Source: Actinomycetes bacterium
GTDB taxonomy: Bacteria; Actinomycetota; Acidimicrobiia; Acidimicrobiales; Ilumatobacteraceae
Assembly: GCA_025360105.1 (NCBI GenBank)
Contig: JANYCT010000081.1
Coordinates: 1 to 64,000, forward strand
Direction: 5' to 3'
Length of the DNA stretch: 64,000 bases
The position numbers and the translations under genes are program-made. The notes below the pieces were generated by a model. It saw only the letters and a program-made list of their open reading frames with translations, was not told the DNA's origin and did no database searches. How positions within the stretch are numbered: position 1 is the stretch's first letter; each line of letters begins with the position of its first letter. This document shows positions 1 through 64,000 of this stretch, piece by piece.

Positions 1-399
1 GAGCAGGTCGGTGGCGCCCAGAAGGTGCTCGAGATGGCAGTGGAATACGCCAAGGTGCGCGTGCAGTTCGGCCGCCCCATCGGTTCATTCCAAGCGATCA
101 AGCACAAGTGCGCCGACATGCTGCTCGAAGTCGAGTCTGCCAAGTCCGCTGCGTACTACGGCATGTGGTGCGCCTCGGAGATGAACGATGAACTCGCCTC
201 GGTGGCCTCGCTCGCCAAGGCATATTGCTCCGAGGCCTACTTTCACGCAACGGCCGAGAACATCCAGATCCACGGTGGCATCGGCTTCACCTGGGAGCAC
301 CCGGCGCACCTGTACTTCAAGCGCGCCAAGTCGAGCGAGCTGCTCTTCGGCGATCCCACCTACCACCGCGAGTTGCTCGCGCAGCGCATCGGTATCTGA
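1..399 (+). CDS. Acyl-CoA dehydrogenase, C-terminal part (5' end outside window)
   Basis: The reading frame is open from base 1, so the start lies upstream; 132 residues of the C-terminal helical domain are visible. The segment VQFGRPIGSFQAIKHKCADM near the left end is the classic acyl-CoA dehydrogenase signature (R/Q-F-G-x-P-I-x-x-F-Q), and IHGGIGFTWEHPAHLYFKRA further on is the second family signature, with the glycine-rich turn near the FAD. Such enzymes are soluble flavoproteins that oxidise acyl-CoA to enoyl-CoA in fatty-acid or branched-chain breakdown. Substrate specificity cannot be told from this fragment. A strong hairpin lies 27 bp after the stop, so this is probably the last gene of its transcript. 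Confidence 0.93.
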   Translation, partial: EQVGGAQKVLEMAVEYAKVRVQFGRPIGSFQAIKHKCADMLLEVESAKSAAYYGMWCASEMNDELASVASLAKAYCSEAYFHATAENIQIHGGIGFTWEHPAHLYFKRAKSSELLFGDPTYHRELLAQRIGI

Positions 400-425
400 C
401 CCGAACGCACTCAAGCACTCCGCCG

Positions 426-468
426 CTGGGCGGGAATCGTCTCCGTTCGTGAGTCGGTTCCCGCCCAG
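426..468 (+). terminator. Hairpin after acyl-CoA dehydrogenase
   Basis: CTGGGCGGGAA at 426-436 pairs perfectly with TTCCCGCCCAG at 458-468 (11 bp, 21-nt loop). It lies just downstream of the acyl-CoA dehydrogenase stop and upstream of the promoter for the next gene. There is no T-run after it, so termination is inferred from position and stem strength only. Confidence 0.5.
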
Positions 469-517
469 TTGCGCGCCTGGAGGGGTGTCTCCCGGCTTGG
501 CACGCGCCACTGGTTGG

Positions 518-523
518 TAGGCT
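518..523 (+). promoter_or_regulatory. -10 element TAGGCT, leaderless start at 531
   Basis: TAGGCT ends 7 nt before the GTG at 531, placing the predicted transcript start at or next to the start codon. A TTGGCA at 497-502 is a possible -35 with a short 15-bp spacer. Confidence 0.55.
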
Positions 524-530
524 CGCCGGA

Positions 531-989
531 GTGCCCACCATCACCTTGGTCTTTGTTGTTCTTGCCGCGGTTTTCACATTCGTGCTTGCAGCAGTGGTGG
601 TGGGGCGCGAGGCGCACCGGCTCGACTCGCTGGCCCCTCGTGTCGTGTACGTGGAGGAACAAGCGTTGTCATTCGTATCCGAGCGCCTTCCCGTCGACAC
701 CCAGTCGCGCCTCACGCTCGACGAGCTGGCGCAGTTGCTCACGTTCCATTTGCGCTGGCTGAACACCAAGGGCCTGCAGCCCGATCATGTGATCGACCGC
801 CCGCAGGACATCGACACAACGGTGGTGGTCGACGAGGACAATGTCACTGCATTCCTGATCGGAGAGGCCGAACGCAACGGCGTGGAGATCCTCGACGATG
901 TCGACGTCGTGCGTGTCGTCGAGGCGCATCAGCAGTATTTCGATGCCATCGGTGCTGTTGGTCCGCTGGCCAACGAAATCGACGGCTGA
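531..989 (+). CDS. Small membrane-anchored protein of unknown function
   Basis: 152 residues with a GTG start chosen because a -10 element lies 7 nt upstream and no earlier start fits. Residues about 3-25 form one hydrophobic helix (signal anchor), followed by an acidic soluble domain with many Val, Asp and Glu residues and no cysteine. I do not recognise the family. The soluble part is probably outside or at the membrane face; orientation is not determined. It stands alone between the hairpin at 426-468 and the separately promoted small gene at 1017. Confidence 0.75.
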   Translation: MPTITLVFVVLAAVFTFVLAAVVVGREAHRLDSLAPRVVYVEEQALSFVSERLPVDTQSRLTLDELAQLLTFHLRWLNTKGLQPDHVIDRPQDIDTTVVVDEDNVTAFLIGEAERNGVEILDDVDVVRVVEAHQQYFDAIGAVGPLANEIDG

Positions 990-1002
990 GCCCAAAGGCG
1001 AC

Positions 1003-1008
1003 TAGGTT
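1003..1008 (+). promoter_or_regulatory. -10 element TAGGTT, leaderless start at 1017
   Basis: TAGGTT ends 8 nt before ATG 1017. No Shine-Dalgarno sequence is seen between them. Confidence 0.55.
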
Positions 1009-1016
1009 TTCTCGCC

Positions 1017-1241
1017 ATGGAGCGCCCCGCTCGGTTTGAGCACACCCAGTTTCTCGGCGACAAGCGCACGCAGTTGGTCTACGACGTCGATGCATGGACC
1101 GACGCAGCGGTGATCGACGAGATTGTTGCATCCGAAACCGGTTTGTGTTTTGGGCCCGACACGCTTGTCGAGGCTCGCAACCGGGGTTACACACTGGCCA
1201 CACCCGGAGCGCGCCGCAGGTACCGCAAACCGCGTGCCTGA
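1017..1241 (+). CDS. Small conserved-looking protein of unknown function
   Basis: 74 residues, mixed charged and hydrophobic, no membrane segment or signal peptide, ending in a very basic tail (ARRRYRKPRA). The start is supported by the upstream -10 element. It is followed after 6 nt by the hydrolase-like gene at 1248, which has no visible promoter of its own, so the two are probably one transcript. No family recognised. Confidence 0.65.
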   Translation: MERPARFEHTQFLGDKRTQLVYDVDAWTDAAVIDEIVASETGLCFGPDTLVEARNRGYTLATPGARRRYRKPRA

Positions 1242-1247
1242 GTCGCT

Positions 1248-2006
1248 ATGAACGGGTCGTTCCTCTCGGGAGGACAGAAGCTGGCCAGATATCTCGCCAA
1301 GCCGGCGGGTCGCAGCGAGCCCCTACCCGGGCTCATTTTGTGTCACGGTTTCCCCACCGGCCCCATCGACGCACGGCACTCGGCGGGCACATTCCCCGAA
1401 CTGATCGATCGAGCCGCAAACGAACTCGGCTGGGCGGCGATGACGTTCACCTTTCGCGGGTGCGGCGACAGCGAGGGCGATTTCTCGCTGCAGTCCTGGA
1501 TCGACGATCTCCGCGCAGCGATCGATCATCTCATCGCCGAGTCAGAACCGTCGGGTATCTGGTTGGTCGGCACAAACACTGGTGGGTCTGTCGCGATCTG
1601 TGTCGCTGCCGACGACCCGCGCGTACGCGGTGCGGCGCTGTTGGCGCCTCGCGCCGACTTCGATGATTGGGCCGCTCAGCCTCGCCGGTTCTTGGAGCAC
1701 GCTCGCGACATCGGAGCGGTTCGCTCGCCGGGCTTTCCCAAGGACTTCGACGAGTGGAGCCGCGAGTTCCGTCGTTTTCGCCCGGCCGAGGCTGCACGTC
1801 GGTTCGCACCGCGTCCGCTGCTGGTGATGCATGGTGACGACGACGAGAGCGTTCCGGTTGCCGACGCGCGCATGCTGGCCGAAGCGCATGGCAGCGCCGA
1901 GCTGCGGCTCATCACCGGCGCCGGACATCGGCTTCGGCATGATCCCCGGGCGGTGGCGATCCTGCTCGGCTGGCTCGACCGCCAGCGCATCACCGAGGCC
2001 CTCTGA
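1248..2006 (+). CDS. Alpha/beta-hydrolase-fold protein lacking the Ser nucleophile
   Basis: 252 residues with an alpha/beta-hydrolase layout: an HGFP oxyanion-type motif around residues 33-36, a second strand with RGCGDSEG near 70-77, a nucleophile elbow near 107-112, an acid-containing loop MHGDDDES, and a histidine in GAGHRLRHD near the C-terminus. The elbow reads G-T-N-T-G instead of G-x-S-x-G, so position 110, where the nucleophile should be, is Asn. The acid and His candidates are kept. It may be a non-hydrolytic member of the fold or use another residue. It is probably cotranscribed with the 74-residue gene in front of it, and converges with the glycosyltransferase at 2017. Confidence 0.85.
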   Translation: MNGSFLSGGQKLARYLAKPAGRSEPLPGLILCHGFPTGPIDARHSAGTFPELIDRAANELGWAAMTFTFRGCGDSEGDFSLQSWIDDLRAAIDHLIAESEPSGIWLVGTNTGGSVAICVAADDPRVRGAALLAPRADFDDWAAQPRRFLEHARDIGAVRSPGFPKDFDEWSREFRRFRPAEAARRFAPRPLLVMHGDDDESVPVADARMLAEAHGSAELRLITGAGHRLRHDPRAVAILLGWLDRQRITEAL

Positions 2007-2016
2007 CCCCGCCGCT

Positions 2017-3048
2017 TTACAAACCAGTTTGAGGCCGCCCTGTCTCGTCGCTTGCGCGATAGGTGTCGGTGTCAAAGTTGGGCTCGAGGCCGGCCGAGTG
2101 AGCGAACAGGCTCTGTTCATCAACGGCGCGGGTGCGTGGCAAATGCCGTCGCGCTCGTAATACCGATGGCAAACCCCAGAGCGCGCGAGCGATGGAGCGC
2201 ACTCGTTCAGCCCGGTATGGCCCCTTGATGATGCCCTTGGACTGCACGACGATCCGCGAGCCCCAGACCCGAAGTGCCGCACCCGGGGTAAAGTTCTTCG
2301 CCGCACACAGCAACAGGTTGCGCTGCACGAGTTCGTAACGAGCCGGTTCGCCCAGCAGGCGCGTGGACGCGGCGTGCTGATGGAACACAACGGCGTCGGT
2401 GACAGCAACGGTACGAAGGCCCATCCGTTGGGCCCGAAGTGACCAGTCGACGTCTTCGTAGTACAGGCGGTACCGCTCGTCGATCGGCCCCACCGATGTT
2501 GCACCGAAGGCATCGGCCCGGAACAGCGCCGCGCCGAAGCACGGGCCGAGCACGTCTGCGCCATTGTGAATTTGATCGGCCCAGTGTTGGCCGATGAAGG
2601 CGTTGAACGCCTCGCCGTTCGCGCGGATGACGACCCCGATGCTGTCGACGCGGTCAGGCTGTGCAGCCAACATGACGCGCGGAGCTGCGGCGACGACTGA
2701 GCGATCATCTGTCAGTGCCGCAGCGAGTTTTGCGATGGCTGTCGACTCGACGGTGGCGTCGTCGTTGAGTAGACAGATCATGTCGCCGCGGCGTCGGTGG
2801 GCGAGGCCGATGTTGACCCCGGCGGCGAACCCTCCATTGTGCGAGGACGTCAGCAGGTGGACACCGTCAGCGTCGCGACCGCGCCACGGTGCGCACGCTG
2901 TGCCGCCGTCGGGTGACGCATTGTCGACGAGCACCACGTGTATGTCGATGCCCGTGGAACTGAGCAGTGACTCGACACACGACCGCACGGTCGTGGCGTC
3001 GGATCCATGCACGACGACCACGGCTGTCACGCCCGGTATCGATGTCAC
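2017..3048 (-). CDS. GT2 glycosyltransferase, rhamnosyltransferase-like
   Basis: 343 residues. The N-terminal GT-A domain starts with VTAVVVVHG, then LVDNASPDGG (nucleotide binding), NGGFAAGVNIGL and LLNDDATV, which carries the DxD-like metal-binding Asp pair; YYEDVDWSLRAQRMG later is typical of WbbL/RfbN-type rhamnosyltransferases. It is a cytoplasmic or membrane-associated enzyme transferring a sugar from a nucleotide donor to a lipid-linked glycan; the exact sugar is unknown. The GTG start overlaps the galE stop (GTGA), so the gene is translationally coupled at the end of the ugd-uxs-galE operon. Confidence 0.9.
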   Translation of the reverse strand: MTSIPGVTAVVVVHGSDATTVRSCVESLLSSTGIDIHVVLVDNASPDGGTACAPWRGRDADGVHLLTSSHNGGFAAGVNIGLAHRRRGDMICLLNDDATVESTAIAKLAAALTDDRSVVAAAPRVMLAAQPDRVDSIGVVIRANGEAFNAFIGQHWADQIHNGADVLGPCFGAALFRADAFGATSVGPIDERYRLYYEDVDWSLRAQRMGLRTVAVTDAVVFHQHAASTRLLGEPARYELVQRNLLLCAAKNFTPGAALRVWGSRIVVQSKGIIKGPYRAERVRSIARALWGLPSVLRARRHLPRTRAVDEQSLFAHSAGLEPNFDTDTYRASDETGRPQTGL

Positions 3049-4028
3049 GTGTCGTAACCGTTGGGGTGCGTCGAGTGCCAGCGCCAGGCGCTGCTGATGA
3101 TGTCGTCGAGGCCGTGCACCGGCGACCAGCCGAGGGTGCTGTGCACCAGCGTGGGGTCAGCAAAGACACTGATAGGGTCACCGGCCCGACGAGGCGACAG
3201 CACAGCGGGAGCTGTGCGCCCGCTGATGCGCTCGGTGGCCCGAACGACATCGAACACGCTGCTGCCCACGCCGGTACCGACGTTGAGCGCGGTCGACGCT
3301 CCACCCGAGGTCAGGTAATCGAGAGCGAGCACGTGCGCGTTGGCGAGGTCTTCGACGTGGATGTAGTCGCGGATCGCGGTGCCGTCGGGCGTGGGGTAGT
3401 CGGTGCCGAAGACCTCGACCGGGGCGCCGAGCCCGAGTGCAGCCTTCATCACCACGGGGATGAGGTTGGCGCTGTAGGTCCAGTCCTCGCCGATCGCGTT
3501 GTCGAAGCTCGCACCCGCGGCGTTGAAATAGCGCAGGCTGACGCTGCGCAAGCCAGACGTGATGCCGTACCAGTGCAGGATGCGTTCGATCATCGCCTTG
3601 GTCTCGGCGTACACGCTCTCGGGTCCGATGGGCCAAGACTCGGTGACCGGCACGATCTCGGGTGTGCCATAGACCGAACACGATGACGAGAACACGAAAT
3701 CAGTGACACCCGCGCGGAGCACCGCCTCGATGAGGCGTGCCGAGCCCTCGACGTTGTTGCGCCAGTACTTCGCGGGACTTCGCATGGATTCGCCCACGTT
3801 CTTGTGCGCTGCGAAATGCACCACCGAAGTGACGTGATGATCGGCGCACAGTTGCTCGACCAGCTCGCCATCGGCGATGTCGCCAACAACCAACGGTGCG
3901 CCGAGCACGGCCTCGGAGTGACCAGTGTCGAGCGAGTCGAGCACGACGACGTGGCGCCCGAGTTCACGCAGTTGGCGGACGGTATGTGAGCCGATGTACC
4001 CGGCTCCACCGGTGACGAGCACGGTCAT
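3045..4028 (-). CDS. galE: UDP-glucose 4-epimerase
   Basis: 327 residues, an extended short-chain dehydrogenase. The NAD-binding motif GGAGYIGSH is at residues 7-15, the catalytic Ser lies in FSSSCSVYG near 116, and the Tyr-Lys pair is Y140/K144 (VYAETKAM). FNAAGA and the ...TPDGTAIRDYIHVEDLA segment are diagnostic of GalE. It interconverts UDP-glucose and UDP-galactose. I start it at 4028, not at the longer in-frame extension, because AGGAG precedes this ATG at good spacing and the Rossmann fold begins right away. It lies in the operon ugd - uxs - galE - GT2 feeding the polysaccharide locus. Confidence 0.96.
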   Translation of the reverse strand: MTVLVTGGAGYIGSHTVRQLRELGRHVVVLDSLDTGHSEAVLGAPLVVGDIADGELVEQLCADHHVTSVVHFAAHKNVGESMRSPAKYWRNNVEGSARLIEAVLRAGVTDFVFSSSCSVYGTPEIVPVTESWPIGPESVYAETKAMIERILHWYGITSGLRSVSLRYFNAAGASFDNAIGEDWTYSANLIPVVMKAALGLGAPVEVFGTDYPTPDGTAIRDYIHVEDLANAHVLALDYLTSGGASTALNVGTGVGSSVFDVVRATERISGRTAPAVLSPRRAGDPISVFADPTLVHSTLGWSPVHGLDDIISSAWRWHSTHPNGYDT

Positions 4029-4048
4029 GTCAGCTCCTGAGGTCTGGC

Positions 4049-4993
4049 CTAGAGCGACAGCTCGTGGCGGAATGCTTCGATCATCGGCACGAGTCCATCG
4101 CGCAATGCGACCGTGGGCGACCACCCGAGTGTTGATGTGATGAGCGAGATATCGGGGCAGCGCTGCATTGGGTCGCCCTCGCGCTCGGCCGGTAGCTCGA
4201 CGGTGATGATCTCGCTCGTGGAACCGATGAGATCGACGATGTTCTCGGCGAGTTGGCGCATCGTGAACTCCACTGGGTTGCCGACGTTGACGGGTCCGGT
4301 GATTGGACCGTCGAGTACAGCGATCAGCCCGCGTACTTCGTCGGCCACGTAGCAGAAGCTGCGCGTCTGGCTGCCGTCGCCGTAGAGCGTGATGGGCTCG
4401 CCTCGGAGCGCCTGGCTGATGAAGTTACCGACGACGCGGCCATCATCGGGGCGCATGCGCGGGCCGTAGGTATTGAAGATACGCACGATACGAACTTCGA
4501 CATCGTGCACGCGGTGGTACGCCATCGTGATGGCCTCGGAGAATCGCTTGGCTTCGTCGTAGCAGCTGCGCGGACCGATGGAGCTGACGTTGCCCCAGTA
4601 CGACTCGGGCTGAGGATGCACGAGCGGGTCACCGTACACCTCGCTGGTGCTCGCGAGAAAGAACCTGGCCTGCTTGATGACGGCGAGGTCGAGCAGGTTT
4701 CGTGTGCCGGTGCTACCGACAGCGAGGATCTCGAGCGGGATGGTCGCGAAGTCATTTGGCGATGCTGGGCTGGCGAGGTCCATGACGGCATCGAGCTGTC
4801 CATCGATGAACAACGTGTCGGTCACGTCTTGTTCGAGGAACAGAAATCGTGGATGTTCGGCGAGGTGGGCGATGTTCTCGGGCCGACCACTGATGAAGTT
4901 GTCGACGGCGATGACCTCGTCGCCCCGCGCGAGCAGGGCCTCAGAGAGGTGCGACCCGATGAAACCGGCGCCACCGGCGATCAGCATGCGCAT
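4049..4993 (-). CDS. uxs: UDP-glucuronate decarboxylase (UDP-xylose synthase)
   Basis: 314 residues. GGAGFIGSHL at 7-16 binds NAD; LASPASPNDF, STSEVYGDP and the Y145/K149 pair (SCYDEAKRF), then NTYGPRMRPDDGRVV, are hallmarks of UDP-xylose synthases within the extended SDR family. It would decarboxylate UDP-glucuronate, made by the Ugd encoded just upstream, to UDP-xylose. The gap to ugd is 3 nt and to galE 20 nt, so all three share a transcript. dTDP-glucose 4,6-dehydratase is a related alternative, but the ASPASP segment favours Uxs. Confidence 0.92.
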   Translation of the reverse strand: MRMLIAGGAGFIGSHLSEALLARGDEVIAVDNFISGRPENIAHLAEHPRFLFLEQDVTDTLFIDGQLDAVMDLASPASPNDFATIPLEILAVGSTGTRNLLDLAVIKQARFFLASTSEVYGDPLVHPQPESYWGNVSSIGPRSCYDEAKRFSEAITMAYHRVHDVEVRIVRIFNTYGPRMRPDDGRVVGNFISQALRGEPITLYGDGSQTRSFCYVADEVRGLIAVLDGPITGPVNVGNPVEFTMRQLAENIVDLIGSTSEIITVELPAEREGDPMQRCPDISLITSTLGWSPTVALRDGLVPMIEAFRHELSL

Positions 4994-4996
4994 GGA

Positions 4997-6265
4997 TCAG
5001 CGCCCAACACCCTGATAGCTGAATCCGGTGCGCAGCGCTGCCGCGCGATCGAGCAGATTACGCGTATCGACGATGTTGGCGTGACGAAGGCGCCGCTTGA
5101 CTTCATCGAGGTCGAGCCAGCGGAATTCGTCCCACTCGGTGAGCACGAGCAGCGCGTCGGCACCATCGCAGATCTCGTATGGGTCGGTCCCGACGGAAAT
5201 GGTTGGGTGCTGTTGCACTTGCGGGTCGTATGCATTCACGATGGCGCCGCGGGCCTGCAGCTCGTCGATGATGGCGATGGCCGGCGACTCGCGGAGGTCG
5301 TCGGTGTTGGCCTTGAAGGTGAGGCCCCATGCCGCGATGACGGCTCCATCGAGGTTGCCACCGACGGCGGTCTCGACCTTGGTGACCATGCGCTCGCGCT
5401 GTTCGTCGTTGACCAGGACAACACCCTTGAGCAAGTTGAAGTCGTAGCCGGCGTTCTCGGCGATCTTCACCATGGCCCGCGTGTCTTTCGGGAAGCAACT
5501 GCCGCCCCAACCGGGACCCGGCCTCAAGAACTCGTGCCCGATGCGCTTGTCGTAGCCGATGCCGAGCACGACGTCGTTGACGTCGGCGCCCACGGCCTCG
5601 CACACCGCCGCGACGGCGTTGACGAAGGAAATCTTCGTGGCCAAGAACGCGTTGGCTGCGTACTTGATGGTCTCGGCAGAAGCGGGATCGGTGACGATGA
5701 GGTGCGCAGACGTCTCGGAGTACAGATCGGCGACACGGGTGGCGGCGTTGAGGTCGTCGCTGCCGATGACGACGCGATCGGGCTTCAGGAAGTCGCTGAC
5801 CGCAGAACCCTCGCGCAGGAACTCGGGGTTGGAAACGACCGCTACATCGTGACGACCGAGCACACGCTCGACAACCTTCGTGGAGCCGACCGGCACCGTG
5901 GACTTGTTGACCACCACTGCGTTGGCGGGGAGAAACTTGGCGATTTCGGCTGCGGCTGCCTGCAGGTACGTGAGATCCGCGGATCCGTCGTCGCCCTGTG
6001 GCGTTTGCACACAGAGGTAGGCGAACTCGCACTCCGCGGCTGCCTCCGCCGCGCCGACGACGAAACGCAGGCGTCCGCTGGCGATGCCGGCCTCGACGAT
6101 CTCCTGCAGGCCCGGCTCGTAGATCGGCAGCACACCGCGGGAGAGGCGCTCGATGCGGGCAGGGTCGATGTCGGCGCACACGACGTCGTGGCCGAGGTGT
6201 GCAAAGCACGCGCCGGTCGTGAGACCGACGTAGCCGGTACCGATGATTGCGATTCGTGAACCCAT
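4997..6265 (-). CDS. ugd: UDP-glucose 6-dehydrogenase
   Basis: 422 residues. The N-terminal Rossmann motif GTGYVGL is at 9-15, KSTVPVGST is at 121-129, SNPEFLREGSA follows, and the catalytic cysteine C257 sits in GWGGSCFPKD, with the conserved lysine K210 upstream. It oxidises UDP-glucose to UDP-glucuronate with two NAD. I start at 6265 rather than at an upstream in-frame Met because GAAGGA lies just before this ATG and the fold begins at residue 4. It is first in the operon with uxs, galE and a GT2 gene, divergent from the methyltransferase at 6354. Confidence 0.96.
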   Translation of the reverse strand: MGSRIAIIGTGYVGLTTGACFAHLGHDVVCADIDPARIERLSRGVLPIYEPGLQEIVEAGIASGRLRFVVGAAEAAAECEFAYLCVQTPQGDDGSADLTYLQAAAAEIAKFLPANAVVVNKSTVPVGSTKVVERVLGRHDVAVVSNPEFLREGSAVSDFLKPDRVVIGSDDLNAATRVADLYSETSAHLIVTDPASAETIKYAANAFLATKISFVNAVAAVCEAVGADVNDVVLGIGYDKRIGHEFLRPGPGWGGSCFPKDTRAMVKIAENAGYDFNLLKGVVLVNDEQRERMVTKVETAVGGNLDGAVIAAWGLTFKANTDDLRESPAIAIIDELQARGAIVNAYDPQVQQHPTISVGTDPYEICDGADALLVLTEWDEFRWLDLDEVKRRLRHANIVDTRNLLDRAAALRTGFSYQGVGR

Positions 6266-6338
6266 ATGTCCTTCGTCTGCTGGGGGCTGCGACAGTCTAG
6301 AGGTTTCGAGCCGGGCAGCGTGAGTCACCGTTGACCGC

Positions 6339-6344
6339 TATCGT
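6339..6344 (+). promoter_or_regulatory. -10 element TATCGT, near-leaderless start at 6354
   Basis: TATCGT ends 9 nt before ATG 6354. No ribosome binding site is seen in between. Confidence 0.45.
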
Positions 6345-6353
6345 GGCCACCCA

Positions 6354-7124
6354 ATGGCTTCGAGACGTGAGAGAGCTTCGTTCGAAGAGGCCGATCTCGC
6401 GCTGAAGCGAACGCTCGACGAGCTTGATGAGCATGTACCGAACTACAACGAGTGGCTCAGGTCGTTGGTGGAGCCCGCTTCAGCCGGACGCGTGCTCGAG
6501 GTGGGCGCTGGCAGGGGAACGTTCACCCTCGCACTCCTACAAACGGCCGATCATGTCGTTGCCGTAGAGCCATCTGATCGCGGCTGTGCCGCCATCTCGT
6601 TGACGACAGAGGGTGATCGACGTGTCACAGTCGTACACGGATATTGCGCTGACGCCGCAGCATTGGGGCCATTCGATGGTGCGGTGTTGTCGAACGTGCT
6701 CGAACACATCGAAGACGACGTAGGCGTGCTGCGCGAACTGCGCTCGCTCGTGCGGCCCGGTGGCTGCGTGGCGGTGTTCAGCCCAGCATTCGAGTTGCTG
6801 ATGAGCGACTTCGATCGCTCGATCGGCCACGTGCGCAGGTATCGCAAACGCGACCTCGAGCAACGCTTCGAACGCGCCGGGTTCGACATCGTTGATGCGC
6901 GTTACGCGAACGTGCCGGGGTTCTTCGCCTGGCTGTTGGTGGCTCGCTTGTTGAAGAAGCGGCCCACGGATTCCGCTGTCAGTCGTTTCTATGATCGGCT
7001 CATCGTGCCGACGACGCGCTGGATCGAGTCGCGGGTTGCGCCGCCATTCGGCCAATCGATACTGGTCATTGGCCGGGTGCCCACTTCGGGCGGTGCCACA
7101 GCACAGTCGGATTCTGTGCATTGA
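6354..7124 (+). CDS. Class I SAM-dependent methyltransferase
   Basis: 256 residues. Motif I VLEVGAGRGTF near residues 47-57, the acidic VVAVEPS at the end of strand 2, AVLSNVLEHIEDD as motif IV and LVRPGGCVAVF as motif V give a standard Rossmann methyltransferase. The segment DRSIGHVRRYRKRDL after it is common in methyltransferases of polysaccharide loci. The C-terminal quarter has a hydrophobic stretch (FFAWLLVARLL) that could touch the membrane. The acceptor is unknown. It is divergent from ugd and converges on the membrane protein at 7162. Confidence 0.88.
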   Translation: MASRRERASFEEADLALKRTLDELDEHVPNYNEWLRSLVEPASAGRVLEVGAGRGTFTLALLQTADHVVAVEPSDRGCAAISLTTEGDRRVTVVHGYCADAAALGPFDGAVLSNVLEHIEDDVGVLRELRSLVRPGGCVAVFSPAFELLMSDFDRSIGHVRRYRKRDLEQRFERAGFDIVDARYANVPGFFAWLLVARLLKKRPTDSAVSRFYDRLIVPTTRWIESRVAPPFGQSILVIGRVPTSGGATAQSDSVH

Positions 7125-7161
7125 CGTGATCTGGTCAGTCCTGGGGTCGGTCGGGAATTCT

Positions 7162-8958
7162 TCACCCGGGAGCCAGGATGAGAATCACGCCGTCCGCGGC
7201 GTCTGTCCGTTGCTTGATGGCATTCGGGGGAAGCGCAGCGAGTGTCGCGGCAAGCTTGTCTGGCGACACGTACGCATAGCCTGACTCGTTCACCGTCGTC
7301 GTGACCTCGTCGAGTCCCGTGTCCATCGGCGTGGTGTGGATGACCACGTACTTGGCCCCGAGGTCTCGCAGTGTTTGTAGCGACGCTGCCGAGGGGAACG
7401 TGTTGAGCGAATCGACGATGGCCTCATACCCTGGCGGCGCGAAACCGGAGTACCCGTTTACGGTACGCAATGAGTCACCCGATGCCAGAACCATGCGTGT
7501 GGCCTCGAGGTACGCAAAGGTGGGTCCGAGTTCCAGTGGGGCCATAGGAAGCTCCGCAACGACGCCGTCGTTGGGTAGATCGGTGAGCTGTGCGTAGACC
7601 GAATCATGAGCGACGGTGGGGACGCGCACGATCGGGACGAACTGTGCGCTTTCGAACAGGATGAGACAGCTCAGCGCGGCGCAGAACACCAGACGCGCAG
7701 TTCGGGAACCGCGCCACTGCAGAAAGGCGGCCAACCCCATCGCGGCTGCACCGACGAGGGCAAGCTGAGTGAAGACGAACAGGCGCACGATTGCGAGCAT
7801 CGAACGGATGCCGGGAATGACCGCTTTGGCGAGATCGTAAAAGGGCATCTTGAGGCCGAGAATCGGGCCGCGACCGATGGCCACGGCGAAGGCAAAGATT
7901 CCCATGCCGGCGAGTGCGCTCAGCTCGGTTCTTCGTTCGGCGAACACGGACCGCACGCGTTGCGAGGCGACGAGCCCCAGCGCAGATGCCACGATCATCA
8001 CGGCGGCGAAGATGCCAATGTATGCAAAGTTCTCTGCGGACCTCGACGAGCTGTTGTTGTCGAGCAAGGCGATTCCACCGAGGTGCTTCGATAGTGGCGG
8101 CGCTGTGCGGAGGTCGCCGAGACGTAGAGCGAAACCAGCAGGGTACGCCCCGCGCGTGTTGGTCGTTGACTGGACTTCGCTATAGCGGACCGCCGTCGGA
8201 CCCACGAGGACCACGAGCATCACGAATCCCGCCGCCAGCGACGTGACGATTTGACGTAACGCTGGGTCGTGTCGACGTTGAATTGTGAGGACGAATGCAA
8301 TCACCGAGATCGACACGATCAGGATGAGCCCGTAGTAGGCAGTGGTGAGGAACTGCGCGGCCAAGACGGCGGCCAGCACGAGCCCTCTGGCGATGCTGGG
8401 TCGGTCGAACAGGCGGAACACCAACAGCAGCGCGAGAGGGATGAAGAATGCGAACATGAGCTGGTAGTGGCCGGTCTGAGTGAGGCGGATGGTGCTGAAG
8501 GTAAAGGCCAGACTGCCGACGATCGAGACCGAGCGACACGCGGTGAGCCGCACGAGGAGTAGATAGGTGCATTCGAGGCACAACACCCACGCCATGATGT
8601 AGAGCACATTGAAGGCGACAACCGGGGATCCCGTGACGGCATCGATAGCTCGGAACGGCAGAGTCAGCGGCAGAAACGTGTCGGTGTAGGCCATCACGTT
8701 GTGGCCGCTCGAGAACATCGGCCCCTGCCAGAAACCTGAATAGAACGAAGTCGACCGGGCCGACCCCCAGCGAAGGAGCGCCAAGATCAGAAAGGCATCG
8801 CCGGGGTTGCCGGGAACGTGCGTGGAGAAGCGCTTGATCTCTGGAAATGCCATGGAGAACGAGACAACGACGAATCCGAGCAAACGTGCCACAACCCACG
8901 CGACGCGCCTACGGTTGATGTCGCGCCAGCGCTGCGCTCGCTCCCGGAGTTTGCTCAT
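7162..8958 (-). CDS. Large polytopic membrane protein, GT-C or YfhO-like
   Basis: About 598 residues with a dozen or so hydrophobic helices, beginning after a basic N-terminus (SKLRERAQRWRDINRRR). The first extracytoplasmic loop contains several aromatic and acidic residues, and the C-terminal soluble domain is about 120 residues. This layout fits lipid-linked sugar-dependent GT-C glycosyltransferases or YfhO-family proteins, but I see no decisive motif, so the role is inferred from context inside the polysaccharide locus. The ATG at 8958 is preferred over the GTG at 8976 because a TACGGT -10 element and an AAAGGA lie between them. Confidence 0.8.
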   Translation of the reverse strand: MSKLRERAQRWRDINRRRVAWVVARLLGFVVVSFSMAFPEIKRFSTHVPGNPGDAFLILALLRWGSARSTSFYSGFWQGPMFSSGHNVMAYTDTFLPLTLPFRAIDAVTGSPVVAFNVLYIMAWVLCLECTYLLLVRLTACRSVSIVGSLAFTFSTIRLTQTGHYQLMFAFFIPLALLLVFRLFDRPSIARGLVLAAVLAAQFLTTAYYGLILIVSISVIAFVLTIQRRHDPALRQIVTSLAAGFVMLVVLVGPTAVRYSEVQSTTNTRGAYPAGFALRLGDLRTAPPLSKHLGGIALLDNNSSSRSAENFAYIGIFAAVMIVASALGLVASQRVRSVFAERRTELSALAGMGIFAFAVAIGRGPILGLKMPFYDLAKAVIPGIRSMLAIVRLFVFTQLALVGAAAMGLAAFLQWRGSRTARLVFCAALSCLILFESAQFVPIVRVPTVAHDSVYAQLTDLPNDGVVAELPMAPLELGPTFAYLEATRMVLASGDSLRTVNGYSGFAPPGYEAIVDSLNTFPSAASLQTLRDLGAKYVVIHTTPMDTGLDEVTTTVNESGYAYVSPDKLAATLAALPPNAIKQRTDAADGVILILAPG

Positions 8959-8965
8959 TCCTTTC

Positions 8966-8971
8966 ACCGTA
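8966..8971 (-). promoter_or_regulatory. -10 element TACGGT for the gene starting at 8958
   Basis: Read on the minus strand, TACGGT ends 7 nt before ATG 8958. An AAAGGA abuts the ATG, so initiation may be leaderless or short-leader. Confidence 0.5.
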
Positions 8972-9128
8972 CTCACTCGGTGTGCGCCTCATTGGGAGGT
9001 GCGCTTGGCCCGACGCGTGGTGCCTGCGTCGGCTCGATCGGGGCGCTAGCCTTACTGTTCAGAACCGGACGGCAAATGACCAGGAGGGCCCCCTGGCAGC
9101 GCGGTCCGCTGTCTCGGGAGCTAATGAC

Positions 9129-10388
9129 GTGGAGACGCAGGTGAGCTGGTCCGTGACCGAAGCGGAATTGATACGTCGAGCCACGGCTGTCGTCAGGAAT
9201 TCAGGCAGCGAGACCGGTCCGCAGCCGGTCTCGTCGCCAAGTCGCGATGCGTTGCAGCAAATACACACCAATGCCTCGGAATCACTGGCTCGGTTGCAGG
9301 CGGCCCACGATGCATTGCTGGCTCCGTCGCTCGAGCCGGTCGAAGGCATCGTCCTCGGTCTGAAGCGCTTCGCAAAACGGTTGGTGCGCAAGCTAGTCGG
9401 CTGGTACGTCGAACCGCGCTGGGTCGTCCAACGCGAGTTCAACGCCGAAGCGATTCGAAGTGTCAATCTCTCGCTGGAAGCGACGAGGCAGCTAGAAGAC
9501 CAAGTGCTCTCCATGGAACACGCCGCCGATGTGACGCGCCAGTCGCAGATGCAGCTCGCTGCTGAACTGAACGCGTTGCGCGAGCAATCCGCCGAGTACA
9601 CCGTCGTTGCTCGTCACCTCGTCACGCGTGCTGACGCTTCCAGGTTGGAGATCGAGCGGTTGGCCGAGCAACTGCCCGCACTCTACGAACGAGTCGGGGT
9701 ATACAACGCGGGCCCCGTCGGGTTCGACTATGTGGCGTTCGAGAATCGGTTCCGAGGCGACAGCGCCAACATTGCGGCCAACCAGCGTCACTATGCAGAG
9801 CAGTTCGGGCCCCCGCAGGCCCCCGGCGTCGTCGCCGACATCGGATGCGGTCGAGGGGAAATGGTCGCGAATCTGATCGCAGCTGGCCACGATGCCATCG
9901 GCATCGACAGCGATCCGGACATGATCGCGAAATGCGAGAGCGGCGCGCTTCCCGTGCTGCAGGCGAACGGTCTCTCGTGGCTTGACGAACAAGAACCGGA
10001 CACACTGAAGGGGGTGTTCTGCGCGCAAGTCGTCGAACACCTGGTTGCGTCGGAGCTGGAACGATTCGTGATGGCGGCGTTACGGGCTCTGCGCCCTGGC
10101 GGGATCCTCATCATGGAGACCATCAACCCGCGCAGCCTATTCGCGCTCGCAAACAACTTCTTCGCCGATGTCACTCATGTTCGTCCGGTGCATCCCGAGA
10201 CGCTCCGATTCATCTGCGAGCAGGCAGGATTCAGTAACACTTTGCTCGAGGAGCGATCGTTGCACCCGATGATGGTCCTGCATGGCCTCGACAGCACCGA
10301 GCAATCTGACGCGGCTGGCGACGACGTCAACAATCTGATCCGTACCGTCTACGGCTTCCAGGACTACGCGCTCAAAGCAATCAAATGA
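9129..10388 (+). CDS. SAM methyltransferase with N-terminal coiled coil (WbdD-like logic)
   Basis: About 419 residues. Residues 1-230 are Glu/Ala/Leu/Arg-rich and predicted helical with coiled-coil stretches (for example MQLAAELNALREQSAEY). Then comes a class I methyltransferase domain with motif I VADIGCGRGEM near 236, GIDSDPDMI, FCAQVVEHL and LRPGGILIMETINP. NNFFADVTHVRPVHPET is typical of methyltransferases in O-antigen and S-layer glycan loci. The start is uncertain: GTG 9129 has GGGAG 8 nt upstream and GTG 9141 has GGAG 6 nt upstream. The stop overlaps the next start (ATGA), coupling it to the multi-domain GT4 gene. I infer a role in capping the glycan chain. Confidence 0.85.
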   Translation: METQVSWSVTEAELIRRATAVVRNSGSETGPQPVSSPSRDALQQIHTNASESLARLQAAHDALLAPSLEPVEGIVLGLKRFAKRLVRKLVGWYVEPRWVVQREFNAEAIRSVNLSLEATRQLEDQVLSMEHAADVTRQSQMQLAAELNALREQSAEYTVVARHLVTRADASRLEIERLAEQLPALYERVGVYNAGPVGFDYVAFENRFRGDSANIAANQRHYAEQFGPPQAPGVVADIGCGRGEMVANLIAAGHDAIGIDSDPDMIAKCESGALPVLQANGLSWLDEQEPDTLKGVFCAQVVEHLVASELERFVMAALRALRPGGILIMETINPRSLFALANNFFADVTHVRPVHPETLRFICEQAGFSNTLLEERSLHPMMVLHGLDSTEQSDAAGDDVNNLIRTVYGFQDYALKAIK

Positions 10389-13171
10389 GCCGTCGCACAC
10401 AAGCGGTCCATCAGATGGTCCTCGGTGGGGCCTCGAATGACATGTTGCGTTCGCAGTTGTTCGCCTGGCAGGCGGTGCTGAACGGCTTGGGGGCTCCCTC
10501 CACCATCTACTCGTCTGTCGTTGATCCTGCGTTCAACGAGGCGATGACGCCGATCGAGAGCTATCGCCCCAGACCCGACGAAACGCTCATCGTGCATCAC
10601 GGCTGGGGGGTCGAAGGATTGGAGCAGGTTCTGGCCGTCGCTCCGAGGGTGGTGACTGCCTACCGCGATGTGACATCGCTGGCGATAACGGGCACTGCGG
10701 CGGATCGACGTGCGGCGGACCTGGGTCGGCGTCAACTTCGCCTGCTCGCCCGACGCTCCGTCGGCGCGATCGTTGGGTCCACTGTCGAACGGCGTGAGCT
10801 GCTGCGCGCGGGCTTCTCAGCCGTGTGGGTGCTGGATGACGCGAACGATGCCGTTGGCGTTCTCGGCGAGGTTGTGGGGGAGGCCACGCAGCCATCTGGG
10901 ATGGTCACGGTTCAGGTTCAGGGACCCTTCGAAACGAGTTACAGCTTGGCCATCCTCAACCGCGAGTTGGCACTCGGACTGGCCGCCTACCCGCGGTTCG
11001 ATGTGTCGATCTTCGCCACGGAGGGCCCGGGCGACTACATCCCGCTCGAACGGGATCTTGCAGCGATTCCGGAGGCCGCTGCCCTCTACGCGAAGGCCGA
11101 CCGCTGTCGATTTCCCGACGTCGTCATCCGCCAGATGTTCCCGCCTCGCGTCGCTGATGCCCCAGGTGGGCTGAATCTGCAGTTCTTCGCATGGGAGGAG
11201 AGCCGCATCCCCGACGAATACGTCGAAGGTTTCAATCGTCATCTTGATGGCATCGGTGCGACGTCGTCGTTCGTTGCTCAGGTGCTGCGAGATTCGGGAG
11301 TCGACGTGCCGATTGAGGTGGTGGGAGATGCGGTCCATCGACCAATCTCGGCCAACGTTGAGCAACACGAACTGCTCGCCGAACTCCCCGCGTTCCGCTT
11401 CCTGCACATCAGCTCCGCCTTCCCCCGCAAGGGTGTCGATGTCCTTCTGAACGCGTACTTCGACAACTTCTCGGCCGACGACGACGTGACCTTGATCCTG
11501 AAGACCTTCCCCAATCCGCACAACGAGGTTGCCACGCACTTGGCCGAGTTGCGCGCCACCCACCCCCATGCGCCTGACGTGCGTTGGATCAATCACGATA
11601 TGACGCCGGAAGAGATCGACTCGTTGTATGGGCTGGCCTCGTGTCTCGTGCACCCATGTCGGGGCGAGGGATTCGGCCTCCCGGTCGCGGAGGCAATGTT
11701 GGCGCGGGTACCCGTCATCGCGCCCGCTAGCACCGGGCTTGCGGATTTTGTCAGCGATGACACTGCGCTCACCGTGCCGTTCGAGATGGTGGGGGCCCGA
11801 AGCCATCTGTCGATTCCGGGTTCGTTGTGGGCTGAGCCCGATGGCGCCGCGGTGGGGCGTCAGATGCGGGCACTCTTCAGCGACCCCGCTGATCCCTCGG
11901 TGCTTCGGCGAGTCGATGCGGCCGAGCAACTGATCTCGACGCGGTACTCGCGCGACGCTTGGGCGACGAGATGGCACGATTTCGTCGAGGCTCGTCGGCG
12001 TCGCATGCGCGCGCCCAGAGTCGCGCTGATCACCACATGGAACTCGCGGTGCGGCATCGCTGAGTACAGCGCCGATCTCGTTGGCGAGGCCGGCGCGCAA
12101 TGGGATGTCGAACTCTACGCGAATTCCAATGCCGAGCCGGTCGATCCGCTACGCGATGAGTTCGTGGCGAGATCTTGGATCGCCGATCCGCGGGCTCCGA
12201 CCGACGATCTCCAGCAGTACCTCGCCCGTTCTGACGCCGAACTTGTCCATGTGCAGTACAACTTCGGCTTCCTCGGTCTGACCCAGCTTGCGCAGCTGAT
12301 CGAGACCGAGAGCCCGAACAGGCCTGTCATCGTGACGCTGCACCGCACGGAGGACCTAGAGTCCCCTGAGCTGATCGTACGTCTGGGCCAGATTCGCAAC
12401 GCGCTTGCCACGGCCGATCGGCTGGTCGTTCACCAGGCTGCCGATGAATTCCGGATGAGAGACCTCGGGCTGACCAATATCGCACGCATTCCCATCGGGG
12501 TGCCCACGGGGCTCGGCCGACCGGTGAACGAGGTTCGAAATCTGCTCGGACTCGACATTGATCTACCGGTGATCGGCACCTACGGATTCATCCTGCCCCA
12601 CAAAGGGACGCTCGAGCTGATCCGGGCCGTCGCGGAGTTGAAGCAACAGGGTGTACATGTGGCCTTGCTCGGGCTCTGCGCTATTCACCCGGATCCCGCT
12701 TCGAGCGCTTACGCCTCAGAGTGTGCAGCAGAAGTAGAGCGCCTCGGCCTGAACGATGTCGTTCGGCTCATCACCGACTTCCTGCCAGCCGACGTATCGC
12801 AATTGTTGCTGGGCGTAGCCGATGTCATCGTGCTGCCTTATCACGAAACCGCCGAATCGTCGAGCGCTTCTCTGCGCTCGGTGTTATCGGTGGGCAGGCC
12901 CATCATCGCCACTGACCTCGCGATATTCCGGGACGCCCGAGACGCTCTGATGCTGGTTGATCCACCCGGCACGGCCACAGCGCTGGCCGAGGCCATTCGT
13001 CGCTTGGTCGGCGATTCGACGCTCGTGGAAACTCTCACGCAACAGTCGGTCTCTCTGGCTCACGGCTCGAGCATCGGTCGATCTACAGCGGCCCACACCG
13101 AGATGTATCATGATGTGCTCGAGGCTCGAGCCGGTATCGCTGCAGTCTCGCCGAGCGCACGTGCGGGCTGA
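10385..13171 (+). CDS. Multi-domain GT4 glycosyltransferase (at least two GT-B units)
   Basis: 928 residues. Residues 1-170 look like an isolated Rossmann half (ETLIVHHGWG, VVTAYRDVTS). Residues about 175-540 form a full GT4 unit, with HISSAFPRKGVDVLLNAYF and the donor-binding EGFGLPVAEAML. Residues about 545-915 form a second GT4-like unit with NSRCGIAEYSADL, YGFILPHKGTLELI and a degenerate acceptor segment LPYHETAESSSASL. Tandem GT4 proteins of this kind polymerise alternating linkages in ABC-exported polysaccharides. The gene is coupled by ATGA to the methyltransferase in front and converges on wzt with a 2-bp gap. Confidence 0.9.
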   Translation: MSRRTQAVHQMVLGGASNDMLRSQLFAWQAVLNGLGAPSTIYSSVVDPAFNEAMTPIESYRPRPDETLIVHHGWGVEGLEQVLAVAPRVVTAYRDVTSLAITGTAADRRAADLGRRQLRLLARRSVGAIVGSTVERRELLRAGFSAVWVLDDANDAVGVLGEVVGEATQPSGMVTVQVQGPFETSYSLAILNRELALGLAAYPRFDVSIFATEGPGDYIPLERDLAAIPEAAALYAKADRCRFPDVVIRQMFPPRVADAPGGLNLQFFAWEESRIPDEYVEGFNRHLDGIGATSSFVAQVLRDSGVDVPIEVVGDAVHRPISANVEQHELLAELPAFRFLHISSAFPRKGVDVLLNAYFDNFSADDDVTLILKTFPNPHNEVATHLAELRATHPHAPDVRWINHDMTPEEIDSLYGLASCLVHPCRGEGFGLPVAEAMLARVPVIAPASTGLADFVSDDTALTVPFEMVGARSHLSIPGSLWAEPDGAAVGRQMRALFSDPADPSVLRRVDAAEQLISTRYSRDAWATRWHDFVEARRRRMRAPRVALITTWNSRCGIAEYSADLVGEAGAQWDVELYANSNAEPVDPLRDEFVARSWIADPRAPTDDLQQYLARSDAELVHVQYNFGFLGLTQLAQLIETESPNRPVIVTLHRTEDLESPELIVRLGQIRNALATADRLVVHQAADEFRMRDLGLTNIARIPIGVPTGLGRPVNEVRNLLGLDIDLPVIGTYGFILPHKGTLELIRAVAELKQQGVHVALLGLCAIHPDPASSAYASECAAEVERLGLNDVVRLITDFLPADVSQLLLGVADVIVLPYHETAESSSASLRSVLSVGRPIIATDLAIFRDARDALMLVDPPGTATALAEAIRRLVGDSTLVETLTQQSVSLAHGSSIGRSTAAHTEMYHDVLEARAGIAAVSPSARAG

Positions 13172-13173
13172 GC

Positions 13174-14367
13174 TCAGTTGATCGTCCATCGTGGCCGCAT
13201 CGTGACGAGGGCTCCCGTCTCATATGGCTTGCCCGACATCACGTCGAACCGCAACGCAAGGTGAACGTTGTCGTATTCGTGTTGTCGATTGAAGTCGGTG
13301 ACCGTGGTATGCACGTCGTAGGTACCGGGCAGCAGACTTACCGAGTCCATCTCGATGTCAATGTGCCCGTCACCCGACACCATCTCGGGAATCAAACCAA
13401 CATCGCGCGTGCACGGCGCGGTGACCGTCGCGCCGCCGAGACTTTCGATCTCGAAGCCAAAGACCGGCTTCGGCACCGGCCTGGCCGCGTGATAGTTCAG
13501 GCGCAACCGGATCGAATCAGACGTGCGGAACCGTTTGACTGCGTCGGGGTTGTCGTCGATGAACAACTCGACCGATGTGATCTGCAGTTCTCCAGAACCG
13601 CGGCGTACCCGGCCATCAACATCGCGGTTGCGATTCCCCAGCATCATCTCGGTGTATGCCTCGACCAGGTCGGACGGGTCGCCCTCGCCGGTGATCTTGC
13701 CGTGCGTGAGCCAGATCGCCCGGTCGCACATGTTCTTCACGCTGCCGAGGTCGTGGGTGACGAGCACGATGGTGCGACCGTCGTTGCGGAACTCGACGAA
13801 CTTCTCGAGACAACGCTGCTGGAAGGTGACGTCGCCGACGGCGAGGATCTCGTCGACGATGAGCAGGCGTGGGTCCACGTTGATGGCCACGGCGAACGCA
13901 AGCCGAACGTACATGCCTGACGAATATGTCTTGACCGGTGCATCGATGAAGCTCTCGAGACCAGAGAACTCGACGATCTCGTCGAAACGTGCGGCGATCT
14001 CGCGCCGGCCCATGCCGAGGATGGCCGCGTTGAGAAAGATGTTGTCTCGACCAGACAGTTCGGGGTGGAAACCGGCACCCAACTCGAGCAGTGCCGACAT
14101 GCGTTTGTGCACCTTCACCCACCCAAGGTTTGGCTGCAGGATGCCGGCCATGCACTTCAGCAGGGTGGACTTGCCCGAGCCGTTTTGGCCGATGACACCG
14201 AAGACCTCGCCTTCGTGCACCGTGAACGACACGTCGTCGAGGGCGGTGAACTCGGCGAAACGGTTGCGCCCACGCGCTGCGACGAGTTGTTTCAGGGAGT
14301 TGGTTTTTTCGCTGTGTAGGCGGAAGTTCTTCGTGACGTGGGAGACCTCGAGGGCGATGTCGTGCAT
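13174..14367 (-). CDS. wzt: Polysaccharide ABC exporter ATPase with C-terminal glycan-binding domain
   Basis: 397 residues. Walker A is GQNGSGKST at 60-68, the signature reads YSSGM near 138-142, Walker B is LLIVDEILAVGD near 158, and the H-loop is LVTHDLGS. Residues about 245-397 form a beta-rich extension (GELQITSVELFIDD, LRLNYHA, PGTYDVHTTV) matching the Wzt C-terminal domain that recognises the finished, end-modified glycan before export. It works with the permease encoded 3 nt downstream at 14371 in the same direction of transcription order permease - ATPase. It acts at the cytoplasmic membrane face. Confidence 0.95.
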   Translation of the reverse strand: MHDIALEVSHVTKNFRLHSEKTNSLKQLVAARGRNRFAEFTALDDVSFTVHEGEVFGVIGQNGSGKSTLLKCMAGILQPNLGWVKVHKRMSALLELGAGFHPELSGRDNIFLNAAILGMGRREIAARFDEIVEFSGLESFIDAPVKTYSSGMYVRLAFAVAINVDPRLLIVDEILAVGDVTFQQRCLEKFVEFRNDGRTIVLVTHDLGSVKNMCDRAIWLTHGKITGEGDPSDLVEAYTEMMLGNRNRDVDGRVRRGSGELQITSVELFIDDNPDAVKRFRTSDSIRLRLNYHAARPVPKPVFGFEIESLGGATVTAPCTRDVGLIPEMVSGDGHIDIEMDSVSLLPGTYDVHTTVTDFNRQHEYDNVHLALRFDVMSGKPYETGALVTMRPRWTIN

Positions 14368-14370
14368 GGC

Positions 14371-15168
14371 CTACATCTCCTCGGCGAACTTGGGCGAGAG
14401 GCCGTTGAAGATCCACACGCCGATGAAGAACGAGCCGAATCCAAGCACCGCGAGTTCACCAAGTCGGCCGAACCCGGGGATGCGGTTGTCATACATGATG
14501 TTGTGCGAGGCCGTGATGAAGCTGCCGGTGGGGCCGTAGTTGGCGAGCAAGACGAGCGGGCGCAGGCTAATGGCCTGCGGAAAGTAGATGATGGGTGTGG
14601 CGTAAAAGAGCAGTTGCGACACGATGGTCCACAGGTAGTTCACGTCATGGTAGAACACGTTCGCGGCCGCAAGCACGAGTGCCACGCCGGTGGTGAACAG
14701 CGCGAGCATGCACATCACAGCGATCATCAGCGGCAGCCACGGCAGGACCATGCTGCCCGAGAGCAGCAGTGCAATGGTGAGTATCGAAAGCTCGATCATG
14801 AGCGTCACGAACTGGGCAATGACCACCGAGAACACCAGATGCTCGTGCGGGAACTGCACCTTCTTGATGAGGCCCGCCCCGCCTTGAACGGCCCCCATCG
14901 ACACTGACGTGGTGATCGCGAAGAAGTTGAATGGCAGCAGACCGGCCAGGAAATAGAGCGGGAAGTTACGCAGCCCGCTGGGATCGCCAGGGATGGCATT
15001 CTGGCGAAAAACGTATTTGAAGATGATCGTGAAGATGAGCATCTGCGACAGCGGGTTCAACAGACTCCACGCCCAGCCCAGGATCGACTTCTTGTAACGC
15101 GTGCGAAGCTCTTTCAGCGACAGCAGGTACAACAGGTTGCGATGCGCCATCGCCGATCGAAGTGACAT
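14371..15168 (-). CDS. wzm: Polysaccharide ABC exporter permease
   Basis: About 265 residues, an ABC-2 type permease. The N-terminal cytoplasmic LKELRTRYKKSILGWAWSLL is the standard amphipathic gate segment of Wzm/TagG, followed by six hydrophobic helices and the typical FYATPIIYFP loop. It forms the membrane channel with Wzt encoded immediately downstream (3-nt gap). I start at ATG 15168 because the family begins about 10 residues before the RTRYKKS motif; ATG 15150 is also possible. The frame stays open far upstream, but that part overlaps the divergent coiled-coil gene and is not protein-like. Confidence 0.93.
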   Translation of the reverse strand: MSLRSAMAHRNLLYLLSLKELRTRYKKSILGWAWSLLNPLSQMLIFTIIFKYVFRQNAIPGDPSGLRNFPLYFLAGLLPFNFFAITTSVSMGAVQGGAGLIKKVQFPHEHLVFSVVIAQFVTLMIELSILTIALLLSGSMVLPWLPLMIAVMCMLALFTTGVALVLAAANVFYHDVNYLWTIVSQLLFYATPIIYFPQAISLRPLVLLANYGPTGSFITASHNIMYDNRIPGFGRLGELAVLGFGSFFIGVWIFNGLSPKFAEEM

Positions 15169-15245
15169 GAAGGCATCAGTGTAGTTGCCGTCGACCGCTG
15201 ACCGACTGCACGCCGTGGCTCCGGCGAAGGTCATCAACAGGCGGC

Positions 15246-15251
15246 TAGCCT
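15246..15251 (+). promoter_or_regulatory. -10 element TAGCCT, leaderless start at 15260
   Basis: TAGCCT ends 8 nt before ATG 15260, and there is no Shine-Dalgarno between them. Confidence 0.55.
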
Positions 15252-15259
15252 GTGCTTCT

Positions 15260-15592
15260 ATGCCCGCGAAGCCCGTCAGTGCCGCCGATTCCACGGAAAC
15301 CGAACTCGAACAACTCCGGGCCGAGGTGGCCCGCCTGCGTGACGTGATCGGCCCGAACGAGCAGTCGTATGTGCAGTTGCGTACCGACGTGTGGAGCGCT
15401 CGTGATGCCGTGATCGGCGCGGAGGCCGAAATGGGCCTGCTCAAAGGCCAGGTGCGTTCGCTACAGGCCGAGGTCGCTCGGGCCGTGAAAGAACAGCAGT
15501 GGTTCAAAGACGAGATCCTGCTGCGGATCAAATCGTGGCGCACATATCTGCGCCGCCTCGTGCTGAAGATTCGTCGAACGTTGCTGAAATGA
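15260..15592 (+). CDS. Small coiled-coil protein coupled to GT2
   Basis: 110 residues. Residues 12-85 are heptad-like and rich in Glu, Leu, Ala and Arg (ELEQLRAEVARLRDVIG), and the C-terminus is strongly basic (SWRTYLRRLVLKIRRTLLK), which could lie on the membrane. There is no catalytic motif. Its stop overlaps the start of the two-domain GT2 gene as ATGA, so the pair is translationally coupled. I infer a scaffold or regulator of the glycosyltransferase. Similar small coiled-coil genes lie at 19465 and 36393. The start is fixed by the leaderless -10 element. Confidence 0.75.
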   Translation: MPAKPVSAADSTETELEQLRAEVARLRDVIGPNEQSYVQLRTDVWSARDAVIGAEAEMGLLKGQVRSLQAEVARAVKEQQWFKDEILLRIKSWRTYLRRLVLKIRRTLLK

Positions 15593-17184
15593 GCCCGCGG
15601 ATCTCGGTGCTCACGCCGGTCTACAACCCGCCGCTCGACGTGCTGCAGGAGACCATCGATTCAGTTGTCGCGCAGACCTTCGGTGACTGGGAACTATGTC
15701 TGGTGAACGACTGTTCCACTGATGCAGGTGTTGCGCCATTGCTCGACGCAGCTGCTCGTGGCGACGCACGCATCAGGGTGCTGCACCGTGCCGAGAACGG
15801 CGGTATCACCGCCGCCTCCGCCGATGCCTTGGCCATCGCCACTGGCGAGTTCGTAGCGCTGCTCGATCACGACGACCTGCTGCACGAAGCGGCGCTCGCC
15901 GGTGTGGTCGAGATCGCCGACATCCATGATGACCTCGATTACTCCTATAGCGACGAGGCCCATCTCAGCCCAGAGGGCAAGGTGGTCACACCGTTCTACA
16001 AGCCCGATTGGTCGCCCGAACGGCTGCGGAGTCAGAACTACTGCACGCACTTCTCGGTGCTGCGCCGGTCGTTGGTGAACGAGGTCGGCGGGTTCCGCGC
16101 CGGTTTCGATGGCAGCCAGGATTACGACCTGATCCTGCGTGTTACCGAAAGAGCGCGCTACATCCATCACTTCCCGTGGGTGATGTACCTGTGGCGCCAG
16201 CTGCCCACCTCGGTCGCCGGCAACCGCAACGCCAAGCCGTATGCCTACGAATCGGGCATGCGGGCGTTACAGGAGCACGCCGAACGCCTCGGTATTTCGG
16301 CCACGGTCGAGATGCAGGAGCCGCTCGGTACCTATCGATTTCGTCGTCACCTCACGCGCACGCCACGGGTGAGCGTGATCATCCCCACGCGCGGCACTAC
16401 TTCGTTGGTGTGGGGCGTGAACCGCTGTCTTGTTGTGGAAACGGTGCAGAGCCTGCTCGAGAAGGACTCGTATCCCGATCTCGAGGTCATCATCGTTGCC
16501 GACACGGTGACCCCGCCCGCGGTGATCGCGGCGTTGGAACGGGTGCTCGGCGATCGCCTCACGGTCGTCTGGTACGACCGCAAGTTCAACTTTAGCGAGA
16601 AGATCAACCTGGGTGCGGTGCACGCAACTGGCGAGCTGCTGCTGCTGCTCAACGACGACATGTCGGTGATCACCCCCGACTTGTTGTCAACGATGGTGCC
16701 GATCGCGCTCGAGGATGGCGTGGGCATGGTGGGCGCCAAGCTGTACTTCTCCGATGGCACCCTGCAGCACGCGGGCCACGTGTACAACGGCGATCCCTAC
16801 CATGCGATGTTCCGCTGGGGTGGGTACGAACTGGGCCCCTCCGCACTCCTGGTGGTGCAGCGCGAATGCGTCGGCGTCACCGCGGCATGCGCGCTCTTGC
16901 GAATGGATGTGTTCGACCAGGTCGGCGGTCTGACGCCGCTGCTGCACAGCAACTTCAACGATGTCGACTTCAGCCTGAAGATCCGTTCGCTGGGACATCG
17001 CATCGTGTGGACGCCCTACGTCGAGATGTATCACTTCGAGAGCCAGACCCGCGAGCCCACGCCCACCGAGTACGAGCACCTGATCATCCGCAACCGTTGG
17101 CACGAACAACTGCTCACCGATCCGTATTACAACCACAATCTCGCACCGCGGCGCGACGATTGGGTGGAGAAGGCGATGCGCTGA
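15589..17184 (+). CDS. Two-domain GT2 glycosyltransferase
   Basis: 531 residues with two GT-A domains. Domain 1 (about 1-250) has ISVLTPVYNPP, LCLVNDCSTD and LLDHDDLL. Domain 2 (about 255-530) has VSVIIPTRG, KINLGAVHATGE, LLNDDMSV (metal-binding Asp pair), VGAKLYFSDG and NDVDFSLKIR. Fusions of this type occur in O-antigen and cell-surface glycan loci and add two residues in sequence. The ATG 15589 overlaps the stop of the coiled-coil gene, which decides the start; a 30-codon longer version would run inside that gene. The next gene starts 1 nt after its stop. Confidence 0.92.
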   Translation: MSPRISVLTPVYNPPLDVLQETIDSVVAQTFGDWELCLVNDCSTDAGVAPLLDAAARGDARIRVLHRAENGGITAASADALAIATGEFVALLDHDDLLHEAALAGVVEIADIHDDLDYSYSDEAHLSPEGKVVTPFYKPDWSPERLRSQNYCTHFSVLRRSLVNEVGGFRAGFDGSQDYDLILRVTERARYIHHFPWVMYLWRQLPTSVAGNRNAKPYAYESGMRALQEHAERLGISATVEMQEPLGTYRFRRHLTRTPRVSVIIPTRGTTSLVWGVNRCLVVETVQSLLEKDSYPDLEVIIVADTVTPPAVIAALERVLGDRLTVVWYDRKFNFSEKINLGAVHATGELLLLLNDDMSVITPDLLSTMVPIALEDGVGMVGAKLYFSDGTLQHAGHVYNGDPYHAMFRWGGYELGPSALLVVQRECVGVTAACALLRMDVFDQVGGLTPLLHSNFNDVDFSLKIRSLGHRIVWTPYVEMYHFESQTREPTPTEYEHLIIRNRWHEQLLTDPYYNHNLAPRRDDWVEKAMR

Positions 17185-17185
17185 C

Positions 17186-19474
17186 GTGAGCGACGTCAAC
17201 AGTCGGTCGGTCGCCGTGTGCCTGATGGTGCCATCGGGGCACTGGGAGATTGCGCCTGTCGCAGCTGCGATCGCCCACCATCATCCAGAGTGGAACGTGA
17301 CAGCGGTGTGGTGCGGCGATCCGCAACTGCGTCCTGTGCTCCCTGAGCGGCTGGTGTCAACGTGGTGCGACCTCGACCTCGCCGAATCAACCGGAGCGGG
17401 CTGGAACCGACTGCTGGTGACGCTCGCTCCGCGCCTCTACGAATGGTGCCGCACGGCCGCAGCCGTTCATCGTCTGCTCGACTCCGGCGCTCAGCGGGTC
17501 GTCGTGCTGCGCGTCGGATCGGTCGCAGTGCTTGGTGACGTTTCCGCGCTCGTTGGATCGACCGGAGTGACGCTTGTGGAGCGAGCGCCCGGGGGATTGC
17601 CCGTCGATGGGCTGTCGCCCAGTGAGGCCGAGCTGCTGAACCACGGTGAGCACAGTGTCGTCGTTGCCTCGTTCGCGGCCGGTGCGCAACCAGCGCTCGC
17701 CTGGCTGGGCCAACGCCTCGCCGATGCGGCCGGCCGCGTCGGGCCATGGCTCGACCGGATGGGGTCGCTTTTCACGGCGGCAAGGTGTGATGACCAACGG
17801 ATCGGCGTCGGTCCGTGGCGCACCCCGAAGACGATGTCGAACGGCGATTCGGGTCCAACGCTGCTCGACCTTGATCTGCTCGATCGTGGTGAGCCGTGGT
17901 ATTTCGTACTCGGAGTGGCTCCTGCTCGCATGCGTCTGTCGTCTCAGCCTCTCTTCTCGGCTGCCGTGCGCAACGGATTGGCCCAGATTGCTGGGGCGGA
18001 TGCGCCGATTCGGTTACCCGGTGGGGTCGTGGTCGACGACGCGATTCGGTCGCTCATGCGAAGGGTGCTCCACGAATGGAGAACCGACGAGAAGCCGTTG
18101 CCTCCCGAGCCGTTCGGCCCGCAGAACTCCGCCTTCGTCGGGTGGCTCGAATCGGCCTACGAGTCAGGTGCTGCCATCGGGCGTTATTGGCTCGAACTCC
18201 ACGCGATCCGAGCTGATCTGCAGGCAGCTTTCCCTCAGCCGAGAAGTTTCGATGCCCAACGGCTGTGTGAATGGGCCAACGCCAACTGGCGTGTCGAGCA
18301 GCGCTCGATGCTGATTCGCCCGACGACTGGTACTGCGAATCGGATCAACTCGATCGGTTTCGATCCGGGAGGTATCAATCTGCTCGGATATCTCGACTTC
18401 GATCAAAGCCAGGGGCATATCGCCCGCGAGATTGTTGTCGCGCTCGAACAGGCGCACGTGCCGGTATCGCCCCTGAACCACCACCGTTCGCTCGGGGCGC
18501 GGCGCGCCGAGCGGGTGCTCGCCCCACGTGAGGCCCGCTATGCGACCAACGTCGTGGTGGTAAACGCTGATCAGTTTCCGTTCGTGGTCGCTGACCACGG
18601 TGAGACGCTGCTGAAGGATCGCTACACCATCGGATACTGGTTCTGGGAGCTCGAGCACATTCCTGAGTCGATGGTGAAAGCGATCGACGACGTCGACGAG
18701 ATTTGGGCGGGGTCGCACTTCGTGGCTGACGCATTCGCTCGGGTCACCGACAAGCCAGTGAGTGTCGTGCCATTGCCGATTGCAGAACCGCGGCCGTCAG
18801 CGCGCGGTCGGAGCAGCTTCGGCCTGCCGAACGACCGTTTTGTGTTTCTGGCGACATTTGACCAATTCAGCGTTCCCGAGCGCAAGAACCCGTTCGGAGT
18901 CATCGAGGCCTTCACCCGGGCCTTCCGCGATGGCGAGGGCCCGCTGTTGTGGATCAAGACGCTGAATGGTGACAAGAACTGGCGCGAGCACGAACGCCTG
19001 CTGCTGGCCGCAGCGGGGCGCAGTGACATCTTGGTGTGGGACGGCCACCTCGACCGCGCGGATCAGATGGCGGTGCTCCGTGCCGCTGACTGCCTGGTGT
19101 CGTTGCACCGATCCGAAGGCCTCGGCCTGCATTGTGCGGAGGCCATGTGGTTCTCCAAGCCGGTGATCGCCACGCGTTATTCGGGCAATCTCGACTTCAT
19201 GGACGATGAGTGCGCGGCGATGGTCGACTACACACTCGTACCCGTGCGCCACGGCGGCGGTATCTATCCGCCTGTGGCCCTATGGGCTGAACCCGATGCC
19301 GAGCAGGCGGCCGCATGGATGCGCCGATTCGTCAGCGACCCCGACCTGTGCGCACACATTGGCGCGCGGGCTCGGGCGCGAATGCAAGCCCAGCCCACGC
19401 TGGCCGATACGGGGCGTCTGATGGCCAGGCTTGCCCGAGTGCAAGTACGACAGGGAGATGAATCATGGGATTAA
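17186..19474 (+). CDS. Large GT4-type glycosyltransferase with unassigned N-terminal half
   Basis: 762 residues. The C-terminal part (about 385-755) is a GT-B domain: INLLGYLDFDQSQGHIAREI, YWFWELEHIPE, FVFLATFDQFSVPERKNPFG and the donor site HRSEGLGLHCAEAMWFSKPV. Residues 1-380 are not recognised; they begin VAVCLMVPSGHWEIAPVAAAI and may be another transferase or a sugar-acceptor domain. The GTG start lies 1 nt after the upstream GT2 stop. The 3' end overlaps the small coiled-coil gene at 19465 by 10 nt, so 15260-19728 reads as one operon. Confidence 0.88.
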   Translation: MSDVNSRSVAVCLMVPSGHWEIAPVAAAIAHHHPEWNVTAVWCGDPQLRPVLPERLVSTWCDLDLAESTGAGWNRLLVTLAPRLYEWCRTAAAVHRLLDSGAQRVVVLRVGSVAVLGDVSALVGSTGVTLVERAPGGLPVDGLSPSEAELLNHGEHSVVVASFAAGAQPALAWLGQRLADAAGRVGPWLDRMGSLFTAARCDDQRIGVGPWRTPKTMSNGDSGPTLLDLDLLDRGEPWYFVLGVAPARMRLSSQPLFSAAVRNGLAQIAGADAPIRLPGGVVVDDAIRSLMRRVLHEWRTDEKPLPPEPFGPQNSAFVGWLESAYESGAAIGRYWLELHAIRADLQAAFPQPRSFDAQRLCEWANANWRVEQRSMLIRPTTGTANRINSIGFDPGGINLLGYLDFDQSQGHIAREIVVALEQAHVPVSPLNHHRSLGARRAERVLAPREARYATNVVVVNADQFPFVVADHGETLLKDRYTIGYWFWELEHIPESMVKAIDDVDEIWAGSHFVADAFARVTDKPVSVVPLPIAEPRPSARGRSSFGLPNDRFVFLATFDQFSVPERKNPFGVIEAFTRAFRDGEGPLLWIKTLNGDKNWREHERLLLAAAGRSDILVWDGHLDRADQMAVLRAADCLVSLHRSEGLGLHCAEAMWFSKPVIATRYSGNLDFMDDECAAMVDYTLVPVRHGGGIYPPVALWAEPDAEQAAAWMRRFVSDPDLCAHIGARARARMQAQPTLADTGRLMARLARVQVRQGDESWD

Positions 19475-19728
19475 CGTCACAACTCGGTTGGTTGGTGCGT
19501 GGCGGCGACCGGACGGCGGCAGCGATGGCGTCGCTCGGATCCGATCTGCGCGCGCTGCAGGAGAAGGTCGCCCGGATCGACGCGGAATTGCAGGCGCAGC
19601 GCGGCGCCGGCGATGTTCGGGCGATGCAGGGGGAAATCGAAGCAGTGCGCGATCAGGTGCGCACAGCGGTCGACGACCTCGGTGATCGGCTGGGGTTGCT
19701 GACGGAGAGGCTCAACTCAGCGTCCTAA
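19465..19728 (+). CDS. Small coiled-coil protein coupled to GT4
   Basis: 87 residues. Residues 20-85 form a long heptad helix (LRALQEKVARIDAELQAQ, VRDQVRTAVDDLGDRLGLL) with no membrane segment. The start lies inside the end of the GT4 gene (10-nt overlap) with AGGGAG about 7 nt upstream. It is the second of three such small coiled-coil genes attached to glycosyltransferases in this locus. The function is not known; scaffold or chain-length control is an inference. Confidence 0.72.
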   Translation: MGLTSQLGWLVRGGDRTAAAMASLGSDLRALQEKVARIDAELQAQRGAGDVRAMQGEIEAVRDQVRTAVDDLGDRLGLLTERLNSAS

Positions 19729-19747
19729 GCGACCGATACCACTGGCA

Positions 19748-22393
19748 ATGGGTTCTCGACATTCTGCTCTCGCGCTCGCGCTCGTGTCGGCTGTGCTGCC
19801 GATTGCTGTGCAGTCTGTTCACGCCTGGACTGCTGGCGCGCCGGTGGACTTGGGAACCGTGTTGTCTCCCTCGGCCGCGCTGTCGACGTCGGGTGATTTT
19901 GCAACCGACACGTTCAATGACCCGTGGGACTTCTCCAATCCTGAGGACGTGATTCCGGTGAACGGGGTCGGCACAGGTTCGGCCGACGTGAGCGTCGGCG
20001 GCGGCGAGTTGACGGTCGCGACACACAACGCCTCGGAGATTCGGCTGCTGATGAAGTGGCCGGGAGTCCTGCCATGGGGTCGCGACGGTTGGGCAAACCC
20101 GGTGGATGCCGCTCGCTACACACAGACAACGATGCGTATCTATTCCGATGTCTTGTTGAACATGGCGATTCGCTTCCAGACGTCGACAGGCCAGTGGGGC
20201 GTGATCCCCTTCGCGTTGCCGGCTGGTTGGTCGACCCAGCACTTCGATCTGCTCAACCGGACGCTGTATCCGTTTGCCGGCAGCGATGCGCAGTGGGCGG
20301 GATCCATCGTGTGGTTCGAGTTGTTCCGTGGTGGAGCGATCGGGAACCCGGGCGATCCGCTGGTCAACGTGAAGCTCGACTGGGTTCGTCTGCATCGCGC
20401 CGACGCATCGCAGACACCGCCCGCTGGGCTCGCTGTACCGGTGGTCCTCAGCCCGAACATCGAGGGCGGCGCCGATTACGCCACGACAGTGCGGGGCAAC
20501 CCGTGGGATTTCTCGGGAATGGACGACGTGGGCGAGACGCACGATGTGGCGTACCTGTCCACGGCGTCGGGTCAGCTCACCGGCGTGACCGTCAACAACG
20601 ACCCCTTCATCGGGCTACCACTCGGACCGACCCTGAACACGGATCGGTTTCACCGTCTCACCGTGGATGTCTGTTATGACGGTCCGTTCAGTCTCGACGA
20701 TGCCAAGGGCGGCGGCATGTTGGGCCGCGTCGCCTGGATGCCGTCGAATCCGGGCGGGGTGTGGACCGAGTCACAGGACATCATCGTCTTCCCGGGATGT
20801 CACCGGATGAGCCTTGACATGAACACATCTGGCCCGGCGTCGCTGAACGACGAGAACAGCGGACTCGTCACGGGGTGGCGAGGGATGCGTCCCACGGCGC
20901 TGCGGTTCGATCTGAACGAGGACCGTGGCATCCGCGGTTTCACGTTGCGTGAGGTGCGTCTCGCTGATGATGCCGCCTTCAGTTCGAGCTACCCGATCAC
21001 GTTCATTGATGGAGCAGGCGCAGCGGGTGTCACCGCCGACATCTTCGTCAGCACCACCAAGGGCAGCTACAGCGGCACCCGAATCGCACACAACATCGCG
21101 GTAGGCGCTGGTGTCAATACGTTCACTTGGGATGGCCGCGACGACGCCGGACGCGCCATGGCCAACGGGAACTATTGGGTGTACATCGTGATGCACAACT
21201 CGGCGGGGAACGGTGTTGCGTACGCCACCGGACCACTTCGTGAGGAGAAGCCCGTGCCCGCGACCCCGAGCTACTTCGTACCGCTCACACCGGCGCGGTT
21301 GCTCGATACGCGAACTGGCGAGGGTGGCAACATCGTGCCACTCGGGCCCGGCGTGTTCACCGAACTCAATGTTGCAGGTGTGGGCGGCGTGCCAGCCACC
21401 GGCGTGACCGCGGTGGTCATGAACGTGACGGTCACGTCGCCGACAGCCCCCGGCTTCATCACTGCGTGGCCCTCTGGCGAGGCGCAGCCCGTGGTGTCGA
21501 ACCTGAACTTCGTCCCCGGGCAGACGGTTCCGAACTTGGTGACCGTGAAAGTCGGCGCCAATGGCAAGGTGAACCTGTTCAATTCGTCGGGCTACACCGA
21601 CGTCATTGCCGATGTTGCTGGCTACTACACCGCCGCACCGCCACCCACAGGCGGACGCTTCACTGCGATCACACCGTCGCGCCTGCTCGATACCCGCGAC
21701 GGCACTGGCACGGGTGGCGTGATCGCCCCGATCGGCGCAGGTCAATACATCAACGTCGCCATTACGGGAACCGGAGGAGTCCCGTTGTCGGGGGTGTCCG
21801 GCGTAGCGGTCAACGTGACCGTCGATCAACCGACCGGCACCGGCTTCCTCACGGTCTGGCCTACCGGCGAGCAGCGCCCACAAGCATCGACGCACAACTT
21901 CGCGCCGGGCGTCGCTGTGGCCAACTTGGTCATCGCCAAAGTGGGCGCCAATGGACAGATCAGCATCTTCAATTCGGCAGGCACTACGCACGTGGTGGCC
22001 GATGTCATCGGTTACTTCTCGGCATCGGGCGGACAGTTCGTGCCCGTTGTGCCGCAACGCCTGATCGACACCCGTCTCGGCATCGGCGTACCGGTCGGAG
22101 CAATCGGGCAGGGTGCCACGTTGAACCTCCCGATCGGCACCAATAACCCGGTTCCGACGAACGCCTCCGCCGTCATCGTGAACGTCACGTCCGTCAACGC
22201 AACGCTGCCGTCGTTCGTGACGGTCTGGCCCACCGGCGCCTCGATGCCGCGGGCATCGACGCTCAACCCACGTCCCGGAGTGCCAGTGCCGAACCAGGCG
22301 TATCTGCGTCTCGGACCCGACGGAACGTTGCAGGCGTTCAACGGAACGGGGAGCACCGACCTCGTCGTCGATGTCTTCGGTTATGTGATGTAG
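19748..22393 (+). CDS. Secreted multi-domain protein with three C-terminal LLDTR repeats
   Basis: 881 residues. A signal peptide (about 1-27) ends in VHAWTAG. Two related beta-domains follow, each with a matching core: NDPWDFSNPEDV near residue 58 and GNPWDFSGMDDV near 253. Residues about 420-500 resemble a FlgD-type Ig domain (TFTWDGRDDAGRAMANGNYW). The last 370 residues are three repeats of about 120 residues starting at bases 21271, 21653 and 22033, each with a RLLDTR/RLIDTR motif, a VxxNVTV strand and a final VVADVxGY strand. Such repeats are common in secreted actinobacterial proteins. The role is unknown; a cell-surface glycan-binding or structural function is likely. The cysteine positions used in the related protein at 39425 are absent here. 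Confidence 0.85.
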   Translation: MGSRHSALALALVSAVLPIAVQSVHAWTAGAPVDLGTVLSPSAALSTSGDFATDTFNDPWDFSNPEDVIPVNGVGTGSADVSVGGGELTVATHNASEIRLLMKWPGVLPWGRDGWANPVDAARYTQTTMRIYSDVLLNMAIRFQTSTGQWGVIPFALPAGWSTQHFDLLNRTLYPFAGSDAQWAGSIVWFELFRGGAIGNPGDPLVNVKLDWVRLHRADASQTPPAGLAVPVVLSPNIEGGADYATTVRGNPWDFSGMDDVGETHDVAYLSTASGQLTGVTVNNDPFIGLPLGPTLNTDRFHRLTVDVCYDGPFSLDDAKGGGMLGRVAWMPSNPGGVWTESQDIIVFPGCHRMSLDMNTSGPASLNDENSGLVTGWRGMRPTALRFDLNEDRGIRGFTLREVRLADDAAFSSSYPITFIDGAGAAGVTADIFVSTTKGSYSGTRIAHNIAVGAGVNTFTWDGRDDAGRAMANGNYWVYIVMHNSAGNGVAYATGPLREEKPVPATPSYFVPLTPARLLDTRTGEGGNIVPLGPGVFTELNVAGVGGVPATGVTAVVMNVTVTSPTAPGFITAWPSGEAQPVVSNLNFVPGQTVPNLVTVKVGANGKVNLFNSSGYTDVIADVAGYYTAAPPPTGGRFTAITPSRLLDTRDGTGTGGVIAPIGAGQYINVAITGTGGVPLSGVSGVAVNVTVDQPTGTGFLTVWPTGEQRPQASTHNFAPGVAVANLVIAKVGANGQISIFNSAGTTHVVADVIGYFSASGGQFVPVVPQRLIDTRLGIGVPVGAIGQGATLNLPIGTNNPVPTNASAVIVNVTSVNATLPSFVTVWPTGASMPRASTLNPRPGVPVPNQAYLRLGPDGTLQAFNGTGSTDLVVDVFGYVM

Positions 22394-22462
22394 ATCTCGT
22401 GATGGAGCGCATCGCCGTGCCCCACGGCACCACCATTGGAGAGCTTTCGCCCGACGGTGCTC

Positions 22463-22468
22463 TACAAT
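22463..22468 (+). promoter_or_regulatory. -10 element TACAAT, leaderless start at 22475
   Basis: TACAAT ends 6 nt before ATG 22475 (3 nt before ATG 22472). It is the closest match to the consensus -10 in the window. Confidence 0.55.
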
Positions 22469-22474
22469 CCGATG

Positions 22475-23260
22475 ATGGGTCGGAGATTTCGCGCCGGGGC
22501 GCGAGCGGGGTCAAAGCGTCTCACTGTGCTCTGCACGATAGCGACGGGCACACACCAAGAACTCTTCGCCACGGCCCGCCCGAGCTTCGAGCGCTTCGCC
22601 GCGTTCCACGGATTCGATCTGGTTGTTGTCGACCGCGATCTCTGTGCCAGCAGACCACCTTCGTGGAGCAAGGTAGTGCTTATTCGAGAGCTGTTGGAGA
22701 CCTATGACCGCGTCGTTTGGGTGGATTCCGATGCCGTCATCGTGCATCCCATCGGCGATATTTTCGACGGCATCGGTCGCCGCACGCACCTCCGGCTCGT
22801 GGTGCACCGCTACCTCGATCTCGAGGTCCCGAACCTCGGCGTGATGGCGATACTGAGTAGTCGGTGGTCGAAACGGTTCTTCGCGCGGCTCTGGTCAGCG
22901 GAACAGTACGTGGAACACAAATGGTGGGAGAACGCCGCAGCGCTCGAGTTGCTGGGGTACGACGTTGATCTGCCACAACGATCGACGCGACGTCGAACCA
23001 TGGATGCACGACGCGTCGACGAGCTCGATCTGAGCTGGAACAGCGTGCCGATCGATCCGTCACCGAGCCCGCGTATCCGCCACTTTCCAGGAATGGCACA
23101 AGCCGACCGCCTGCTCGAGATGCGGCATGCTGCATCCGAAGCCGCAGAGCTGCCGGTGCCCGCCGATCAGATGCGGCATTCCCGGATCGATGAAGAGATC
23201 GGGAAGTTTGGCCTGGCCCTTCTCGAGGATGTGTCGGCCCGTCGTCACCGCCGGACCTAA
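22475..23260 (+). CDS. GT34-like glycosyltransferase (galactosyl/mannosyl type)
   Basis: About 261 residues. The LTVLCTIATG start, the GFDLVVVDRD strand, and YDRVVWVDSDAVIVHP with a DxD motif (D84, D86) resemble the GMA12/MNN10 (GT34) or a related GT-A family; NLGVMAILSSRWSKRFF and a nearby WWENAA segment fit the acceptor side. It would transfer a hexose from a nucleotide sugar. ATG 22475 is preferred because TACAAT lies 6 nt upstream; ATG 22472 or an upstream TTG are alternatives. It is transcribed separately from the secreted protein in front. Confidence 0.8.
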   Translation: MGRRFRAGARAGSKRLTVLCTIATGTHQELFATARPSFERFAAFHGFDLVVVDRDLCASRPPSWSKVVLIRELLETYDRVVWVDSDAVIVHPIGDIFDGIGRRTHLRLVVHRYLDLEVPNLGVMAILSSRWSKRFFARLWSAEQYVEHKWWENAAALELLGYDVDLPQRSTRRRTMDARRVDELDLSWNSVPIDPSPSPRIRHFPGMAQADRLLEMRHAASEAAELPVPADQMRHSRIDEEIGKFGLALLEDVSARRHRRT

Positions 23261-23346
23261 GCTACGCGCATGGTGAAACGCGTTGGTTGTGGCTGCAGCG
23301 CGCATCGCTCACCTCGTGGCACTGGTTCGTGCGCCGGTAGCTGTCG

Positions 23347-24918
23347 ATGACAGACGAGGCTCATCTCGGCAGGTTACGGATGACGATTCTGCTCTTTCCC
23401 GTCTCGGTGTTCGTGATGTTGTTTGCGCTCCTTTGTACCTGGGCCGTGGCCACACCCCGCTTTGCAGTGCCTGATGAGCCGGCGCATCTTTTCAAGGCGT
23501 ACGGCACAGCGCATGGAGAGGCGCTCGGCGCGACGGTCGAGGGTTTTGCCCCGACGATCCGCTTGTTCGACGTGCCGCGTTCGATGGGCACACCGCATCT
23601 TCCCGTGGGCCGGGGGCTGCTGTGCTACTTCGGTTATCCCGACGTACCGGCCGACTGCGCGATGGGTTCCGATGGCGCAGCGATTTCTACCGCTGCCGCC
23701 ACACCACCCTTTTGGTACGTGATCATCGGCGGAGGCGCACGTGTCGTCGGTGGCGCCACCCGGATTGTTGCGTATCGGATGATGAATGCCGTTGTGTGTG
23801 GAGCACTCTTTGCGTTGGCCTTTGCCATCGGCCGTAACTCACGTCGTCGTCGTCTCACCCCACTGCTGCTGGTGGCGCTGACGCCCATCACGTTGTTCCT
23901 CGCTGGAGGAGTACAGCCGAGCGGTTTCGAGATCGCCGCCTTTGCGGTGTTCTGGTCGTTGAGTCTGCATGTCGACCATCCTCGGGCGGCCACGGCCACC
24001 GGGGGATTCGCAGTTGGTGCGCTCTTTGCGGCGGTTCTGCTGTCGCGATTCGGCGCGGTGCTGGCTGTTGGCACGGCGTCAGCAGTGCTGGTCATCTTGC
24101 TGGGTAGCGCTGGAGTGCGCCGCTTCCTCAATCGTCGATTCCTTGGCGCGCTCTTCGGCACCACCGCTGCCGCAGTGATCGCGCTCGCCGCGTGGTCGCG
24201 CTTCGCTGGCGCCAGTGTGAACGACAGTCGCACCGCATCCAACTGGACCCGGTGGCATGTGATCACCTACACCGTTGGAGCATTGCCCGAGATCGCTCGA
24301 CAGATCGTGGGGGTGCTCGGGTGGCTCGACACGCGTCTGCCGTTCGGCGCCTACCTGTTGTATGGCGTCTTCACGCTGATGTTGATCACGGGTGTTGCCC
24401 TCAGCCGGAATCGACGCCTCATCGCGGCGGCGATTGCATTGATTGCAGCGCTGGCTGTAGTTCCAGTGATCGTCAATCTGATCAGTGCGCCAACGGCCGG
24501 TTTGATCTGGCAGGGTCGCTATTCGGTGCCGCTGTTCCTGGGTCTCGGAGTGCTCGGGATGATGGGCTGGGGTCGCTACGTCGAGACCTCAGGCGACGAA
24601 TGGGTGTCGACGATGGTGCGGATCGCGGCATGCGTGTGCTTCGCCGGCGCCGAGGTGCTGGGCTTCTGGCAGGCGTTACGCCGCTTCACCGTGGGGGCGC
24701 ACGGCAAGATCTGGCTCACCGAGCCGCTGCCGTGGCAGCCGTCGATCGCCCCGATGGTCCTGATCGCCGCCAATCTCGTGTTCGTGACGGGTCTGTGCGC
24801 CGTGGTGTTGCTCGGCACCCGCGCGCAACCGTCGATCGGCTTCGAGCCGGGTCAGGTGCAGCGCGTCAGCGATGGCATCGACGTGGGCTGCGACAACTCC
24901 GACACGAACACTGCGTAG
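23347..24918 (+). CDS. DUF2142-type polytopic membrane protein
   Basis: 523 residues with about 12 hydrophobic helices. The first extracytoplasmic loop carries FAVPDEPAHLFKAYGTAHGE, the hallmark of DUF2142, a family of predicted membrane glycosyltransferases or glycan-processing proteins found in polysaccharide loci; an acidic DE pair after the first helix is typical of GT-C enzymes. ATG 23383 is an alternative start. Its 3' end overlaps the convergent membrane protein gene at 24852 by 67 bp. Confidence 0.85.
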   Translation: MTDEAHLGRLRMTILLFPVSVFVMLFALLCTWAVATPRFAVPDEPAHLFKAYGTAHGEALGATVEGFAPTIRLFDVPRSMGTPHLPVGRGLLCYFGYPDVPADCAMGSDGAAISTAAATPPFWYVIIGGGARVVGGATRIVAYRMMNAVVCGALFALAFAIGRNSRRRRLTPLLLVALTPITLFLAGGVQPSGFEIAAFAVFWSLSLHVDHPRAATATGGFAVGALFAAVLLSRFGAVLAVGTASAVLVILLGSAGVRRFLNRRFLGALFGTTAAAVIALAAWSRFAGASVNDSRTASNWTRWHVITYTVGALPEIARQIVGVLGWLDTRLPFGAYLLYGVFTLMLITGVALSRNRRLIAAAIALIAALAVVPVIVNLISAPTAGLIWQGRYSVPLFLGLGVLGMMGWGRYVETSGDEWVSTMVRIAACVCFAGAEVLGFWQALRRFTVGAHGKIWLTEPLPWQPSIAPMVLIAANLVFVTGLCAVVLLGTRAQPSIGFEPGQVQRVSDGIDVGCDNSDTNTA

Positions 24919-26444
24919 TCGTCCTTGAACTGATCCAGGACCTTGCTGCCAGTCCCACCGTCAGCGCCCATCTGGATCAGTCCACCGATGGTGAGTGAGT
25001 TCTCGCCGTACCCGAGCGAGTGCTCGTTGAGCAACAACACGAGGGCGGCTTGATCGCGCGGACTTAGCGCGCGAGCGTCGATTCCGGCCGCGCCGAGTTC
25101 GTCGAGTCGACGTTCGAAGCACACCGTGCCGGCGGCGATGAAGTCGGCGCTGCCCGACCAGTCGAGCACTGCCTTGAGCCGATCGCGATACAGATCTGGT
25201 GCCCAATCGGGGTCGGGCACGAGCAGGTCGACTCCACGTTGAGCAGCAACGAAGCCCACGCCCAGACGGGCCCGTGACAACTGCATCTTCGACGTGTAGA
25301 ACGAGCTTCCGTCGACCAAGCTGCCTGCGCTGTTGGCCAAGCTGACGACGACCAAGATGGTCATCACCACAGCCGCGCGGCCGTCGAGACGGCGGTCTCC
25401 CCACGTTGCGCCGAGCATCACGAACGTGAGGACGCCGCAGAAGAACAGGTATCGCGACGCGCCGGCCTGCTCGGCGCCGAACACCGATCGAGACAGCGAG
25501 GCCTGTCCGAAGAACGCGACGACCGAGCACGCCAGCGAGAGAGCGAACCATGTGTGCGGCCGCCCACGCCCGAGCCAGACGCAGATGGCTACGAGCGCCA
25601 CGTACGACGTGAGACCCAGGCCCACGAGGCCGGTGATTCCCTCGCCGAGCTTGCCGAGTCCGAACTGCACATACGCGACGTAGAGCGGCAGCCGACCGAA
25701 GGCCACGGGTTGCTGCTGCGCATACGATCCGCCGGCGAGGGCGCGTACGAGAAGAAACGCAATCGGTGGCACGATCAGGGTGAGTGCTGCTGCAACACGT
25801 CGTGAAGTCAGCACGAGATAGAGCGTGACGTCGACCACCACCGGGAAGCCATAGCTACTCGAGAAGATTGCGCCCACCAGATACGCCGCGCCAATGACAC
25901 CGGTGCGCACTTGAGATGCGCACGGCTTGAGTGTCTCGCGAATCGCCAGCAGGCAAAAGAGCAGGGTAAACCCGGCGAAGATGATGCTCTGCCCGAACAG
26001 TGACTCGAAACCCTGACCGAAGAAGGCCACGCTGACCATGATGAGCAGACGTGCCGCGCGGCGGGTGTTCAACCTACGCAGGATGTCGTCGACCAACCAC
26101 AGCGTGGCGACGCGCACGAGCACGTTGGCCATGATGAACGGCCAGTAGTTGTCGATGCCGGCGAGGCGGGTGAGCGCGATGAACACGGCGAGCGGCAGTG
26201 CGATGACGTGTTCGCCGTCGGGCACGAAGAGCTGTTTGAACAGCCCGTTCGGGCCGTGCCCGGTGGGAATGACACGTTCGACGACGAGGCGCCACTCATC
26301 GAAGAAGTACCACTGGTGGCGTCCGACCCGGACCAACATGATGGCTTCCGCGGCGAACACGATGGCCAGGGCAATCTTCCACGCCCGATCGCTCGATAGA
26401 TAGCGATGCCAGACCTGCTCTGCGCGTTGCCGCGAAATGTCCAT
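24852..26444 (-). CDS. Polytopic membrane protein, GT-C-like
   Basis: 530 residues with about 10 hydrophobic helices and a soluble C-terminal domain of about 150 residues. After the first helix comes a loop with WYFFDEWRLVVERVIPTG and DGEHVIALPL, that is acidic and His residues placed as in GT-C glycosyltransferases. No family name can be given with certainty. The ATG overlaps the stop of the Gfo/Idh/MocA gene upstream (ATGA), so it ends the operon of aminotransferase - oxidoreductase - membrane protein. It overlaps its convergent neighbour by 67 bp. Confidence 0.8.
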   Translation of the reverse strand: MDISRQRAEQVWHRYLSSDRAWKIALAIVFAAEAIMLVRVGRHQWYFFDEWRLVVERVIPTGHGPNGLFKQLFVPDGEHVIALPLAVFIALTRLAGIDNYWPFIMANVLVRVATLWLVDDILRRLNTRRAARLLIMVSVAFFGQGFESLFGQSIIFAGFTLLFCLLAIRETLKPCASQVRTGVIGAAYLVGAIFSSSYGFPVVVDVTLYLVLTSRRVAAALTLIVPPIAFLLVRALAGGSYAQQQPVAFGRLPLYVAYVQFGLGKLGEGITGLVGLGLTSYVALVAICVWLGRGRPHTWFALSLACSVVAFFGQASLSRSVFGAEQAGASRYLFFCGVLTFVMLGATWGDRRLDGRAAVVMTILVVVSLANSAGSLVDGSSFYTSKMQLSRARLGVGFVAAQRGVDLLVPDPDWAPDLYRDRLKAVLDWSGSADFIAAGTVCFERRLDELGAAGIDARALSPRDQAALVLLLNEHSLGYGENSLTIGGLIQMGADGGTGSKVLDQFKDDYAVFVSELSQPTSMPSLTRCT

Positions 26445-27442
26445 CAGCGGCCGTCCTCGGCGACACCCGGTGCGGGTGGCCTGGCTCGGGCGAGGCGGGT
26501 GAGCTCTTCAATGGCAATGTGTGGGGCAAGAATTCCGGCGAGTTCGGCCTCGGCATCGACGGATCCATTCACCAGCCCGACGAAATGTTGCAATTGCAAC
26601 TGAAGTGGTTCGCCGAGAAACCGCATGACCGGGATATCGATGATGGTCTGCTGGCTGTAGCCGGCATCCTCGTCGAATTCGTTGGCCTGCACATGGCGGT
26701 AGACGGTGATCACCTGTCGGAGCAGGTCGACCTCAATGACCCGTTCGAGTTCGGAAATGGTGAGCGTGCGTACTTTGTGCTGTGCGATGCGCGAGGCCGA
26801 GAGCGAGGCGATCTGCCCCCCTGCAAACTGCAGGATTGCGTCGGCGACGTCTTCACTGTCGGCTACGCTGCGCGGCTCGAAATGACCGAAGTGGCAGGAC
26901 AACGCCGTTGGGGCCTGACCAATCAGACGCATGACGAGATCGACATCGTGAATCAGCAGATCACCGGCGACGCCGGTGCGGATGCGTTCGGCGTAGGGCG
27001 AATGACGCACCGTGGACACGTGGAGCGGTGCCTTGGCTATTTCGCATGCTGTGCGCACGGCGGGACTGAAACGCTCGAGGAGGCCGCACATGAGGATTGC
27101 CCCACGCGTCCTAGCGAGCGTCACCAGGTCGTTCGATTGGGCGAGGTTGTCGGCCAGGGGCTTTTCGAGCAGCAGGGGAAGTCCGGCCTCAATGACGTCG
27201 GTGGCGATGCGATGGTGGTATTGGGTGGGTGCCGCGACGATCACTGCGTCGACCACGGCCAGGTCTGGTTCGGGCAACCACTGTGACGTGAATTTGGCGG
27301 CGAGCTGCTCGCCTCGCGTCTGATCGGGTTCCGCAACCCAGCTCAGCTTGGTGGCTTCGGACGTGGCAACGACGCGCGCATGGAGCGACCCCATAGATCC
27401 TGCACCGATGAGCCCGATCCGCAGCGGGGTATCACGCGCCAT
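26444..27442 (-). CDS. Gfo/Idh/MocA oxidoreductase, possible WbpB-type sugar dehydrogenase
   Basis: 332 residues. The N-terminal Rossmann motif GLIGAGSMGSLHARVV is followed by VIVAAPTQYHHRIA and the family lysine in LLEKPLADN. The GVAGDLLIHDVDLVMRL segment contains the conserved HD of the active site. It uses NAD(P) to oxidise or reduce a sugar. Being directly coupled to a DegT aminotransferase, and near a nucleotide-sugar 6-dehydrogenase and a WbpD-like acetyltransferase, it could be the 3-dehydrogenase step (WbpB) for UDP-2,3-diamino-uronic acids. The ATG 27442 lies inside the end of the aminotransferase gene (11-nt overlap). Confidence 0.88.
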   Translation of the reverse strand: MARDTPLRIGLIGAGSMGSLHARVVATSEATKLSWVAEPDQTRGEQLAAKFTSQWLPEPDLAVVDAVIVAAPTQYHHRIATDVIEAGLPLLLEKPLADNLAQSNDLVTLARTRGAILMCGLLERFSPAVRTACEIAKAPLHVSTVRHSPYAERIRTGVAGDLLIHDVDLVMRLIGQAPTALSCHFGHFEPRSVADSEDVADAILQFAGGQIASLSASRIAQHKVRTLTISELERVIEVDLLRQVITVYRHVQANEFDEDAGYSQQTIIDIPVMRFLGEPLQLQLQHFVGLVNGSVDAEAELAGILAPHIAIEELTRLARARPPAPGVAEDGR

Positions 27443-28562
27443 GCGTATCGCTTTCGAACAGGCCGCGAATGGTGCCGATGATCCGATCAAGATCGGCGGT
27501 GGTGAGATACGGGTGCACCGGCAGCGAGACGCACTGCTGCACCACGCTTGCGGCGACCGGCACATCGTCGACAATCACGTCCGGGTGGCTGCGATAGCAG
27601 TCGTAGTCGAACACCAGCCTGGGGTAGTAGATGCCGCACCCGATTCCCGCCGAGGTGAGGGCCTCGATCATGTTGTCGCGCGACAGCGGTGCGTCGGGTC
27701 CGACGAGCACGGTGTACTGATGCCACGCGTGCTCGCGACCAGGAAGCTGCGCGGGCGTGCGGAGACCGACGAGGCCGGACAGGCCCTCGTTCAGTCGAGC
27801 GGCGTTGGTTCGACGACGATCGAGTTGCGCTGGGTAGGTGGCCAGTTGGGGCACGCACAGCGCCGCGTGAATATCGGTGAGGCGGTAGTTGTTGCCTGCC
27901 ATCTCGTACTGGTAGCGCTGGCGCATTCCCTGGTTGCGCAGCACGCGCAGCCGGTCGGCAATGGCGTCGTCGTTCGTGGAGATCAGCCCACCCTCGCTGG
28001 AGGTGAGGTTCTTCGTGGCGTACAGCGAAAAACACCCCGTACCCCACGAGCCGGCGGCGCGTCCGGCATCGGTGGCACAATGCGCTTGCGCAGCGTCCTC
28101 GATGAGGTGGAGTCCGTGTGCGGTGGCCAACGCGTCGATGTCGGTCATGGCGGCGCTCTGCCCATACAGGTGCACGGGCATGAGCACCTTGGTGCGGTCG
28201 GTGAGGCGAGTTGCAAGGCTCTCGGCGGTGACATTGAAGTCGTCTGCGGAGATGTCCGCGAATCGTGCCGTGGCCCCTGCCTCGAGGATTGCGTTCAGCG
28301 TTGCGACAAAGGTGAAAGGACTCGTGATCACCTCGGCGCCCGGTTGCAGATCGAGCACCTGCATCGCCGCGATGAGCGCAGTGGTTCCGTTGTTGACGGC
28401 GACCACGTGCTTCACGCCGATCATCTCTGCAAAGGTGTCCTCGAGCCGTTTCACGACCGGACCCTGCGCGATGATGCCAGAGCGAACGACGTCGAGGAGC
28501 AGTTTCTCAACATCGTCGCCGAGGCGAACGACAGATATGGGAATGGGATGCTCTTCCGACAT
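27432..28562 (-). CDS. DegT/DnrJ/EryC1 aminotransferase (WbpE-like)
   Basis: 376 residues of a PLP-dependent sugar aminotransferase. HVVAVNNGTTALIAAM binds the phosphate, IEDAAQAHCA is the Asp contact, and the PLP lysine sits in FSLYATKNLTSSEGG. It would add an amino group to a keto-sugar nucleotide. Its neighbours (Gfo/Idh/MocA oxidoreductase coupled downstream, nucleotide-sugar dehydrogenase divergent) suggest a WbpE-like step giving a 3-amino-uronate. ATG 28562 is chosen over 28568 because a TATCGT -10 lies 9 nt upstream and would leave only 3 nt for the other. Confidence 0.92.
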   Translation of the reverse strand: MSEEHPIPISVVRLGDDVEKLLLDVVRSGIIAQGPVVKRLEDTFAEMIGVKHVVAVNNGTTALIAAMQVLDLQPGAEVITSPFTFVATLNAILEAGATARFADISADDFNVTAESLATRLTDRTKVLMPVHLYGQSAAMTDIDALATAHGLHLIEDAAQAHCATDAGRAAGSWGTGCFSLYATKNLTSSEGGLISTNDDAIADRLRVLRNQGMRQRYQYEMAGNNYRLTDIHAALCVPQLATYPAQLDRRRTNAARLNEGLSGLVGLRTPAQLPGREHAWHQYTVLVGPDAPLSRDNMIEALTSAGIGCGIYYPRLVFDYDCYRSHPDVIVDDVPVAASVVQQCVSLPVHPYLTTADLDRIIGTIRGLFESDTHGA

Positions 28563-28571
28563 AGCCATCAG

Positions 28572-28577
28572 ACGATA
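28572..28577 (-). promoter_or_regulatory. -10 element TATCGT for the aminotransferase at 28562
   Basis: On the minus strand TATCGT ends 9 nt before ATG 28562 and 3 nt before ATG 28568. Confidence 0.45.
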
Positions 28578-28627
28578 GCCTTCAACCCGATTCAGACCGG
28601 TATTTGGTCGCCGACGTAGGAAGATCC

Positions 28628-29917
28628 ATGAACGTCTGTGTTGTTGCACTTGGGAAGATTGGCCTGCCGTTGGCGGTGCAGTTCGCCAACAGCGGTATGT
28701 CGGTGACCGGAGCCGACATCAACCCCGTTGCGGTGCAGCAGATCAACGACGGCATCGCACCGTTCCCGGGCGAGGCCAACCTCGATAAATTCCTGCACCA
28801 GGCCCTGGCCTCGGGTCGACTGCGCGCCACCACCGACACGTCGCAGGCGGTCTCCGCGGCCGATGTGACCATCGTGGTGGTGCCTCTCATCGTCGACAAC
28901 GACAAGCAACCCGACTTCCGCGCGCTCGACGCGGCAACGCAGGCGATCGCTGCCGGATTGCAGCCCGGAGCTCTGGTGATCTACGAGACCACGCTGCCCG
29001 TGGGCACCACTCGTACCCGTTTCGCACCCATGTTGGCCAATGGTTCGGGTCTCGCATTGAGCGAGCAACTCTTCGTGGCGTTCAGCCCCGAGCGCGTGTA
29101 CTCGGGCCGCATCTTTGCCGACCTGCGCCGGTACCCGAAGCTCGTGGGCGGCATCGATCCGGCCAGTACGAAACGGGCGATGCAGTTCTATGAGCAGGCG
29201 TTACAGTTCGACGAGCGCGATGACCTCGCCCAGCCGAACGGCGTGTGGGATATCGGCACGGCCGAGGCTGCGGAACTGGCCAAGCTCGCCGAGACCACGT
29301 ATCGCGATCTCAACATCGCCTTCGCAAACGAACTCGCCAAGTTCTCCGATCAGCACGGTATCGACGTGATGCAGGTCATCGACGCGTGTAACAGCCAGCC
29401 GTTCAGCCACATCCATCAGCCCGGCATTGCGGTCGGTGGTCACTGCATTCCGGTGTATCCGCGGTTCTATCTGGCTGGTGATCCCGATGCTGCACTGCCG
29501 GCAGCGGCGCGCAACGTGAACGATTCGATGCCCGAGTACGCGATCGTCAAATTGGCCAACGCGATCGGCCCGCTGCACGGCCGGCGTATTGCCGTGCTCG
29601 GTGCCGCGTACCGCGGGGGAGTGATGGAGACGGCGTTCTCTGGGGTGTTCCCGCTGGTCGCGTCGCTTGCCCGTCGCGGGGCCATCCCGCTGGTGCACGA
29701 TCCGCTATACACCGACGCCGAACTGGTGGCGTTCGGTTTCGAGGTGTTTCACTTCGGCGACCCGTGCGATGCAGCGATCGTGCAGGCAGAGCATGTGCAA
29801 TACCGCTCGCTGACATCCGCCGACATCGGCGGTGCCACCGTCGTGATCGATGGCCGCCGTTGTGTGGCGCCCAACCCGGATCTTCATATCATCACCATCG
29901 GCGATGGCAGTCGCTGA
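28628..29917 (+). CDS. Nucleotide-sugar 6-dehydrogenase (WbpA/WecC type)
   Basis: 429 residues of the UDP-glucose/GDP-mannose dehydrogenase family. VVALGKIGLPLAVQFA is the Rossmann start, IYETTLPVGTTRTRF is the diagnostic second strand, FSPERVYSGR fits the UDP-N-acetylhexosamine subgroup, and the catalytic cysteine is in VGGHCIPVYP. It would oxidise C6 of a UDP-HexNAc to a uronate. AGGAAG sits 5 nt before ATG 28628, which decides the start over an upstream ATG at 28604. It heads an operon with an epimerase, an aminotransferase, an acyltransferase and a GT2. Confidence 0.93.
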   Translation: MNVCVVALGKIGLPLAVQFANSGMSVTGADINPVAVQQINDGIAPFPGEANLDKFLHQALASGRLRATTDTSQAVSAADVTIVVVPLIVDNDKQPDFRALDAATQAIAAGLQPGALVIYETTLPVGTTRTRFAPMLANGSGLALSEQLFVAFSPERVYSGRIFADLRRYPKLVGGIDPASTKRAMQFYEQALQFDERDDLAQPNGVWDIGTAEAAELAKLAETTYRDLNIAFANELAKFSDQHGIDVMQVIDACNSQPFSHIHQPGIAVGGHCIPVYPRFYLAGDPDAALPAAARNVNDSMPEYAIVKLANAIGPLHGRRIAVLGAAYRGGVMETAFSGVFPLVASLARRGAIPLVHDPLYTDAELVAFGFEVFHFGDPCDAAIVQAEHVQYRSLTSADIGGATVVIDGRRCVAPNPDLHIITIGDGSR

Positions 29918-29938
29918 TCATGACTTACAAGGAAACCC

Positions 29939-30898
29939 GTGCTCTCTGACGCATCCGTGTTCATTACCGGAGGGGCCGGATTCATCGGCTCCACGCTCGC
30001 TGGCCAATTGGCCGACGCGAACACGCTCACCCTGTACGACAACTTCGCGCGCGATGCGATCTCGAACACCCCGCTTGCGAAGCACCCCAATGTGCGCATC
30101 GTCCGTGGCGACATTCTCGACCCGATGGCGCTCGGATCCTCGATGCGGGGCCACACGCACGTGGTGCACTGCGCAGCCATCGCGGGTATCGATACGGTCA
30201 CCAAGAGCCCGGTCACGACCATGCGGGTGAACATGATCGGCTCGGCCAACGTGCTCGAGGCGGCGAACCAGCTCGATGCCTGTCAGCGCGTGGTGTGTTT
30301 CTCCACGAGCGAAGTGTTCGGCCAGCGCGCATTTCGCGTCGGTGAGACCGACAACACCGTGATGGGTGCGGTCGGCGAGCCGCGTTGGACCTACGCCGTG
30401 AGCAAGCTCGCCGAGGAGCATCTGGCCATCGCCTACCACAGCGAGTTCGGGCTGCCGACCACCGTGGTGCGTCCGTTCAATGTGTACGGTCCCGGGCAGG
30501 TCGGCGAGGGCGCGATGCGTATCTTCATCGAGCGTGCCCTTCGCAATGAGACCATCCAGATCCACGGAGACGGCTCGCAGATCCGTTCGTGGTGCTATGT
30601 CGACGACATGGTGCGCAGCGTGCTCATTGCGCTCGAACACCCCAACGCCGTTGGTGAGTCGTTCAACATCGGCAATCCGCGTGCTGTCGCCACGATGACA
30701 GGTCTCGCGCAGGCGGTCGTACGGGTCACCAACTCGTCGTCCGAGATCGTGTTTGTTCACCGCGGGGGAGTCGACGTAGAGCTGCGTGTCCCCAAGATCG
30801 ACAAGGCGCAAGACCTCATAGGCTTTTCGGCCGAAGTGGATCTCGACGAGGGCATCGAGCGCACCGCGGTGTGGATCGACCAGAGGGCCAAGGATTGA
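29939..30898 (+). CDS. NAD-dependent sugar epimerase/dehydratase
   Basis: 319 residues, extended SDR. GGAGFIGSTLAGQL binds NAD, FSTSEVFGQ carries the Ser/Thr, and YAVSKLAEEH the Tyr-Lys pair; RPFNVYGPGQVGEGAM and WCYVDDMVRSVL are standard for UDP-sugar epimerases and decarboxylases. The GTG start has AAGGA 5-6 nt upstream. It lies 21 nt after the nucleotide-sugar dehydrogenase and 1 nt before the aminotransferase, so it probably acts on the same UDP-sugar, for example in 4-epimerisation. The exact reaction is unresolved. Confidence 0.88.
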   Translation: MLSDASVFITGGAGFIGSTLAGQLADANTLTLYDNFARDAISNTPLAKHPNVRIVRGDILDPMALGSSMRGHTHVVHCAAIAGIDTVTKSPVTTMRVNMIGSANVLEAANQLDACQRVVCFSTSEVFGQRAFRVGETDNTVMGAVGEPRWTYAVSKLAEEHLAIAYHSEFGLPTTVVRPFNVYGPGQVGEGAMRIFIERALRNETIQIHGDGSQIRSWCYVDDMVRSVLIALEHPNAVGESFNIGNPRAVATMTGLAQAVVRVTNSSSEIVFVHRGGVDVELRVPKIDKAQDLIGFSAEVDLDEGIERTAVWIDQRAKD

Positions 30899-30899
30899 G

Positions 30900-32012
30900 A
30901 TGGCAGTGATTCCGCTCACCCGACCAATCCTCGGTGACGACGAACAGGCCGCAGTGGCGGCCGTGTTGGCGTCGGGCTATCTCGTGCAGGGCCCGCAGGT
31001 AGCCGAGTTCGAACGGCTCGTGGCCGCGCATGTCGGTGTCGCACACGCCGTAGCAGTCACCAACTGCACCGCAGCGCTGCACCTTTCGTTGCTTGCGTTG
31101 GGCGTTGGCGAGGGCGACCTGGTCATCGTCACGCCGTATTCCTGGGTGGCTACCGCGAACGTGATCGAACTCTGCGGCGCCACGCCCGTCTTCATCGACA
31201 TCGACCCCGCCACGTTCAACCTCAATGTGGCGCTGCTCGATCAATACCTCACCGAGTCGCCCGAGGCCGCACGAGTGAAGGCGATCATGCCGGTGCACAC
31301 CTTTGGCAATCCGGCTGGCATCTGCGAGCTCATCGACGTCGCCCAGCACCATGGCATTGCGGTGGTCGAAGATGCCGCGTGTGCCATTGGTGCGGTCGAA
31401 CGCGGACGCGCCGCCGGTTCGTTCGGAGCGATCGGGTGCTTCAGCTTCCATCCGCGCAAGATCATCACTACCGGCGAGGGCGGCATGCTGGTCACCGACG
31501 ATCCTTGGATTGCTGGGTTTGCCCGCGGTTACCGCAACCATGGCCAAGAGTCGGTCGACGGCATGGTCGAGTTCGTGATGCCTGGAGGCAACCTGCGCAT
31601 TACCGAAATGCAGGGTGCCATTGGCGTGATCCAGATGCGTCGTCTCGCCGGTTTGGTCGAGAGCCGGGGCACGCTCAGCGCCCGCTACGACTCGCTCGTC
31701 ACGCCGCTCGGTTACACCCCACAGCACCGTTCCCCCGGAGCAGCGGTGCAGTCGTACGTGGTGCTCAGCCCTGAGCATCTCAGCGCGGCCTCGGTGATCG
31801 CGCACCTTCGCGCCAACGATGTCGAGGCCACCATCGGCACCAACGCCATTCCGTTTACGCGTTATTACCGCGAGCAGTATCAGCTCAGCGACCGCGATCT
31901 CCCTGCAACGGCAATGGTGCGCGACCGGGCCATCACGCTGCCCCTGTTCCCCGGTATGGCCGAGGCCGAGCAGGACCGCGTCGTCGAGGTGCTCGCCACG
32001 GTGCTGCAATGA
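30900..32012 (+). CDS. DegT/DnrJ/EryC1 aminotransferase, second copy
   Basis: 370 residues. AVAVTNCTAALHLSLL binds the PLP phosphate, VVEDAACAIGA has the Asp contact, and the Schiff-base lysine is in SFHPRKIITTGEGG, a sequence typical of ArnB/PseC/perosamine-type 4-aminotransferases. It differs clearly from the WbpE-like enzyme at 27432, so the locus probably makes two different amino sugars. It starts 1 nt after the epimerase stop and sits in the 28628-33225 operon. Confidence 0.92.
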   Translation: MAVIPLTRPILGDDEQAAVAAVLASGYLVQGPQVAEFERLVAAHVGVAHAVAVTNCTAALHLSLLALGVGEGDLVIVTPYSWVATANVIELCGATPVFIDIDPATFNLNVALLDQYLTESPEAARVKAIMPVHTFGNPAGICELIDVAQHHGIAVVEDAACAIGAVERGRAAGSFGAIGCFSFHPRKIITTGEGGMLVTDDPWIAGFARGYRNHGQESVDGMVEFVMPGGNLRITEMQGAIGVIQMRRLAGLVESRGTLSARYDSLVTPLGYTPQHRSPGAAVQSYVVLSPEHLSAASVIAHLRANDVEATIGTNAIPFTRYYREQYQLSDRDLPATAMVRDRAITLPLFPGMAEAEQDRVVEVLATVLQ

Positions 32013-32042
32013 CCGGTTTGCATTCATGACGGGCGGAGCGCG

Positions 32043-32507
32043 GTGATCCCGGCTTCAGAGCCCCCGGTGCCCGAGTGGCACCACTTGCCACCCAACCCGT
32101 ACAACCCGCACGCATGGTTCGTCGGTGATCCCGATATCGGCGAGGGCTGCTGGATCGGTGCCTTCACCGTGATCGATGGCTCGGGCGGCCTCGGTATCGG
32201 CCGCGGATGCGACATCTCCGCCGGCGCACAGATCTACAGCCACTCGACGGTCCGGCGGGTGGTGTCCGAACGTCGTGAACCCATCGAGCGCGCAGCCACC
32301 ACCATCGGCGATTTCGTGCATGTCGGCGCGGGTGCCATCGTGCTGATGGGCGCGAATGTCGGGGACCATTGCGTGATTGCCGCGGGCGCCGTGGTTCCGC
32401 AGTTCATGCAGGTGCCAGCGTGGAGCGTGGTTGCCGGGGTACCTGGCGTCATTCGGCCCGATGCGGCTCGGCGTTACGCAACGCCACCGAGGGATCGCGA
32501 TGTCTGA
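32043..32507 (+). CDS. Hexapeptide-repeat acyltransferase
   Basis: 154 residues built of left-handed beta-helix hexapeptide repeats (IGEGCWIGAFTVID, LGIGRGCDISAG, IGDFVHVGAGAIVLMGANVGDHCVIAAGAVV) and ending in the usual VVAGVPGVIR. It would transfer an acetyl or other acyl group from CoA to an amino or hydroxyl group of a sugar, using a His in the helix. It directly follows the second aminotransferase, so N-acylation of that amino sugar is the simplest role. The GTG start has GGAG at 32034-32037. It overlaps the next gene by 8 nt. Confidence 0.88.
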   Translation: MIPASEPPVPEWHHLPPNPYNPHAWFVGDPDIGEGCWIGAFTVIDGSGGLGIGRGCDISAGAQIYSHSTVRRVVSERREPIERAATTIGDFVHVGAGAIVLMGANVGDHCVIAAGAVVPQFMQVPAWSVVAGVPGVIRPDAARRYATPPRDRDV

Positions 32508-33225
32508 CATGCCAGCCGTAGACGTGCCATCGATCAGCGTCGTCATCCCGGCCTACAACGAGGCCGAATCGCTGGTCGACACCGTTGCTGCAGTGGTTGC
32601 TGCACTCCCCGAACCGCACACGGCTCAGCTTGTTCTGGTCAACGACGGAAGCAGTGACGACACGATCGCGGTCATGCAGTCCATTGCGGCTGATTGCGCG
32701 TCGATGGTGGCGATCGTGGATCGTCCCGTGAATGGCGGCATGGGTCAGGCGCTCGCCAGTGGGTTCGAGCGCGCCACCGGCAAGGTACTCACCTGGATCC
32801 CCGGCGACGGAGAATACGACCTCTCCGAGGTGTTGGCGGGACTGTCGTTACTGTCCGATGGTGCGTCGCCTGCCGATGTCGTTCTGGTGCGTCGTATTGC
32901 CCGCGGGCAACTTGGACGCAACATCGTGTCCACCATCATGTACGGGCTGATCCGCCTCATGTTCGGCTTCGACGCCCGTGGCTACTGCGGCATCTTTGTC
33001 ATCAGCCAGGAGCGCTGGCACGAGCTTGCCGTCGCATCACGTGACGTGTTCTTCACACTCGAGGTGGCACTGCGTTCTCGTCACGCTCGGTGGAACATTG
33101 CGTTCGTTGCGGCGGAGTGGCGACCGCGTCGCGCCGGCCGCTCGAAGGTGTTCAATGTGCGCACCATTCTGCGCAACGTGGGCGAGCTGTTCAGCTTCCG
33201 CTGGCGGCTCTGGCGCGGACACTGA
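32500..33225 (+). CDS. GT2 glycosyltransferase, dolichol-phosphate mannosyltransferase-like
   Basis: 241 residues with a single GT-A domain: ISVVIPAYNEAESLVDTV, LVNDGSSDDT, NGGMGQALASGFERATG and WIPGDGEYDLSEV. This series is typical of Dpm1-like enzymes that load a sugar onto polyprenyl phosphate, but there is no C-terminal membrane anchor, only the hydrophobic IMYGLIRLMFGF stretch. The start at 32500 is decided by the 8-nt overlap with the acyltransferase gene and the position of the GT-A fold; a 41-residue longer version would run through the acyltransferase gene. It is the last gene of the 28628 operon and abuts the convergent WbpD-like gene. Confidence 0.9.
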   Translation: MSDMPAVDVPSISVVIPAYNEAESLVDTVAAVVAALPEPHTAQLVLVNDGSSDDTIAVMQSIAADCASMVAIVDRPVNGGMGQALASGFERATGKVLTWIPGDGEYDLSEVLAGLSLLSDGASPADVVLVRRIARGQLGRNIVSTIMYGLIRLMFGFDARGYCGIFVISQERWHELAVASRDVFFTLEVALRSRHARWNIAFVAAEWRPRRAGRSKVFNVRTILRNVGELFSFRWRLWRGH

Positions 33226-33777
33226 TCACAGCGCAGCTCGACAGGATTCACACACCATCACCGTGGGCGGCGATTCCTCACGGTTGATCACATTGCCGCA
33301 CCGACACACCCATCCGTGGTGTCGTGCCGGTGTGCCGGCCACGAGCTGATAAGGCGCCACGTCGCGCGTCACGGTGGCCCCCGCCGCGACCATGCAGAAC
33401 TGCCCGAGCGTTGTGCCACACACGATGGTTGCATGTGCACCGATCGATGCACCCCGCTGCACGAGGGTGGCGGTGATGGACCACTCGGGGTTGAAGGCCC
33501 GGGGAACCAGATCGTTGGTGAACGTGGCAGATGGGCCGACGAACACGTCGTCTTCGATGACGACACCGTGATACACGTTCACGTCGTTCTGGATCTTGCA
33601 CCGGTTGCCGACTCGGGCTTTGGTGTCGATGTACACGTTCTTGCCGAGGACGCAATCCTCGCCAACGACTGCGCCTGAACGAACGTGCGCGTGGTGCCAC
33701 ACGCCCGTGCGAGCACCGATGGCCGCACCCTGTTCGACAATGGCCGTCTCGTGAATGCGCACCGACTCGTGAATCAC
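33226..33777 (-). CDS. WbpD-like N-acetyltransferase with C-terminal Cys4 motif
   Basis: 183 residues. Hexapeptide repeats cover residues 1-150; GVWHHAHVRSGAVVGEDCVL, GNRCKIQNDVNVYHGVVIED, FVGPSATFTND and LVQRGASIGAHATIVCGTT match UDP-2-acetamido-3-amino-glucuronate N-acetyltransferases (WbpD/WlbB) step by step. The tail WVCRCGNVI...VMVCESCRAAL holds a CxC and a CxxC pair and is probably a small zinc ribbon. GTG 33777 is preferred because TACGCT ends 6 nt upstream and the family normally begins here. The frame stays open upstream; see the region at 33778-34010. It acts in the cytosol with the enzymes at 26444-29917. Confidence 0.88.
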   Translation of the reverse strand: MIHESVRIHETAIVEQGAAIGARTGVWHHAHVRSGAVVGEDCVLGKNVYIDTKARVGNRCKIQNDVNVYHGVVIEDDVFVGPSATFTNDLVPRAFNPEWSITATLVQRGASIGAHATIVCGTTLGQFCMVAAGATVTRDVAPYQLVAGTPARHHGWVCRCGNVINREESPPTVMVCESCRAAL

Positions 33778-34003
33778 CGTCTCAGCGTAGCGGCAGGCAT
33801 CGGAGCGCCCGACTGCCAGCGTGTCGACCCACAACTCGGAGATGCCGTCGACATCGTCGGTGTCGACGGTCGCGTTGAACACGATGCGGCGAACTCCTGG
33901 CGGTTGTGCCGCCAGCGGCGCGTGCTCGTGCAGCCACCACGTGCCATCTCGCGTCGCGTCGTCTCGATGATCGAGACCACCTTTCGAATTTCCAGTGTCA
34001 TTG
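33778..34003 (-). pseudogene. Coding-like stretch upstream of the WbpD-like gene, possible frameshifted N-terminal part
   Basis: This part of the 333-bp gap between 33777 and 34111 looks coding on the minus strand. An ATG at 34001-34003 opens MTLEIRKVVSIIETTR; near 33950-33965 the coding-like signal moves to another frame, reading RDGTWWLHEHAPLAAQPP and RRIVFNATVDTDDVDG, which runs without a stop into the acetyltransferase. One base gained or lost in the repetitive GACGACGCGACGCGAG stretch would join them into a protein about 75 residues longer. Either this is a decayed or frameshifted 5' part, or the acetyltransferase starts at 33777 and the rest is chance. No function can be named. Confidence 0.35.
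33784..33789 (-). promoter_or_regulatory. -10 element TACGCT, leaderless GTG start at 33777
   Basis: On the minus strand TACGCT ends 6 nt before GTG 33777. It lies inside the coding-like stretch upstream, so it may also be fortuitous. Confidence 0.4.
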
Positions 34004-34097
34004 TCGTTCGTCCGTTTCTCCGCGATCCAGGCAGGAACGTAGCCACGCCTGTCCTGGCGGCCCCATCCGGCACCCCAAACCGTCGGGGCCGCCGCAG

Positions 34098-34103
34098 TAG
34101 CAT
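34098..34103 (+). promoter_or_regulatory. -10 element TAGCAT, leaderless start at 34111
   Basis: TAGCAT ends 7 nt before ATG 34111. Confidence 0.55.
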
Positions 34104-34110
34104 CTCTACG

Positions 34111-34845
34111 ATGACGTCGACTTTGGTGGTGATCCCGGCGTTTCGGGAGGAAGCCTCGGTTGGCGACGTTGTGAAGCGTGTACTCGCGTTGGGGTTCGAC
34201 TGCGTCGTGGTCGACGACGGGTCTCCCGATCACACCGCGGCGCGGGCGCGCGAGGCCGGCGCAGTCGTGCTGCAACTGCCGATGAACATGGGCATTGGTG
34301 CCGCCCTTCGCTGTGGGTTCCGCTACGCGCTTGTCAACGGCTACACGGGCGTGGTGCAGTGCGATGGAGATGGCCAGCACTCGCCAGAGGAGATCCCCCG
34401 TCTTGTGCACGAAGCGCAAGTGCGCGGAGCGCACCTCCTGATCGCTTCGCGTTTCGTCGACGGTTCCGGTGACTACGAACTACATCGTGCGCGCCGGCTT
34501 GCGATGAAGCTGCTGTCGCGGCTTGCATACCGCCAGGGCGGCGTGAAGGTGCACGACACGTCGTCCGGCTTTCGGGTCATCAACGAACCATTGCTCAGCG
34601 AGTTCGCGCGCGACTACCCGGCCCACTATCTGGGCGACACGTTCGAAGTGCTCGTTGCATCCGGTAAGGCCGGTTATCGGGTTGAGGAAGTGCCGGCCGA
34701 CTTCATGCCGCGCTCGGCCGGGGAGTCGTCGAGCGGGCGGCTCGATTCGGTACTGAAGATCCTTCGAGTAGGGGTGAGCGCACTGGTTGGCCTCGGACCA
34801 AAATTCAGCCCGCTCGAGGGTGACGCAGATCAGCCCACAACATGA
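34111..34845 (+). CDS. GT2 glycosyltransferase, polyprenyl-phosphate sugar synthase-like
   Basis: 244 residues, one GT-A domain: LVVIPAFREEASVGDVV, CVVVDDGSPDHT, LPMNMGIGAALRCGFRYA, VVQCDGDGQHSPEEIP (metal-binding Asp residues) and VHDTSSGFRVINEPL. These motifs are typical of Dpm/DPMS-like enzymes that make polyprenyl-phosphate sugars for later membrane steps; the polytopic membrane proteins of the locus could use such donors. There is no anchor helix. The leaderless -10 element fixes the start, against a much longer frame without protein-like sequence. The end overlaps the convergent GT2 gene by 41 bp. Confidence 0.9.
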   Translation: MTSTLVVIPAFREEASVGDVVKRVLALGFDCVVVDDGSPDHTAARAREAGAVVLQLPMNMGIGAALRCGFRYALVNGYTGVVQCDGDGQHSPEEIPRLVHEAQVRGAHLLIASRFVDGSGDYELHRARRLAMKLLSRLAYRQGGVKVHDTSSGFRVINEPLLSEFARDYPAHYLGDTFEVLVASGKAGYRVEEVPADFMPRSAGESSSGRLDSVLKILRVGVSALVGLGPKFSPLEGDADQPTT

Positions 34846-35716
34846 GTGCCTTGCCCTTGGCGGCTGCGAGCCGACCATGGACCAGATCGTTGAGTGATTG
34901 CGCTGCGAGGTGGGTGCGCACCATCCACCGATGCCGCGCCGTACGCGCGCTGCGCTGCCATCCGATTGCTGCGGCAGCGTCGGCGACCTCGCGATAGAGC
35001 GCTATCTCCTCGGTGAAGCGGATGGCGTTAGCGGTCAGCATTGATGTCTGATTCGATCCGTGACGGCGGTATTCGTACAGAGGTGTGCGGATGCCATACA
35101 GGGTCTGGCCGCTGAGCAGCAGCCGACGAATGTTGTCGAGATCAAGCACGAACGACCAGCGCGCATCGAAAGGTCGAGTGCCGACAAGCGCGGTCCGGTA
35201 GCACAGCGTCGGACAGAAGATGTAGTTGTTGGCCAGCACCACGGACAGCGCTGCGTCGCCCGCGACCACGTGGTCGCTGGCTGGCCGACGAGCGAACCGT
35301 TTGACGAAGTCGGGCAGTGATCGTGCAGGGTTGCCGTCTGCGCCGATGATGGTGGTGCCGGTGAAGAATGCGGCGACATCAGGGTGACGCGTCGCGTTGT
35401 CGATCACCGCGGCGCCGTATCCGGGAAGCAGGCGATCGTCGCTATGGAGCAGGGTGACCAAAGGCGCGTTGCTCTGACGGATGCTCTCGTTCCAGTTGCC
35501 GGCCAGACCGAGGTTCGCTTCGTTGCGTGTGCATCGGATTCGAGGATCGCCGAGCGATTCGACCAATTCGTTTGGTGGTTCCGGGCCGCAGTCGTCGACG
35601 ATCAGCAGTTCCCAAAGGTCGATGGTCTGCGCCTGCACGCTCGTGATCGCTTCGCGGAGGTATTCGAGGTTGGCGAAGTAGGGGATGGCGAACGTAATCG
35701 CCGGCGAGGGAGCCAT
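34805..35716 (-). CDS. GT2 glycosyltransferase
   Basis: 303 residues. ITFAIPYFANLEYLREAI starts the GT-A fold; LLIVDDCGPEPPNE, NLGLAGNWNESIR and LLHSDDRLLPGYG provide the donor and metal sites; the C-terminal half has YEYRRHGSNQTS and an amphipathic end. It is a cytosolic or peripheral enzyme for the surface glycan with unknown sugar. ATG 35716 is favoured since TATCCT lies 9 nt upstream; a GTG at 35722 is close by. It is divergent from the methyltransferase at 35769, the two -10 elements lying 25 bp apart. Confidence 0.9.
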   Translation of the reverse strand: MAPSPAITFAIPYFANLEYLREAITSVQAQTIDLWELLIVDDCGPEPPNELVESLGDPRIRCTRNEANLGLAGNWNESIRQSNAPLVTLLHSDDRLLPGYGAAVIDNATRHPDVAAFFTGTTIIGADGNPARSLPDFVKRFARRPASDHVVAGDAALSVVLANNYIFCPTLCYRTALVGTRPFDARWSFVLDLDNIRRLLLSGQTLYGIRTPLYEYRRHGSNQTSMLTANAIRFTEEIALYREVADAAAAIGWQRSARTARHRWMVRTHLAAQSLNDLVHGRLAAAKGKALMLWADLRHPRAG

Positions 35717-35725
35717 TGCCACGTG

Positions 35726-35731
35726 AGGATA
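35726..35731 (-). promoter_or_regulatory. -10 element TATCCT for the GT2 at 35716
   Basis: On the minus strand TATCCT ends 9 nt before ATG 35716. Confidence 0.45.
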
Positions 35732-35756
35732 ACGCGGGCCTCGCGCTAGCCCCTCG

Positions 35757-35762
35757 TAGGAT
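35757..35762 (+). promoter_or_regulatory. -10 element TAGGAT, leaderless GTG start at 35769
   Basis: TAGGAT ends 6 nt before GTG 35769. It is divergent from the -10 element at 35726-35731, so the two promoters share a very short regulatory region. Confidence 0.55.
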
Positions 35763-35768
35763 GGGGGC

Positions 35769-36389
35769 GTGCCGTCCCCATCTCCGAGCTCCACCAGGGA
35801 CCCCGCCTATGCGCATCGCTTACAACAGCTGTCCGCACGCGACAGAGGACTGCGACGCTTCGTCGATCTGCAACGGCCCTACCGTTGGAACGTGCGCCAC
35901 CTCCAGCCCGGTTTCGTGCTCGACATCGGTTGTGGCATTGGCCGAAACCTGAACCATCTTTACGGCCTCGGCGTGGGAGTCGACCACAATGCCGAGTGTG
36001 TAGCAGCTTGTCGGACCGCGGGTCTGAGGGCGTTCGAGCCCGCCGCCTTCGCTGCGAGCGAATTCGCGGTCGCCGATCGCTTCGACACGATGCTCCTCGC
36101 TCACGTCGTCGAGCACATGACCGAAGCTGAAGCCGACGACGTCATCACTGAATACCGGCCGTTCATTCGACCCGAGGGGCGGGTGATTCTGATCACCCCA
36201 CAGGAACGGGGTCAGGCGAGCGACGCGACGCACGTGCGCTTCGTCGACCAAGACGCCGTGCGCCGTATGGCGCAGCGGTTGAACCTGCAGGTTGTCTCGA
36301 TCAGCTCGTTCCCGTTTCCGCGGTCCGTGGGCAGGGTGTTCACCTACAACGAGACCGTTTCGATCCTGTCGGCTCGTCGGGAGGGTTGA
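35769..36389 (+). CDS. SAM-dependent methyltransferase
   Basis: 206 residues. Motif I FVLDIGCGIGRNLNHL near 50, GVGVDHNAE as the acidic motif II, MLLAHVVEHMTEAE as motif IV and IRPEGRVILITPQERG as motif V. The HVRFVDQDAVRRMA segment is shared with methyltransferases of polysaccharide loci. The acceptor is unknown. The GTG start is fixed by the leaderless -10 element. It is the first gene of a three-gene operon with the coiled-coil gene at 36393 (3-nt gap) and the two-part glycosyltransferase at 36677. Confidence 0.88.
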   Translation: MPSPSPSSTRDPAYAHRLQQLSARDRGLRRFVDLQRPYRWNVRHLQPGFVLDIGCGIGRNLNHLYGLGVGVDHNAECVAACRTAGLRAFEPAAFAASEFAVADRFDTMLLAHVVEHMTEAEADDVITEYRPFIRPEGRVILITPQERGQASDATHVRFVDQDAVRRMAQRLNLQVVSISSFPFPRSVGRVFTYNETVSILSARREG

Positions 36390-36392
36390 TCA

Positions 36393-36680
36393 ATGTCCAA
36401 CGATTCGGGTGAGCTGGATTCGCTGCGGGCCGAGAACGCGGCGCTCAAGACTCGCGTCGAGTCGGCCGAGGAGGCGATCGCCACGCTACGCGCCGAGGCG
36501 ATAGAACGACGCGCCCAGGTTCGTGCCCTCGTGTCTGATCTCCCGGTGGCGATGAGTCGCAAGACATTGCTGCGTCAGGTCCTTCGCGACGCCGTGAAGC
36601 ACCCTGACAAGCGTGGCGTCGTGACGCGGGTCGCGAACAAGGCGCGACGGGATACCAGCGACACCCTGCGCCGCGGATGA
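36393..36680 (+). CDS. Small coiled-coil protein coupled to glycosyltransferase
   Basis: 95 residues. Residues 5-48 are a leucine/alanine/glutamate heptad helix (LDSLRAENAALKTRVESAEE); the rest is basic (LRQVLRDAVKHPDKRGVV). No enzyme motif. The stop overlaps the start of the following glycosyltransferase as ATGA. This is the third small coiled-coil gene tied to a transferase in the locus (others at 15260 and 19465); all three share acidic-helix plus basic-tail character but not obvious sequence identity. Function inferred only as scaffold or regulator. Confidence 0.72.
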   Translation: MSNDSGELDSLRAENAALKTRVESAEEAIATLRAEAIERRAQVRALVSDLPVAMSRKTLLRQVLRDAVKHPDKRGVVTRVANKARRDTSDTLRRG

Positions 36681-38635
36681 CGCACGTGCCGGCTCGCGCC
36701 CCCGTTCCTGCCCCTGCCCTTGCTGCGGCTCCGGTGAAGGTGTTCGTCGCAGCGCTCGGTAATGAGTTCATGCGTGATATCGCGATGGCGTTGGTCGAGG
36801 CTGCGCAGATCCTTGGACGAGTGGCAACACTGGTCACCGACGATCTGCCCTGCGTCGACGGAAGCATCAACCTCGTCGTTGCGCCCCACGAGTTCTTCGT
36901 GTTGAGCGACGCGCCCACCGAGCATCTGCAGCGTGCGGCCGCCGCAAGTGTCTGTGTCTGCACCGAACAACCCGGTACGCCGTGGTTCCGTCTGTCCATC
37001 GAAGCGGCGCGGCGCGGTCTGCTCGCATTTGATATCAACGAACACGGCGCCGTTGCAATGCGGCGCGCCGGGGTTAATGCGCACCGCCTGCCGTTTGGTG
37101 CCGTGGCGTCGATGAGCGCGGGCGAATGGCCAGAGCGCGACATCGACGTGTTGTTCATGGGCAGCCTCGATCCGCGGCGTGGGGCGGCCATTGCCTCACT
37201 CGCTCCGGCGCTGTGGAGCCGGCACAGTGAACTCCGGCTGTTCCCCTTCGACAGGCCCGTACATGCCAACTCCCCCGGAGTGGTGTTCGGCGCAGCGAAG
37301 CATCAATTGCTCCGTCGGGCGCGGGTACTCGTGAACGTGCATCGCGACCGGACCAACGACGTCTCACCGGGAAGTGAGCCGGCCGCGTACTTCGAATGGG
37401 TTCGTATGGTTGAGGCGATGGCCAACGGCTGCGTCGTGGTGACCGAATCGTCCGAGGGTCATCAGCCGCTGGTTGCAGGAACGCATTTCATCAGCGCCAC
37501 CATCGAATCCCTCTGCGGTGCGGTGGAAGATGCGCTGACCAACGAGCCGGCGCGCCGCGAGATCGCAATTGCGGCACAGCACGCCGTCACCGTCGACCTT
37601 GCGCTACCTCGCGCACTCGAGTCTGCGCTCTCGCAGATCGAGTCCACCGTGTTGCCTGCGTTGTCGGCGCATGTGCAGACCGGGGTATATCGAAAAGGTT
37701 CCTGGCGGTTGCAGGAGGCCCGACCCGGTGGGCCGAAGCGGCTCGATGTCTTCCGGCCGTACGCGTCGATTCTCAGTCGTGCAAAACAGATTGCTCTCGC
37801 CGAGGGTGACGCGCTGCGCAGGCTGGAGGCCGCGCAATCATTGCTTCACCACAACGCCCTCCAGTTCATCGAGAGAACCGAGACCGCTGCTTACGTTGCC
37901 GACGTCGCCGCTGGCACAGCGCCGGAGGTTTCGGTGCTCGTTACCTTGTACGACTACGAGTCGTTGGTGACCGAGACGCTCGACAGCATCCTCGCCAGCA
38001 TCGATACAGCCTTCGAGGTTGTGATTGTGGAAGACCACGCCACCGACGACAGTCGAGCTGTCGCACGCGGTTATCTGGCCCGACACCCTGACGTGGCGAT
38101 GGTGCTCCTGGCCAAGGATGCGAACGAGGGACTTGCCGCGGCGCGTAACACCGGAATCGACTCGTGCCGTGGCGCGTTCGTGATGGTGATGGACGCTGAC
38201 AATCTGGTGTACCCCACCTGCCTACGCCGCCTCGCCGACGCGCTGCACCTTGATCCGGGCGCAGCGTTCGCGTATTCCGTGCTGGAGGATTTCGGCGCGA
38301 GTCGCAACGTGCGCAGCGCCTATGCGTGGAGCCCGGAGTGGTTGTGTGCGGCCAATTACATCGATGCGCAGGCAATGATCCGCCGTGAGGTCCTCCACTC
38401 GGTGGGGGCCTACCGCACCGATGATCCGCTCGTGTTCGGTTGGGAAGACTGGGAGCTGTGGCTGCGCCTGGCGAGCCGAGGTGATCGTGGCCGTCTCGTA
38501 CCCGAGATGCTCGGACGATACCGCGTGCAGTCCGGATCGATGATCGGGCTCACCAATCTGTGGATCGACGAGTCACTGGCGCAGCTTCGTGTGCTGTACC
38601 CATCGTTGCCGTGGCCCGTCGAACCGGCCCCGTAG
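36677..38635 (+). CDS. Fused GT-B-like and GT2 glycosyltransferase
   Basis: 652 residues. Residues 1-20 are Ala/Pro-rich. Residues about 20-330 look like a GT-B protein: DINEHGAVAMRRAG, PFGAV, RDIDVLFMGSLDPRRG, RARVLVNVHRD and FEWVRMVEAMANGCVVVTESSEG (donor loop). Residues about 410-640 are a GT2 domain: VSVLVTLYDYESLV, VVIVEDHATDDS, NEGLAAARNTGID and VMVMDADNLVYP, ending with GWEDWELWLRLA. Two successive sugar transfers by one polypeptide are inferred. It is coupled by ATGA to the coiled-coil gene and ends the polysaccharide locus on this side. Confidence 0.88.
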   Translation: MTHVPARAPVPAPALAAAPVKVFVAALGNEFMRDIAMALVEAAQILGRVATLVTDDLPCVDGSINLVVAPHEFFVLSDAPTEHLQRAAAASVCVCTEQPGTPWFRLSIEAARRGLLAFDINEHGAVAMRRAGVNAHRLPFGAVASMSAGEWPERDIDVLFMGSLDPRRGAAIASLAPALWSRHSELRLFPFDRPVHANSPGVVFGAAKHQLLRRARVLVNVHRDRTNDVSPGSEPAAYFEWVRMVEAMANGCVVVTESSEGHQPLVAGTHFISATIESLCGAVEDALTNEPARREIAIAAQHAVTVDLALPRALESALSQIESTVLPALSAHVQTGVYRKGSWRLQEARPGGPKRLDVFRPYASILSRAKQIALAEGDALRRLEAAQSLLHHNALQFIERTETAAYVADVAAGTAPEVSVLVTLYDYESLVTETLDSILASIDTAFEVVIVEDHATDDSRAVARGYLARHPDVAMVLLAKDANEGLAAARNTGIDSCRGAFVMVMDADNLVYPTCLRRLADALHLDPGAAFAYSVLEDFGASRNVRSAYAWSPEWLCAANYIDAQAMIRREVLHSVGAYRTDDPLVFGWEDWELWLRLASRGDRGRLVPEMLGRYRVQSGSMIGLTNLWIDESLAQLRVLYPSLPWPVEPAP

Positions 38636-38663
38636 CGCAACACGAGTCTTCAAGCAGCACTAG

Positions 38664-39269
38664 TCAGGCGGGGCGGCCCTGTTTGTCGAGCTTCGCGGCC
38701 CTCTGTGAGCGCTTCCAGTCGCGCACGACGGCGAGCGATTCGGGCGACGAGACGTCGGCAACGGATCGCGCTACCTCATCGCCGAAGGCTCCGGCCGCCT
38801 CGCGCCAACCATGTGGTTGTACGCCCTGGCGCTTGCCGAGCAGGGCAATGAAGATCTTCGCCTTTTCGTCGCCATAGCCCGGCAGAGCGCGCAGTCGCGC
38901 ATACAGCGTCGCCCCATCGGGTACGTCGCTCCAGACGCGGTCGGCACGCCCGCCGTAGTCGCGGGTGAGCACGCAGCACAGTTCGTGGACACGACGTCCC
39001 ATCGACGCAGGAAATCGATGGATGGCCGGCGTTTCGCAACAGACGCTGACGAAGTCGTCGACATCCATCGACGCGATCCGGCGCGGATTGAGGTGGCCGA
39101 GGCGCGCCTTCAGTGTGCTCGGCCCGGCGAATGCCCATTCCATCGGCACCTGCTGATCGAGCAGCATGCCAATGAGCAATGCGCTCCCATCGGTGTTGAG
39201 CAACCTGTCGGCCGCCGTATTGCCGGTGATGTAGAGCGTCCCGCGAGCCCGAGCGTGTGATGATGCCAT
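38664..39269 (-). CDS. HhH-GPD superfamily base-excision repair protein
   Basis: 201 residues of an actinobacterial HhH-GPD type: LLIGMLLDQQVPMEWAFAGP near the N-terminus is the first helix pair, and LRALPGYGDEKAKIFIALLG is the helix-hairpin-helix with the GPD-like region. Such proteins bind damaged DNA and some are glycosylases. I cannot place the catalytic Asp or Lys with certainty and see no C-terminal iron-sulfur Cys4 cluster, so activity is open. ATG 39269 is chosen as TACGAT ends 8 nt upstream; the open frame beyond it has no protein character. Confidence 0.82.
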   Translation of the reverse strand: MASSHARARGTLYITGNTAADRLLNTDGSALLIGMLLDQQVPMEWAFAGPSTLKARLGHLNPRRIASMDVDDFVSVCCETPAIHRFPASMGRRVHELCCVLTRDYGGRADRVWSDVPDGATLYARLRALPGYGDEKAKIFIALLGKRQGVQPHGWREAAGAFGDEVARSVADVSSPESLAVVRDWKRSQRAAKLDKQGRPA

Positions 39270-39277
39270 GCACGCCG

Positions 39278-39283
39278 ATCGTA
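39278..39283 (-). promoter_or_regulatory. -10 element TACGAT, leaderless start at 39269
   Basis: On the minus strand TACGAT ends 8 nt before ATG 39269. Confidence 0.55.
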
Positions 39284-39360
39284 GCGGGAGGGTCTGCTGG
39301 TCCGGATGGCCCGCCTTCGTCAAGCGAGTCTCAAGATGCGCACAAACCGTAGAAAAGAAC

Positions 39361-39389
39361 CTCAAGTCACCGCCGGTTTCGGTCGAAAA
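39361..39389 (+). promoter_or_regulatory. Possible FliA/WhiG-type sigma promoter for the CAP-like gene
   Basis: CTCAAG at 39361-39366, a 15-nt spacer, then GTCGAAAA at 39382-39389 resemble the TAAA / GCCGATAA pattern of sigma-28 (FliA/WhiG) promoters. A second CTCAAG lies at 39330-39335. The transcript would have a short leader with GAGGA 6 nt before ATG 39425. Confidence 0.28.
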
Positions 39390-39424
39390 CCCAACAGGTT
39401 GCGAATCGGGATTGAGGATGGGCC

Positions 39425-41455
39425 ATGAGGCGGATATCTCAGAAGTGGGTGCAGTATCTCGCGCTGGTCATTGTCGCGGCCCTATGTGGTGCAGCCACGA
39501 CCACGGTTGCGAGCGCCAGCGCCGCCTACCCGCCGTTCATTCCTCCCGACGCCGATTGGCTCACCACGGTCAACTATTACCGCGCGATGTCGAACCTGCC
39601 CCCTGTAGCCGAGGATCCCAACCTCTCTGTCGGCTCGTACAACCATTCGTGCTACATGCTGCAGAACGGCATCGCTCACGACGAAATCCCAGGTTTGCCC
39701 GGTTACACGCCCGAAGGTGACCTCGCCGGCAACAACGGCAACGTCGCCGTGTCAAGCGTCTATGGCATCGAGGCCCGCCAGCACATCGAACTCTGGATGA
39801 CTGGACCCTTTCACGCGATCGGCATTCTTCGACCGAACCTGACCACCGTTGGCTTCGGCAAGTGCGACAGCACCGCAACTGCGCCGTGGCGTTCGGGCGC
39901 GACGCTCGACATCCTTCGTGGTCTTGGCGGCACCGGCGTGCAAACCGAACCGATTCTGTTTCCTGGCAACGGCACTACCACCAACCTCGACAAGTTCATC
40001 ACTGAGAGCCCCAATCCAATGACCTACTGCGGGTGGACGGGAACCGCTGGCCTTCCGATTCTGGCGCTCATGCCCGAAGCCCTCGGCGGCCCAGCGGCGG
40101 CGACCGTGACCGGCTCGTCGGGATCGCTCAACGTGTGCGTGCTCACCCAGTACAACACGAGTGGCGTCGCCTCGCAGATCCTCGCCGGCAACAACGCCGT
40201 GGTTGTCATTCCCCGCAATCAGCTGGCCTCTGATACGTACTCAGTGAGCGTTGGAACCCCGTTCCGCAACGTGAACTGGAGCTTCACGGTCGATCCCGCC
40301 GCCGCGACGGGCGTGCAGCCCGTGCCCACCACTACGGCGCTCGGCAGTGGCGGTGCTCTGCAACCCATCACACCGACCCGCCTCGTGGACACCCGCGTGA
40401 ACCTGGGTGCCTCCCGGCTCTATTCGGGCTATCTGCGCCGCATTCAGATTTCCGGACGCGGTGGTGTGCCGATCGGTGCACAGGCGATCAGCGCGAACTT
40501 CACGGTTGCGGGCAGCGACACGGCGGGGTTCCTGAGCGTGTGGAACTGCTCGGCGGATCGCCCGACTGTATCGACGCTGAACTACGGAGCCGGTGAAGTC
40601 GTGCCAAACGGTGCGAGCGTACCGCTCGATGCGAGCGGCGGGATGTGCGTGTTCTCGTCGGCATCGGCCGAGCTGATCGTCGATGTCAACGGCTACTACG
40701 ACGCCAGCGCGTCGGGTCGGCTCGCCTCAGTCACGCCCACCAGGCTCATGGATACGCGGATCCCGTTCGGTGCACGCGGCCGACTATCCGCGGGGTCAAC
40801 CACGGCGCTGCAGGTCACCGGCGTTGCCGGAATCCCCACCGGTGCAAGCGCTGTCATGCTCAACGTCACGAGTATCTGGCCGGCTGATCCGGGCTATGTG
40901 ACGGTGTACCCGTGTGACGCCCAGCGTCCGTTCGTCTCGAGCCTGAACCCGGTTCCTTACTCCGTGAAGCCGAACAACGTGGTGGCACCGGTGGCCAAGG
41001 ACGGAACGGTGTGCATCTTCGTGTCTACCGATGTTGACCTGCTCGTCGATGTCACCGGCTACGTGAAGTCCACGGCGTCGCTGCAATACACCCCGAGTGC
41101 TCCGTTCCGGCTCATCGATACCCGTGACCGGTTCCGTACGGAGATGAACAACCGCCTGGGTGGCCAGCCACTCGTGGGCGGTCAGACCATGGTGATTCAG
41201 GTTGCCGGAACCCGAGGCATTGCCGCCAACGCGAAAGCCGTATCGGCGAACTTCACCGTCGTTGGTGGCGTTGTCCCAGGGTTCTTGACTGTGTGGCAGT
41301 GCGGTGCCCGTCCAACAACATCAAACGTGAACTTCGATGTCGGGATGGCGATCGCCAACGGCGCACAGATGCCGCTCTCTGCGTCGGGTCAGTTGTGTGT
41401 GTTCGCTTCGGCTTCGGCGCATGTGATCATTGATGTGAACGGTTGGTGGAGTTAG
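39425..41455 (+). CDS. Secreted CAP-like protein with three Cys-paired C-terminal repeats
   Basis: 676 residues. A signal peptide (about 1-34) ends in VASASAAYP. Residues 40-180 resemble a CAP/SCP domain: VNYYRAMSNLPPVAED, SYNHSCYMLQNGIAHDE, ELWMTGPFHAIGILRP and LTTVGFGKC, the pattern of bacterial CAP proteins. Residues about 180-305 are an unassigned beta-rich part. Then three repeats of about 115 residues begin near bases 40357, 40718 and 41080, each with RLxDTR, a xxxNxTV strand, a Cys in W/Y-x-C, a second Cys in x-C-V/I-F and a final VDVNGYY-like strand. The repeats match those of the protein at 19748 except for the cysteine pair. GAGGA precedes the ATG at 6 nt. Confidence 0.88.
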   Translation: MRRISQKWVQYLALVIVAALCGAATTTVASASAAYPPFIPPDADWLTTVNYYRAMSNLPPVAEDPNLSVGSYNHSCYMLQNGIAHDEIPGLPGYTPEGDLAGNNGNVAVSSVYGIEARQHIELWMTGPFHAIGILRPNLTTVGFGKCDSTATAPWRSGATLDILRGLGGTGVQTEPILFPGNGTTTNLDKFITESPNPMTYCGWTGTAGLPILALMPEALGGPAAATVTGSSGSLNVCVLTQYNTSGVASQILAGNNAVVVIPRNQLASDTYSVSVGTPFRNVNWSFTVDPAAATGVQPVPTTTALGSGGALQPITPTRLVDTRVNLGASRLYSGYLRRIQISGRGGVPIGAQAISANFTVAGSDTAGFLSVWNCSADRPTVSTLNYGAGEVVPNGASVPLDASGGMCVFSSASAELIVDVNGYYDASASGRLASVTPTRLMDTRIPFGARGRLSAGSTTALQVTGVAGIPTGASAVMLNVTSIWPADPGYVTVYPCDAQRPFVSSLNPVPYSVKPNNVVAPVAKDGTVCIFVSTDVDLLVDVTGYVKSTASLQYTPSAPFRLIDTRDRFRTEMNNRLGGQPLVGGQTMVIQVAGTRGIAANAKAVSANFTVVGGVVPGFLTVWQCGARPTTSNVNFDVGMAIANGAQMPLSASGQLCVFASASAHVIIDVNGWWS

Positions 41456-41813
41456 CGCCACCGTCGGCGTTGCCTTGCTCTAGCTCAGCCCGCAGCAGCG
41501 CGTTTGCCTCGGCGAGATCCTGCAGACCCTTTTGCAGACCCGAAACGCTGATCGACAGTTGAACGCAGATCGCCACCAGTAACACGACGGCAACCAGCAG
41601 AAACACCGCCGTGCCGGTCATCGAGAATTGCTGCGCGATTGGGTTGACGATGGGCGTCAGGAGCGACGATGCGATCACCGCCATGGAAATCGCGATCCAG
41701 CCCGTGCCGAAGCCGAACGAGAGTCGCCGCCGGTGCACCAGGGCAATCACTGCGCCGAGCATGCCGACCCCAAAGATCGCGATGACGATGCCTTGCTTCA
41801 GTGTTGCGCTCAT
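41427..41813 (-). CDS. DUF2304 membrane protein
   Basis: 128 residues with three hydrophobic helices (about 8-27, 38-55, 66-88) and a C-terminal helix with heptads (LQKGLQDLAEANALLRAELEQ). This layout is that of DUF2304, small membrane proteins often found with polyprenyl-phosphate glycosyltransferases and thought to help them. Here it is next to a methyltransferase but near the polysaccharide locus with Dpm-like enzymes. ATG 41813 follows a TACCAT -10 by 7 nt. Its 3' end overlaps the CAP-like gene by 29 bp. Confidence 0.82.
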   Translation of the reverse strand: MSATLKQGIVIAIFGVGMLGAVIALVHRRRLSFGFGTGWIAISMAVIASSLLTPIVNPIAQQFSMTGTAVFLLVAVVLLVAICVQLSISVSGLQKGLQDLAEANALLRAELEQGNADGGANSTNRSHQ

Positions 41814-41820
41814 GTGGCTG

Positions 41821-41826
41821 ATGGTA
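41821..41826 (-). promoter_or_regulatory. -10 element TACCAT, leaderless start at 41813
   Basis: On the minus strand TACCAT ends 7 nt before ATG 41813. Confidence 0.55.
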
Positions 41827-41876
41827 GTGCCGCACTGAACCGCGCCAGAGGCAAACCCCCTGCTGCGTCATGCGGG

Positions 41877-41882
41877 TAACCT
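41877..41882 (+). promoter_or_regulatory. -10 element TAACCT, leaderless start at 41889
   Basis: TAACCT ends 6 nt before ATG 41889. Confidence 0.55.
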
Positions 41883-41888
41883 CCAACG

Positions 41889-42704
41889 ATGCCCACGTCG
41901 TTGTTCATTCCTCCTCCCCGCCAGGTCTATGACCGACTGGGCCGGGATCACTTCGGCGCCACGTCCTATGCGACCTACAACTATCTCGGTGGTGGGGTGA
42001 TCGGCAAGGTCAAGACGCAGCACTTCGAGACGGCGCTCGGCTTGGCGCGCACGATGGGAGTGCGGGGCGACGTGGTTGATTTCGGCTGTGCGGACGGCGT
42101 GTTGCTCGCCTCACTCGACAATCTCTACGACAGCGTCGTCGCGGTCGACATCCGCCCCGACTTCATTGAGATCTGCGCGCAGGTCGTTGCCGATCTCGCG
42201 TTGTCGCGCACCACCACGCTGTGTACCGAGGGCCTCGACTGGGATCAAACGGTCGAGCGCATTGGCGCCGGCTCGAAGTCGGCGGTGTTCTTGCTCGAAA
42301 CCCTCGAGCACATCGGCACGCGCGACGAGTTCTACGAATCGAAGATCGCGTTTCTTCAGCAGGTGGCGCGGTTACTCGCGGCCGATGGTGTGATCATCGT
42401 GTCGGTGCCGAACATGGTCGGTCTGTCGTTGCTCGCGCAGCGGATGGTACTTGCCGCTACTCGCAAGTATCGCGAGCCACTGTCGATGGGTGAGCTTGCG
42501 CGCGGAGTCGTGCTGCGTGACGTTTCTACACTCGAGGCGAGATGGTCGAACGACGATCATCTCGGCTTCAACCATCGAGCGCTCGAAGTGGCGCTGCAGA
42601 CATCGTTCGATGTGGTCCATCGCCGAAACATCGGGGTCAATGTCGTCTACGCGCTCCGGCCGCAGGTAGCTACAGCACCGAAGGGTCCGGCGCTTCAGGG
42701 TTGA
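41889..42704 (+). CDS. SAM-dependent methyltransferase
   Basis: 271 residues. VVDFGCADGVLLASL near residue 62 is motif I, AVDIRPDFIEI motif II, VFLLETLEHIGTRDEF motif IV and AADGVIIVSVPNMVG motif V. It belongs to the broad UbiE/Methyltransf_11-like group. The C-terminal third has SNDDHLGFNHRALEVAL, also seen in methyltransferases of glycan loci. The acceptor is unknown. The leaderless -10 element decides the start. The 3' end overlaps convergent aceE by 35 bp, which leaves no room for a separate terminator. Confidence 0.88.
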   Translation: MPTSLFIPPPRQVYDRLGRDHFGATSYATYNYLGGGVIGKVKTQHFETALGLARTMGVRGDVVDFGCADGVLLASLDNLYDSVVAVDIRPDFIEICAQVVADLALSRTTTLCTEGLDWDQTVERIGAGSKSAVFLLETLEHIGTRDEFYESKIAFLQQVARLLAADGVIIVSVPNMVGLSLLAQRMVLAATRKYREPLSMGELARGVVLRDVSTLEARWSNDDHLGFNHRALEVALQTSFDVVHRRNIGVNVVYALRPQVATAPKGPALQG

Positions 42705-45381
42705 TGTCGTATCGATGGATCGCGCCCGCCACCACGTCGGCTGACACGGCACCGGTCGCTGCCAATGCGGCGAGCGTTGCGACCACGACGTGGCCGGCGT
42801 CGACCTCGAAGTGATGACGCAGGGCTTCGCGGGTATCGGAGCGACCCATGCCGTCGGTTCCGAGCGACACGAACTGACGGTCGGGCACGAACCGAGCAAC
42901 CTGCTCGGGCACGATCTTCATGAAGTCGGTCGTGGCCACGATGGGACCGTTGGATTGGGCGAGCAGTGATGTCACGAGTGGAACGCGGGCAGCATCGTCC
43001 GGGTGCAGACGATTCCATCGCTCGGTTGCTAGTGCCTCTTCACGCAGCGACTTGTATGACGTGGCCGACCACAGTTCCGCTGCCACGCCGTAGTACGTGA
43101 GCAGGTCGGATGCTGCTTGGCGAACCGCTCCCTGGGCAGACCCTGAGAACAGCAACGTGGCGCGCAGCGCTGCCGGCGGCGCCTCCGCGAAGCGGTAGAG
43201 GCCTCGAACGATTTCCTCGTCGACGCCCTCGCGAGCAGGTGTTGCCGGCATGGGGTAGTTCTCGTTGTAGAGCGTGAGGTAATAGAACACGTCGTCGGGT
43301 TCGGTGCCGTACATGCGGTGGATACCAGCGCGCACAATGGCGGCCACCTCGTACGCAAACGCTGGGTCGAATGCCTGACAGGCGGGCACGGTGCTGGCCA
43401 AGACGAGACTGTGTCCGTCCTGGTGCTGCAGCCCCTCGCCCATCAGCGTGGTGCGCCCGGCGGTGGCACCGAGCAGGAAACCCTTTGTGCGGGCATCGGC
43501 GGCCTGCCAGATCAGGTCGCCCACGCGCTGGAAGCCAAACATCGAATAGAAGGTGTCGAACGGCACCATCGGTACACCACGCGTGGCGTAGGCCGTGCCT
43601 GCAGCGATGAAGCTGGCGAGGGACCCTGCTTCGGTGATGCCCTCTTCCAAGATCTGACCGTCGCTGGACTCGGCATACGACATGAGCAAGTCGTGATCGA
43701 CCGGCTGGTACTTCTGGCCCTGCGACGCGTAGATCTTGAATTCGCGGAACAGTCCATCCATGCCAAACGTGCGAGCCTCGTCGGGCACGATGGGTACGAT
43801 GCGCTCGCCGATTTTGGGGTCGCGTGCCAACGTGCGCAGCAGCCTCGTGAATCCCATTGTGGTGCTTACCGCCTGATCGCCCGACCCGGCACGAAGCTCG
43901 TCAAAGACCTCGTCGTCGGGCATCTCGATAGGGCGGCGGCTCCTGGTGACCCGCTTGGGAATGCTGCCACCGAGCGCACGGCGGCGCTCCATCATGTACT
44001 GGTATTCGATGCTGTCCTCTGCAGGGCGGTAGTACGGCAATCCATCGTCGTCGAAGGCGCTGTCGGGGATCTCGTCGTGCAGGAACAGCCGGTCGCGCAG
44101 GTCGATCAGCTGTGCCTTGGTGAGCTTTTTGATCTGATGAGTGGCGTTGCGGCCCTCGACGCCCGGCCCGAGCGTCCAACCCTTGATGGTCTTGCACAGA
44201 ATGACCGTGGGTGCTCCCGAACCGAGGTTGTCGACGGCTGCCTTGTAGGCGGCATACAGCTTGCGGTAATCGTGGCCGCCACGCGGAAGATTGAGCAGCT
44301 CGTCATCGGAGAGATGCGAGACCATCTGGCGCAGGCGTGGGTCGGGACCGAAGAAGTTCTCGCGGATGTAGTTGCCATCCTCGACCGAGTAGCGCTGAAA
44401 CTCGCCGTCGACGGTGGTGTTCATCTGTTCGAGGAGAACGCCGTCGGTGTCACGCGCAAGCAGGTCGTCCCACTTCGAGCCCCAGATGACCTTGATCACG
44501 TTCCAGCCGGCGCCACGGAACGTTGCTTCGAGTTCCTGGATGACCTTGCCGTTGCCGCGCACCGGCCCATCGAGGCGCTGCAGGTTGCAGTTGACCACGA
44601 AGATGAGGTTGTCGAGCTTCTCGCGGCTGGCCAACGAGATCGAACCGAGGGTCTCGGGTTCGTCACATTCACCATCGCCGAGGAAGGCCCAGATGCGGCT
44701 CTGGCTGGTGTCGTCGAGACGACGGTTGTGGAGATAGCGGTTGAACCGCGCTTGGTACAGCGCGGTGAGGGGGCCGAGTCCCATACTGACGGTGGGGTAC
44801 TCCCAGAACTCGGGCATGAGACGGGGATGCGGATAGCTGCTGAGGCCGCGTCCGTCGCGGCCGATCTCGCGACGGAAGTGGTCGAGGTCGTCCTCGGTGA
44901 AGCGACCCTCGAGGAAACCGCGCGCGTACACGCCCGGCGCAGCATGACCCTGGAAGTACACGTGGTCACCGGCAGTGCCGTCGTCTTTACCGCGAAAGAA
45001 GTGGTTGAAGCCGATCTCGTACAGGCTCGCGCTGCTCGCAAAGGTTGACAAATGTCCACCCACGCCCTCGGCAAAGGTGTTCGCGCGCACCACCATCATT
45101 GCTGCGTTCCAGCGGATGAAGGCCCGGACCCGCTGTTCGAGGTAGCTGTCGCCGGGGAACCAAGGTTCATTCTCGCGAGGAATGGTGTTCACGTAGGGAG
45201 TGCTCACCGTTGCCGGGAAACTCACTTGCGTGGCACGGGCACGCTCGAGCAGTTTGCTGAGCAGGAAACGGGCCCGGGTCTTGCCGTGGATGTCGATGAC
45301 AGCATCGAGGCTGTCAAGCCATTCCTGGGTTTCTCCGGGGTCGGTGTCGGGCAATTGGTTGACGAATCCGTCAAAGATCAT
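42670..45381 (-). CDS. aceE: Pyruvate dehydrogenase E1 component, homodimeric
   Basis: 903 residues, full family length. The TPP motif begins at [14 protein letters not shown] and ends in [37 protein letters not shown] and the C-terminal [10 protein letters not shown] are typical AceE segments. It decarboxylates pyruvate and loads acetyl on the lipoyl group of E2. In actinobacteria this E1 pairs with the E2 and E3 used by other 2-oxoacid dehydrogenases; here candidates lie 14-17 kb away at 59679-62606. ATG 45381 is the family start; a 24-residue upstream extension has no homology. No strong ribosome site is seen. The gene is separated from rnhA by a tandem repeat array. Confidence 0.97.
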
Positions 45382-45438
45382 GGGACACAGTGTGGCAGGG
45401 TTACCAGCCGGTAGGCGTTGGTGATGGCAAACTCCATC

Positions 45439-45566
45439 CGTGATTGAAGTCAAGCGTGATTGGGGTCAAGCGTGATTGGGGTCAAGCGTGATTGGGGTAG
45501 TGCGTGATTGGGGTAGTGCGTGATTGGGCTAGTGCGTGATTGGCGTAGAGCGTGATTGAGGTGTAC
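45439..45566. repeat. Eight 16-bp tandem repeats ending in the rnhA start
   Basis: Eight units of exactly 16 bp run without gaps: 45439, 45455, 45471, 45487, 45503, 45519, 45535 and 45551. The core CGTGATTGgggt is nearly constant; the last four bases change from CAAG (units 1-3) to AGTG (4-6) to AGAG (7). Unit 8 contains GTGATTGAGGTG, the initiation region of rnhA. The array therefore looks like an expansion of the rnhA start region into the aceE-rnhA spacer. 16 is not a multiple of 3, so upstream GTGs fall in changing frames. Confidence 0.9.
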
Positions 45567-46025
45567 ACCGACGGCGCGTGCGCGGGAAATCCCGGTCCGG
45601 GTGGATGGGCGTGGGCCGTTGCGCCCGACGGGTCGCCGTGTGGTTCGGGTGGCGCTGCGCACACCACGAACCAACGCATGGAGGTGCAGGCCGTGCTTGA
45701 GGCGCTGCGCGCGCTCAATGGCGAGATCACGGTCGTGTCGGACTCGACCTATGTCGTGAACTGCTTCCGTGATCGTTGGTGGGCGAAGTGGGAGCGCAAC
45801 GGCTGGCGCAATTCGCAAAAGCAGCCCGTGGCGAACACCGACTTGTGGATCCCGTTGATCGAACAGGTGAAGTTGCGCCAACCCGTCTTTCGTTGGGTGA
45901 AGGGTCACAGCGGCAATCGAATGAACGACCTCGTCGATCAGCTCGCCGTCGCCGCAAGCAAAGGTCCATTCGGTGTCGCTTCGGTCGACGCCCCCGCAGC
46001 CGGTGACCCGCTCACGCTGTTCTAG
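45552..46025 (+). CDS. rnhA: Ribonuclease HI
   Basis: 157 residues with the complete metal-binding set: D7 (YTDGACAGNPGPGGWA), E44 (RMEVQAVLEAL), D64 (VSDSTYVVN) and D126, plus the catalytic His in VKGHSGNRMND. It cuts RNA in RNA:DNA hybrids during replication and repair. The GTG 45552 start gives the family N-terminus IEVYTDG; GTG 45561 is possible but would remove strand 1. No ordinary ribosome site exists because the start lies inside the last unit of the 16-bp tandem array. The C-terminus has an extra 15 residues (VDAPAAGDPLTLF end). Confidence 0.95.
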   Translation: MIEVYTDGACAGNPGPGGWAWAVAPDGSPCGSGGAAHTTNQRMEVQAVLEALRALNGEITVVSDSTYVVNCFRDRWWAKWERNGWRNSQKQPVANTDLWIPLIEQVKLRQPVFRWVKGHSGNRMNDLVDQLAVAASKGPFGVASVDAPAAGDPLTLF

Positions 46026-46040
46026 GTTTGGCCGCTGCGC

Positions 46041-46988
46041 TCAGCCCTTGTCGATCCGTTGCAGCTGGGCCACAGTGGCGGCGACGATTTGTGTGTGAGC
46101 CTCGTCGCGGGTGATGGTGGCGGTGCCGTCGCCGTCTTGGCTGCCGTAGTCGCCGAAGTCGGCATGGTTCGCTCCATCGATCACCACGAAGCGCGTGTCG
46201 GGCGGGAGGTCGGTGCGCGACCGTTCGATCTTGGCCGGAGTGGCCAAGCCATCCTTGGCGCCCGATACGGACACCACATCGAGCCCGCCGACCGCCGAGA
46301 TGTTGCTCGCCGGGAACGATGCCCACAACAGCAGTCCCGCGGTTTCGGAGCGGTTGTTGCGCGAGGCGAACCTGGCGGCCACGGTGCCACCCAGGGAGTG
46401 CCCGGCGATGACCCATTTGTCGATGCCGTCCTTCGCGCCGACCACGTCGCCCGCTGCTCCCGCTGCGAAGAAGGCAATGCCATACGGCAGCTTGATGATG
46501 ACCACGGTGTAGCCGTCTTCGGCGATGGGCCGCAAAATGCGCGCATACGCACGCGGGTCCACTTTGGCGCCCGGATAGAAGACCAGTCCCACGCGATGTT
46601 GGTTCTTGGTCGGCTCCATGCGGATCTCGGTGGCCGACACGGACACGTTCACGGCGCTGCTGTCGGCGAGTGCATCGATCGCGCGTTGTTCAGCGGTGAG
46701 CGGTCGCGGGTACACGATCAGTCCGATGAGAATCGCCGTGCCGACCGCCAACCCGGAGCGCGAGATCCATGTCCGGCGAGGACTTCGTTCGGGTGGTGTG
46801 GAGAACACGGCCCATGCAGCCCAGCCCACCGACGCCAAGCCGACCACCACGAGCGTGATCAGATACGCCGGGTGCGAACCACGAATGCCGCTCCACGTGA
46901 AGAGCAACAGCCACAACACCACCAAGAATGTGGCGGTAGCGGCACCGAGGGGCCACCACCGTGGAGGGGTTCGTTCAGCGACGTCCAT
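46041..46988 (-). CDS. Membrane-anchored alpha/beta hydrolase
   Basis: 315 residues. Three hydrophobic helices (about 13-31, 40-62, 80-95) come first, then an alpha/beta-hydrolase domain: VGLVFYPGAKVDPRAYARIL, VVIIKLPYGIAF, the nucleophile elbow IAGHSLGGTVAARFA with Ser, VSGAKDGLATP with the acid, and DGANHADFGDYG with His. This matches the family often called alpha/beta hydrolase fold-5, with the catalytic domain outside the membrane. The substrate is unknown. CAAGAT 7 nt before the ATG with TTTACG 17 bp further up may be its promoter, weaker than the others here. Confidence 0.88.
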   Translation of the reverse strand: MDVAERTPPRWWPLGAATATFLVVLWLLLFTWSGIRGSHPAYLITLVVVGLASVGWAAWAVFSTPPERSPRRTWISRSGLAVGTAILIGLIVYPRPLTAEQRAIDALADSSAVNVSVSATEIRMEPTKNQHRVGLVFYPGAKVDPRAYARILRPIAEDGYTVVIIKLPYGIAFFAAGAAGDVVGAKDGIDKWVIAGHSLGGTVAARFASRNNRSETAGLLLWASFPASNISAVGGLDVVSVSGAKDGLATPAKIERSRTDLPPDTRFVVIDGANHADFGDYGSQDGDGTATITRDEAHTQIVAATVAQLQRIDKG

Positions 46989-47075
46989 GGCGGCGATCTT
47001 GGCAGCTCTGCGAGCGACCGTAAACTCCTGCTACGAGGTCGCCGTTTCCTCGGGAGCTGTTCAAAGGATCGCCAC

Positions 47076-48347
47076 ATGTTCGAAGACATTCCAGCCCTGC
47101 TCCCCGAACTGAGCGAGTTCTACGAAGACCTGCACCAGCACCCCGAACTGTCTTTCGCTGAGGTGCGGACCTCGGCGATCATGGCGCAACGACTGAGCGA
47201 TCTCGGCTACGAGGTCACCACTGGCGTCGGTCGTACGGGCGTTGTGGCAACACTCCACAATGGTGAGGGGCACACGGTGCTGTTGCGTGCCGACATCGAT
47301 GCGCTACCCGTGAAGGAGGTCACCGGGTTGCCCTATGCCAGCACGGCAACGGGCCTCGATGCCGATGGCATGGAAGTCCCCGTGGCCCACGCGTGTGGGC
47401 ATGACATGCACGCGACCTGGATGATCGGAGTTGCAACGCAACTCGCCAAACATCGTGATGCCTGGCAGGGCAAGGTCATCCTCGCGGTACAACCGGCCGA
47501 GGAGATCGGCGGCGGAGCGACGGCGATGATCGACGACGGTTTGTTCGAACGCTTCGGCACCCCCGATGTGGCGTTGGGCCAACACGTGACGCCGGCCCCG
47601 GCGGGCTGGGTGTTGTTCAGGCCGGGTCCTGTCATGACAGCCAGCGACGCGCTGAAGATCGTGCTGCACGGTCGTGGGGCGCACGGCTCCGCGCCGGAAC
47701 AGTCGGTCGATCCTGTGGTCATGGCCGCGTCGACGATCATGAAGTTGCAGACCGTCGTGTCGCGCAGCATCGCCGCGACCGACTCAGCAGTGGTCACCGT
47801 CGGAACCGTGCGGGTCGGCACAAAAGAAAACATCATCTCCGATCGTGCCGAACTGACGCTTAGCGTGCGCACCTTCGATCCGTCGGTACGCGACAAGGTG
47901 CTCAGCGCGATCAGCCGGATCGCACACGGCGAGGCCCACTCGTGCGGAGCCGAGCAGCCCCCCGACATCACCACGCTCTACAGCTTTCCTGCGGTGACCA
48001 ACGACGCTGCCACCACCAGCACGGTCGGCGCAGCCTTCGTGGAGCACTTCGGTGCCGATCGGGCCATGGAAGGTCCCGTTGCCACGGCCAGCGAGGATTT
48101 CGGTCTGTTCGGTTCGCGTGGCGGCTTCCCGTCGATGTTCTGGTTCGTCGGTGGAGCCGATCCCGTTGCGTGGCAGCAGGCGTTCCTCGCCAACCGCATC
48201 AACGAAGACGTGCCGTTCAACCATTCGCCGAAGTACGCGCCCATTCAAGATCCCACCATCTCCACGGGCATCGAGGCGATGCTCGTCGCGGCGATGTGCT
48301 GGCTGGGTCGCGAGCCGGAATCGTCATCTGCAGGAGCCGTTGCCTAG
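47076..48347 (+). CDS. M20 family amidohydrolase/peptidase
   Basis: 423 residues, of the hippurate/indole-acetyl-amino-acid hydrolase group. HQHPELSFAEVRTS is the conserved N-terminal motif; metal ligands are C107, H109 and H112 (AHACGHDMHA), E142/E143 (VQPAEEIGGG) and a histidine near the end (FNHSPKYAP). VLHGRGAHGSAPEQSVDPV starts the dimerisation domain. It removes an acyl or aminoacyl group from a small amide; the substrate is not defined. AAAGGA 7 nt upstream sets ATG 47076. Its stop TAG is part of the -10 element for the next gene. Confidence 0.93.
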   Translation: MFEDIPALLPELSEFYEDLHQHPELSFAEVRTSAIMAQRLSDLGYEVTTGVGRTGVVATLHNGEGHTVLLRADIDALPVKEVTGLPYASTATGLDADGMEVPVAHACGHDMHATWMIGVATQLAKHRDAWQGKVILAVQPAEEIGGGATAMIDDGLFERFGTPDVALGQHVTPAPAGWVLFRPGPVMTASDALKIVLHGRGAHGSAPEQSVDPVVMAASTIMKLQTVVSRSIAATDSAVVTVGTVRVGTKENIISDRAELTLSVRTFDPSVRDKVLSAISRIAHGEAHSCGAEQPPDITTLYSFPAVTNDAATTSTVGAAFVEHFGADRAMEGPVATASEDFGLFGSRGGFPSMFWFVGGADPVAWQQAFLANRINEDVPFNHSPKYAPIQDPTISTGIEAMLVAAMCWLGREPESSSAGAVA

Positions 48348-48350
48348 CCT
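48345..48350 (+). promoter_or_regulatory. -10 element TAGCCT made from the upstream stop codon
   Basis: TAGCCT starts with the TAG stop of the M20 gene and ends 7 nt before ATG 48358, so the next gene can have its own leaderless transcript despite the 10-nt gap. Confidence 0.5.
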
Positions 48351-48357
48351 GACGTCC

Positions 48358-49134
48358 ATGGATCTCAATGGTGTGAGCGCAATTGTCACGGGTGGAGCCT
48401 CCGGTATCGGGGCCGCCACCGCACGTCTTCTGGCCGCGAAAGGCGCAAAGGTGCTCGTTGCCGACCTGCAGGAAGATCGCGGGTCCGAACTTGCCACCGA
48501 GATCGGTGGTGCGTTCTGCAAGGTCGATGTCACCAAGACCGACGACATCATCAACGCCATCGAGATGGCCAAGAGCATGGGCCCGCTGCGCGTGCTCGTG
48601 AACTCGGCCGGTATCGGTTGGGCGCAGCGCACCATCGGCAAAGACGGCAGCTACGACTCGGCCGCCAACCTCGATGCCTTCAAGAAGGTCATTGCGATCA
48701 ACCTCATCGGCAGCTTCGACTGCATCCGCCTTGCCGCTACGGCGATGAGTCAGACCGAGCCGCTCGAGTACGGCGAGCGCGGTGCCATCGTGAACATCGC
48801 TTCCGTAGCGGCGTTCGATGGTCAGATCGGTCAGGCCAGTTACTCGGCCTCCAAGGGCGGTGTCGTCGGGATGACCCTGCCGATCGCTCGCGACCTGTCG
48901 GCATCCGGCATTCGCGTCAACACCGTTGCTCCCGGCCTGATCGACACACCCATCTACGGCCAGGGCGAGGGCAGTGAGGCATTCAAGGCGAACCTGGAAA
49001 AAGGCGTGCTGTTCCCGCATCGTCTCGGCGAGGGCACCGAGCTCGCCAGCATGGTGGTCGAGTGCATCACGAACAGCTATATGAACGCCGAGACCATTCG
49101 CGTCGATGGCGGCATCCGGATGCCACCGAAGTGA
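48358..49134 (+). CDS. Short-chain dehydrogenase, HSD17B10-like 3-hydroxyacyl-CoA dehydrogenase
   Basis: 258 residues. TGGASGIGAATARLL at 11-25 binds NAD, NSAGIG at 82-87, catalytic S149, Y162 and K166 (SYSASKGG), and RVNTVAPGLIDTPIYG at the C-terminal side. Overall it resembles type II 3-hydroxyacyl-CoA dehydrogenase, used in fatty-acid or isoleucine breakdown; other alcohol substrates are possible. The leaderless -10 element decides the start. The stop overlaps the GTG of the DUF427 gene (GTGA). Confidence 0.92.
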   Translation: MDLNGVSAIVTGGASGIGAATARLLAAKGAKVLVADLQEDRGSELATEIGGAFCKVDVTKTDDIINAIEMAKSMGPLRVLVNSAGIGWAQRTIGKDGSYDSAANLDAFKKVIAINLIGSFDCIRLAATAMSQTEPLEYGERGAIVNIASVAAFDGQIGQASYSASKGGVVGMTLPIARDLSASGIRVNTVAPGLIDTPIYGQGEGSEAFKANLEKGVLFPHRLGEGTELASMVVECITNSYMNAETIRVDGGIRMPPK

Positions 49135-49412
49135 AAGCCGTGTGGAACGGTGTCGTTCTCGCCGAGAGCGACGCCACCATCGTGGTCGAGGGCAATCACT
49201 ATTTCCCGGCTTCGTCGGTGTGTGCCGAACACGTCGCGCCGTCCGCCAAGACCACGGTGTGTTCGTGGAAGGGCACGGCGAGCTACTACAACGTGAACGC
49301 CGATGGCCAGACCAACGCTGATGCTGCGTGGTACTACCCGGCGCCCAAAGATGCAGCCAAGGAGATCACCGGCTACGTCGCGTTCTGGAAGGGCGTGACG
49401 GTCCAGCCGTAG
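49131..49412 (+). CDS. DUF427 domain protein
   Basis: 93 residues covering a whole DUF427 domain: VWNGVVLAESDATIVVEGNH, YFPASSV, TTVCSWKGTASYYNV and YYPAPKDAAKEITGYVAFW. The family is a small beta-barrel of unknown biochemical role, frequent in actinobacteria. The GTG start overlaps the SDR stop as GTGA, so the two are translated together. A longer frame upstream would run through the SDR gene and is not protein-like. It converges on argJ with a 9-bp gap. Confidence 0.9.
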   Translation: MKAVWNGVVLAESDATIVVEGNHYFPASSVCAEHVAPSAKTTVCSWKGTASYYNVNADGQTNADAAWYYPAPKDAAKEITGYVAFWKGVTVQP

Positions 49413-49421
49413 CTTGGTCCT

Positions 49422-50582
49422 TCACGTGGTGTAGTCGGCGTTGATGTGCACGTAGGCATCGGTGAGGTCGCAGCCCCACACCGTTGCCGTGCCGTTGGCG
49501 ATACCAAGGCTCACATGGATGAGCACTTCGTCGCTCGTGAGGTAGGCACTGAGCGCGACGAGACCAGCGTTGTCGACCTGCGTGGGAAAACACTCCTGGG
49601 TGCCGAAGCGGATGACCACGTTGGACTCGTGCACGTCGGTCTCGTCGCTGCATTTGCCCACGGCCATTGCGACGCGACCCCAGTTCGGGTCGGCGCCGTG
49701 CACCGCTGTCTTCACGAGTGGTGAGTTGACGATGGCCTTCGCGACGCGCTTGGCCTGTGCGTCGTCACGCGCTCCATCGACGAGAACCTCGATCAGTTTC
49801 TCGGCGCCCTCGCCATCGCGGGCGACTTGCTTGGTGAGCGACAACGCGACCTTGTGCAAGGCGACCTCGAAAGCGCCCAGATCTACCTCGCCGGCCGCAC
49901 CACTGCACATCACGATGGCGGTATCGCTGGTGGACGTGTCGGTATCAATCGACACGCAGTTGAAGGTACGGTCGATCACGCGACGGAAGGTCGCATCGAG
50001 AACGTGCGCATCGACAAGAGCATCGGTGAACATGAGCGTGATCAGCGTGGCCATGTTCGGCTCGATCATGCCGACGCCCTTGGCGACGCCGATCACCGTT
50101 GCGCTGGATCCGGCGACGGTGGCGGAGGCCACTTTGGCAACGGTGTCGGTGGTCATGATGCCGATGGCAACTTCCGTTGCGTCACGCCCGTTCAACGGCG
50201 TTGGGATCGCGGCGAGACCGTCGCGAACGCTGTCCATCGGGTACTGACGACCGATCACGCCGGTGGAAGCGATCAGTACGTCGTCGGGTGCGCACCCGAG
50301 GGAATGTGCGACGCCGCCGACCACCTCGTTCGCGTTGCGGAGTCCCTCTGCACCGGTTGCAACGTTTGCGTTCTTGGAGATGACCACCACGGCGCGGGCA
50401 GCGTGGTTGGCGATGTTGCGGCGGCTCACTACCACGCTCGGGCCGGCGAAGCGGCTCTGGGTGAACACGCCCGCTGCGGCGCAGATCGAGTCAGCGGCGA
50501 CCACGACAAAGTCGGTGGTGTTGTCCTTGATGCCGATGTTGGCGACGTGGGAACTGAACCCTTGGGGGAGTGAGAGTGCCAT
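49422..50582 (-). CDS. argJ: Glutamate N-acetyltransferase / ornithine acetyltransferase
   Basis: 386 residues. The self-cleavage and nucleophile threonine is T179 in EPNMATLITLMFTDA; GVAKGVGMI before it and VNSPLVKTAVHGADPNWGR after it are diagnostic. ArgJ cleaves itself into alpha and beta chains at this Thr and recycles the acetyl group from N-acetylornithine to glutamate in arginine synthesis. It is alone here; argC, argB and argD are not in the window. TAACAT ends 9 nt before the ATG. I cannot tell from the sequence whether it is mono- or bifunctional. Confidence 0.96.
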   Translation of the reverse strand: MALSLPQGFSSHVANIGIKDNTTDFVVVAADSICAAAGVFTQSRFAGPSVVVSRRNIANHAARAVVVISKNANVATGAEGLRNANEVVGGVAHSLGCAPDDVLIASTGVIGRQYPMDSVRDGLAAIPTPLNGRDATEVAIGIMTTDTVAKVASATVAGSSATVIGVAKGVGMIEPNMATLITLMFTDALVDAHVLDATFRRVIDRTFNCVSIDTDTSTSDTAIVMCSGAAGEVDLGAFEVALHKVALSLTKQVARDGEGAEKLIEVLVDGARDDAQAKRVAKAIVNSPLVKTAVHGADPNWGRVAMAVGKCSDETDVHESNVVIRFGTQECFPTQVDNAGLVALSAYLTSDEVLIHVSLGIANGTATVWGCDLTDAYVHINADYTT

Positions 50583-50591
50583 GGTGCGTCC

Positions 50592-50597
50592 ATGTTA
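50592..50597 (-). promoter_or_regulatory. -10 element TAACAT for argJ
   Basis: On the minus strand TAACAT ends 9 nt before ATG 50582. Confidence 0.45.
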
Positions 50598-50642
50598 GGG
50601 GCAGCGCTTGGCCGGGGGCGGTGCAGTTTCAGCGGCGCTGTT

Positions 50643-51110
50643 TCAGGGGGCGGTACCGGGCGGGCGGCCGAGAGCGGTGCCCACCGAGATGAAGATGTCA
50701 CCCAGGGACACGATCTGCTCGGGTGTCAGTTGGCCGATGAGGTGGCGACGCACGCTGAGCACGTGGTCGGTGACAGCGGACTCGAGCGCCTCGAGGCCAG
50801 TGGGGGTGATGGACGCGAACATCACGCGGCGATCGCTCGAGCACTGCGATCGCAGCACGTAACCGAGCTTCACCAGGCCATCGAGGCGCCGGGTCAGGCC
50901 GCTGGGGGACAGGCCGAGCTTTTCAGACAGGTCGCACATCCGCAGCGCACCATCGGTGGCTTCGCTGAGAATCACCAGCACTTCGTAGTCGCCGAGCGAG
51001 AATCCGTGTGGCGTGAGGTCGGCCTCGAGCGCGGCGTGCAGATGACCGGTGGTCTCGGCGTACGCGCGCCATGCGCGCATCTCGCTTGCCGTGAGCCGTT
51101 TGGAAGCCAT
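50643..51110 (-). CDS. MarR family transcription regulator
   Basis: 155 residues. LRMCDLSEKLGLSPSGLTRRL is the winged-helix recognition helix and RSQCSSDRRVMFASITPTG the wing with the conserved DxR; flanking helices would form the dimer. It probably represses or senses for the divergent YceI gene and itself, since the 115-bp region between them holds several ACAA/TTGT palindromes. ATG 51110 is set by TACCCT 6 nt upstream, within that operator region. The inducer is unknown. Confidence 0.93.
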   Translation of the reverse strand: MASKRLTASEMRAWRAYAETTGHLHAALEADLTPHGFSLGDYEVLVILSEATDGALRMCDLSEKLGLSPSGLTRRLDGLVKLGYVLRSQCSSDRRVMFASITPTGLEALESAVTDHVLSVRRHLIGQLTPEQIVSLGDIFISVGTALGRPPGTAP

Positions 51111-51116
51111 GCAGTC

Positions 51117-51122
51117 AGGGTA
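51117..51122 (-). promoter_or_regulatory. -10 element TACCCT, leaderless start of marR gene
   Basis: On the minus strand TACCCT ends 6 nt before ATG 51110. The operator-like repeats lie just upstream of it, around the expected -35. Confidence 0.55.
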
Positions 51123-51139
51123 CAGCGAGATTGCAGGCA

Positions 51140-51181
51140 ACAATAGTTGTGAATAAGAATAGTTGTGCCTACAATCATTGT
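51140..51181. promoter_or_regulatory. Operator cluster between marR-type gene and yceI-type gene
   Basis: ACAATAGTTGT (51140-51150), a second AATAGTTGT (51158-51166), the perfect palindrome ACAATCATTGT (51171-51181), and TTGT-gcct-ACAA spanning 51163-51174. AATAGTTGT recurs at exactly 16 bp. The AT-rich block stands out in otherwise GC-rich DNA and suits MarR dimers binding side by side. Confidence 0.6.
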
Positions 51182-51225
51182 TATCTCAACAAACGAGCCA
51201 CGCTCGAAACTTCAAGGAGCCCCAC

Positions 51226-51780
51226 ATGTCTTCAGTAGCAACACCCAGTCCCACCCTGACCGCCGGCACTTGGGCCGTCGATCCGTCGCATTCCAGCGTC
51301 AGCTTCTCGGTCCGTCATCTCATGGTGTCGAAGGTGCGCGGTCGCTTCGGTGCCTTCTCCGGCACCATTGTCGTCGGTGACGACCAGCTCGCGTCTAGCC
51401 TCCAGGCGAGTGTGGAGATGACGTCGGTGAACACCGACGACGAGGGCCGCGACGCACACCTGCGTGGCGCTGATTTCTTTGATGTCGAACGATTCCCCAC
51501 GATGTCGTTCGTGAGCAATGCGTTGACTGCCAAGGGTGATAGCTACGACCTCAGTGGTGACCTCACTATCAAGGGTGTCTCCCGCCCGGTCACCTTCGCC
51601 CTCGAGTTCGAAGGGGTCAGCACTGATCCGTGGGGCAATACCAAGGCCGGCTTCTCCGCAGAAACCGAGATCAACCGCAAGGACTGGGGTCTCGAATGGA
51701 ATGTGGCCCTCGAGACCGGTGGCCTGCTCGTCGGTGAAAAGGTCAAGATCCAGCTCGACATCGAAGCTGCCCGGACCTGA
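51226..51780 (+). CDS. YceI family protein
   Basis: 184 residues covering the YceI lipocalin-like barrel: WAVDPSHSSVSFSVRHLMVSK, VRGRFGAFSG, VEMTSVNTDDEGRDAHLRGADFFD, FPTMSF and LTIKGVSRPVTF, ending with EWNVALETGGLLVGEKV. YceI proteins bind polyisoprenoid-type lipids. There is no signal peptide, so this one is cytosolic, as in many actinobacteria. AAGGAG 6 nt upstream fixes ATG 51226. Regulation by the divergent MarR protein is likely. A strong hairpin follows 7 bp after the stop. Confidence 0.94.
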   Translation: MSSVATPSPTLTAGTWAVDPSHSSVSFSVRHLMVSKVRGRFGAFSGTIVVGDDQLASSLQASVEMTSVNTDDEGRDAHLRGADFFDVERFPTMSFVSNALTAKGDSYDLSGDLTIKGVSRPVTFALEFEGVSTDPWGNTKAGFSAETEINRKDWGLEWNVALETGGLLVGEKVKIQLDIEAART

Positions 51781-51787
51781 GTACGGT

Positions 51788-51819
51788 GTGCGGATGGGTT
51801 CCCTCGAGCCCATCCGCAC
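51788..51819 (+). terminator. Hairpin after the YceI gene
   Basis: GTGCGGATGGG at 51788-51798 pairs perfectly with CCCATCCGCAC at 51809-51819 (11 bp, 10-nt loop). There is no T-run; a role as terminator is inferred from its place between the YceI stop and the VOC gene. Confidence 0.55.
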
Positions 51820-51886
51820 CACCTTGGTCCGAACTCACCTCCAAACAGATCAACATCTACACACCGATCAACAAGGACGTCTCGCC

Positions 51887-52384
51887 ATGGCCACTGTGCA
51901 ACGCCTCAATCACGCAGTTCTCTGGGTGCGCGACGCCACCGGCGCAGCGCAGTTCTATTGTGATGTGTTGGGTTTTGAGATCGAGGACAATCTCGGCGGC
52001 GGCCAAGCGATCTTTCTGCACGCCCCGGGCTCGGGCAATCACCACGACCTCGGCTTGTTCAGCCGCGGCGCTGATGCCCTAGCACCACAACGTGGTTCGC
52101 TGGGTCTGTACCACCTAGCTTGGCAAGTAGACACCATTGACGAACTCGTCGTGATTCAGGAGCGCCTGCGAGAGCGCAACGCCCTGGTCGGTGCCTCGGA
52201 TCATGGCATGTCGAAGAGTCTCTACGCTCACGATCCGGATGGCATCGAGTTCGAAGTCGTGTGGATGGTCCCGCGTGCCAGTTGGGAAGCGAACAAGACC
52301 GCGCCACTCGATCTCGCTGCAGAGGTGCGTCGGTGGTCCGGCACGGAAACCGCTGCGGAATCCTCGCAGCGCATCACCGCGTAG
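51887..52384 (+). CDS. Glyoxalase/VOC family protein
   Basis: 165 residues with two beta-alpha-beta-beta-beta modules: LNHAVLWVRDATGAAQFYCDVLGF, then LYHLAWQVDTIDELVVIQERL and SLYAHDPDGIEFEVVW. Metal ligand candidates are H in LNH, H in YHLAW and E in GIEFE, as in catechol 2,3-dioxygenases or related VOC enzymes. The reaction is unknown. AAGGA upstream fixes ATG 51887; the frame is open further upstream over the YceI gene but not protein-like there. It follows the YceI gene after a hairpin, so it may be separately expressed. Confidence 0.88.
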   Translation: MATVQRLNHAVLWVRDATGAAQFYCDVLGFEIEDNLGGGQAIFLHAPGSGNHHDLGLFSRGADALAPQRGSLGLYHLAWQVDTIDELVVIQERLRERNALVGASDHGMSKSLYAHDPDGIEFEVVWMVPRASWEANKTAPLDLAAEVRRWSGTETAAESSQRITA

Positions 52385-52487
52385 CCCCTCCCCGCCTTGT
52401 TGCGCCGACCGATTGAATCCGCCGACCTGTTCGCTCAGTCAGAGTCGCGAGGCGGGCGGCGACGCGGGTGATCGCGCTCCGCACGCT

Positions 52488-53744
52488 CTACGGCTGCTCG
52501 ATGAGGTGGTCGAGTACGGCCTCGGCAGTTCGTCGGCCCGAAAACAGCGCGCCCTGGATCGAGCCGGTGTCGCGGTGGTCGCCGCACACGAACATGCCGT
52601 TGCCGAGCGAGACACGCTGCTTGGGAGCGAATGGTGGCGCCTGATCGGGCTGACCGTGCGCAATGCGGTAGGTGCGTAGGTGCGTCCACGAGTTCACCTG
52701 GTCGCCCCACCACGCGCGCAGTTGAGCGCGCACCATCGATTCGAGATCGCCCTCGATCACGCCCGGCAGTGCCGCGGCAATGAGGTGTTTGCCAGCGGGA
52801 GCGTAGGTGGGTGCGACGTTGCTCATCACGGCGACGTTGAGCGCCGGTCCCGAGTTCGCGCCGTCGAGCACGATCAACCGTTTGTCGGTGGGTGCCGAAT
52901 CAGCAGCGAAGTACACGCAACCGGCCGATCGTGAACCAACGTGGGGGAGTCCCAACAATGCACTTGCGGTGGGCCCCTCGGTGGCGACAACCACCGTTCT
53001 CGCGCGAGCGATGGTGCCATCGAACAGGGTGACACAACCGGGGGCCACGGCGCACACGGGCGAGTTCAACCGAATCACGTCGCCCGGTAGAGCGGCGGCG
53101 AGTTGTTCGGGAATCGCGCCCATTCCGAGTGCGGGCACTGCGGAGTCTCCCTCGGAGAGCGAGCGGAAGATGATCTCGAACATTCGGTTCGAGGTACTCA
53201 ACGATGGGTCGAGTTGGATGCCACCCACGAGGGGTCGGAAGAACCGGCCGATGATCTTCGCAGAGAACCCGCTGGCGCGCAGTGAGTCGCTGGTTGCGAC
53301 ATCGGGTCCGCGCAGCAGGTGTGCAGCTGCGCCCTTGCGCACGCGGCGACGAAGCCCGACGATGCGAACTCTGTCGGCCAGAGAGCCAATGGGTGCAAAG
53401 GCGGTGCTGAGAAGTTGTGTGGGCCGCCGGAATGGATCGCTGACCACGTGGCCGCGGGTACCGAGCCAGACGAGCGCACCCGGCTCGAAGGCGCGCAGGT
53501 CGAGTGCATCGACATCGAGCTGATGTTGCAGCTCGGGGTAGGCAGTGAGCAACACCTGAAAGCCACGGTCGAGTCGGAAGCCATCGACGATGTCGGTGCG
53601 CACGCGCCCGCCGACTCCGTCGGATGCCTCGTACATCACCACTGATTTGCCGGCGCGAGTGAGCGTGCGTGCGGCCGCAAGTCCGGCAAGGCCGGCGCCG
53701 ACGATGATCACGTCGATCGACGCGTTGGCCGCGGGCTCGGTCAT
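52488..53744 (-). CDS. FAD-dependent amine oxidase / phytoene-desaturase-like oxidoreductase
   Basis: 418 residues. VIIVGAGLAGLAAARTLTRAG is the FAD-binding dinucleotide fold, followed by YEASDGVGGRVRTD with the GGR motif and FRLDRGFQVLLTAYPEL; the C-terminus has FVCGDHRDTGSIQGALFSGRRTAE, closing on the FAD. The family contains amine oxidases, protoporphyrinogen oxidase and carotenoid desaturases; which one applies is unclear. The ATG overlaps the stop of the TIGR01777 gene (ATGA), so the pair is coupled. Confidence 0.9.
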   Translation of the reverse strand: MTEPAANASIDVIIVGAGLAGLAAARTLTRAGKSVVMYEASDGVGGRVRTDIVDGFRLDRGFQVLLTAYPELQHQLDVDALDLRAFEPGALVWLGTRGHVVSDPFRRPTQLLSTAFAPIGSLADRVRIVGLRRRVRKGAAAHLLRGPDVATSDSLRASGFSAKIIGRFFRPLVGGIQLDPSLSTSNRMFEIIFRSLSEGDSAVPALGMGAIPEQLAAALPGDVIRLNSPVCAVAPGCVTLFDGTIARARTVVVATEGPTASALLGLPHVGSRSAGCVYFAADSAPTDKRLIVLDGANSGPALNVAVMSNVAPTYAPAGKHLIAAALPGVIEGDLESMVRAQLRAWWGDQVNSWTHLRTYRIAHGQPDQAPPFAPKQRVSLGNGMFVCGDHRDTGSIQGALFSGRRTAEAVLDHLIEQP

Positions 53745-54643
53745 GCTGCCGGTCGACCGAGCAGACTGCGTAGCGCGTGCTCGAGGGTTTCGTGGTGGAA
53801 CGTGTAGCCGGAGGCGAGAAGCACGTTGGGGTGCACCTTCTGCCCGGTGAACAGCAAGGCGTCGGCGAGTTCGCCGCCGAGGAGCAACTTGGGGCCGAAG
53901 CTCGGGATGGGCATGAACGTGGGCCGGTGGAGCACGCTTCCGAGTGTCTTGGTGAATTCAGCCTGGGTCACCGGATGTGGCGCTGTCAGATTCACCGGGC
54001 CGTGCACATCGGCCGTGAGCAGATGGATGATTGCTGCGACCTGATCATCGAGTCCGATCCAGCTCTGCCATTGCCGGCCATTGCCGAATTTACCGCCAAG
54101 GCCGAAGCGGAACAGCGGGAGTTGCTTGGCCAGCGCGCCGCCTGTTGGTGTGAGCACGATGCCGGTGCGGAGGAACGCGACGCGAACAGCTGCGGCGCTC
54201 GCTGCTGCGGCTGCGGCCTCCCACTCGACGCAAAGATCGGCGAGGAATCCGGTGCCGTGGGCACTTGTCTCGTCGAGGTCTTCATCGTCGCGGGCACCGT
54301 AGAAGCCGATGGCCGAGCCGGAGAGCAGCACGGCGGGTTTACGCTCGAGCGAAGCGAGGGTAGTGGCCAGTAATTCGGTGCTGCGCACCCGACTTTCGGT
54401 GAGTTGGCGCTTGTATTCCGGGGTCCAGCGGTGATCACCGATGCCGGCACCGGCGAGGTGCACGACGGCATGAGCGCCTTCGAGCGCGGCGGTCTCGATG
54501 GTGCCATCGTCGGGATTCCAACGTGCCTCGCCGGGTCGGGGAGTTCGCCGCACCAGGCGCGTGACCTGATGCCCGTCGGCGCTCAACTTCTTGACGAGCG
54601 CAGTTCCGATGAGTCCACTCGAACCGGTCACCACTACATGCAT
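53741..54643 (-). CDS. TIGR01777-type NAD-dependent epimerase (YfcH/SulA-like)
   Basis: 300 residues. VVVTGSSGLIGTALVKKL binds NAD(P); ARWNPDDGTIETAALEGAHAVVHLAGAGIGDHRWT, LLSGSAIGFYG and the C-terminal WIGLDDQVAAIIHLL plus VTQAEFTKTLG are diagnostic of this SDR subfamily. The reaction is unknown. ATG 54643 is supported by TAGTGT 7 nt upstream; longer frames have no homology. It is coupled to the FAD oxidoreductase downstream, so both may act on the same, probably isoprenoid or quinone-like, substrate (weak inference). Confidence 0.92.
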   Translation of the reverse strand: MHVVVTGSSGLIGTALVKKLSADGHQVTRLVRRTPRPGEARWNPDDGTIETAALEGAHAVVHLAGAGIGDHRWTPEYKRQLTESRVRSTELLATTLASLERKPAVLLSGSAIGFYGARDDEDLDETSAHGTGFLADLCVEWEAAAAAASAAAVRVAFLRTGIVLTPTGGALAKQLPLFRFGLGGKFGNGRQWQSWIGLDDQVAAIIHLLTADVHGPVNLTAPHPVTQAEFTKTLGSVLHRPTFMPIPSFGPKLLLGGELADALLFTGQKVHPNVLLASGYTFHHETLEHALRSLLGRPAA

Positions 54644-54650
54644 GGCACTG

Positions 54651-54656
54651 ACACTA
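54651..54656 (-). promoter_or_regulatory. -10 element TAGTGT, leaderless start at 54643
   Basis: On the minus strand TAGTGT ends 7 nt before ATG 54643. Confidence 0.55.
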
Positions 54657-54717
54657 CGCCCGCTCGGCGGTGCGCGCACCGTTGAGTTCGGCGTCATCGG
54701 CTCCCGCGCCGACGACC

Positions 54718-56553
54718 TCAATCGACGATGATGGGAACCGAGGTGACCACGGTGTTCGGCCGATACAACAGCTTGGCCTTGATGGCCAGCGCCGACTGGT
54801 TGTGCAACCACTGGCTGCTGAACTTGGTGACGAATTCAGGGATGACCACGGTGATGATCTCGTCGGCGGACTCACGGTCGAGCTCGTCGATGTAGGTCAG
54901 AATCGGCCCAGTAAGGTCGCGATAGGGCGACGAGATCGTGTGTAATTCGATGGGGATGTCGAACAGGTCCCACTGCTCGCGGAAGTGACGTTCTTCGTCG
55001 GGATCCGAGACGACCGACACGGCGATGAGCCGGTCGGGCGAGAGGCTCTTCGCGTACTGCAGCGCGTGCAGTACACCTTTGTTGATGTTGCCGACCAACA
55101 CCACCACGAGATGCTGCTGGCGCTGCACCTTGTAGCCAGGCTCCACCTCAACTGCCTTCTTGACGCCCGCGTAGTGGCGGCTGATCGACTTGAAGGTCAC
55201 CGACAGCACGACGATCACGAGCACGCTGATCCATGCCCCAGACACGAACTTGGTGATGATCACGATGGCGGCCACAAGCCCGGTAGTCAGCGCGCCGACC
55301 GCGTTGATGGCAAGGTTCCGTTTCCAGCCGGGCTCTTTGATCTTCACGTGGTGCACGCACATGCCGGTCTGGCTGAGTGTGAACCCTGTGAACACGCCTA
55401 CTGCGTACAGCGGGATAAGGGCGTCGATCTTGCCTTTGAATCCAACCACGAGCGCAATGGCGGTGATTGCCAGGAACAAGATGCCGTTCGAGAACACTAG
55501 GCGATCGCCGCGGTTGGCGAACTGACGGGGCAGGTAGCCGTCTTTGGCGATGATCGACGACAAACGTGGGTAGTCGGCGTATGAGGTGTTGGCTGCCAGG
55601 ATCAACACCGCAAAGGTGGCGAACTGGGTGATGAAGAACAGTGCATTGCGTCCGCCGTAGATGTGCTGCGCGAGTTGGGCGAGCACAGTGCCTCCATCGC
55701 CCGGAACGGGCTGCAGGTGCTTAGCCACGAGCGACAGGCCAAAGAAACAACTGCCCAGGATGACGCCCATCCAGATGAGCGTGGTCGACGCGTTCTTCGA
55801 CTCCGGCTTCTTGAACGCTGGCACGCCATTGGAGACCGCCTCGACCCCGCTGAGTGCCACCGCACCCGATGCGAATGCCTTGAGGAACAAGAAGATGCCG
55901 ATGCTCTTCAGTCCGGCCAGTTCTTCGGCAGGTTTGCCACTGTGGGCGATGGGGCCGAGGTGCTGCACATAGACCCGATACAGGCCGACGATGATGAGCG
56001 TGACGAGCGACAGCACGTAGATGTATGTGGGGGGTGCGAACAGCGCTCCCGATTCCTTGAGGCCGCGTAGGTTGGCGATCGTCATCAACACGATAAAGCC
56101 CACGCAGAGTTCGACTCGATACGGAATGAGGCTCGGGAAGGCCGCAACGATGGCGGCAACACCGCCGGCGACCGAGACGGCAACGGTGAGGATGTAGTCC
56201 GTCAGGAGCGAACTGCCAGCCACCAGCGATGGGACTTCTCCAAGGTTCTCTCGACTCACCACGTACGAGCCGCCGCCGCTGGGGTAGGCGAAAATGGTCT
56301 GGCGGTAGCTGATGACCACCACCGCCAGCAGCACGACCACCATGATCGAGATGGGCACGAGTTTGGTGTAGGCCGCGGCGCCCACGCCGGCGATCAGAAA
56401 GACGTGGAGGATTTCCTCGGTGGCATATGCGGTGGAGGAAATCGCATCGCTCGAGAAGACCGGCAGAGCGATCTTCTTCGACAGTCGTTGATGCTGCTCA
56501 TCGGCTGACGCGAGCGGTTTGCCAATGAGGAGTCGCTTGAGAGAAGTTGCCAT
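54718..56553 (-). CDS. KimA-like APC superfamily potassium transporter
   Basis: 611 residues, the length of KimA/YdaO. The N-terminus LKRLLIGKPLASADEQHQRLSKKIALPVFSSDA (given here only in outline: LIGKPL, then SSDAISSTAYATEEIL), SYRQTIFAYPSGGGSYVVS and GSSLLTDYILTVAVSVAGG match KimA closely; 12 hydrophobic helices and a C-terminal cytosolic domain of about 150 residues follow. KimA takes up K+ with protons and in Firmicutes is controlled by c-di-AMP. Here two TrkA-type regulators (CeoB, CeoC) are divergent neighbours, which supports K+ transport over amino-acid transport. The start at 56553 is the family start; no clear ribosome site is seen. Confidence 0.85.
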   Translation of the reverse strand: MATSLKRLLIGKPLASADEQHQRLSKKIALPVFSSDAISSTAYATEEILHVFLIAGVGAAAYTKLVPISIMVVVLLAVVVISYRQTIFAYPSGGGSYVVSRENLGEVPSLVAGSSLLTDYILTVAVSVAGGVAAIVAAFPSLIPYRVELCVGFIVLMTIANLRGLKESGALFAPPTYIYVLSLVTLIIVGLYRVYVQHLGPIAHSGKPAEELAGLKSIGIFLFLKAFASGAVALSGVEAVSNGVPAFKKPESKNASTTLIWMGVILGSCFFGLSLVAKHLQPVPGDGGTVLAQLAQHIYGGRNALFFITQFATFAVLILAANTSYADYPRLSSIIAKDGYLPRQFANRGDRLVFSNGILFLAITAIALVVGFKGKIDALIPLYAVGVFTGFTLSQTGMCVHHVKIKEPGWKRNLAINAVGALTTGLVAAIVIITKFVSGAWISVLVIVVLSVTFKSISRHYAGVKKAVEVEPGYKVQRQQHLVVVLVGNINKGVLHALQYAKSLSPDRLIAVSVVSDPDEERHFREQWDLFDIPIELHTISSPYRDLTGPILTYIDELDRESADEIITVVIPEFVTKFSSQWLHNQSALAIKAKLLYRPNTVVTSVPIIVD

Positions 56554-56588
56554 GCAGTCGTGAAGCTTCGTCGGTTTCACGCCCGATT

Positions 56589-56614
56589 GACAACACCTTG
56601 GACGAAATGTTGTC
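56589..56614. promoter_or_regulatory. Inverted repeat in the kimA-like / ceoB spacer
   Basis: GACAACA (56589-56595) and TGTTGTC (56608-56614) form 7-bp arms with 12 bp between, inside the 123-bp divergent region. It could bind a dimeric regulator of both transcripts. No matching regulator gene is adjacent. Confidence 0.4.
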
Positions 56615-56676
56615 GGTAGTGGAGAAATGCGACGCGGATTGCCTACCATTCGGTCGACATCTTTGGAGGAAATGCC

Positions 56677-57342
56677 ATGCACGTGGTGATTGTTGGTTGT
56701 GGCCGTGTCGGATCGGCGTTGGCTCGTGACCTCTTGGAAGGCGGGCATTCTGTGGCGATCATCGATCGCAAGGCCGAGGCATTTGCCCGGCTGGGGACAG
56801 ATTTCTCTGGACAGACGATCACCGGCATCGGCTTCGATCGTGATGTGCTCATCGCCGCGGGCATCGAGCGGGCTGCAGCGGTTGCTGCAGTCACGAGTGG
56901 CGACAACTCCAACATTCTCGTGGCCCGCGTAGCTCGCGAGAACTTCGGGGTTGAGCGCGTCGTCGCACGCATCTACGACCCGCAACGCGCTGCCGTGTAT
57001 CAGCGTCTCGGTATCTCCACCGTCGCCACCGTGTCATGGACCACCGAGCGTGTGTTGCGTCGTGTCCTGCCGGCCGAGACCGCCGTCGAATGGGTTGATG
57101 CAAGCGCCAAGATCTCGCTCGTTGAGCGGCCCGTCGTTGGGGCGCTGGCCGGGCGCAAATACGTCGATATCGAAACGAGCGCCAACGTGCGCGTCGTGGC
57201 CGTCAGTCGTCTGGGTGCGGCCATGTTGATGACCCCGGCTTTGGTCGCTCAAGAGGGCGACCTTGTGTACTTTGCCATCGCCTCGCACGAGGTCGATGGT
57301 CTGCATGATCTGCTCACCAACCCAGCCACCCACGCTCACTAG
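56677..57342 (+). CDS. ceoB: TrkA-family potassium uptake regulator (CeoB)
   Basis: 221 residues. RCK-N domain: HVVIVGCGRVGSALARDLLEGGHSVAIID with the GxGxxG nucleotide-binding turn, TSGDNSNILVARVARE and RVVARIYDP; then an RCK-C domain (KYVDIETSANVRVVAVSR). Such proteins bind NAD(H), ATP or ADP and gate K+ transporters on the cytosolic side. GGAGGA 6 nt upstream fixes ATG 56677. It is divergent from the KimA-like permease and followed after 15 nt by a paralogue, as I recall for mycobacterial ceoB-ceoC. Confidence 0.92.
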   Translation: MHVVIVGCGRVGSALARDLLEGGHSVAIIDRKAEAFARLGTDFSGQTITGIGFDRDVLIAAGIERAAAVAAVTSGDNSNILVARVARENFGVERVVARIYDPQRAAVYQRLGISTVATVSWTTERVLRRVLPAETAVEWVDASAKISLVERPVVGALAGRKYVDIETSANVRVVAVSRLGAAMLMTPALVAQEGDLVYFAIASHEVDGLHDLLTNPATHAH

Positions 57343-57357
57343 GAACAGGAACTCGAC

Positions 57358-58029
57358 ATGAAAGCAGTGATCGTCGGCGGCGGCAGCGTTGGCCGGTTCA
57401 TCGCCGAACAACTCGGCAGCACTGGCCACACCGTGGTCATCCTCGACAACGACGCCTCGGTCTTCAAGCAGTATCAGAAGTCTGCCCAGGTGCACGGGGT
57501 GACATGGGTGCAGGGCGACGGTTGCGACCTCGGCGCGCTGAAGTCCGTTGGCCTGTCGGACTGCGACGTCGTCGCAGCAGTCACCGGCGACGACGAGGAC
57601 AACCTCGTGGTGTCGTTGCTCTCCAAGCAGGAGTTCGGTGTGCCGCGAGTTGTTGCCCGCGTGAACAACCCCAACAACGAGTGGATGTTCAACGAGATGT
57701 GGGGCGTCGACGTGTCAGTGTCGACCCCACACCTGATCACCGGTCTCGTGCAGGAAGCTGTTGCCGTTGGGTCGTTCGTGCGGCTGCTCTCGTTCGAGGG
57801 CGGCAAAGCAAAATTGGCCGAGGTCACCTTGGCCGAGGGTTCACCGGCGGCCGACAAGGAGATCGTCGAGTTGGGCTTCCCGCGCGAGGCCACCGTGGTG
57901 GCCGTGCTCCGCAACGATCACATGGTGGTGCCACGTGGCGACACAGTGCTGCGCACGGGTGACGAGGTCATCGTGTTGGTCACCGGCGACAGCGAAGCCG
58001 ATGTCCGTCGCATCCTGATCGCCGGGTAG
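57358..58029 (+). CDS. ceoC: TrkA-family potassium uptake regulator (CeoC)
   Basis: 223 residues. KAVIVGGGSVGRFIAEQLGS (here the nucleotide-binding turn is GGGSVG), TGDDEDNLVVSLLSKQ and VARVNNPNNEWMF form RCK-N; AVGSFVRLLSFEGGKAKLAEV and RNDHMVVPRGDTVLRTGDEV form RCK-C. It probably forms a heteromeric ring with CeoB. A purine-rich AGGAACAGGAA precedes the ATG. It shares the transcript with ceoB and converges on the OB-fold gene. Confidence 0.92.
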   Translation: MKAVIVGGGSVGRFIAEQLGSTGHTVVILDNDASVFKQYQKSAQVHGVTWVQGDGCDLGALKSVGLSDCDVVAAVTGDDEDNLVVSLLSKQEFGVPRVVARVNNPNNEWMFNEMWGVDVSVSTPHLITGLVQEAVAVGSFVRLLSFEGGKAKLAEVTLAEGSPAADKEIVELGFPREATVVAVLRNDHMVVPRGDTVLRTGDEVIVLVTGDSEADVRRILIAG

Positions 58030-58037
58030 TAACGACT

Positions 58038-58051
58038 CACCCGAACGGGTG
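58038..58051. terminator. Small hairpin between convergent ceoC and OB-fold gene
   Basis: CACCCG (58038-58043) and CGGGTG (58046-58051) form a compact hairpin in the 41-bp gap, well placed to end both transcripts. It is short and lacks T-runs. Confidence 0.3.
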
Positions 58052-58070
58052 CCCGCCCGGCTGGCGATGG

Positions 58071-58427
58071 CTAGCTCGCGACAAGGGTGTATGCGGGGTT
58101 GAGCATGATGCGCCGGCCGCGTTCTTCACGGGCAATGCCTTCGATGACCACGGCGCGGCCATGTTCGATGCCCTCGATGTGGCGTCGTCCGGTGAACACC
58201 GCAACGGCGTCTCCGGTGCCATCGGACAGCACTATCTCGAGCGCCGGGGTGCCCTGCCGGGGTGCGACCCGCATGCGCTTCACTTCTCCGCCGATGCGAG
58301 ACGAGATACGGCACTGCAACGCCACGATTGGCGTGAGGTCGAACGTTTCGAAGCGGGCCTTCAAACGTTCGGCGTCGAGTTCTTCGGGCTTGGTCTTCAA
58401 GCGGCTGGCGATGTCGCGCAGGCCCAT
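58071..58427 (-). CDS. OB-fold nucleic-acid-binding domain protein
   Basis: 118 residues. After a short helical start (MGLRDIASRLKTKPEELDAERL) comes an OB-fold: FDLTPIVALQCRISSRIGGEVKRM, TPALEIVLSDGTGDAVAVFTG, RRHIEGIEHGRAVVIEGIAR. The small domain resembles the protein encoded next to ceoC in mycobacteria, annotated as an OB-fold nucleic acid binding protein. Function unknown. Its ATG shares a base with the TGA of the thioredoxin-like gene upstream (TGATG), so it is translated together with it. Confidence 0.87.
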   Translation of the reverse strand: MGLRDIASRLKTKPEELDAERLKARFETFDLTPIVALQCRISSRIGGEVKRMRVAPRQGTPALEIVLSDGTGDAVAVFTGRRHIEGIEHGRAVVIEGIAREERGRRIMLNPAYTLVAS

Positions 58428-59050
58428 CAGTTGTTCCCCAGTGTTTCGGTCAGTGCCTTGTCGAGCACCGCAGGTTCCATCGCGCCAAGATAGGTCTTGG
58501 CGGTGCCCTGCGGCGAGACAAACACCCACGCGGGCTGAGCCGGCACACCGAAATGGGCGAAGAGGCTTCCGGTGCTGTCGTTCATGGTTGCGAAGGTGAT
58601 GCCGTGACGATTGATGAAGTCCTGCATCGATGCCTCACTGCCGTTCCATGCCACACCCACGATGGTGACCTTGCCAGCCCATTTCTTGTTGGTCGCCTCG
58701 ACCGAGGGAGCCTCACGGTTACAGATACTTCAAGTGGGTGCCCAGAACCAGAATGCCACGGGCTTCCCGGCGAACGACGCCGCATCGAGTTCGGAGCCAC
58801 CTACGAGCGGAGATGAGATCTGCAGGATGGCCGGAATGGCGGCGGGCTGGCCTGATGTGGCGGGAGCGGTACCGAGTGCCGATGAGGGTGTGGTCGCCGG
58901 AGGTGCCGCGTTCGCTGGCACAACTGTTGTCGATGTTGGCGACGGAACCGGTTTTGTTTCGGCGGCCGGTGACCCGACTGTGGCGGATGACCCGCACGAT
59001 GCCACGGCCAGAGCGGTGACGATCACGAGACCGAGGCGCACGCGAAGCAT
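58427..59050 (-). CDS. Thioredoxin-like lipoprotein, candidate selenoprotein with UxxC motif
   Basis: Read through TGA at 58730-58732 the gene gives 207 residues. Residues 1-19 are a lipoprotein signal with lipobox VASC (Cys19), 20-80 a Pro/Ala/Thr linker, then a TlpA/DsbE-like fold: VAFWFWAPT, the recoded position 107, SIC (Cys110), NREAPSVEATNKKWAG, VTIVGVAWNGSEASMQDF, GITFATMNDS and the cis-Pro segment FGVPAQPAWVFVSP. The TGA takes exactly the place of the first Cys of WAPxCxxC, as in mycobacterial Mpt53. Selenocysteine is the simplest reading; a TGC/TGT to TGA nonsense change is the alternative. It would be a membrane-tethered extracytoplasmic oxidoreductase. No selenium genes are in the window. 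Confidence 0.75.
58696..58707 (-). promoter_or_regulatory. Candidate SECIS-like hairpin downstream of the UGA
   Basis: In the mRNA, CCUC-GGUC-GAGG begins 23 nt after the UGA: a 4-bp stem with a loop starting with G. A competing fold is ACC-gu-GAGG-cuc-CCUC-GGU at 11-29 nt (58701-58719). Bacterial SECIS loops usually lie about 16-37 nt after the UGA with a G early in the loop, which the first structure meets. The stem is short. Confidence 0.35.
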
Positions 59051-59122
59051 TGTGGGGGAGGACAGCTTCACGAGTTCTGACGCTAGCGGGGATTGCAGGT
59101 GGGTGTGTGGTCGGCGCCTTCG

Positions 59123-59128
59123 TAGCCT
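59123..59128 (+). promoter_or_regulatory. -10 element TAGCCT, leaderless GTG start at 59135
   Basis: TAGCCT ends 6 nt before GTG 59135. Confidence 0.55.
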
Positions 59129-59134
59129 GTCGGC

Positions 59135-59566
59135 GTGAAGACGCGCACCCTGCTCCTGCTCGCAGTCGCGTGCGGGCTGGTGATTCTCGTTGCAGGGAGT
59201 ATCAAGCTGTTCCTTCTCAGCGACACGAAATCGCCGGTGCACCTGTCGATCGGCGTGGGCGCCACCATCGGCGACATGCGGGTGAAAGTAGTATCCGCTG
59301 AGCGACGCGCCGGCACGACGCTCATCGTCGTCGAACTCGTGGGTGCCGATGATGTCGATGGAGCTACCACGTGGACCTATGCGGCCGGCGGCAACGCCCA
59401 GCTGCGTCCCCTCGCTCCACCCGCCGACGTGGGCCAGAAGTGCGGGGCTACGTCGGCGACCACCCCTACGCGTTGTGCGCTCGCCTTTGCCACCAATGAG
59501 CCACGCGGTGTTCTGGTGTATGGCCGCGCCGGCGAGAAGCGGCTCTGGGACATCGTCGGCACGTAG
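59135..59566 (+). CDS. Membrane-anchored secreted protein of unknown function
   Basis: 143 residues. Residues 5-28 are a hydrophobic helix (TLLLLAVACGLVILVAG), a signal anchor or uncleaved signal. The rest is a beta-rich domain (IGVGATIGDMRVKVVSAE, TTLIVVELVGADDVDG) reminiscent of extracytoplasmic DUF4352-type immunoglobulin folds, with two cysteines (GQKCGAT and PTRCALAF) that could pair. The GTG start is fixed by the -10 element. It is divergent from the thioredoxin-like gene, which could help oxidise this Cys pair (speculative). Confidence 0.75.
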   Translation: MKTRTLLLLAVACGLVILVAGSIKLFLLSDTKSPVHLSIGVGATIGDMRVKVVSAERRAGTTLIVVELVGADDVDGATTWTYAAGGNAQLRPLAPPADVGQKCGATSATTPTRCALAFATNEPRGVLVYGRAGEKRLWDIVGT

Positions 59567-59678
59567 TGCCGGCTTCGAGGGGTTACTCGAACCACCACCT
59601 AGGGCCGGGCGTCGTAGTGGCGGCTGGTGACACGGCCGCTACGGTAAAGGCGGAAATCTCGCCCGTGGCGAGCAAGCG

Positions 59679-61106
59679 TTGGAGGTGGTCAGTCTGGCCG
59701 AGCAGTTCGATCTCGTGATCATTGGTGGTGGTCCCGGAGGCTACGGGGCAGCGCTGTACGCCGCATCTGCCGGCCTCACGGTGGCTCTCGTCGAGAAAGA
59801 CATCGTCGGTGGCACGTGCCTCAATCGTGGGTGTATTCCAGCGAAGGCGTTCCTCGAGACCGCAGCCGTGCACCGCCATGTGGCCCATGCCGCTGAGTTC
59901 GGCATCGACTCCAGCGCGCCAACGGTGAACTTCGGTGTCACCCAGGCCCGTAAGCAGAAGATTGTCGATGGGCTCGTCAAGGGCATCAGCGGGCTCATCA
60001 AGGCGCGTAAGGTCACCTACTACGTGGGTGTTGGCTCGCTCGGCCCTGATCGCACCGTGACGGTGGCCCTCACCGACGGTGGCACGGTGCAGGCACAGGG
60101 TCGCGGTGTGGTGTTGGCCGCCGGTTCGGTACCGCGCACGATCCCCGGCTTTGACCGCGGCGGCCCGATCATGACCAGCGACGAAGTGCTCATGCTCGAC
60201 TACGTGCCCGCCCGCATCGCAGTGATCGGTGGCGGCGCCATCGGCTGCGAGTTCGCCTCCACGTTCGCCGATCTCGGCGCGACGGTCACCATTCTCGAGG
60301 GTCTGCCCAAGGTGCTGCCGGGTCTCGACGCCGATCTTGCCAACGTAGTGGTGCGCAGCTTCAAGAAAAAGAACATCGACATTCGCACCGGCGTGACCGT
60401 GAACGGTCACACTCCGCAGCCCACGGCCGATGGTCGCGGGAGCACGATCGTGCATTTCGGCGAGGGTGAGAATCTCGAAGTCGATGCCGTCATCGTGTCG
60501 GTGGGTCGCCGTCCCTTCGCCGACCAACTCGGCCTCGACGGAACCGCTGTGAGCGTGAGCGAGCGGGGCTTCGTCCATGTCGATGAGTTCTGCCGTACCG
60601 GCGAGGCCGGCGTCTACGCGATCGGCGACCTCATCAACACGCCCCAACTCGCGCACGTGGGCTACGCCGAAGCGATCTTGGTGGTCAAGCAGGTCCTCGG
60701 CGAGGCGCCGATGCCCATTCGCTACGACCGGGTGCCATGGGCGATTTACTGCCATCCCGAAGTCGCTTGGGCCGGACTCAGCGAGGAAGCTGCGCGTGCA
60801 GCCGGCTTTGATGTCGTGGTGGGCAAGCATCAATTCCGGGCCAACAGTCGTGCACAGATCATCGGCGACCTCGATGGCCTGGTGAAAGTTGTCGCGAAGA
60901 AGAACACCGATGGAACCGCCGGTCAAGTGCTCGGCGTCCACATGGTGGGTCCGTGGGTCACCGAGCAGCTCAGCGGTGGCTACCTTGCAGTTAACTGGGA
61001 AGCAACCGTGGCCGAAGTTGCCGAGTTCATCCAACCCCATCCGAGCCTGAGCGAACTGTTCGGTGAGACGATGTTGTCGCTCACCGGGCGTAGCCTCAAT
61101 AGCTGA
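59679..61106 (+). CDS. lpdA: Dihydrolipoamide dehydrogenase (E3)
   Basis: 475 residues. FDLVIIGGGPGGYGAALYAA binds FAD, the redox disulfide is C47/C52 in GGTCLNRGCIPAK, RIAVIGGGAIGCEFASTFADLG binds NAD, and the His-Glu pair is in QPHPSLSELFGE. It reoxidises dihydrolipoyl groups on E2. The start is uncertain: TTG 59679 or GTG 59685 give the same fold; neither has a strong ribosome site. It is followed after 48 bp by E2 and then by the lipoate-synthesis fusion, so all serve the same lipoyl chemistry. Its own promoter may be TACGGT at 59640-59645. Confidence 0.95.
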   Translation: MEVVSLAEQFDLVIIGGGPGGYGAALYAASAGLTVALVEKDIVGGTCLNRGCIPAKAFLETAAVHRHVAHAAEFGIDSSAPTVNFGVTQARKQKIVDGLVKGISGLIKARKVTYYVGVGSLGPDRTVTVALTDGGTVQAQGRGVVLAAGSVPRTIPGFDRGGPIMTSDEVLMLDYVPARIAVIGGGAIGCEFASTFADLGATVTILEGLPKVLPGLDADLANVVVRSFKKKNIDIRTGVTVNGHTPQPTADGRGSTIVHFGEGENLEVDAVIVSVGRRPFADQLGLDGTAVSVSERGFVHVDEFCRTGEAGVYAIGDLINTPQLAHVGYAEAILVVKQVLGEAPMPIRYDRVPWAIYCHPEVAWAGLSEEAARAAGFDVVVGKHQFRANSRAQIIGDLDGLVKVVAKKNTDGTAGQVLGVHMVGPWVTEQLSGGYLAVNWEATVAEVAEFIQPHPSLSELFGETMLSLTGRSLNS

Positions 61107-61154
61107 GTCGACCGCCCCTGCACGTTCTGATCTGCACGATCTGGAGAGAGAATC

Positions 61155-62606
61155 ATGGCTGATATCACATTGCCGCAACTCGGTGAAACGGTCACCGAGG
61201 GAACCATCACGCGTTGGTTCAAACAGGTCGGCGACGCCGTCGCGGCCGACGAGCCGTTGTTCGAGGTGTCCACCGACAAAGTCGACACCGAAGTGCCAGC
61301 CCCAGTTGCGGGCGTGTTGCTCGAGATTCGGGCTCAAGAGGGCGACACCGTTCCGGTGGGCGCTGTCATCGCTGTTGTGGGCTCGGCCGACGCCGTGCCG
61401 GCACCTGCACCGGTTGACGCCCCCGCACCTGAGCCAGCATCAGTCGCCGCCCCAGCTCCGGCGCCCGAGCCTGTGCCCGCGCCGCCGCCCGCACCAGTGG
61501 CAACGGCTCCGGTTGCTGCCCCGCCCGCACCCGTGGCGGTTGCTCCCGTGGCGGTTGCTCCCGTGGCTGCGCCCCCGCCGTCGCCCACAACGACCGAGGG
61601 CGACAATCGTCTGCTGTCGCCTGTGGTGCGCCGTCTCGTGAGCGAGCACGGCATCGACCCTGCCACGCTCCCCGGTACTGGGCCTGGTGGCCGGATCACG
61701 CGTGAAGACGTGCTCGATCACATCGACGCCCTTGCATCGAAGGCTCCGCCTGCACCGGAGGCCGAGCGCGTTGTGGCCGAGTTAGTGGCTGCCGCGGCGC
61801 CCGTGATGCCAGCGCCAGTTGCGGCGGTGGCATCGGCACCAGCACCACCCGCACCCGCACCTGCCACACCCGCCCCTGCCGCCATCGTCGGCGAGCGCGA
61901 TGCTGTGGTGAAGCTCAGCAAGATCCGCAAGCTCACCGGTGCACACATGGTGATGAGCAAAGGCGTGAGCCCGCATGCGTTCAGCGTTGTCGAGGTCGAT
62001 TTCGCCAATGTCGACGCCACCCGCAACCGTGTTAAGGCCGAATGGAAGACTGATGAGGGTTTTGGTCTCACCTACCTCAGCTTCATCAGCCGCGCGGTGG
62101 TCGATGCGCTGCGCGAGTTCCCGCACCTCAACGCAACCCTCGATGGCGACAACCTCGTCGTGCACAACTTTGTCGATCTCGGCATCGCCGTTGACCTCGA
62201 CTACACCGGTCTACTCGTTCCTCTCATCCGCAGTGCAGAGAGCAAGCGCCTGCGTGCCATCGCCCGTGAGATCAACGATCTCGGCACGCGCGCACGGGCG
62301 CGCAAGCTCGGTCCCGACGAAATCTCCGGAGGCACCTTCACGATCAGCAACAACGGTTCTGCCGGCAGCGTGCTCACGATGGCCATCATCAATCAGCCGC
62401 AGGTCGCGATTCTCTCCACCGACGCGATCGTGCGCAAGCCTGTGGTGGTTCGCGGTGCCGACGGTGGCGAAAGCATCGGTATCCACCCCGTTGGCAATCT
62501 CGCAATGAGCTGGGATCACCGTGCGTTCGATGGTGCATACGCCGCGGGGTTCCTGGTGATGGTCAAAGAACTGCTCGAGACCCGCGATTGGGGTGCCGAG
62601 CTCTGA
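61155..62606 (+). CDS. 2-oxoacid dehydrogenase E2 (dihydrolipoamide acyltransferase)
   Basis: 483 residues. One N-terminal lipoyl domain has the lipoylated K42 (EVSTDKVDTEV); a long Ala/Pro/Val linker follows (about 80-150) with an exact 18-bp repeat in the DNA; the E3-binding domain is LLSPVVRRLVSEHGIDPATL and GGRITREDVLDHI; a second linker leads to the catalytic domain, with H455 and D459 in SWDHRAFDG and the SGGTFTISNNGSAG segment. Substrate (acetyl or succinyl) cannot be settled; in actinobacteria one E2 can serve AceE-type pyruvate dehydrogenase. GGAGAG precedes the ATG; the stop overlaps the next ATG (ATGA). Confidence 0.95.
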   Translation: MADITLPQLGETVTEGTITRWFKQVGDAVAADEPLFEVSTDKVDTEVPAPVAGVLLEIRAQEGDTVPVGAVIAVVGSADAVPAPAPVDAPAPEPASVAAPAPAPEPVPAPPPAPVATAPVAAPPAPVAVAPVAVAPVAAPPPSPTTTEGDNRLLSPVVRRLVSEHGIDPATLPGTGPGGRITREDVLDHIDALASKAPPAPEAERVVAELVAAAAPVMPAPVAAVASAPAPPAPAPATPAPAAIVGERDAVVKLSKIRKLTGAHMVMSKGVSPHAFSVVEVDFANVDATRNRVKAEWKTDEGFGLTYLSFISRAVVDALREFPHLNATLDGDNLVVHNFVDLGIAVDLDYTGLLVPLIRSAESKRLRAIAREINDLGTRARARKLGPDEISGGTFTISNNGSAGSVLTMAIINQPQVAILSTDAIVRKPVVVRGADGGESIGIHPVGNLAMSWDHRAFDGAYAAGFLVMVKELLETRDWGAEL

Positions 62607-64000
62607 TGAGCTCTGCCGCCGAACCGCTGCACGTGCGCTGGCTCGGTCGCGTGCCGTACGGCGAAGCGTTGGCGGTGCAGGAGGCGCTGTTCAGTCACGG
62701 CGCGCGGAATCACCTACTGCTGCTCGAGCATCGTCACGTGTTCACCTACGGCTCGCGGGCCGACATTGCATCGAATGTGCTGGTCGATCCGATCAGCGTG
62801 GGCGCCGAACTCATCCCGGTGAACCGTGGCGGTGACGTCACGTATCATGGTCCCGGACAACTTGTCGGATATCCAATTCTCTCGCTCGGTGCGAAGCATG
62901 GTGGTCAGTCGGGCCCGGCCGACACCGTGGCGCACGTTCGCAATGTCGAACAACTCGTGATCGACTCGCTCGGTGAGCTCGGCCTTGCGAATGCGGGACG
63001 CTTGCCCGACTATCCAGGAGTGTGGATCGATCCGACGGGCGCGAACCCGCGCAAGATCTGTGCGATCGGAATCCGCGTGTCGCGCGGGCGCAGCATGCAC
63101 GGGTTCGGTCTCAACGTGAACACCGATATGCGCTACCTGCGCGAGTACATCGTTCCGTGCGGCATAGCCAACCGACCCGTCACCTCGCTCGCTGAAGAAG
63201 GCGTCGACGCAACCATGGCCGAGGTCGTCGATGTCGTCGCCCGCCTCGCCGCAGCGCGTTGGGGCACCGGCGCGATCGAACGCCAAGACGTCGCATGGCG
63301 CGAACGCGCCGACGATCTCTCTGCGTTCTCGCGGGGCGAAGGGCCCGGCGCGCCAGTTCGTTCAGCGGCCGATCACGGTGTGCTCGCGCCGCCTCCGTCG
63401 TCGAGCACCTCCGCTCGGCCCGAGCCGGTGCGGCTACTCGGTCGTCTGGCCCAGGCCGGGGTCACCGACGCAGTGGCGCTCTCGGCACGTAAGCCTGAGT
63501 GGTTGCGCCCGAAGGTGCACCATGGACCCGAGGTGCTGTCGTTGAAGCGCACCGTACGCGACCTGAACCTGATTACCGTGTGCGAGGAAGCCGGGTGCCC
63601 CAACCTCAGCGATTGTTGGGCCGACGGCACAGCGACGTTCATGGTGTTGGGCGAACGGTGCACGCGTGCATGCGGGTTCTGTCTGGTCGATACCCACAAG
63701 CCGTTGCCGCCTTCGGCCGACGAGCCGCAACGTGTGGCCGAAGCGGTGGTGCGAATGGGACTTGCCCACGCAGTGCTCACGATGGTGGCGCGCGACGACC
63801 TCGACGATGGCGGCATGGCCCATGTAGCCGCGTGTGTCGAGGCAATCCGTCTCGCGCGACCCGAGACGCGCATCGAGACACTCATCTCCGACGCCAAAGG
63901 CGATGCCGCGTCGCTGTCGTTGCTCTTCGAGTCGCGCCCCGACGTGATGAATCACAACATGGAGACCGTGCCGCGGCTGCAACGCGCTGTTCGACCGTCA
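62606..64000 (+). CDS. lipB-lipA: LipB-LipA fusion: octanoyltransferase plus lipoyl synthase (3' end outside window)
   Basis: One uninterrupted frame of 465 codons to the window end. Residues 1-240 are LipB: VNRGGDVTYHGPGQLVGYPI, catalytic K150 (RKICAIGIRV) and C185 (VPCGI). A linker of about 50 residues (Pro/Ser/Ala-rich) joins residues 290-465, LipA: the auxiliary cluster cysteines C326, C331, C337 (CEEAGCPNLSDC) and the radical-SAM cysteines C352, C356, C359 (CTRACGFC). LipB moves octanoate from ACP to E2; LipA inserts the two sulfurs. The start overlaps the E2 stop as ATGA. The rest of LipA lies beyond base 64000. LipB and LipA are normally separate proteins. Confidence 0.95.
   Translation, partial: MSSAAEPLHVRWLGRVPYGEALAVQEALFSHGARNHLLLLEHRHVFTYGSRADIASNVLVDPISVGAELIPVNRGGDVTYHGPGQLVGYPILSLGAKHGGQSGPADTVAHVRNVEQLVIDSLGELGLANAGRLPDYPGVWIDPTGANPRKICAIGIRVSRGRSMHGFGLNVNTDMRYLREYIVPCGIANRPVTSLAEEGVDATMAEVVDVVARLAAARWGTGAIERQDVAWRERADDLSAFSRGEGPGAPVRSAADHGVLAPPPSSSTSARPEPVRLLGRLAQAGVTDAVALSARKPEWLRPKVHHGPEVLSLKRTVRDLNLITVCEEAGCPNLSDCWADGTATFMVLGERCTRACGFCLVDTHKPLPPSADEPQRVAEAVVRMGLAHAVLTMVARDDLDDGGMAHVAACVEAIRLARPETRIETLISDAKGDAASLSLLFESRPDVMNHNMETVPRLQRAVRPS

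Follow-up and report, generated by a model that had tools for sequence, protein, structure and literature searches.

A gene on the minus strand of the window, the whole 64,000-nucleotide stretch of DNA analysed here, carries an in-frame UGA (positions 58732-58730) that is, with high confidence, predicted to be recoded as selenocysteine, a reading strongly supported by comparison with relatives. Judged from sequence, the product would be a genuine selenoprotein and probably a membrane-anchored thiol-disulfide reductase, a function that we infer. The 3.89 Mb draft genome in which the window forms contig C104 comprises 105 contigs and is rated 96.9% complete. The window gave no Rfam match at gathering scores, no tRNA by ARAGORN, and no megablast match against plasmids.

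The gene, its fold and its predicted function

58427..59050, minus strand: candidate selenoprotein gene, with a signal/lipobox, a low-complexity linker and a DsbE/DsbF-like thioredoxin domain (translation, Pfam, sequence and fold search)
58991..59050, minus strand: predicted N-terminal signal with lipobox-like LAVASC (judged by eye)
58430..58849, minus strand: thioredoxin-fold domain, used in the searches and the AlphaFold2 model
58730..58732, minus strand: in-frame UGA, codon 107, first residue of UxxC (U-S-I-C), putatively read as selenocysteine
58696..58707, minus strand: hairpin core CCUC[GGUC]GAGG, with a loop that begins 26 nt downstream of the UGA (comparison)
58692..58711, minus strand: extended hairpin region
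58071..58427, minus strand: gene for an OB-fold protein, its start overlapping the stop of the candidate selenoprotein gene (TGATG)

The frame at 59050-58427 comprises 208 codons, among which codon 107 is the sole internal stop; counting that stop as one residue, the product has 207 residues. The preliminary description had placed the TGA where a thioredoxin-type CxxC motif has its first Cys, and translation bears this out: it lies between FWFWAPT and SICNREAPS, and the frame continues open on either side of it, downstream as far as the true stop (TGA 58429-58427). When the TGA is read as a residue, three Pfam matches span it, namely AhpC-TSA (48.5 bits, cut-off 26), Redoxin (46.5 bits, cut-off 26.6) and Thioredoxin_8 (28.8 bits, cut-off 27). 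Judged by eye, the N-terminus resembles a lipoprotein signal with LAVASC as a lipobox-like motif, and this by-eye pattern suggests that the protein is exported.

An AlphaFold2 model, made from 6 sequences with the UGA given as Cys (pLDDT 86.4), has as its nearest folds Mycobacterium tuberculosis DsbF (3ios, TM-score 0.89) and DsbE/Mpt53 (1lu4, 0.85), followed by ResA. The best sequence matches among solved structures agree with the fold search (3ios, 91.3 bits; 1lu4, 87.9 bits). The protein passes none of the models in NCBIfam release 20 and scores 50.1 bits against a cut-off of 170 for ResA and 28.6 bits against 123.15 for TIGR00385 (CcmG/DsbE). The TlpA/DsbE-like fold first proposed holds as thioredoxin-fold homology, but the actinobacterial DsbF/DsbE proteins (Mpt53) are nearer to it than CcmG/DsbE in the strict sense.

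A TGATG coupling with the downstream OB-fold gene had also been pointed out. The overlap is present but looks local, since besides the window the gene and its overlap are kept only in loci L022, L023, L024 and L033, most other loci having short flanks (0.6-1.5 kb), and we rejected it as a functional clue. The other neighbours encode TrkA-type proteins, an amino acid permease and a dihydrolipoyl dehydrogenase. Because this neighbourhood offers no obvious gene to partner an exported thiol-disulfide enzyme, it is the fold that the functional assignment draws on.

In thioredoxin chemistry, the residue replaced here is the attacking nucleophile. Selenocysteine would substitute for this nucleophilic N-terminal Cys of the CxxC motif, and the C-terminal Cys (of SIC) would resolve the selenenylsulfide. 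Outside the membrane, the exported, lipid-anchored protein would most likely reduce disulfides or oxidised thiols, presumably drawing electrons from a CcdA/DsbD-type membrane protein. Its own genome has two DsbD_TM matches over cut-off and no match to VKOR (the search for oxidases covered VKOR and not DsbB), which is why the assignment leans to a reductase fed through CcdA; we favour this direction with modest confidence. The selenoprotein might instead act as an exported thiol oxidase in protein folding, or as a peroxidase, which we regard as possible though somewhat doubtful. A thiol-oxidase role has been proposed for mycobacterial DsbE and DsbF, the closest structures to the present model, and the domain also matches the AhpC-TSA/Redoxin superfamily. 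The same DsbD_TM and VKOR results count against such a role, as does, for the oxidase, the low potential of a selenol, which favours reduction or peroxide removal.

Codon 107 in relatives and the selenocysteine machinery

Scanning species genomes brought up six relatives. The closest three, all actinobacterial metagenome-assembled genomes, have TGA at codon 107 and remain open to the end: L022 (78% identity), L023 (69%) and L024 (53% over a longer stretch, in a record titled Acidimicrobiaceae). An ordinary Cys in close relatives combined with decay of the gene, the pattern named beforehand as counting against a selenoprotein, is thus not what these three display. The remaining three relatives (L025-L027, from Rhizocola and two Nonomuraea, 33-38% identity) have Cys at this position; L026, from Nonomuraea aridisoli, also has an in-frame stop 82 aligned positions beyond the active site.

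Matches were found in 209 of 298 genomes of an order-level sample (E 1e-10 or better) and in 57 of 396 genomes of a phylum-level sample (E 1e-14). The best-scoring 149 loci were fetched (30 loci and 80 regions from the order scan, 19 and 14 from the phylum scan, and 6 from the species scan), leaving out weaker and unlisted matches. They gave 161 tblastn placements over codon 107, with 129 TGA, 25 TGC, 5 TGT, no TAA or TAG, and two other codons that come from spurious alignments. The placements include the window's own copy (L028), a locus fetched twice (L032/L058) and a weak Cys alignment that is off target (L105); after filtering and removal of duplicates, 128 TGA and 28 Cys copies remain. 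Both UGA and Cys therefore occur at the position (129 TGA against 30 TGC or TGT), and TGA copies are also present in several actinobacterial families outside the order. Because the same codon recurs as TGA across relatives, a chance TGA at codon 107 is very unlikely, as had been supposed from the window alone. A tree of 156 sequences, with many forks unresolved, has about six changes between the TGA and Cys labels, at least three of them on well-supported branches, compared with a mean of 26 for shuffled labels.

Several arrangements were observed among these copies. L032/L058 comprises tandem paralogues in one genome, one with Cys and one with UGA, and forms a natural Sec/Cys pair. L133 and L136, from two genomes and sisters on the tree, have UGA at both active-site positions (UPFU). 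Tandem pairs of UGA copies occur in six genomes of one genus, g44 (L101, L111, L113, L118, L122 and L123).

The search for selenocysteine machinery proposed in the preliminary description recovered three components in the window's own genome and a fragment of the fourth. The tRNA-Sec has the anticodon TCA and scores 64.3 bits (gathering score 47). selA (389 bits) adjoins selB (283 bits), whose product has an EF-Tu-type GTPase, the SelB beta-barrel and a C-terminal SelB winged-helix domain. Only the last 118 residues of selD are present, from base 1 of contig C14, where the contig end cuts the gene (82.9 bits, under the cut-off of 125); the front part of selD was not found in this draft assembly. 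In a same-family sample of 12 genomes, all nine other TGA-form genomes have selD over cut-off. Two members of that sample, G102 and G288, have no selA or tRNA-Sec match and no selD over cut-off; the listed homologue of G288 is stop-free, and the best match of G102 (1.6e-13) lies outside the matches listed. Two selD loci, L183 (in G211) and L184 (in G134), have one in-frame TGA and perhaps encode a Sec-containing SelD.

Other frames with an in-frame UGA were observed in the window's own genome. L144 (C25:149600-149878, minus strand), about 8 kb from the tRNA-Sec, is an AhpC/TSA-type, Prx-like frame with UGA in FLRHFG-U-VFC and a second candidate selenoprotein. L165 (C31:4654-4983) and L166 (C92:4494-4640, at a contig end) are AhpC/TSA-type frames with AWSS[YW]-U-GCR, and resemble the UGC-containing TlpA family that appears among the predicted prokaryotic selenoproteins in the part of PMC13188914 used here.

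Across the order sample, selA or tRNA-Sec was found in 94 of the 95 genomes with a TGA-form copy among the matches listed (89 have both), in 10 of the 21 with only stop-free listed matches, and in 188 of all 298; the association is significant when related genomes are treated as independent (Fisher p 4.9e-9). The tally of 95 and 21 reflects stop status among the matches listed, with codon 107 checked on fetched loci in 83 of the 95, the other 12 being G035, G051, G087, G096, G098, G106, G121, G158, G178, G191, G208 and G229. Six weak selA matches were dropped, and the stop-free genomes are not all confirmed Cys genomes and may hold an unlisted UGA copy. The one exception, G170, has UGA-bearing homologues (L125 and L132) and neither a selA nor a tRNA-Sec match; this genome is 83% complete in 520 contigs, and perhaps only the sequence carrying the machinery is missing.

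These data also bear on whether UGA is decoded throughout the genome as Trp, Gly or Cys, or read through by a near-cognate tRNA. The frame open on either side of the TGA would agree with such decoding, but TGA is also the stop at the end of this gene and of its counterparts in L022, L023, L024, L029, L032, L033 and L034 (TAA terminates L025 and L035, and TAG terminates L030 and L031). Further in-frame stops are few in the aligned stretch of the order-level copies (L064, L069, L133, L136 and the end of L026, with one in L037), and tRNA-Sec and selA track the UGA form. Both genome-wide recoding, which we rejected, and simple read-through are highly improbable.

The hairpin downstream of the UGA

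The putative bSECIS-like element spans UGA+25 to +36, where four base pairs enclose a GGUC loop. In the bSECIS model of PMC13188914, a stem of at least 4 bp carries a small loop with G in the first two loop positions, 16-37 nt downstream of the UGA, a geometry that the window hairpin shares. The legend of Fig. 2 in that paper gives a minimum free energy (MFE) of -7.5 kcal/mol or lower, and the window is weaker than this, at -5.8 kcal/mol for the 20-nt fold and -4.4 kcal/mol for the hairpin alone, with only four clean pairs. Longer stretches of the window reach -7.5 kcal/mol, but as a different fold; in the 56-nt MFE structure the hairpin is absent, and the energy is no better than that of shuffles (z 0.09). 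The 20-nt MFE of relatives is -16.2 kcal/mol for L023 and L024, -9.9 for L031, -8.0 for L029, -7.5 for L030 and -7.0 for L022, and the outer pairs, partly lost in the window copy, form in several of them (e.g., L023, L024 and L029-L031). The hairpin signal appears only in comparison, not in single-sequence folding of the window.

Among 106 UGA copies of the order-level set, the GGUC loop is present in 86 and all four pairs in 73. Core pairing is 0.81, whereas 1000 column shuffles give 0.65 (maximum 0.69) and sliding the 3' side gives no more than 0.67. Thirteen stem or loop variants occur, including two-sided changes of the stem (CCUC/GAGG, CUGC/GCAG, CGGC/GCCG, GUGC/GCAC and CCAC/GUGG). In the g44 tandem UGA copies the common hairpin is missing, with at most one of its four core pairs formed (0 or 1).

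Against a synonymous-codon null, which preserves the protein while ignoring how the sequences are related, the specific hairpin is found in 77 of 128 UGA copies (null mean 26.3, maximum 41 in 500 runs). The other 51 copies are without it, and the element therefore varies or another register is used. None of 28 Cys copies has the specific hairpin (own null 0.1), which is weak evidence because their protein sequence already brings the null close to zero. With the looser published geometry, some hairpin is found in 124 of the 128 UGA copies (null 83.7, maximum 94), while the Cys copies stay at their null (17 of 28 against 17.1). MFE z-scores under the synonymous null are modest for the UGA forms, at -0.66, -0.59 and -0.76 in the three stretches nearest the UGA (controls -0.24 to 0.14); the Cys forms give 0.07 to -0.29 near the position, and -0.6 and -0.67 in two control stretches elsewhere in the gene. 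The Cys sets differ in filtering, with 15 sequences in the column-pairing test and 28 in the null test, and distant TlpA-like proteins are present in each.

A chance TGA in a decaying or misread Cys gene, whether pseudogene or sequencing error, would fit a draft assembly of 105 contigs and the weakness of the window hairpin; it is nevertheless very improbable, and we rejected it, given that the TGA recurs in placements from many genomes and in the independent close relatives L022, L023 and L024, the frame is open on either side, the hairpin exceeds its null and the Sec machinery is present. The same machinery, relatives and hairpin support the selenoprotein reading with which the preliminary description began. 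SelA and SelD would charge the tRNA-Sec, and SelB, on the hairpin with its GGUC apical loop 26 nt downstream, would deliver the Sec-tRNA to UGA 58732-58730.

Comparison with known thioredoxin-fold proteins

The WFWxPxCxxC, EAP and QPA segments of DsbF (3ios) and DsbE/Mpt53 (1lu4) align with the window protein, with identities in the fold alignment of 38% and 34%, respectively; the Pro of the QPA segment is presumably the cis-Pro. Both proteins have Cys at the first active-site position, where the window protein has a Sec codon. Because UxxC replaces CxxC, the window protein is better described as a Sec relative of the Cys-type DsbE/DsbF proteins than as a full member. ResA and CcmG share its fold (TM about 0.84 for ResA and 0.81 for CcmG 1kng) but have Cys rather than Sec, and the window protein scores far under their NCBIfam cut-offs.

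UxxC redoxin, Prx-like and thiol-disulfide isomerase-like selenoproteins are catalogued in Table 1 of PMC13188914 and in the part of PMC2398784 used here. Sec in the UxxC motif of the catalogued PF08534, PF00578 or cd02966/COG0526 proteins is a sequence prediction in the relevant part of PMC13188914, and the window domain likewise passes the PF08534 and PF00578 cut-offs. That part of the paper does not describe an exported actinobacterial DsbE/DsbF-like subfamily, although the comparison is by description and its examples may include the branch. Term searches of PMC5029168 and PMC12013277 returned no passage on an exported DsbE/DsbF-like selenoprotein, and none is named in the titles and abstract openings of the papers listed by the literature searches.

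It seems somewhat probable to us that Sec, not Cys, is the default in an exported DsbE/DsbF-like lipoprotein family spanning many genomes of the order and other actinobacterial families, duplicated in several and UxxU in two, and that extracytoplasmic disulfide exchange there is selenium-dependent. Where recoding goes unrecognised, gene callers break such genes in two at the UGA or omit them, so that a widespread selenoprotein branch may be hidden. If true, exported disulfide chemistry would join the uses of selenium in actinobacteria that are known mostly from draft and metagenome assemblies, and closely related Sec and Cys copies would permit a direct test of the benefit of Sec at the active site. 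UxxC thioredoxin-fold selenoproteins are already known; what looks to be new is a DsbE/DsbF-like actinobacterial branch in which, on the loci examined, UGA is the commoner form.
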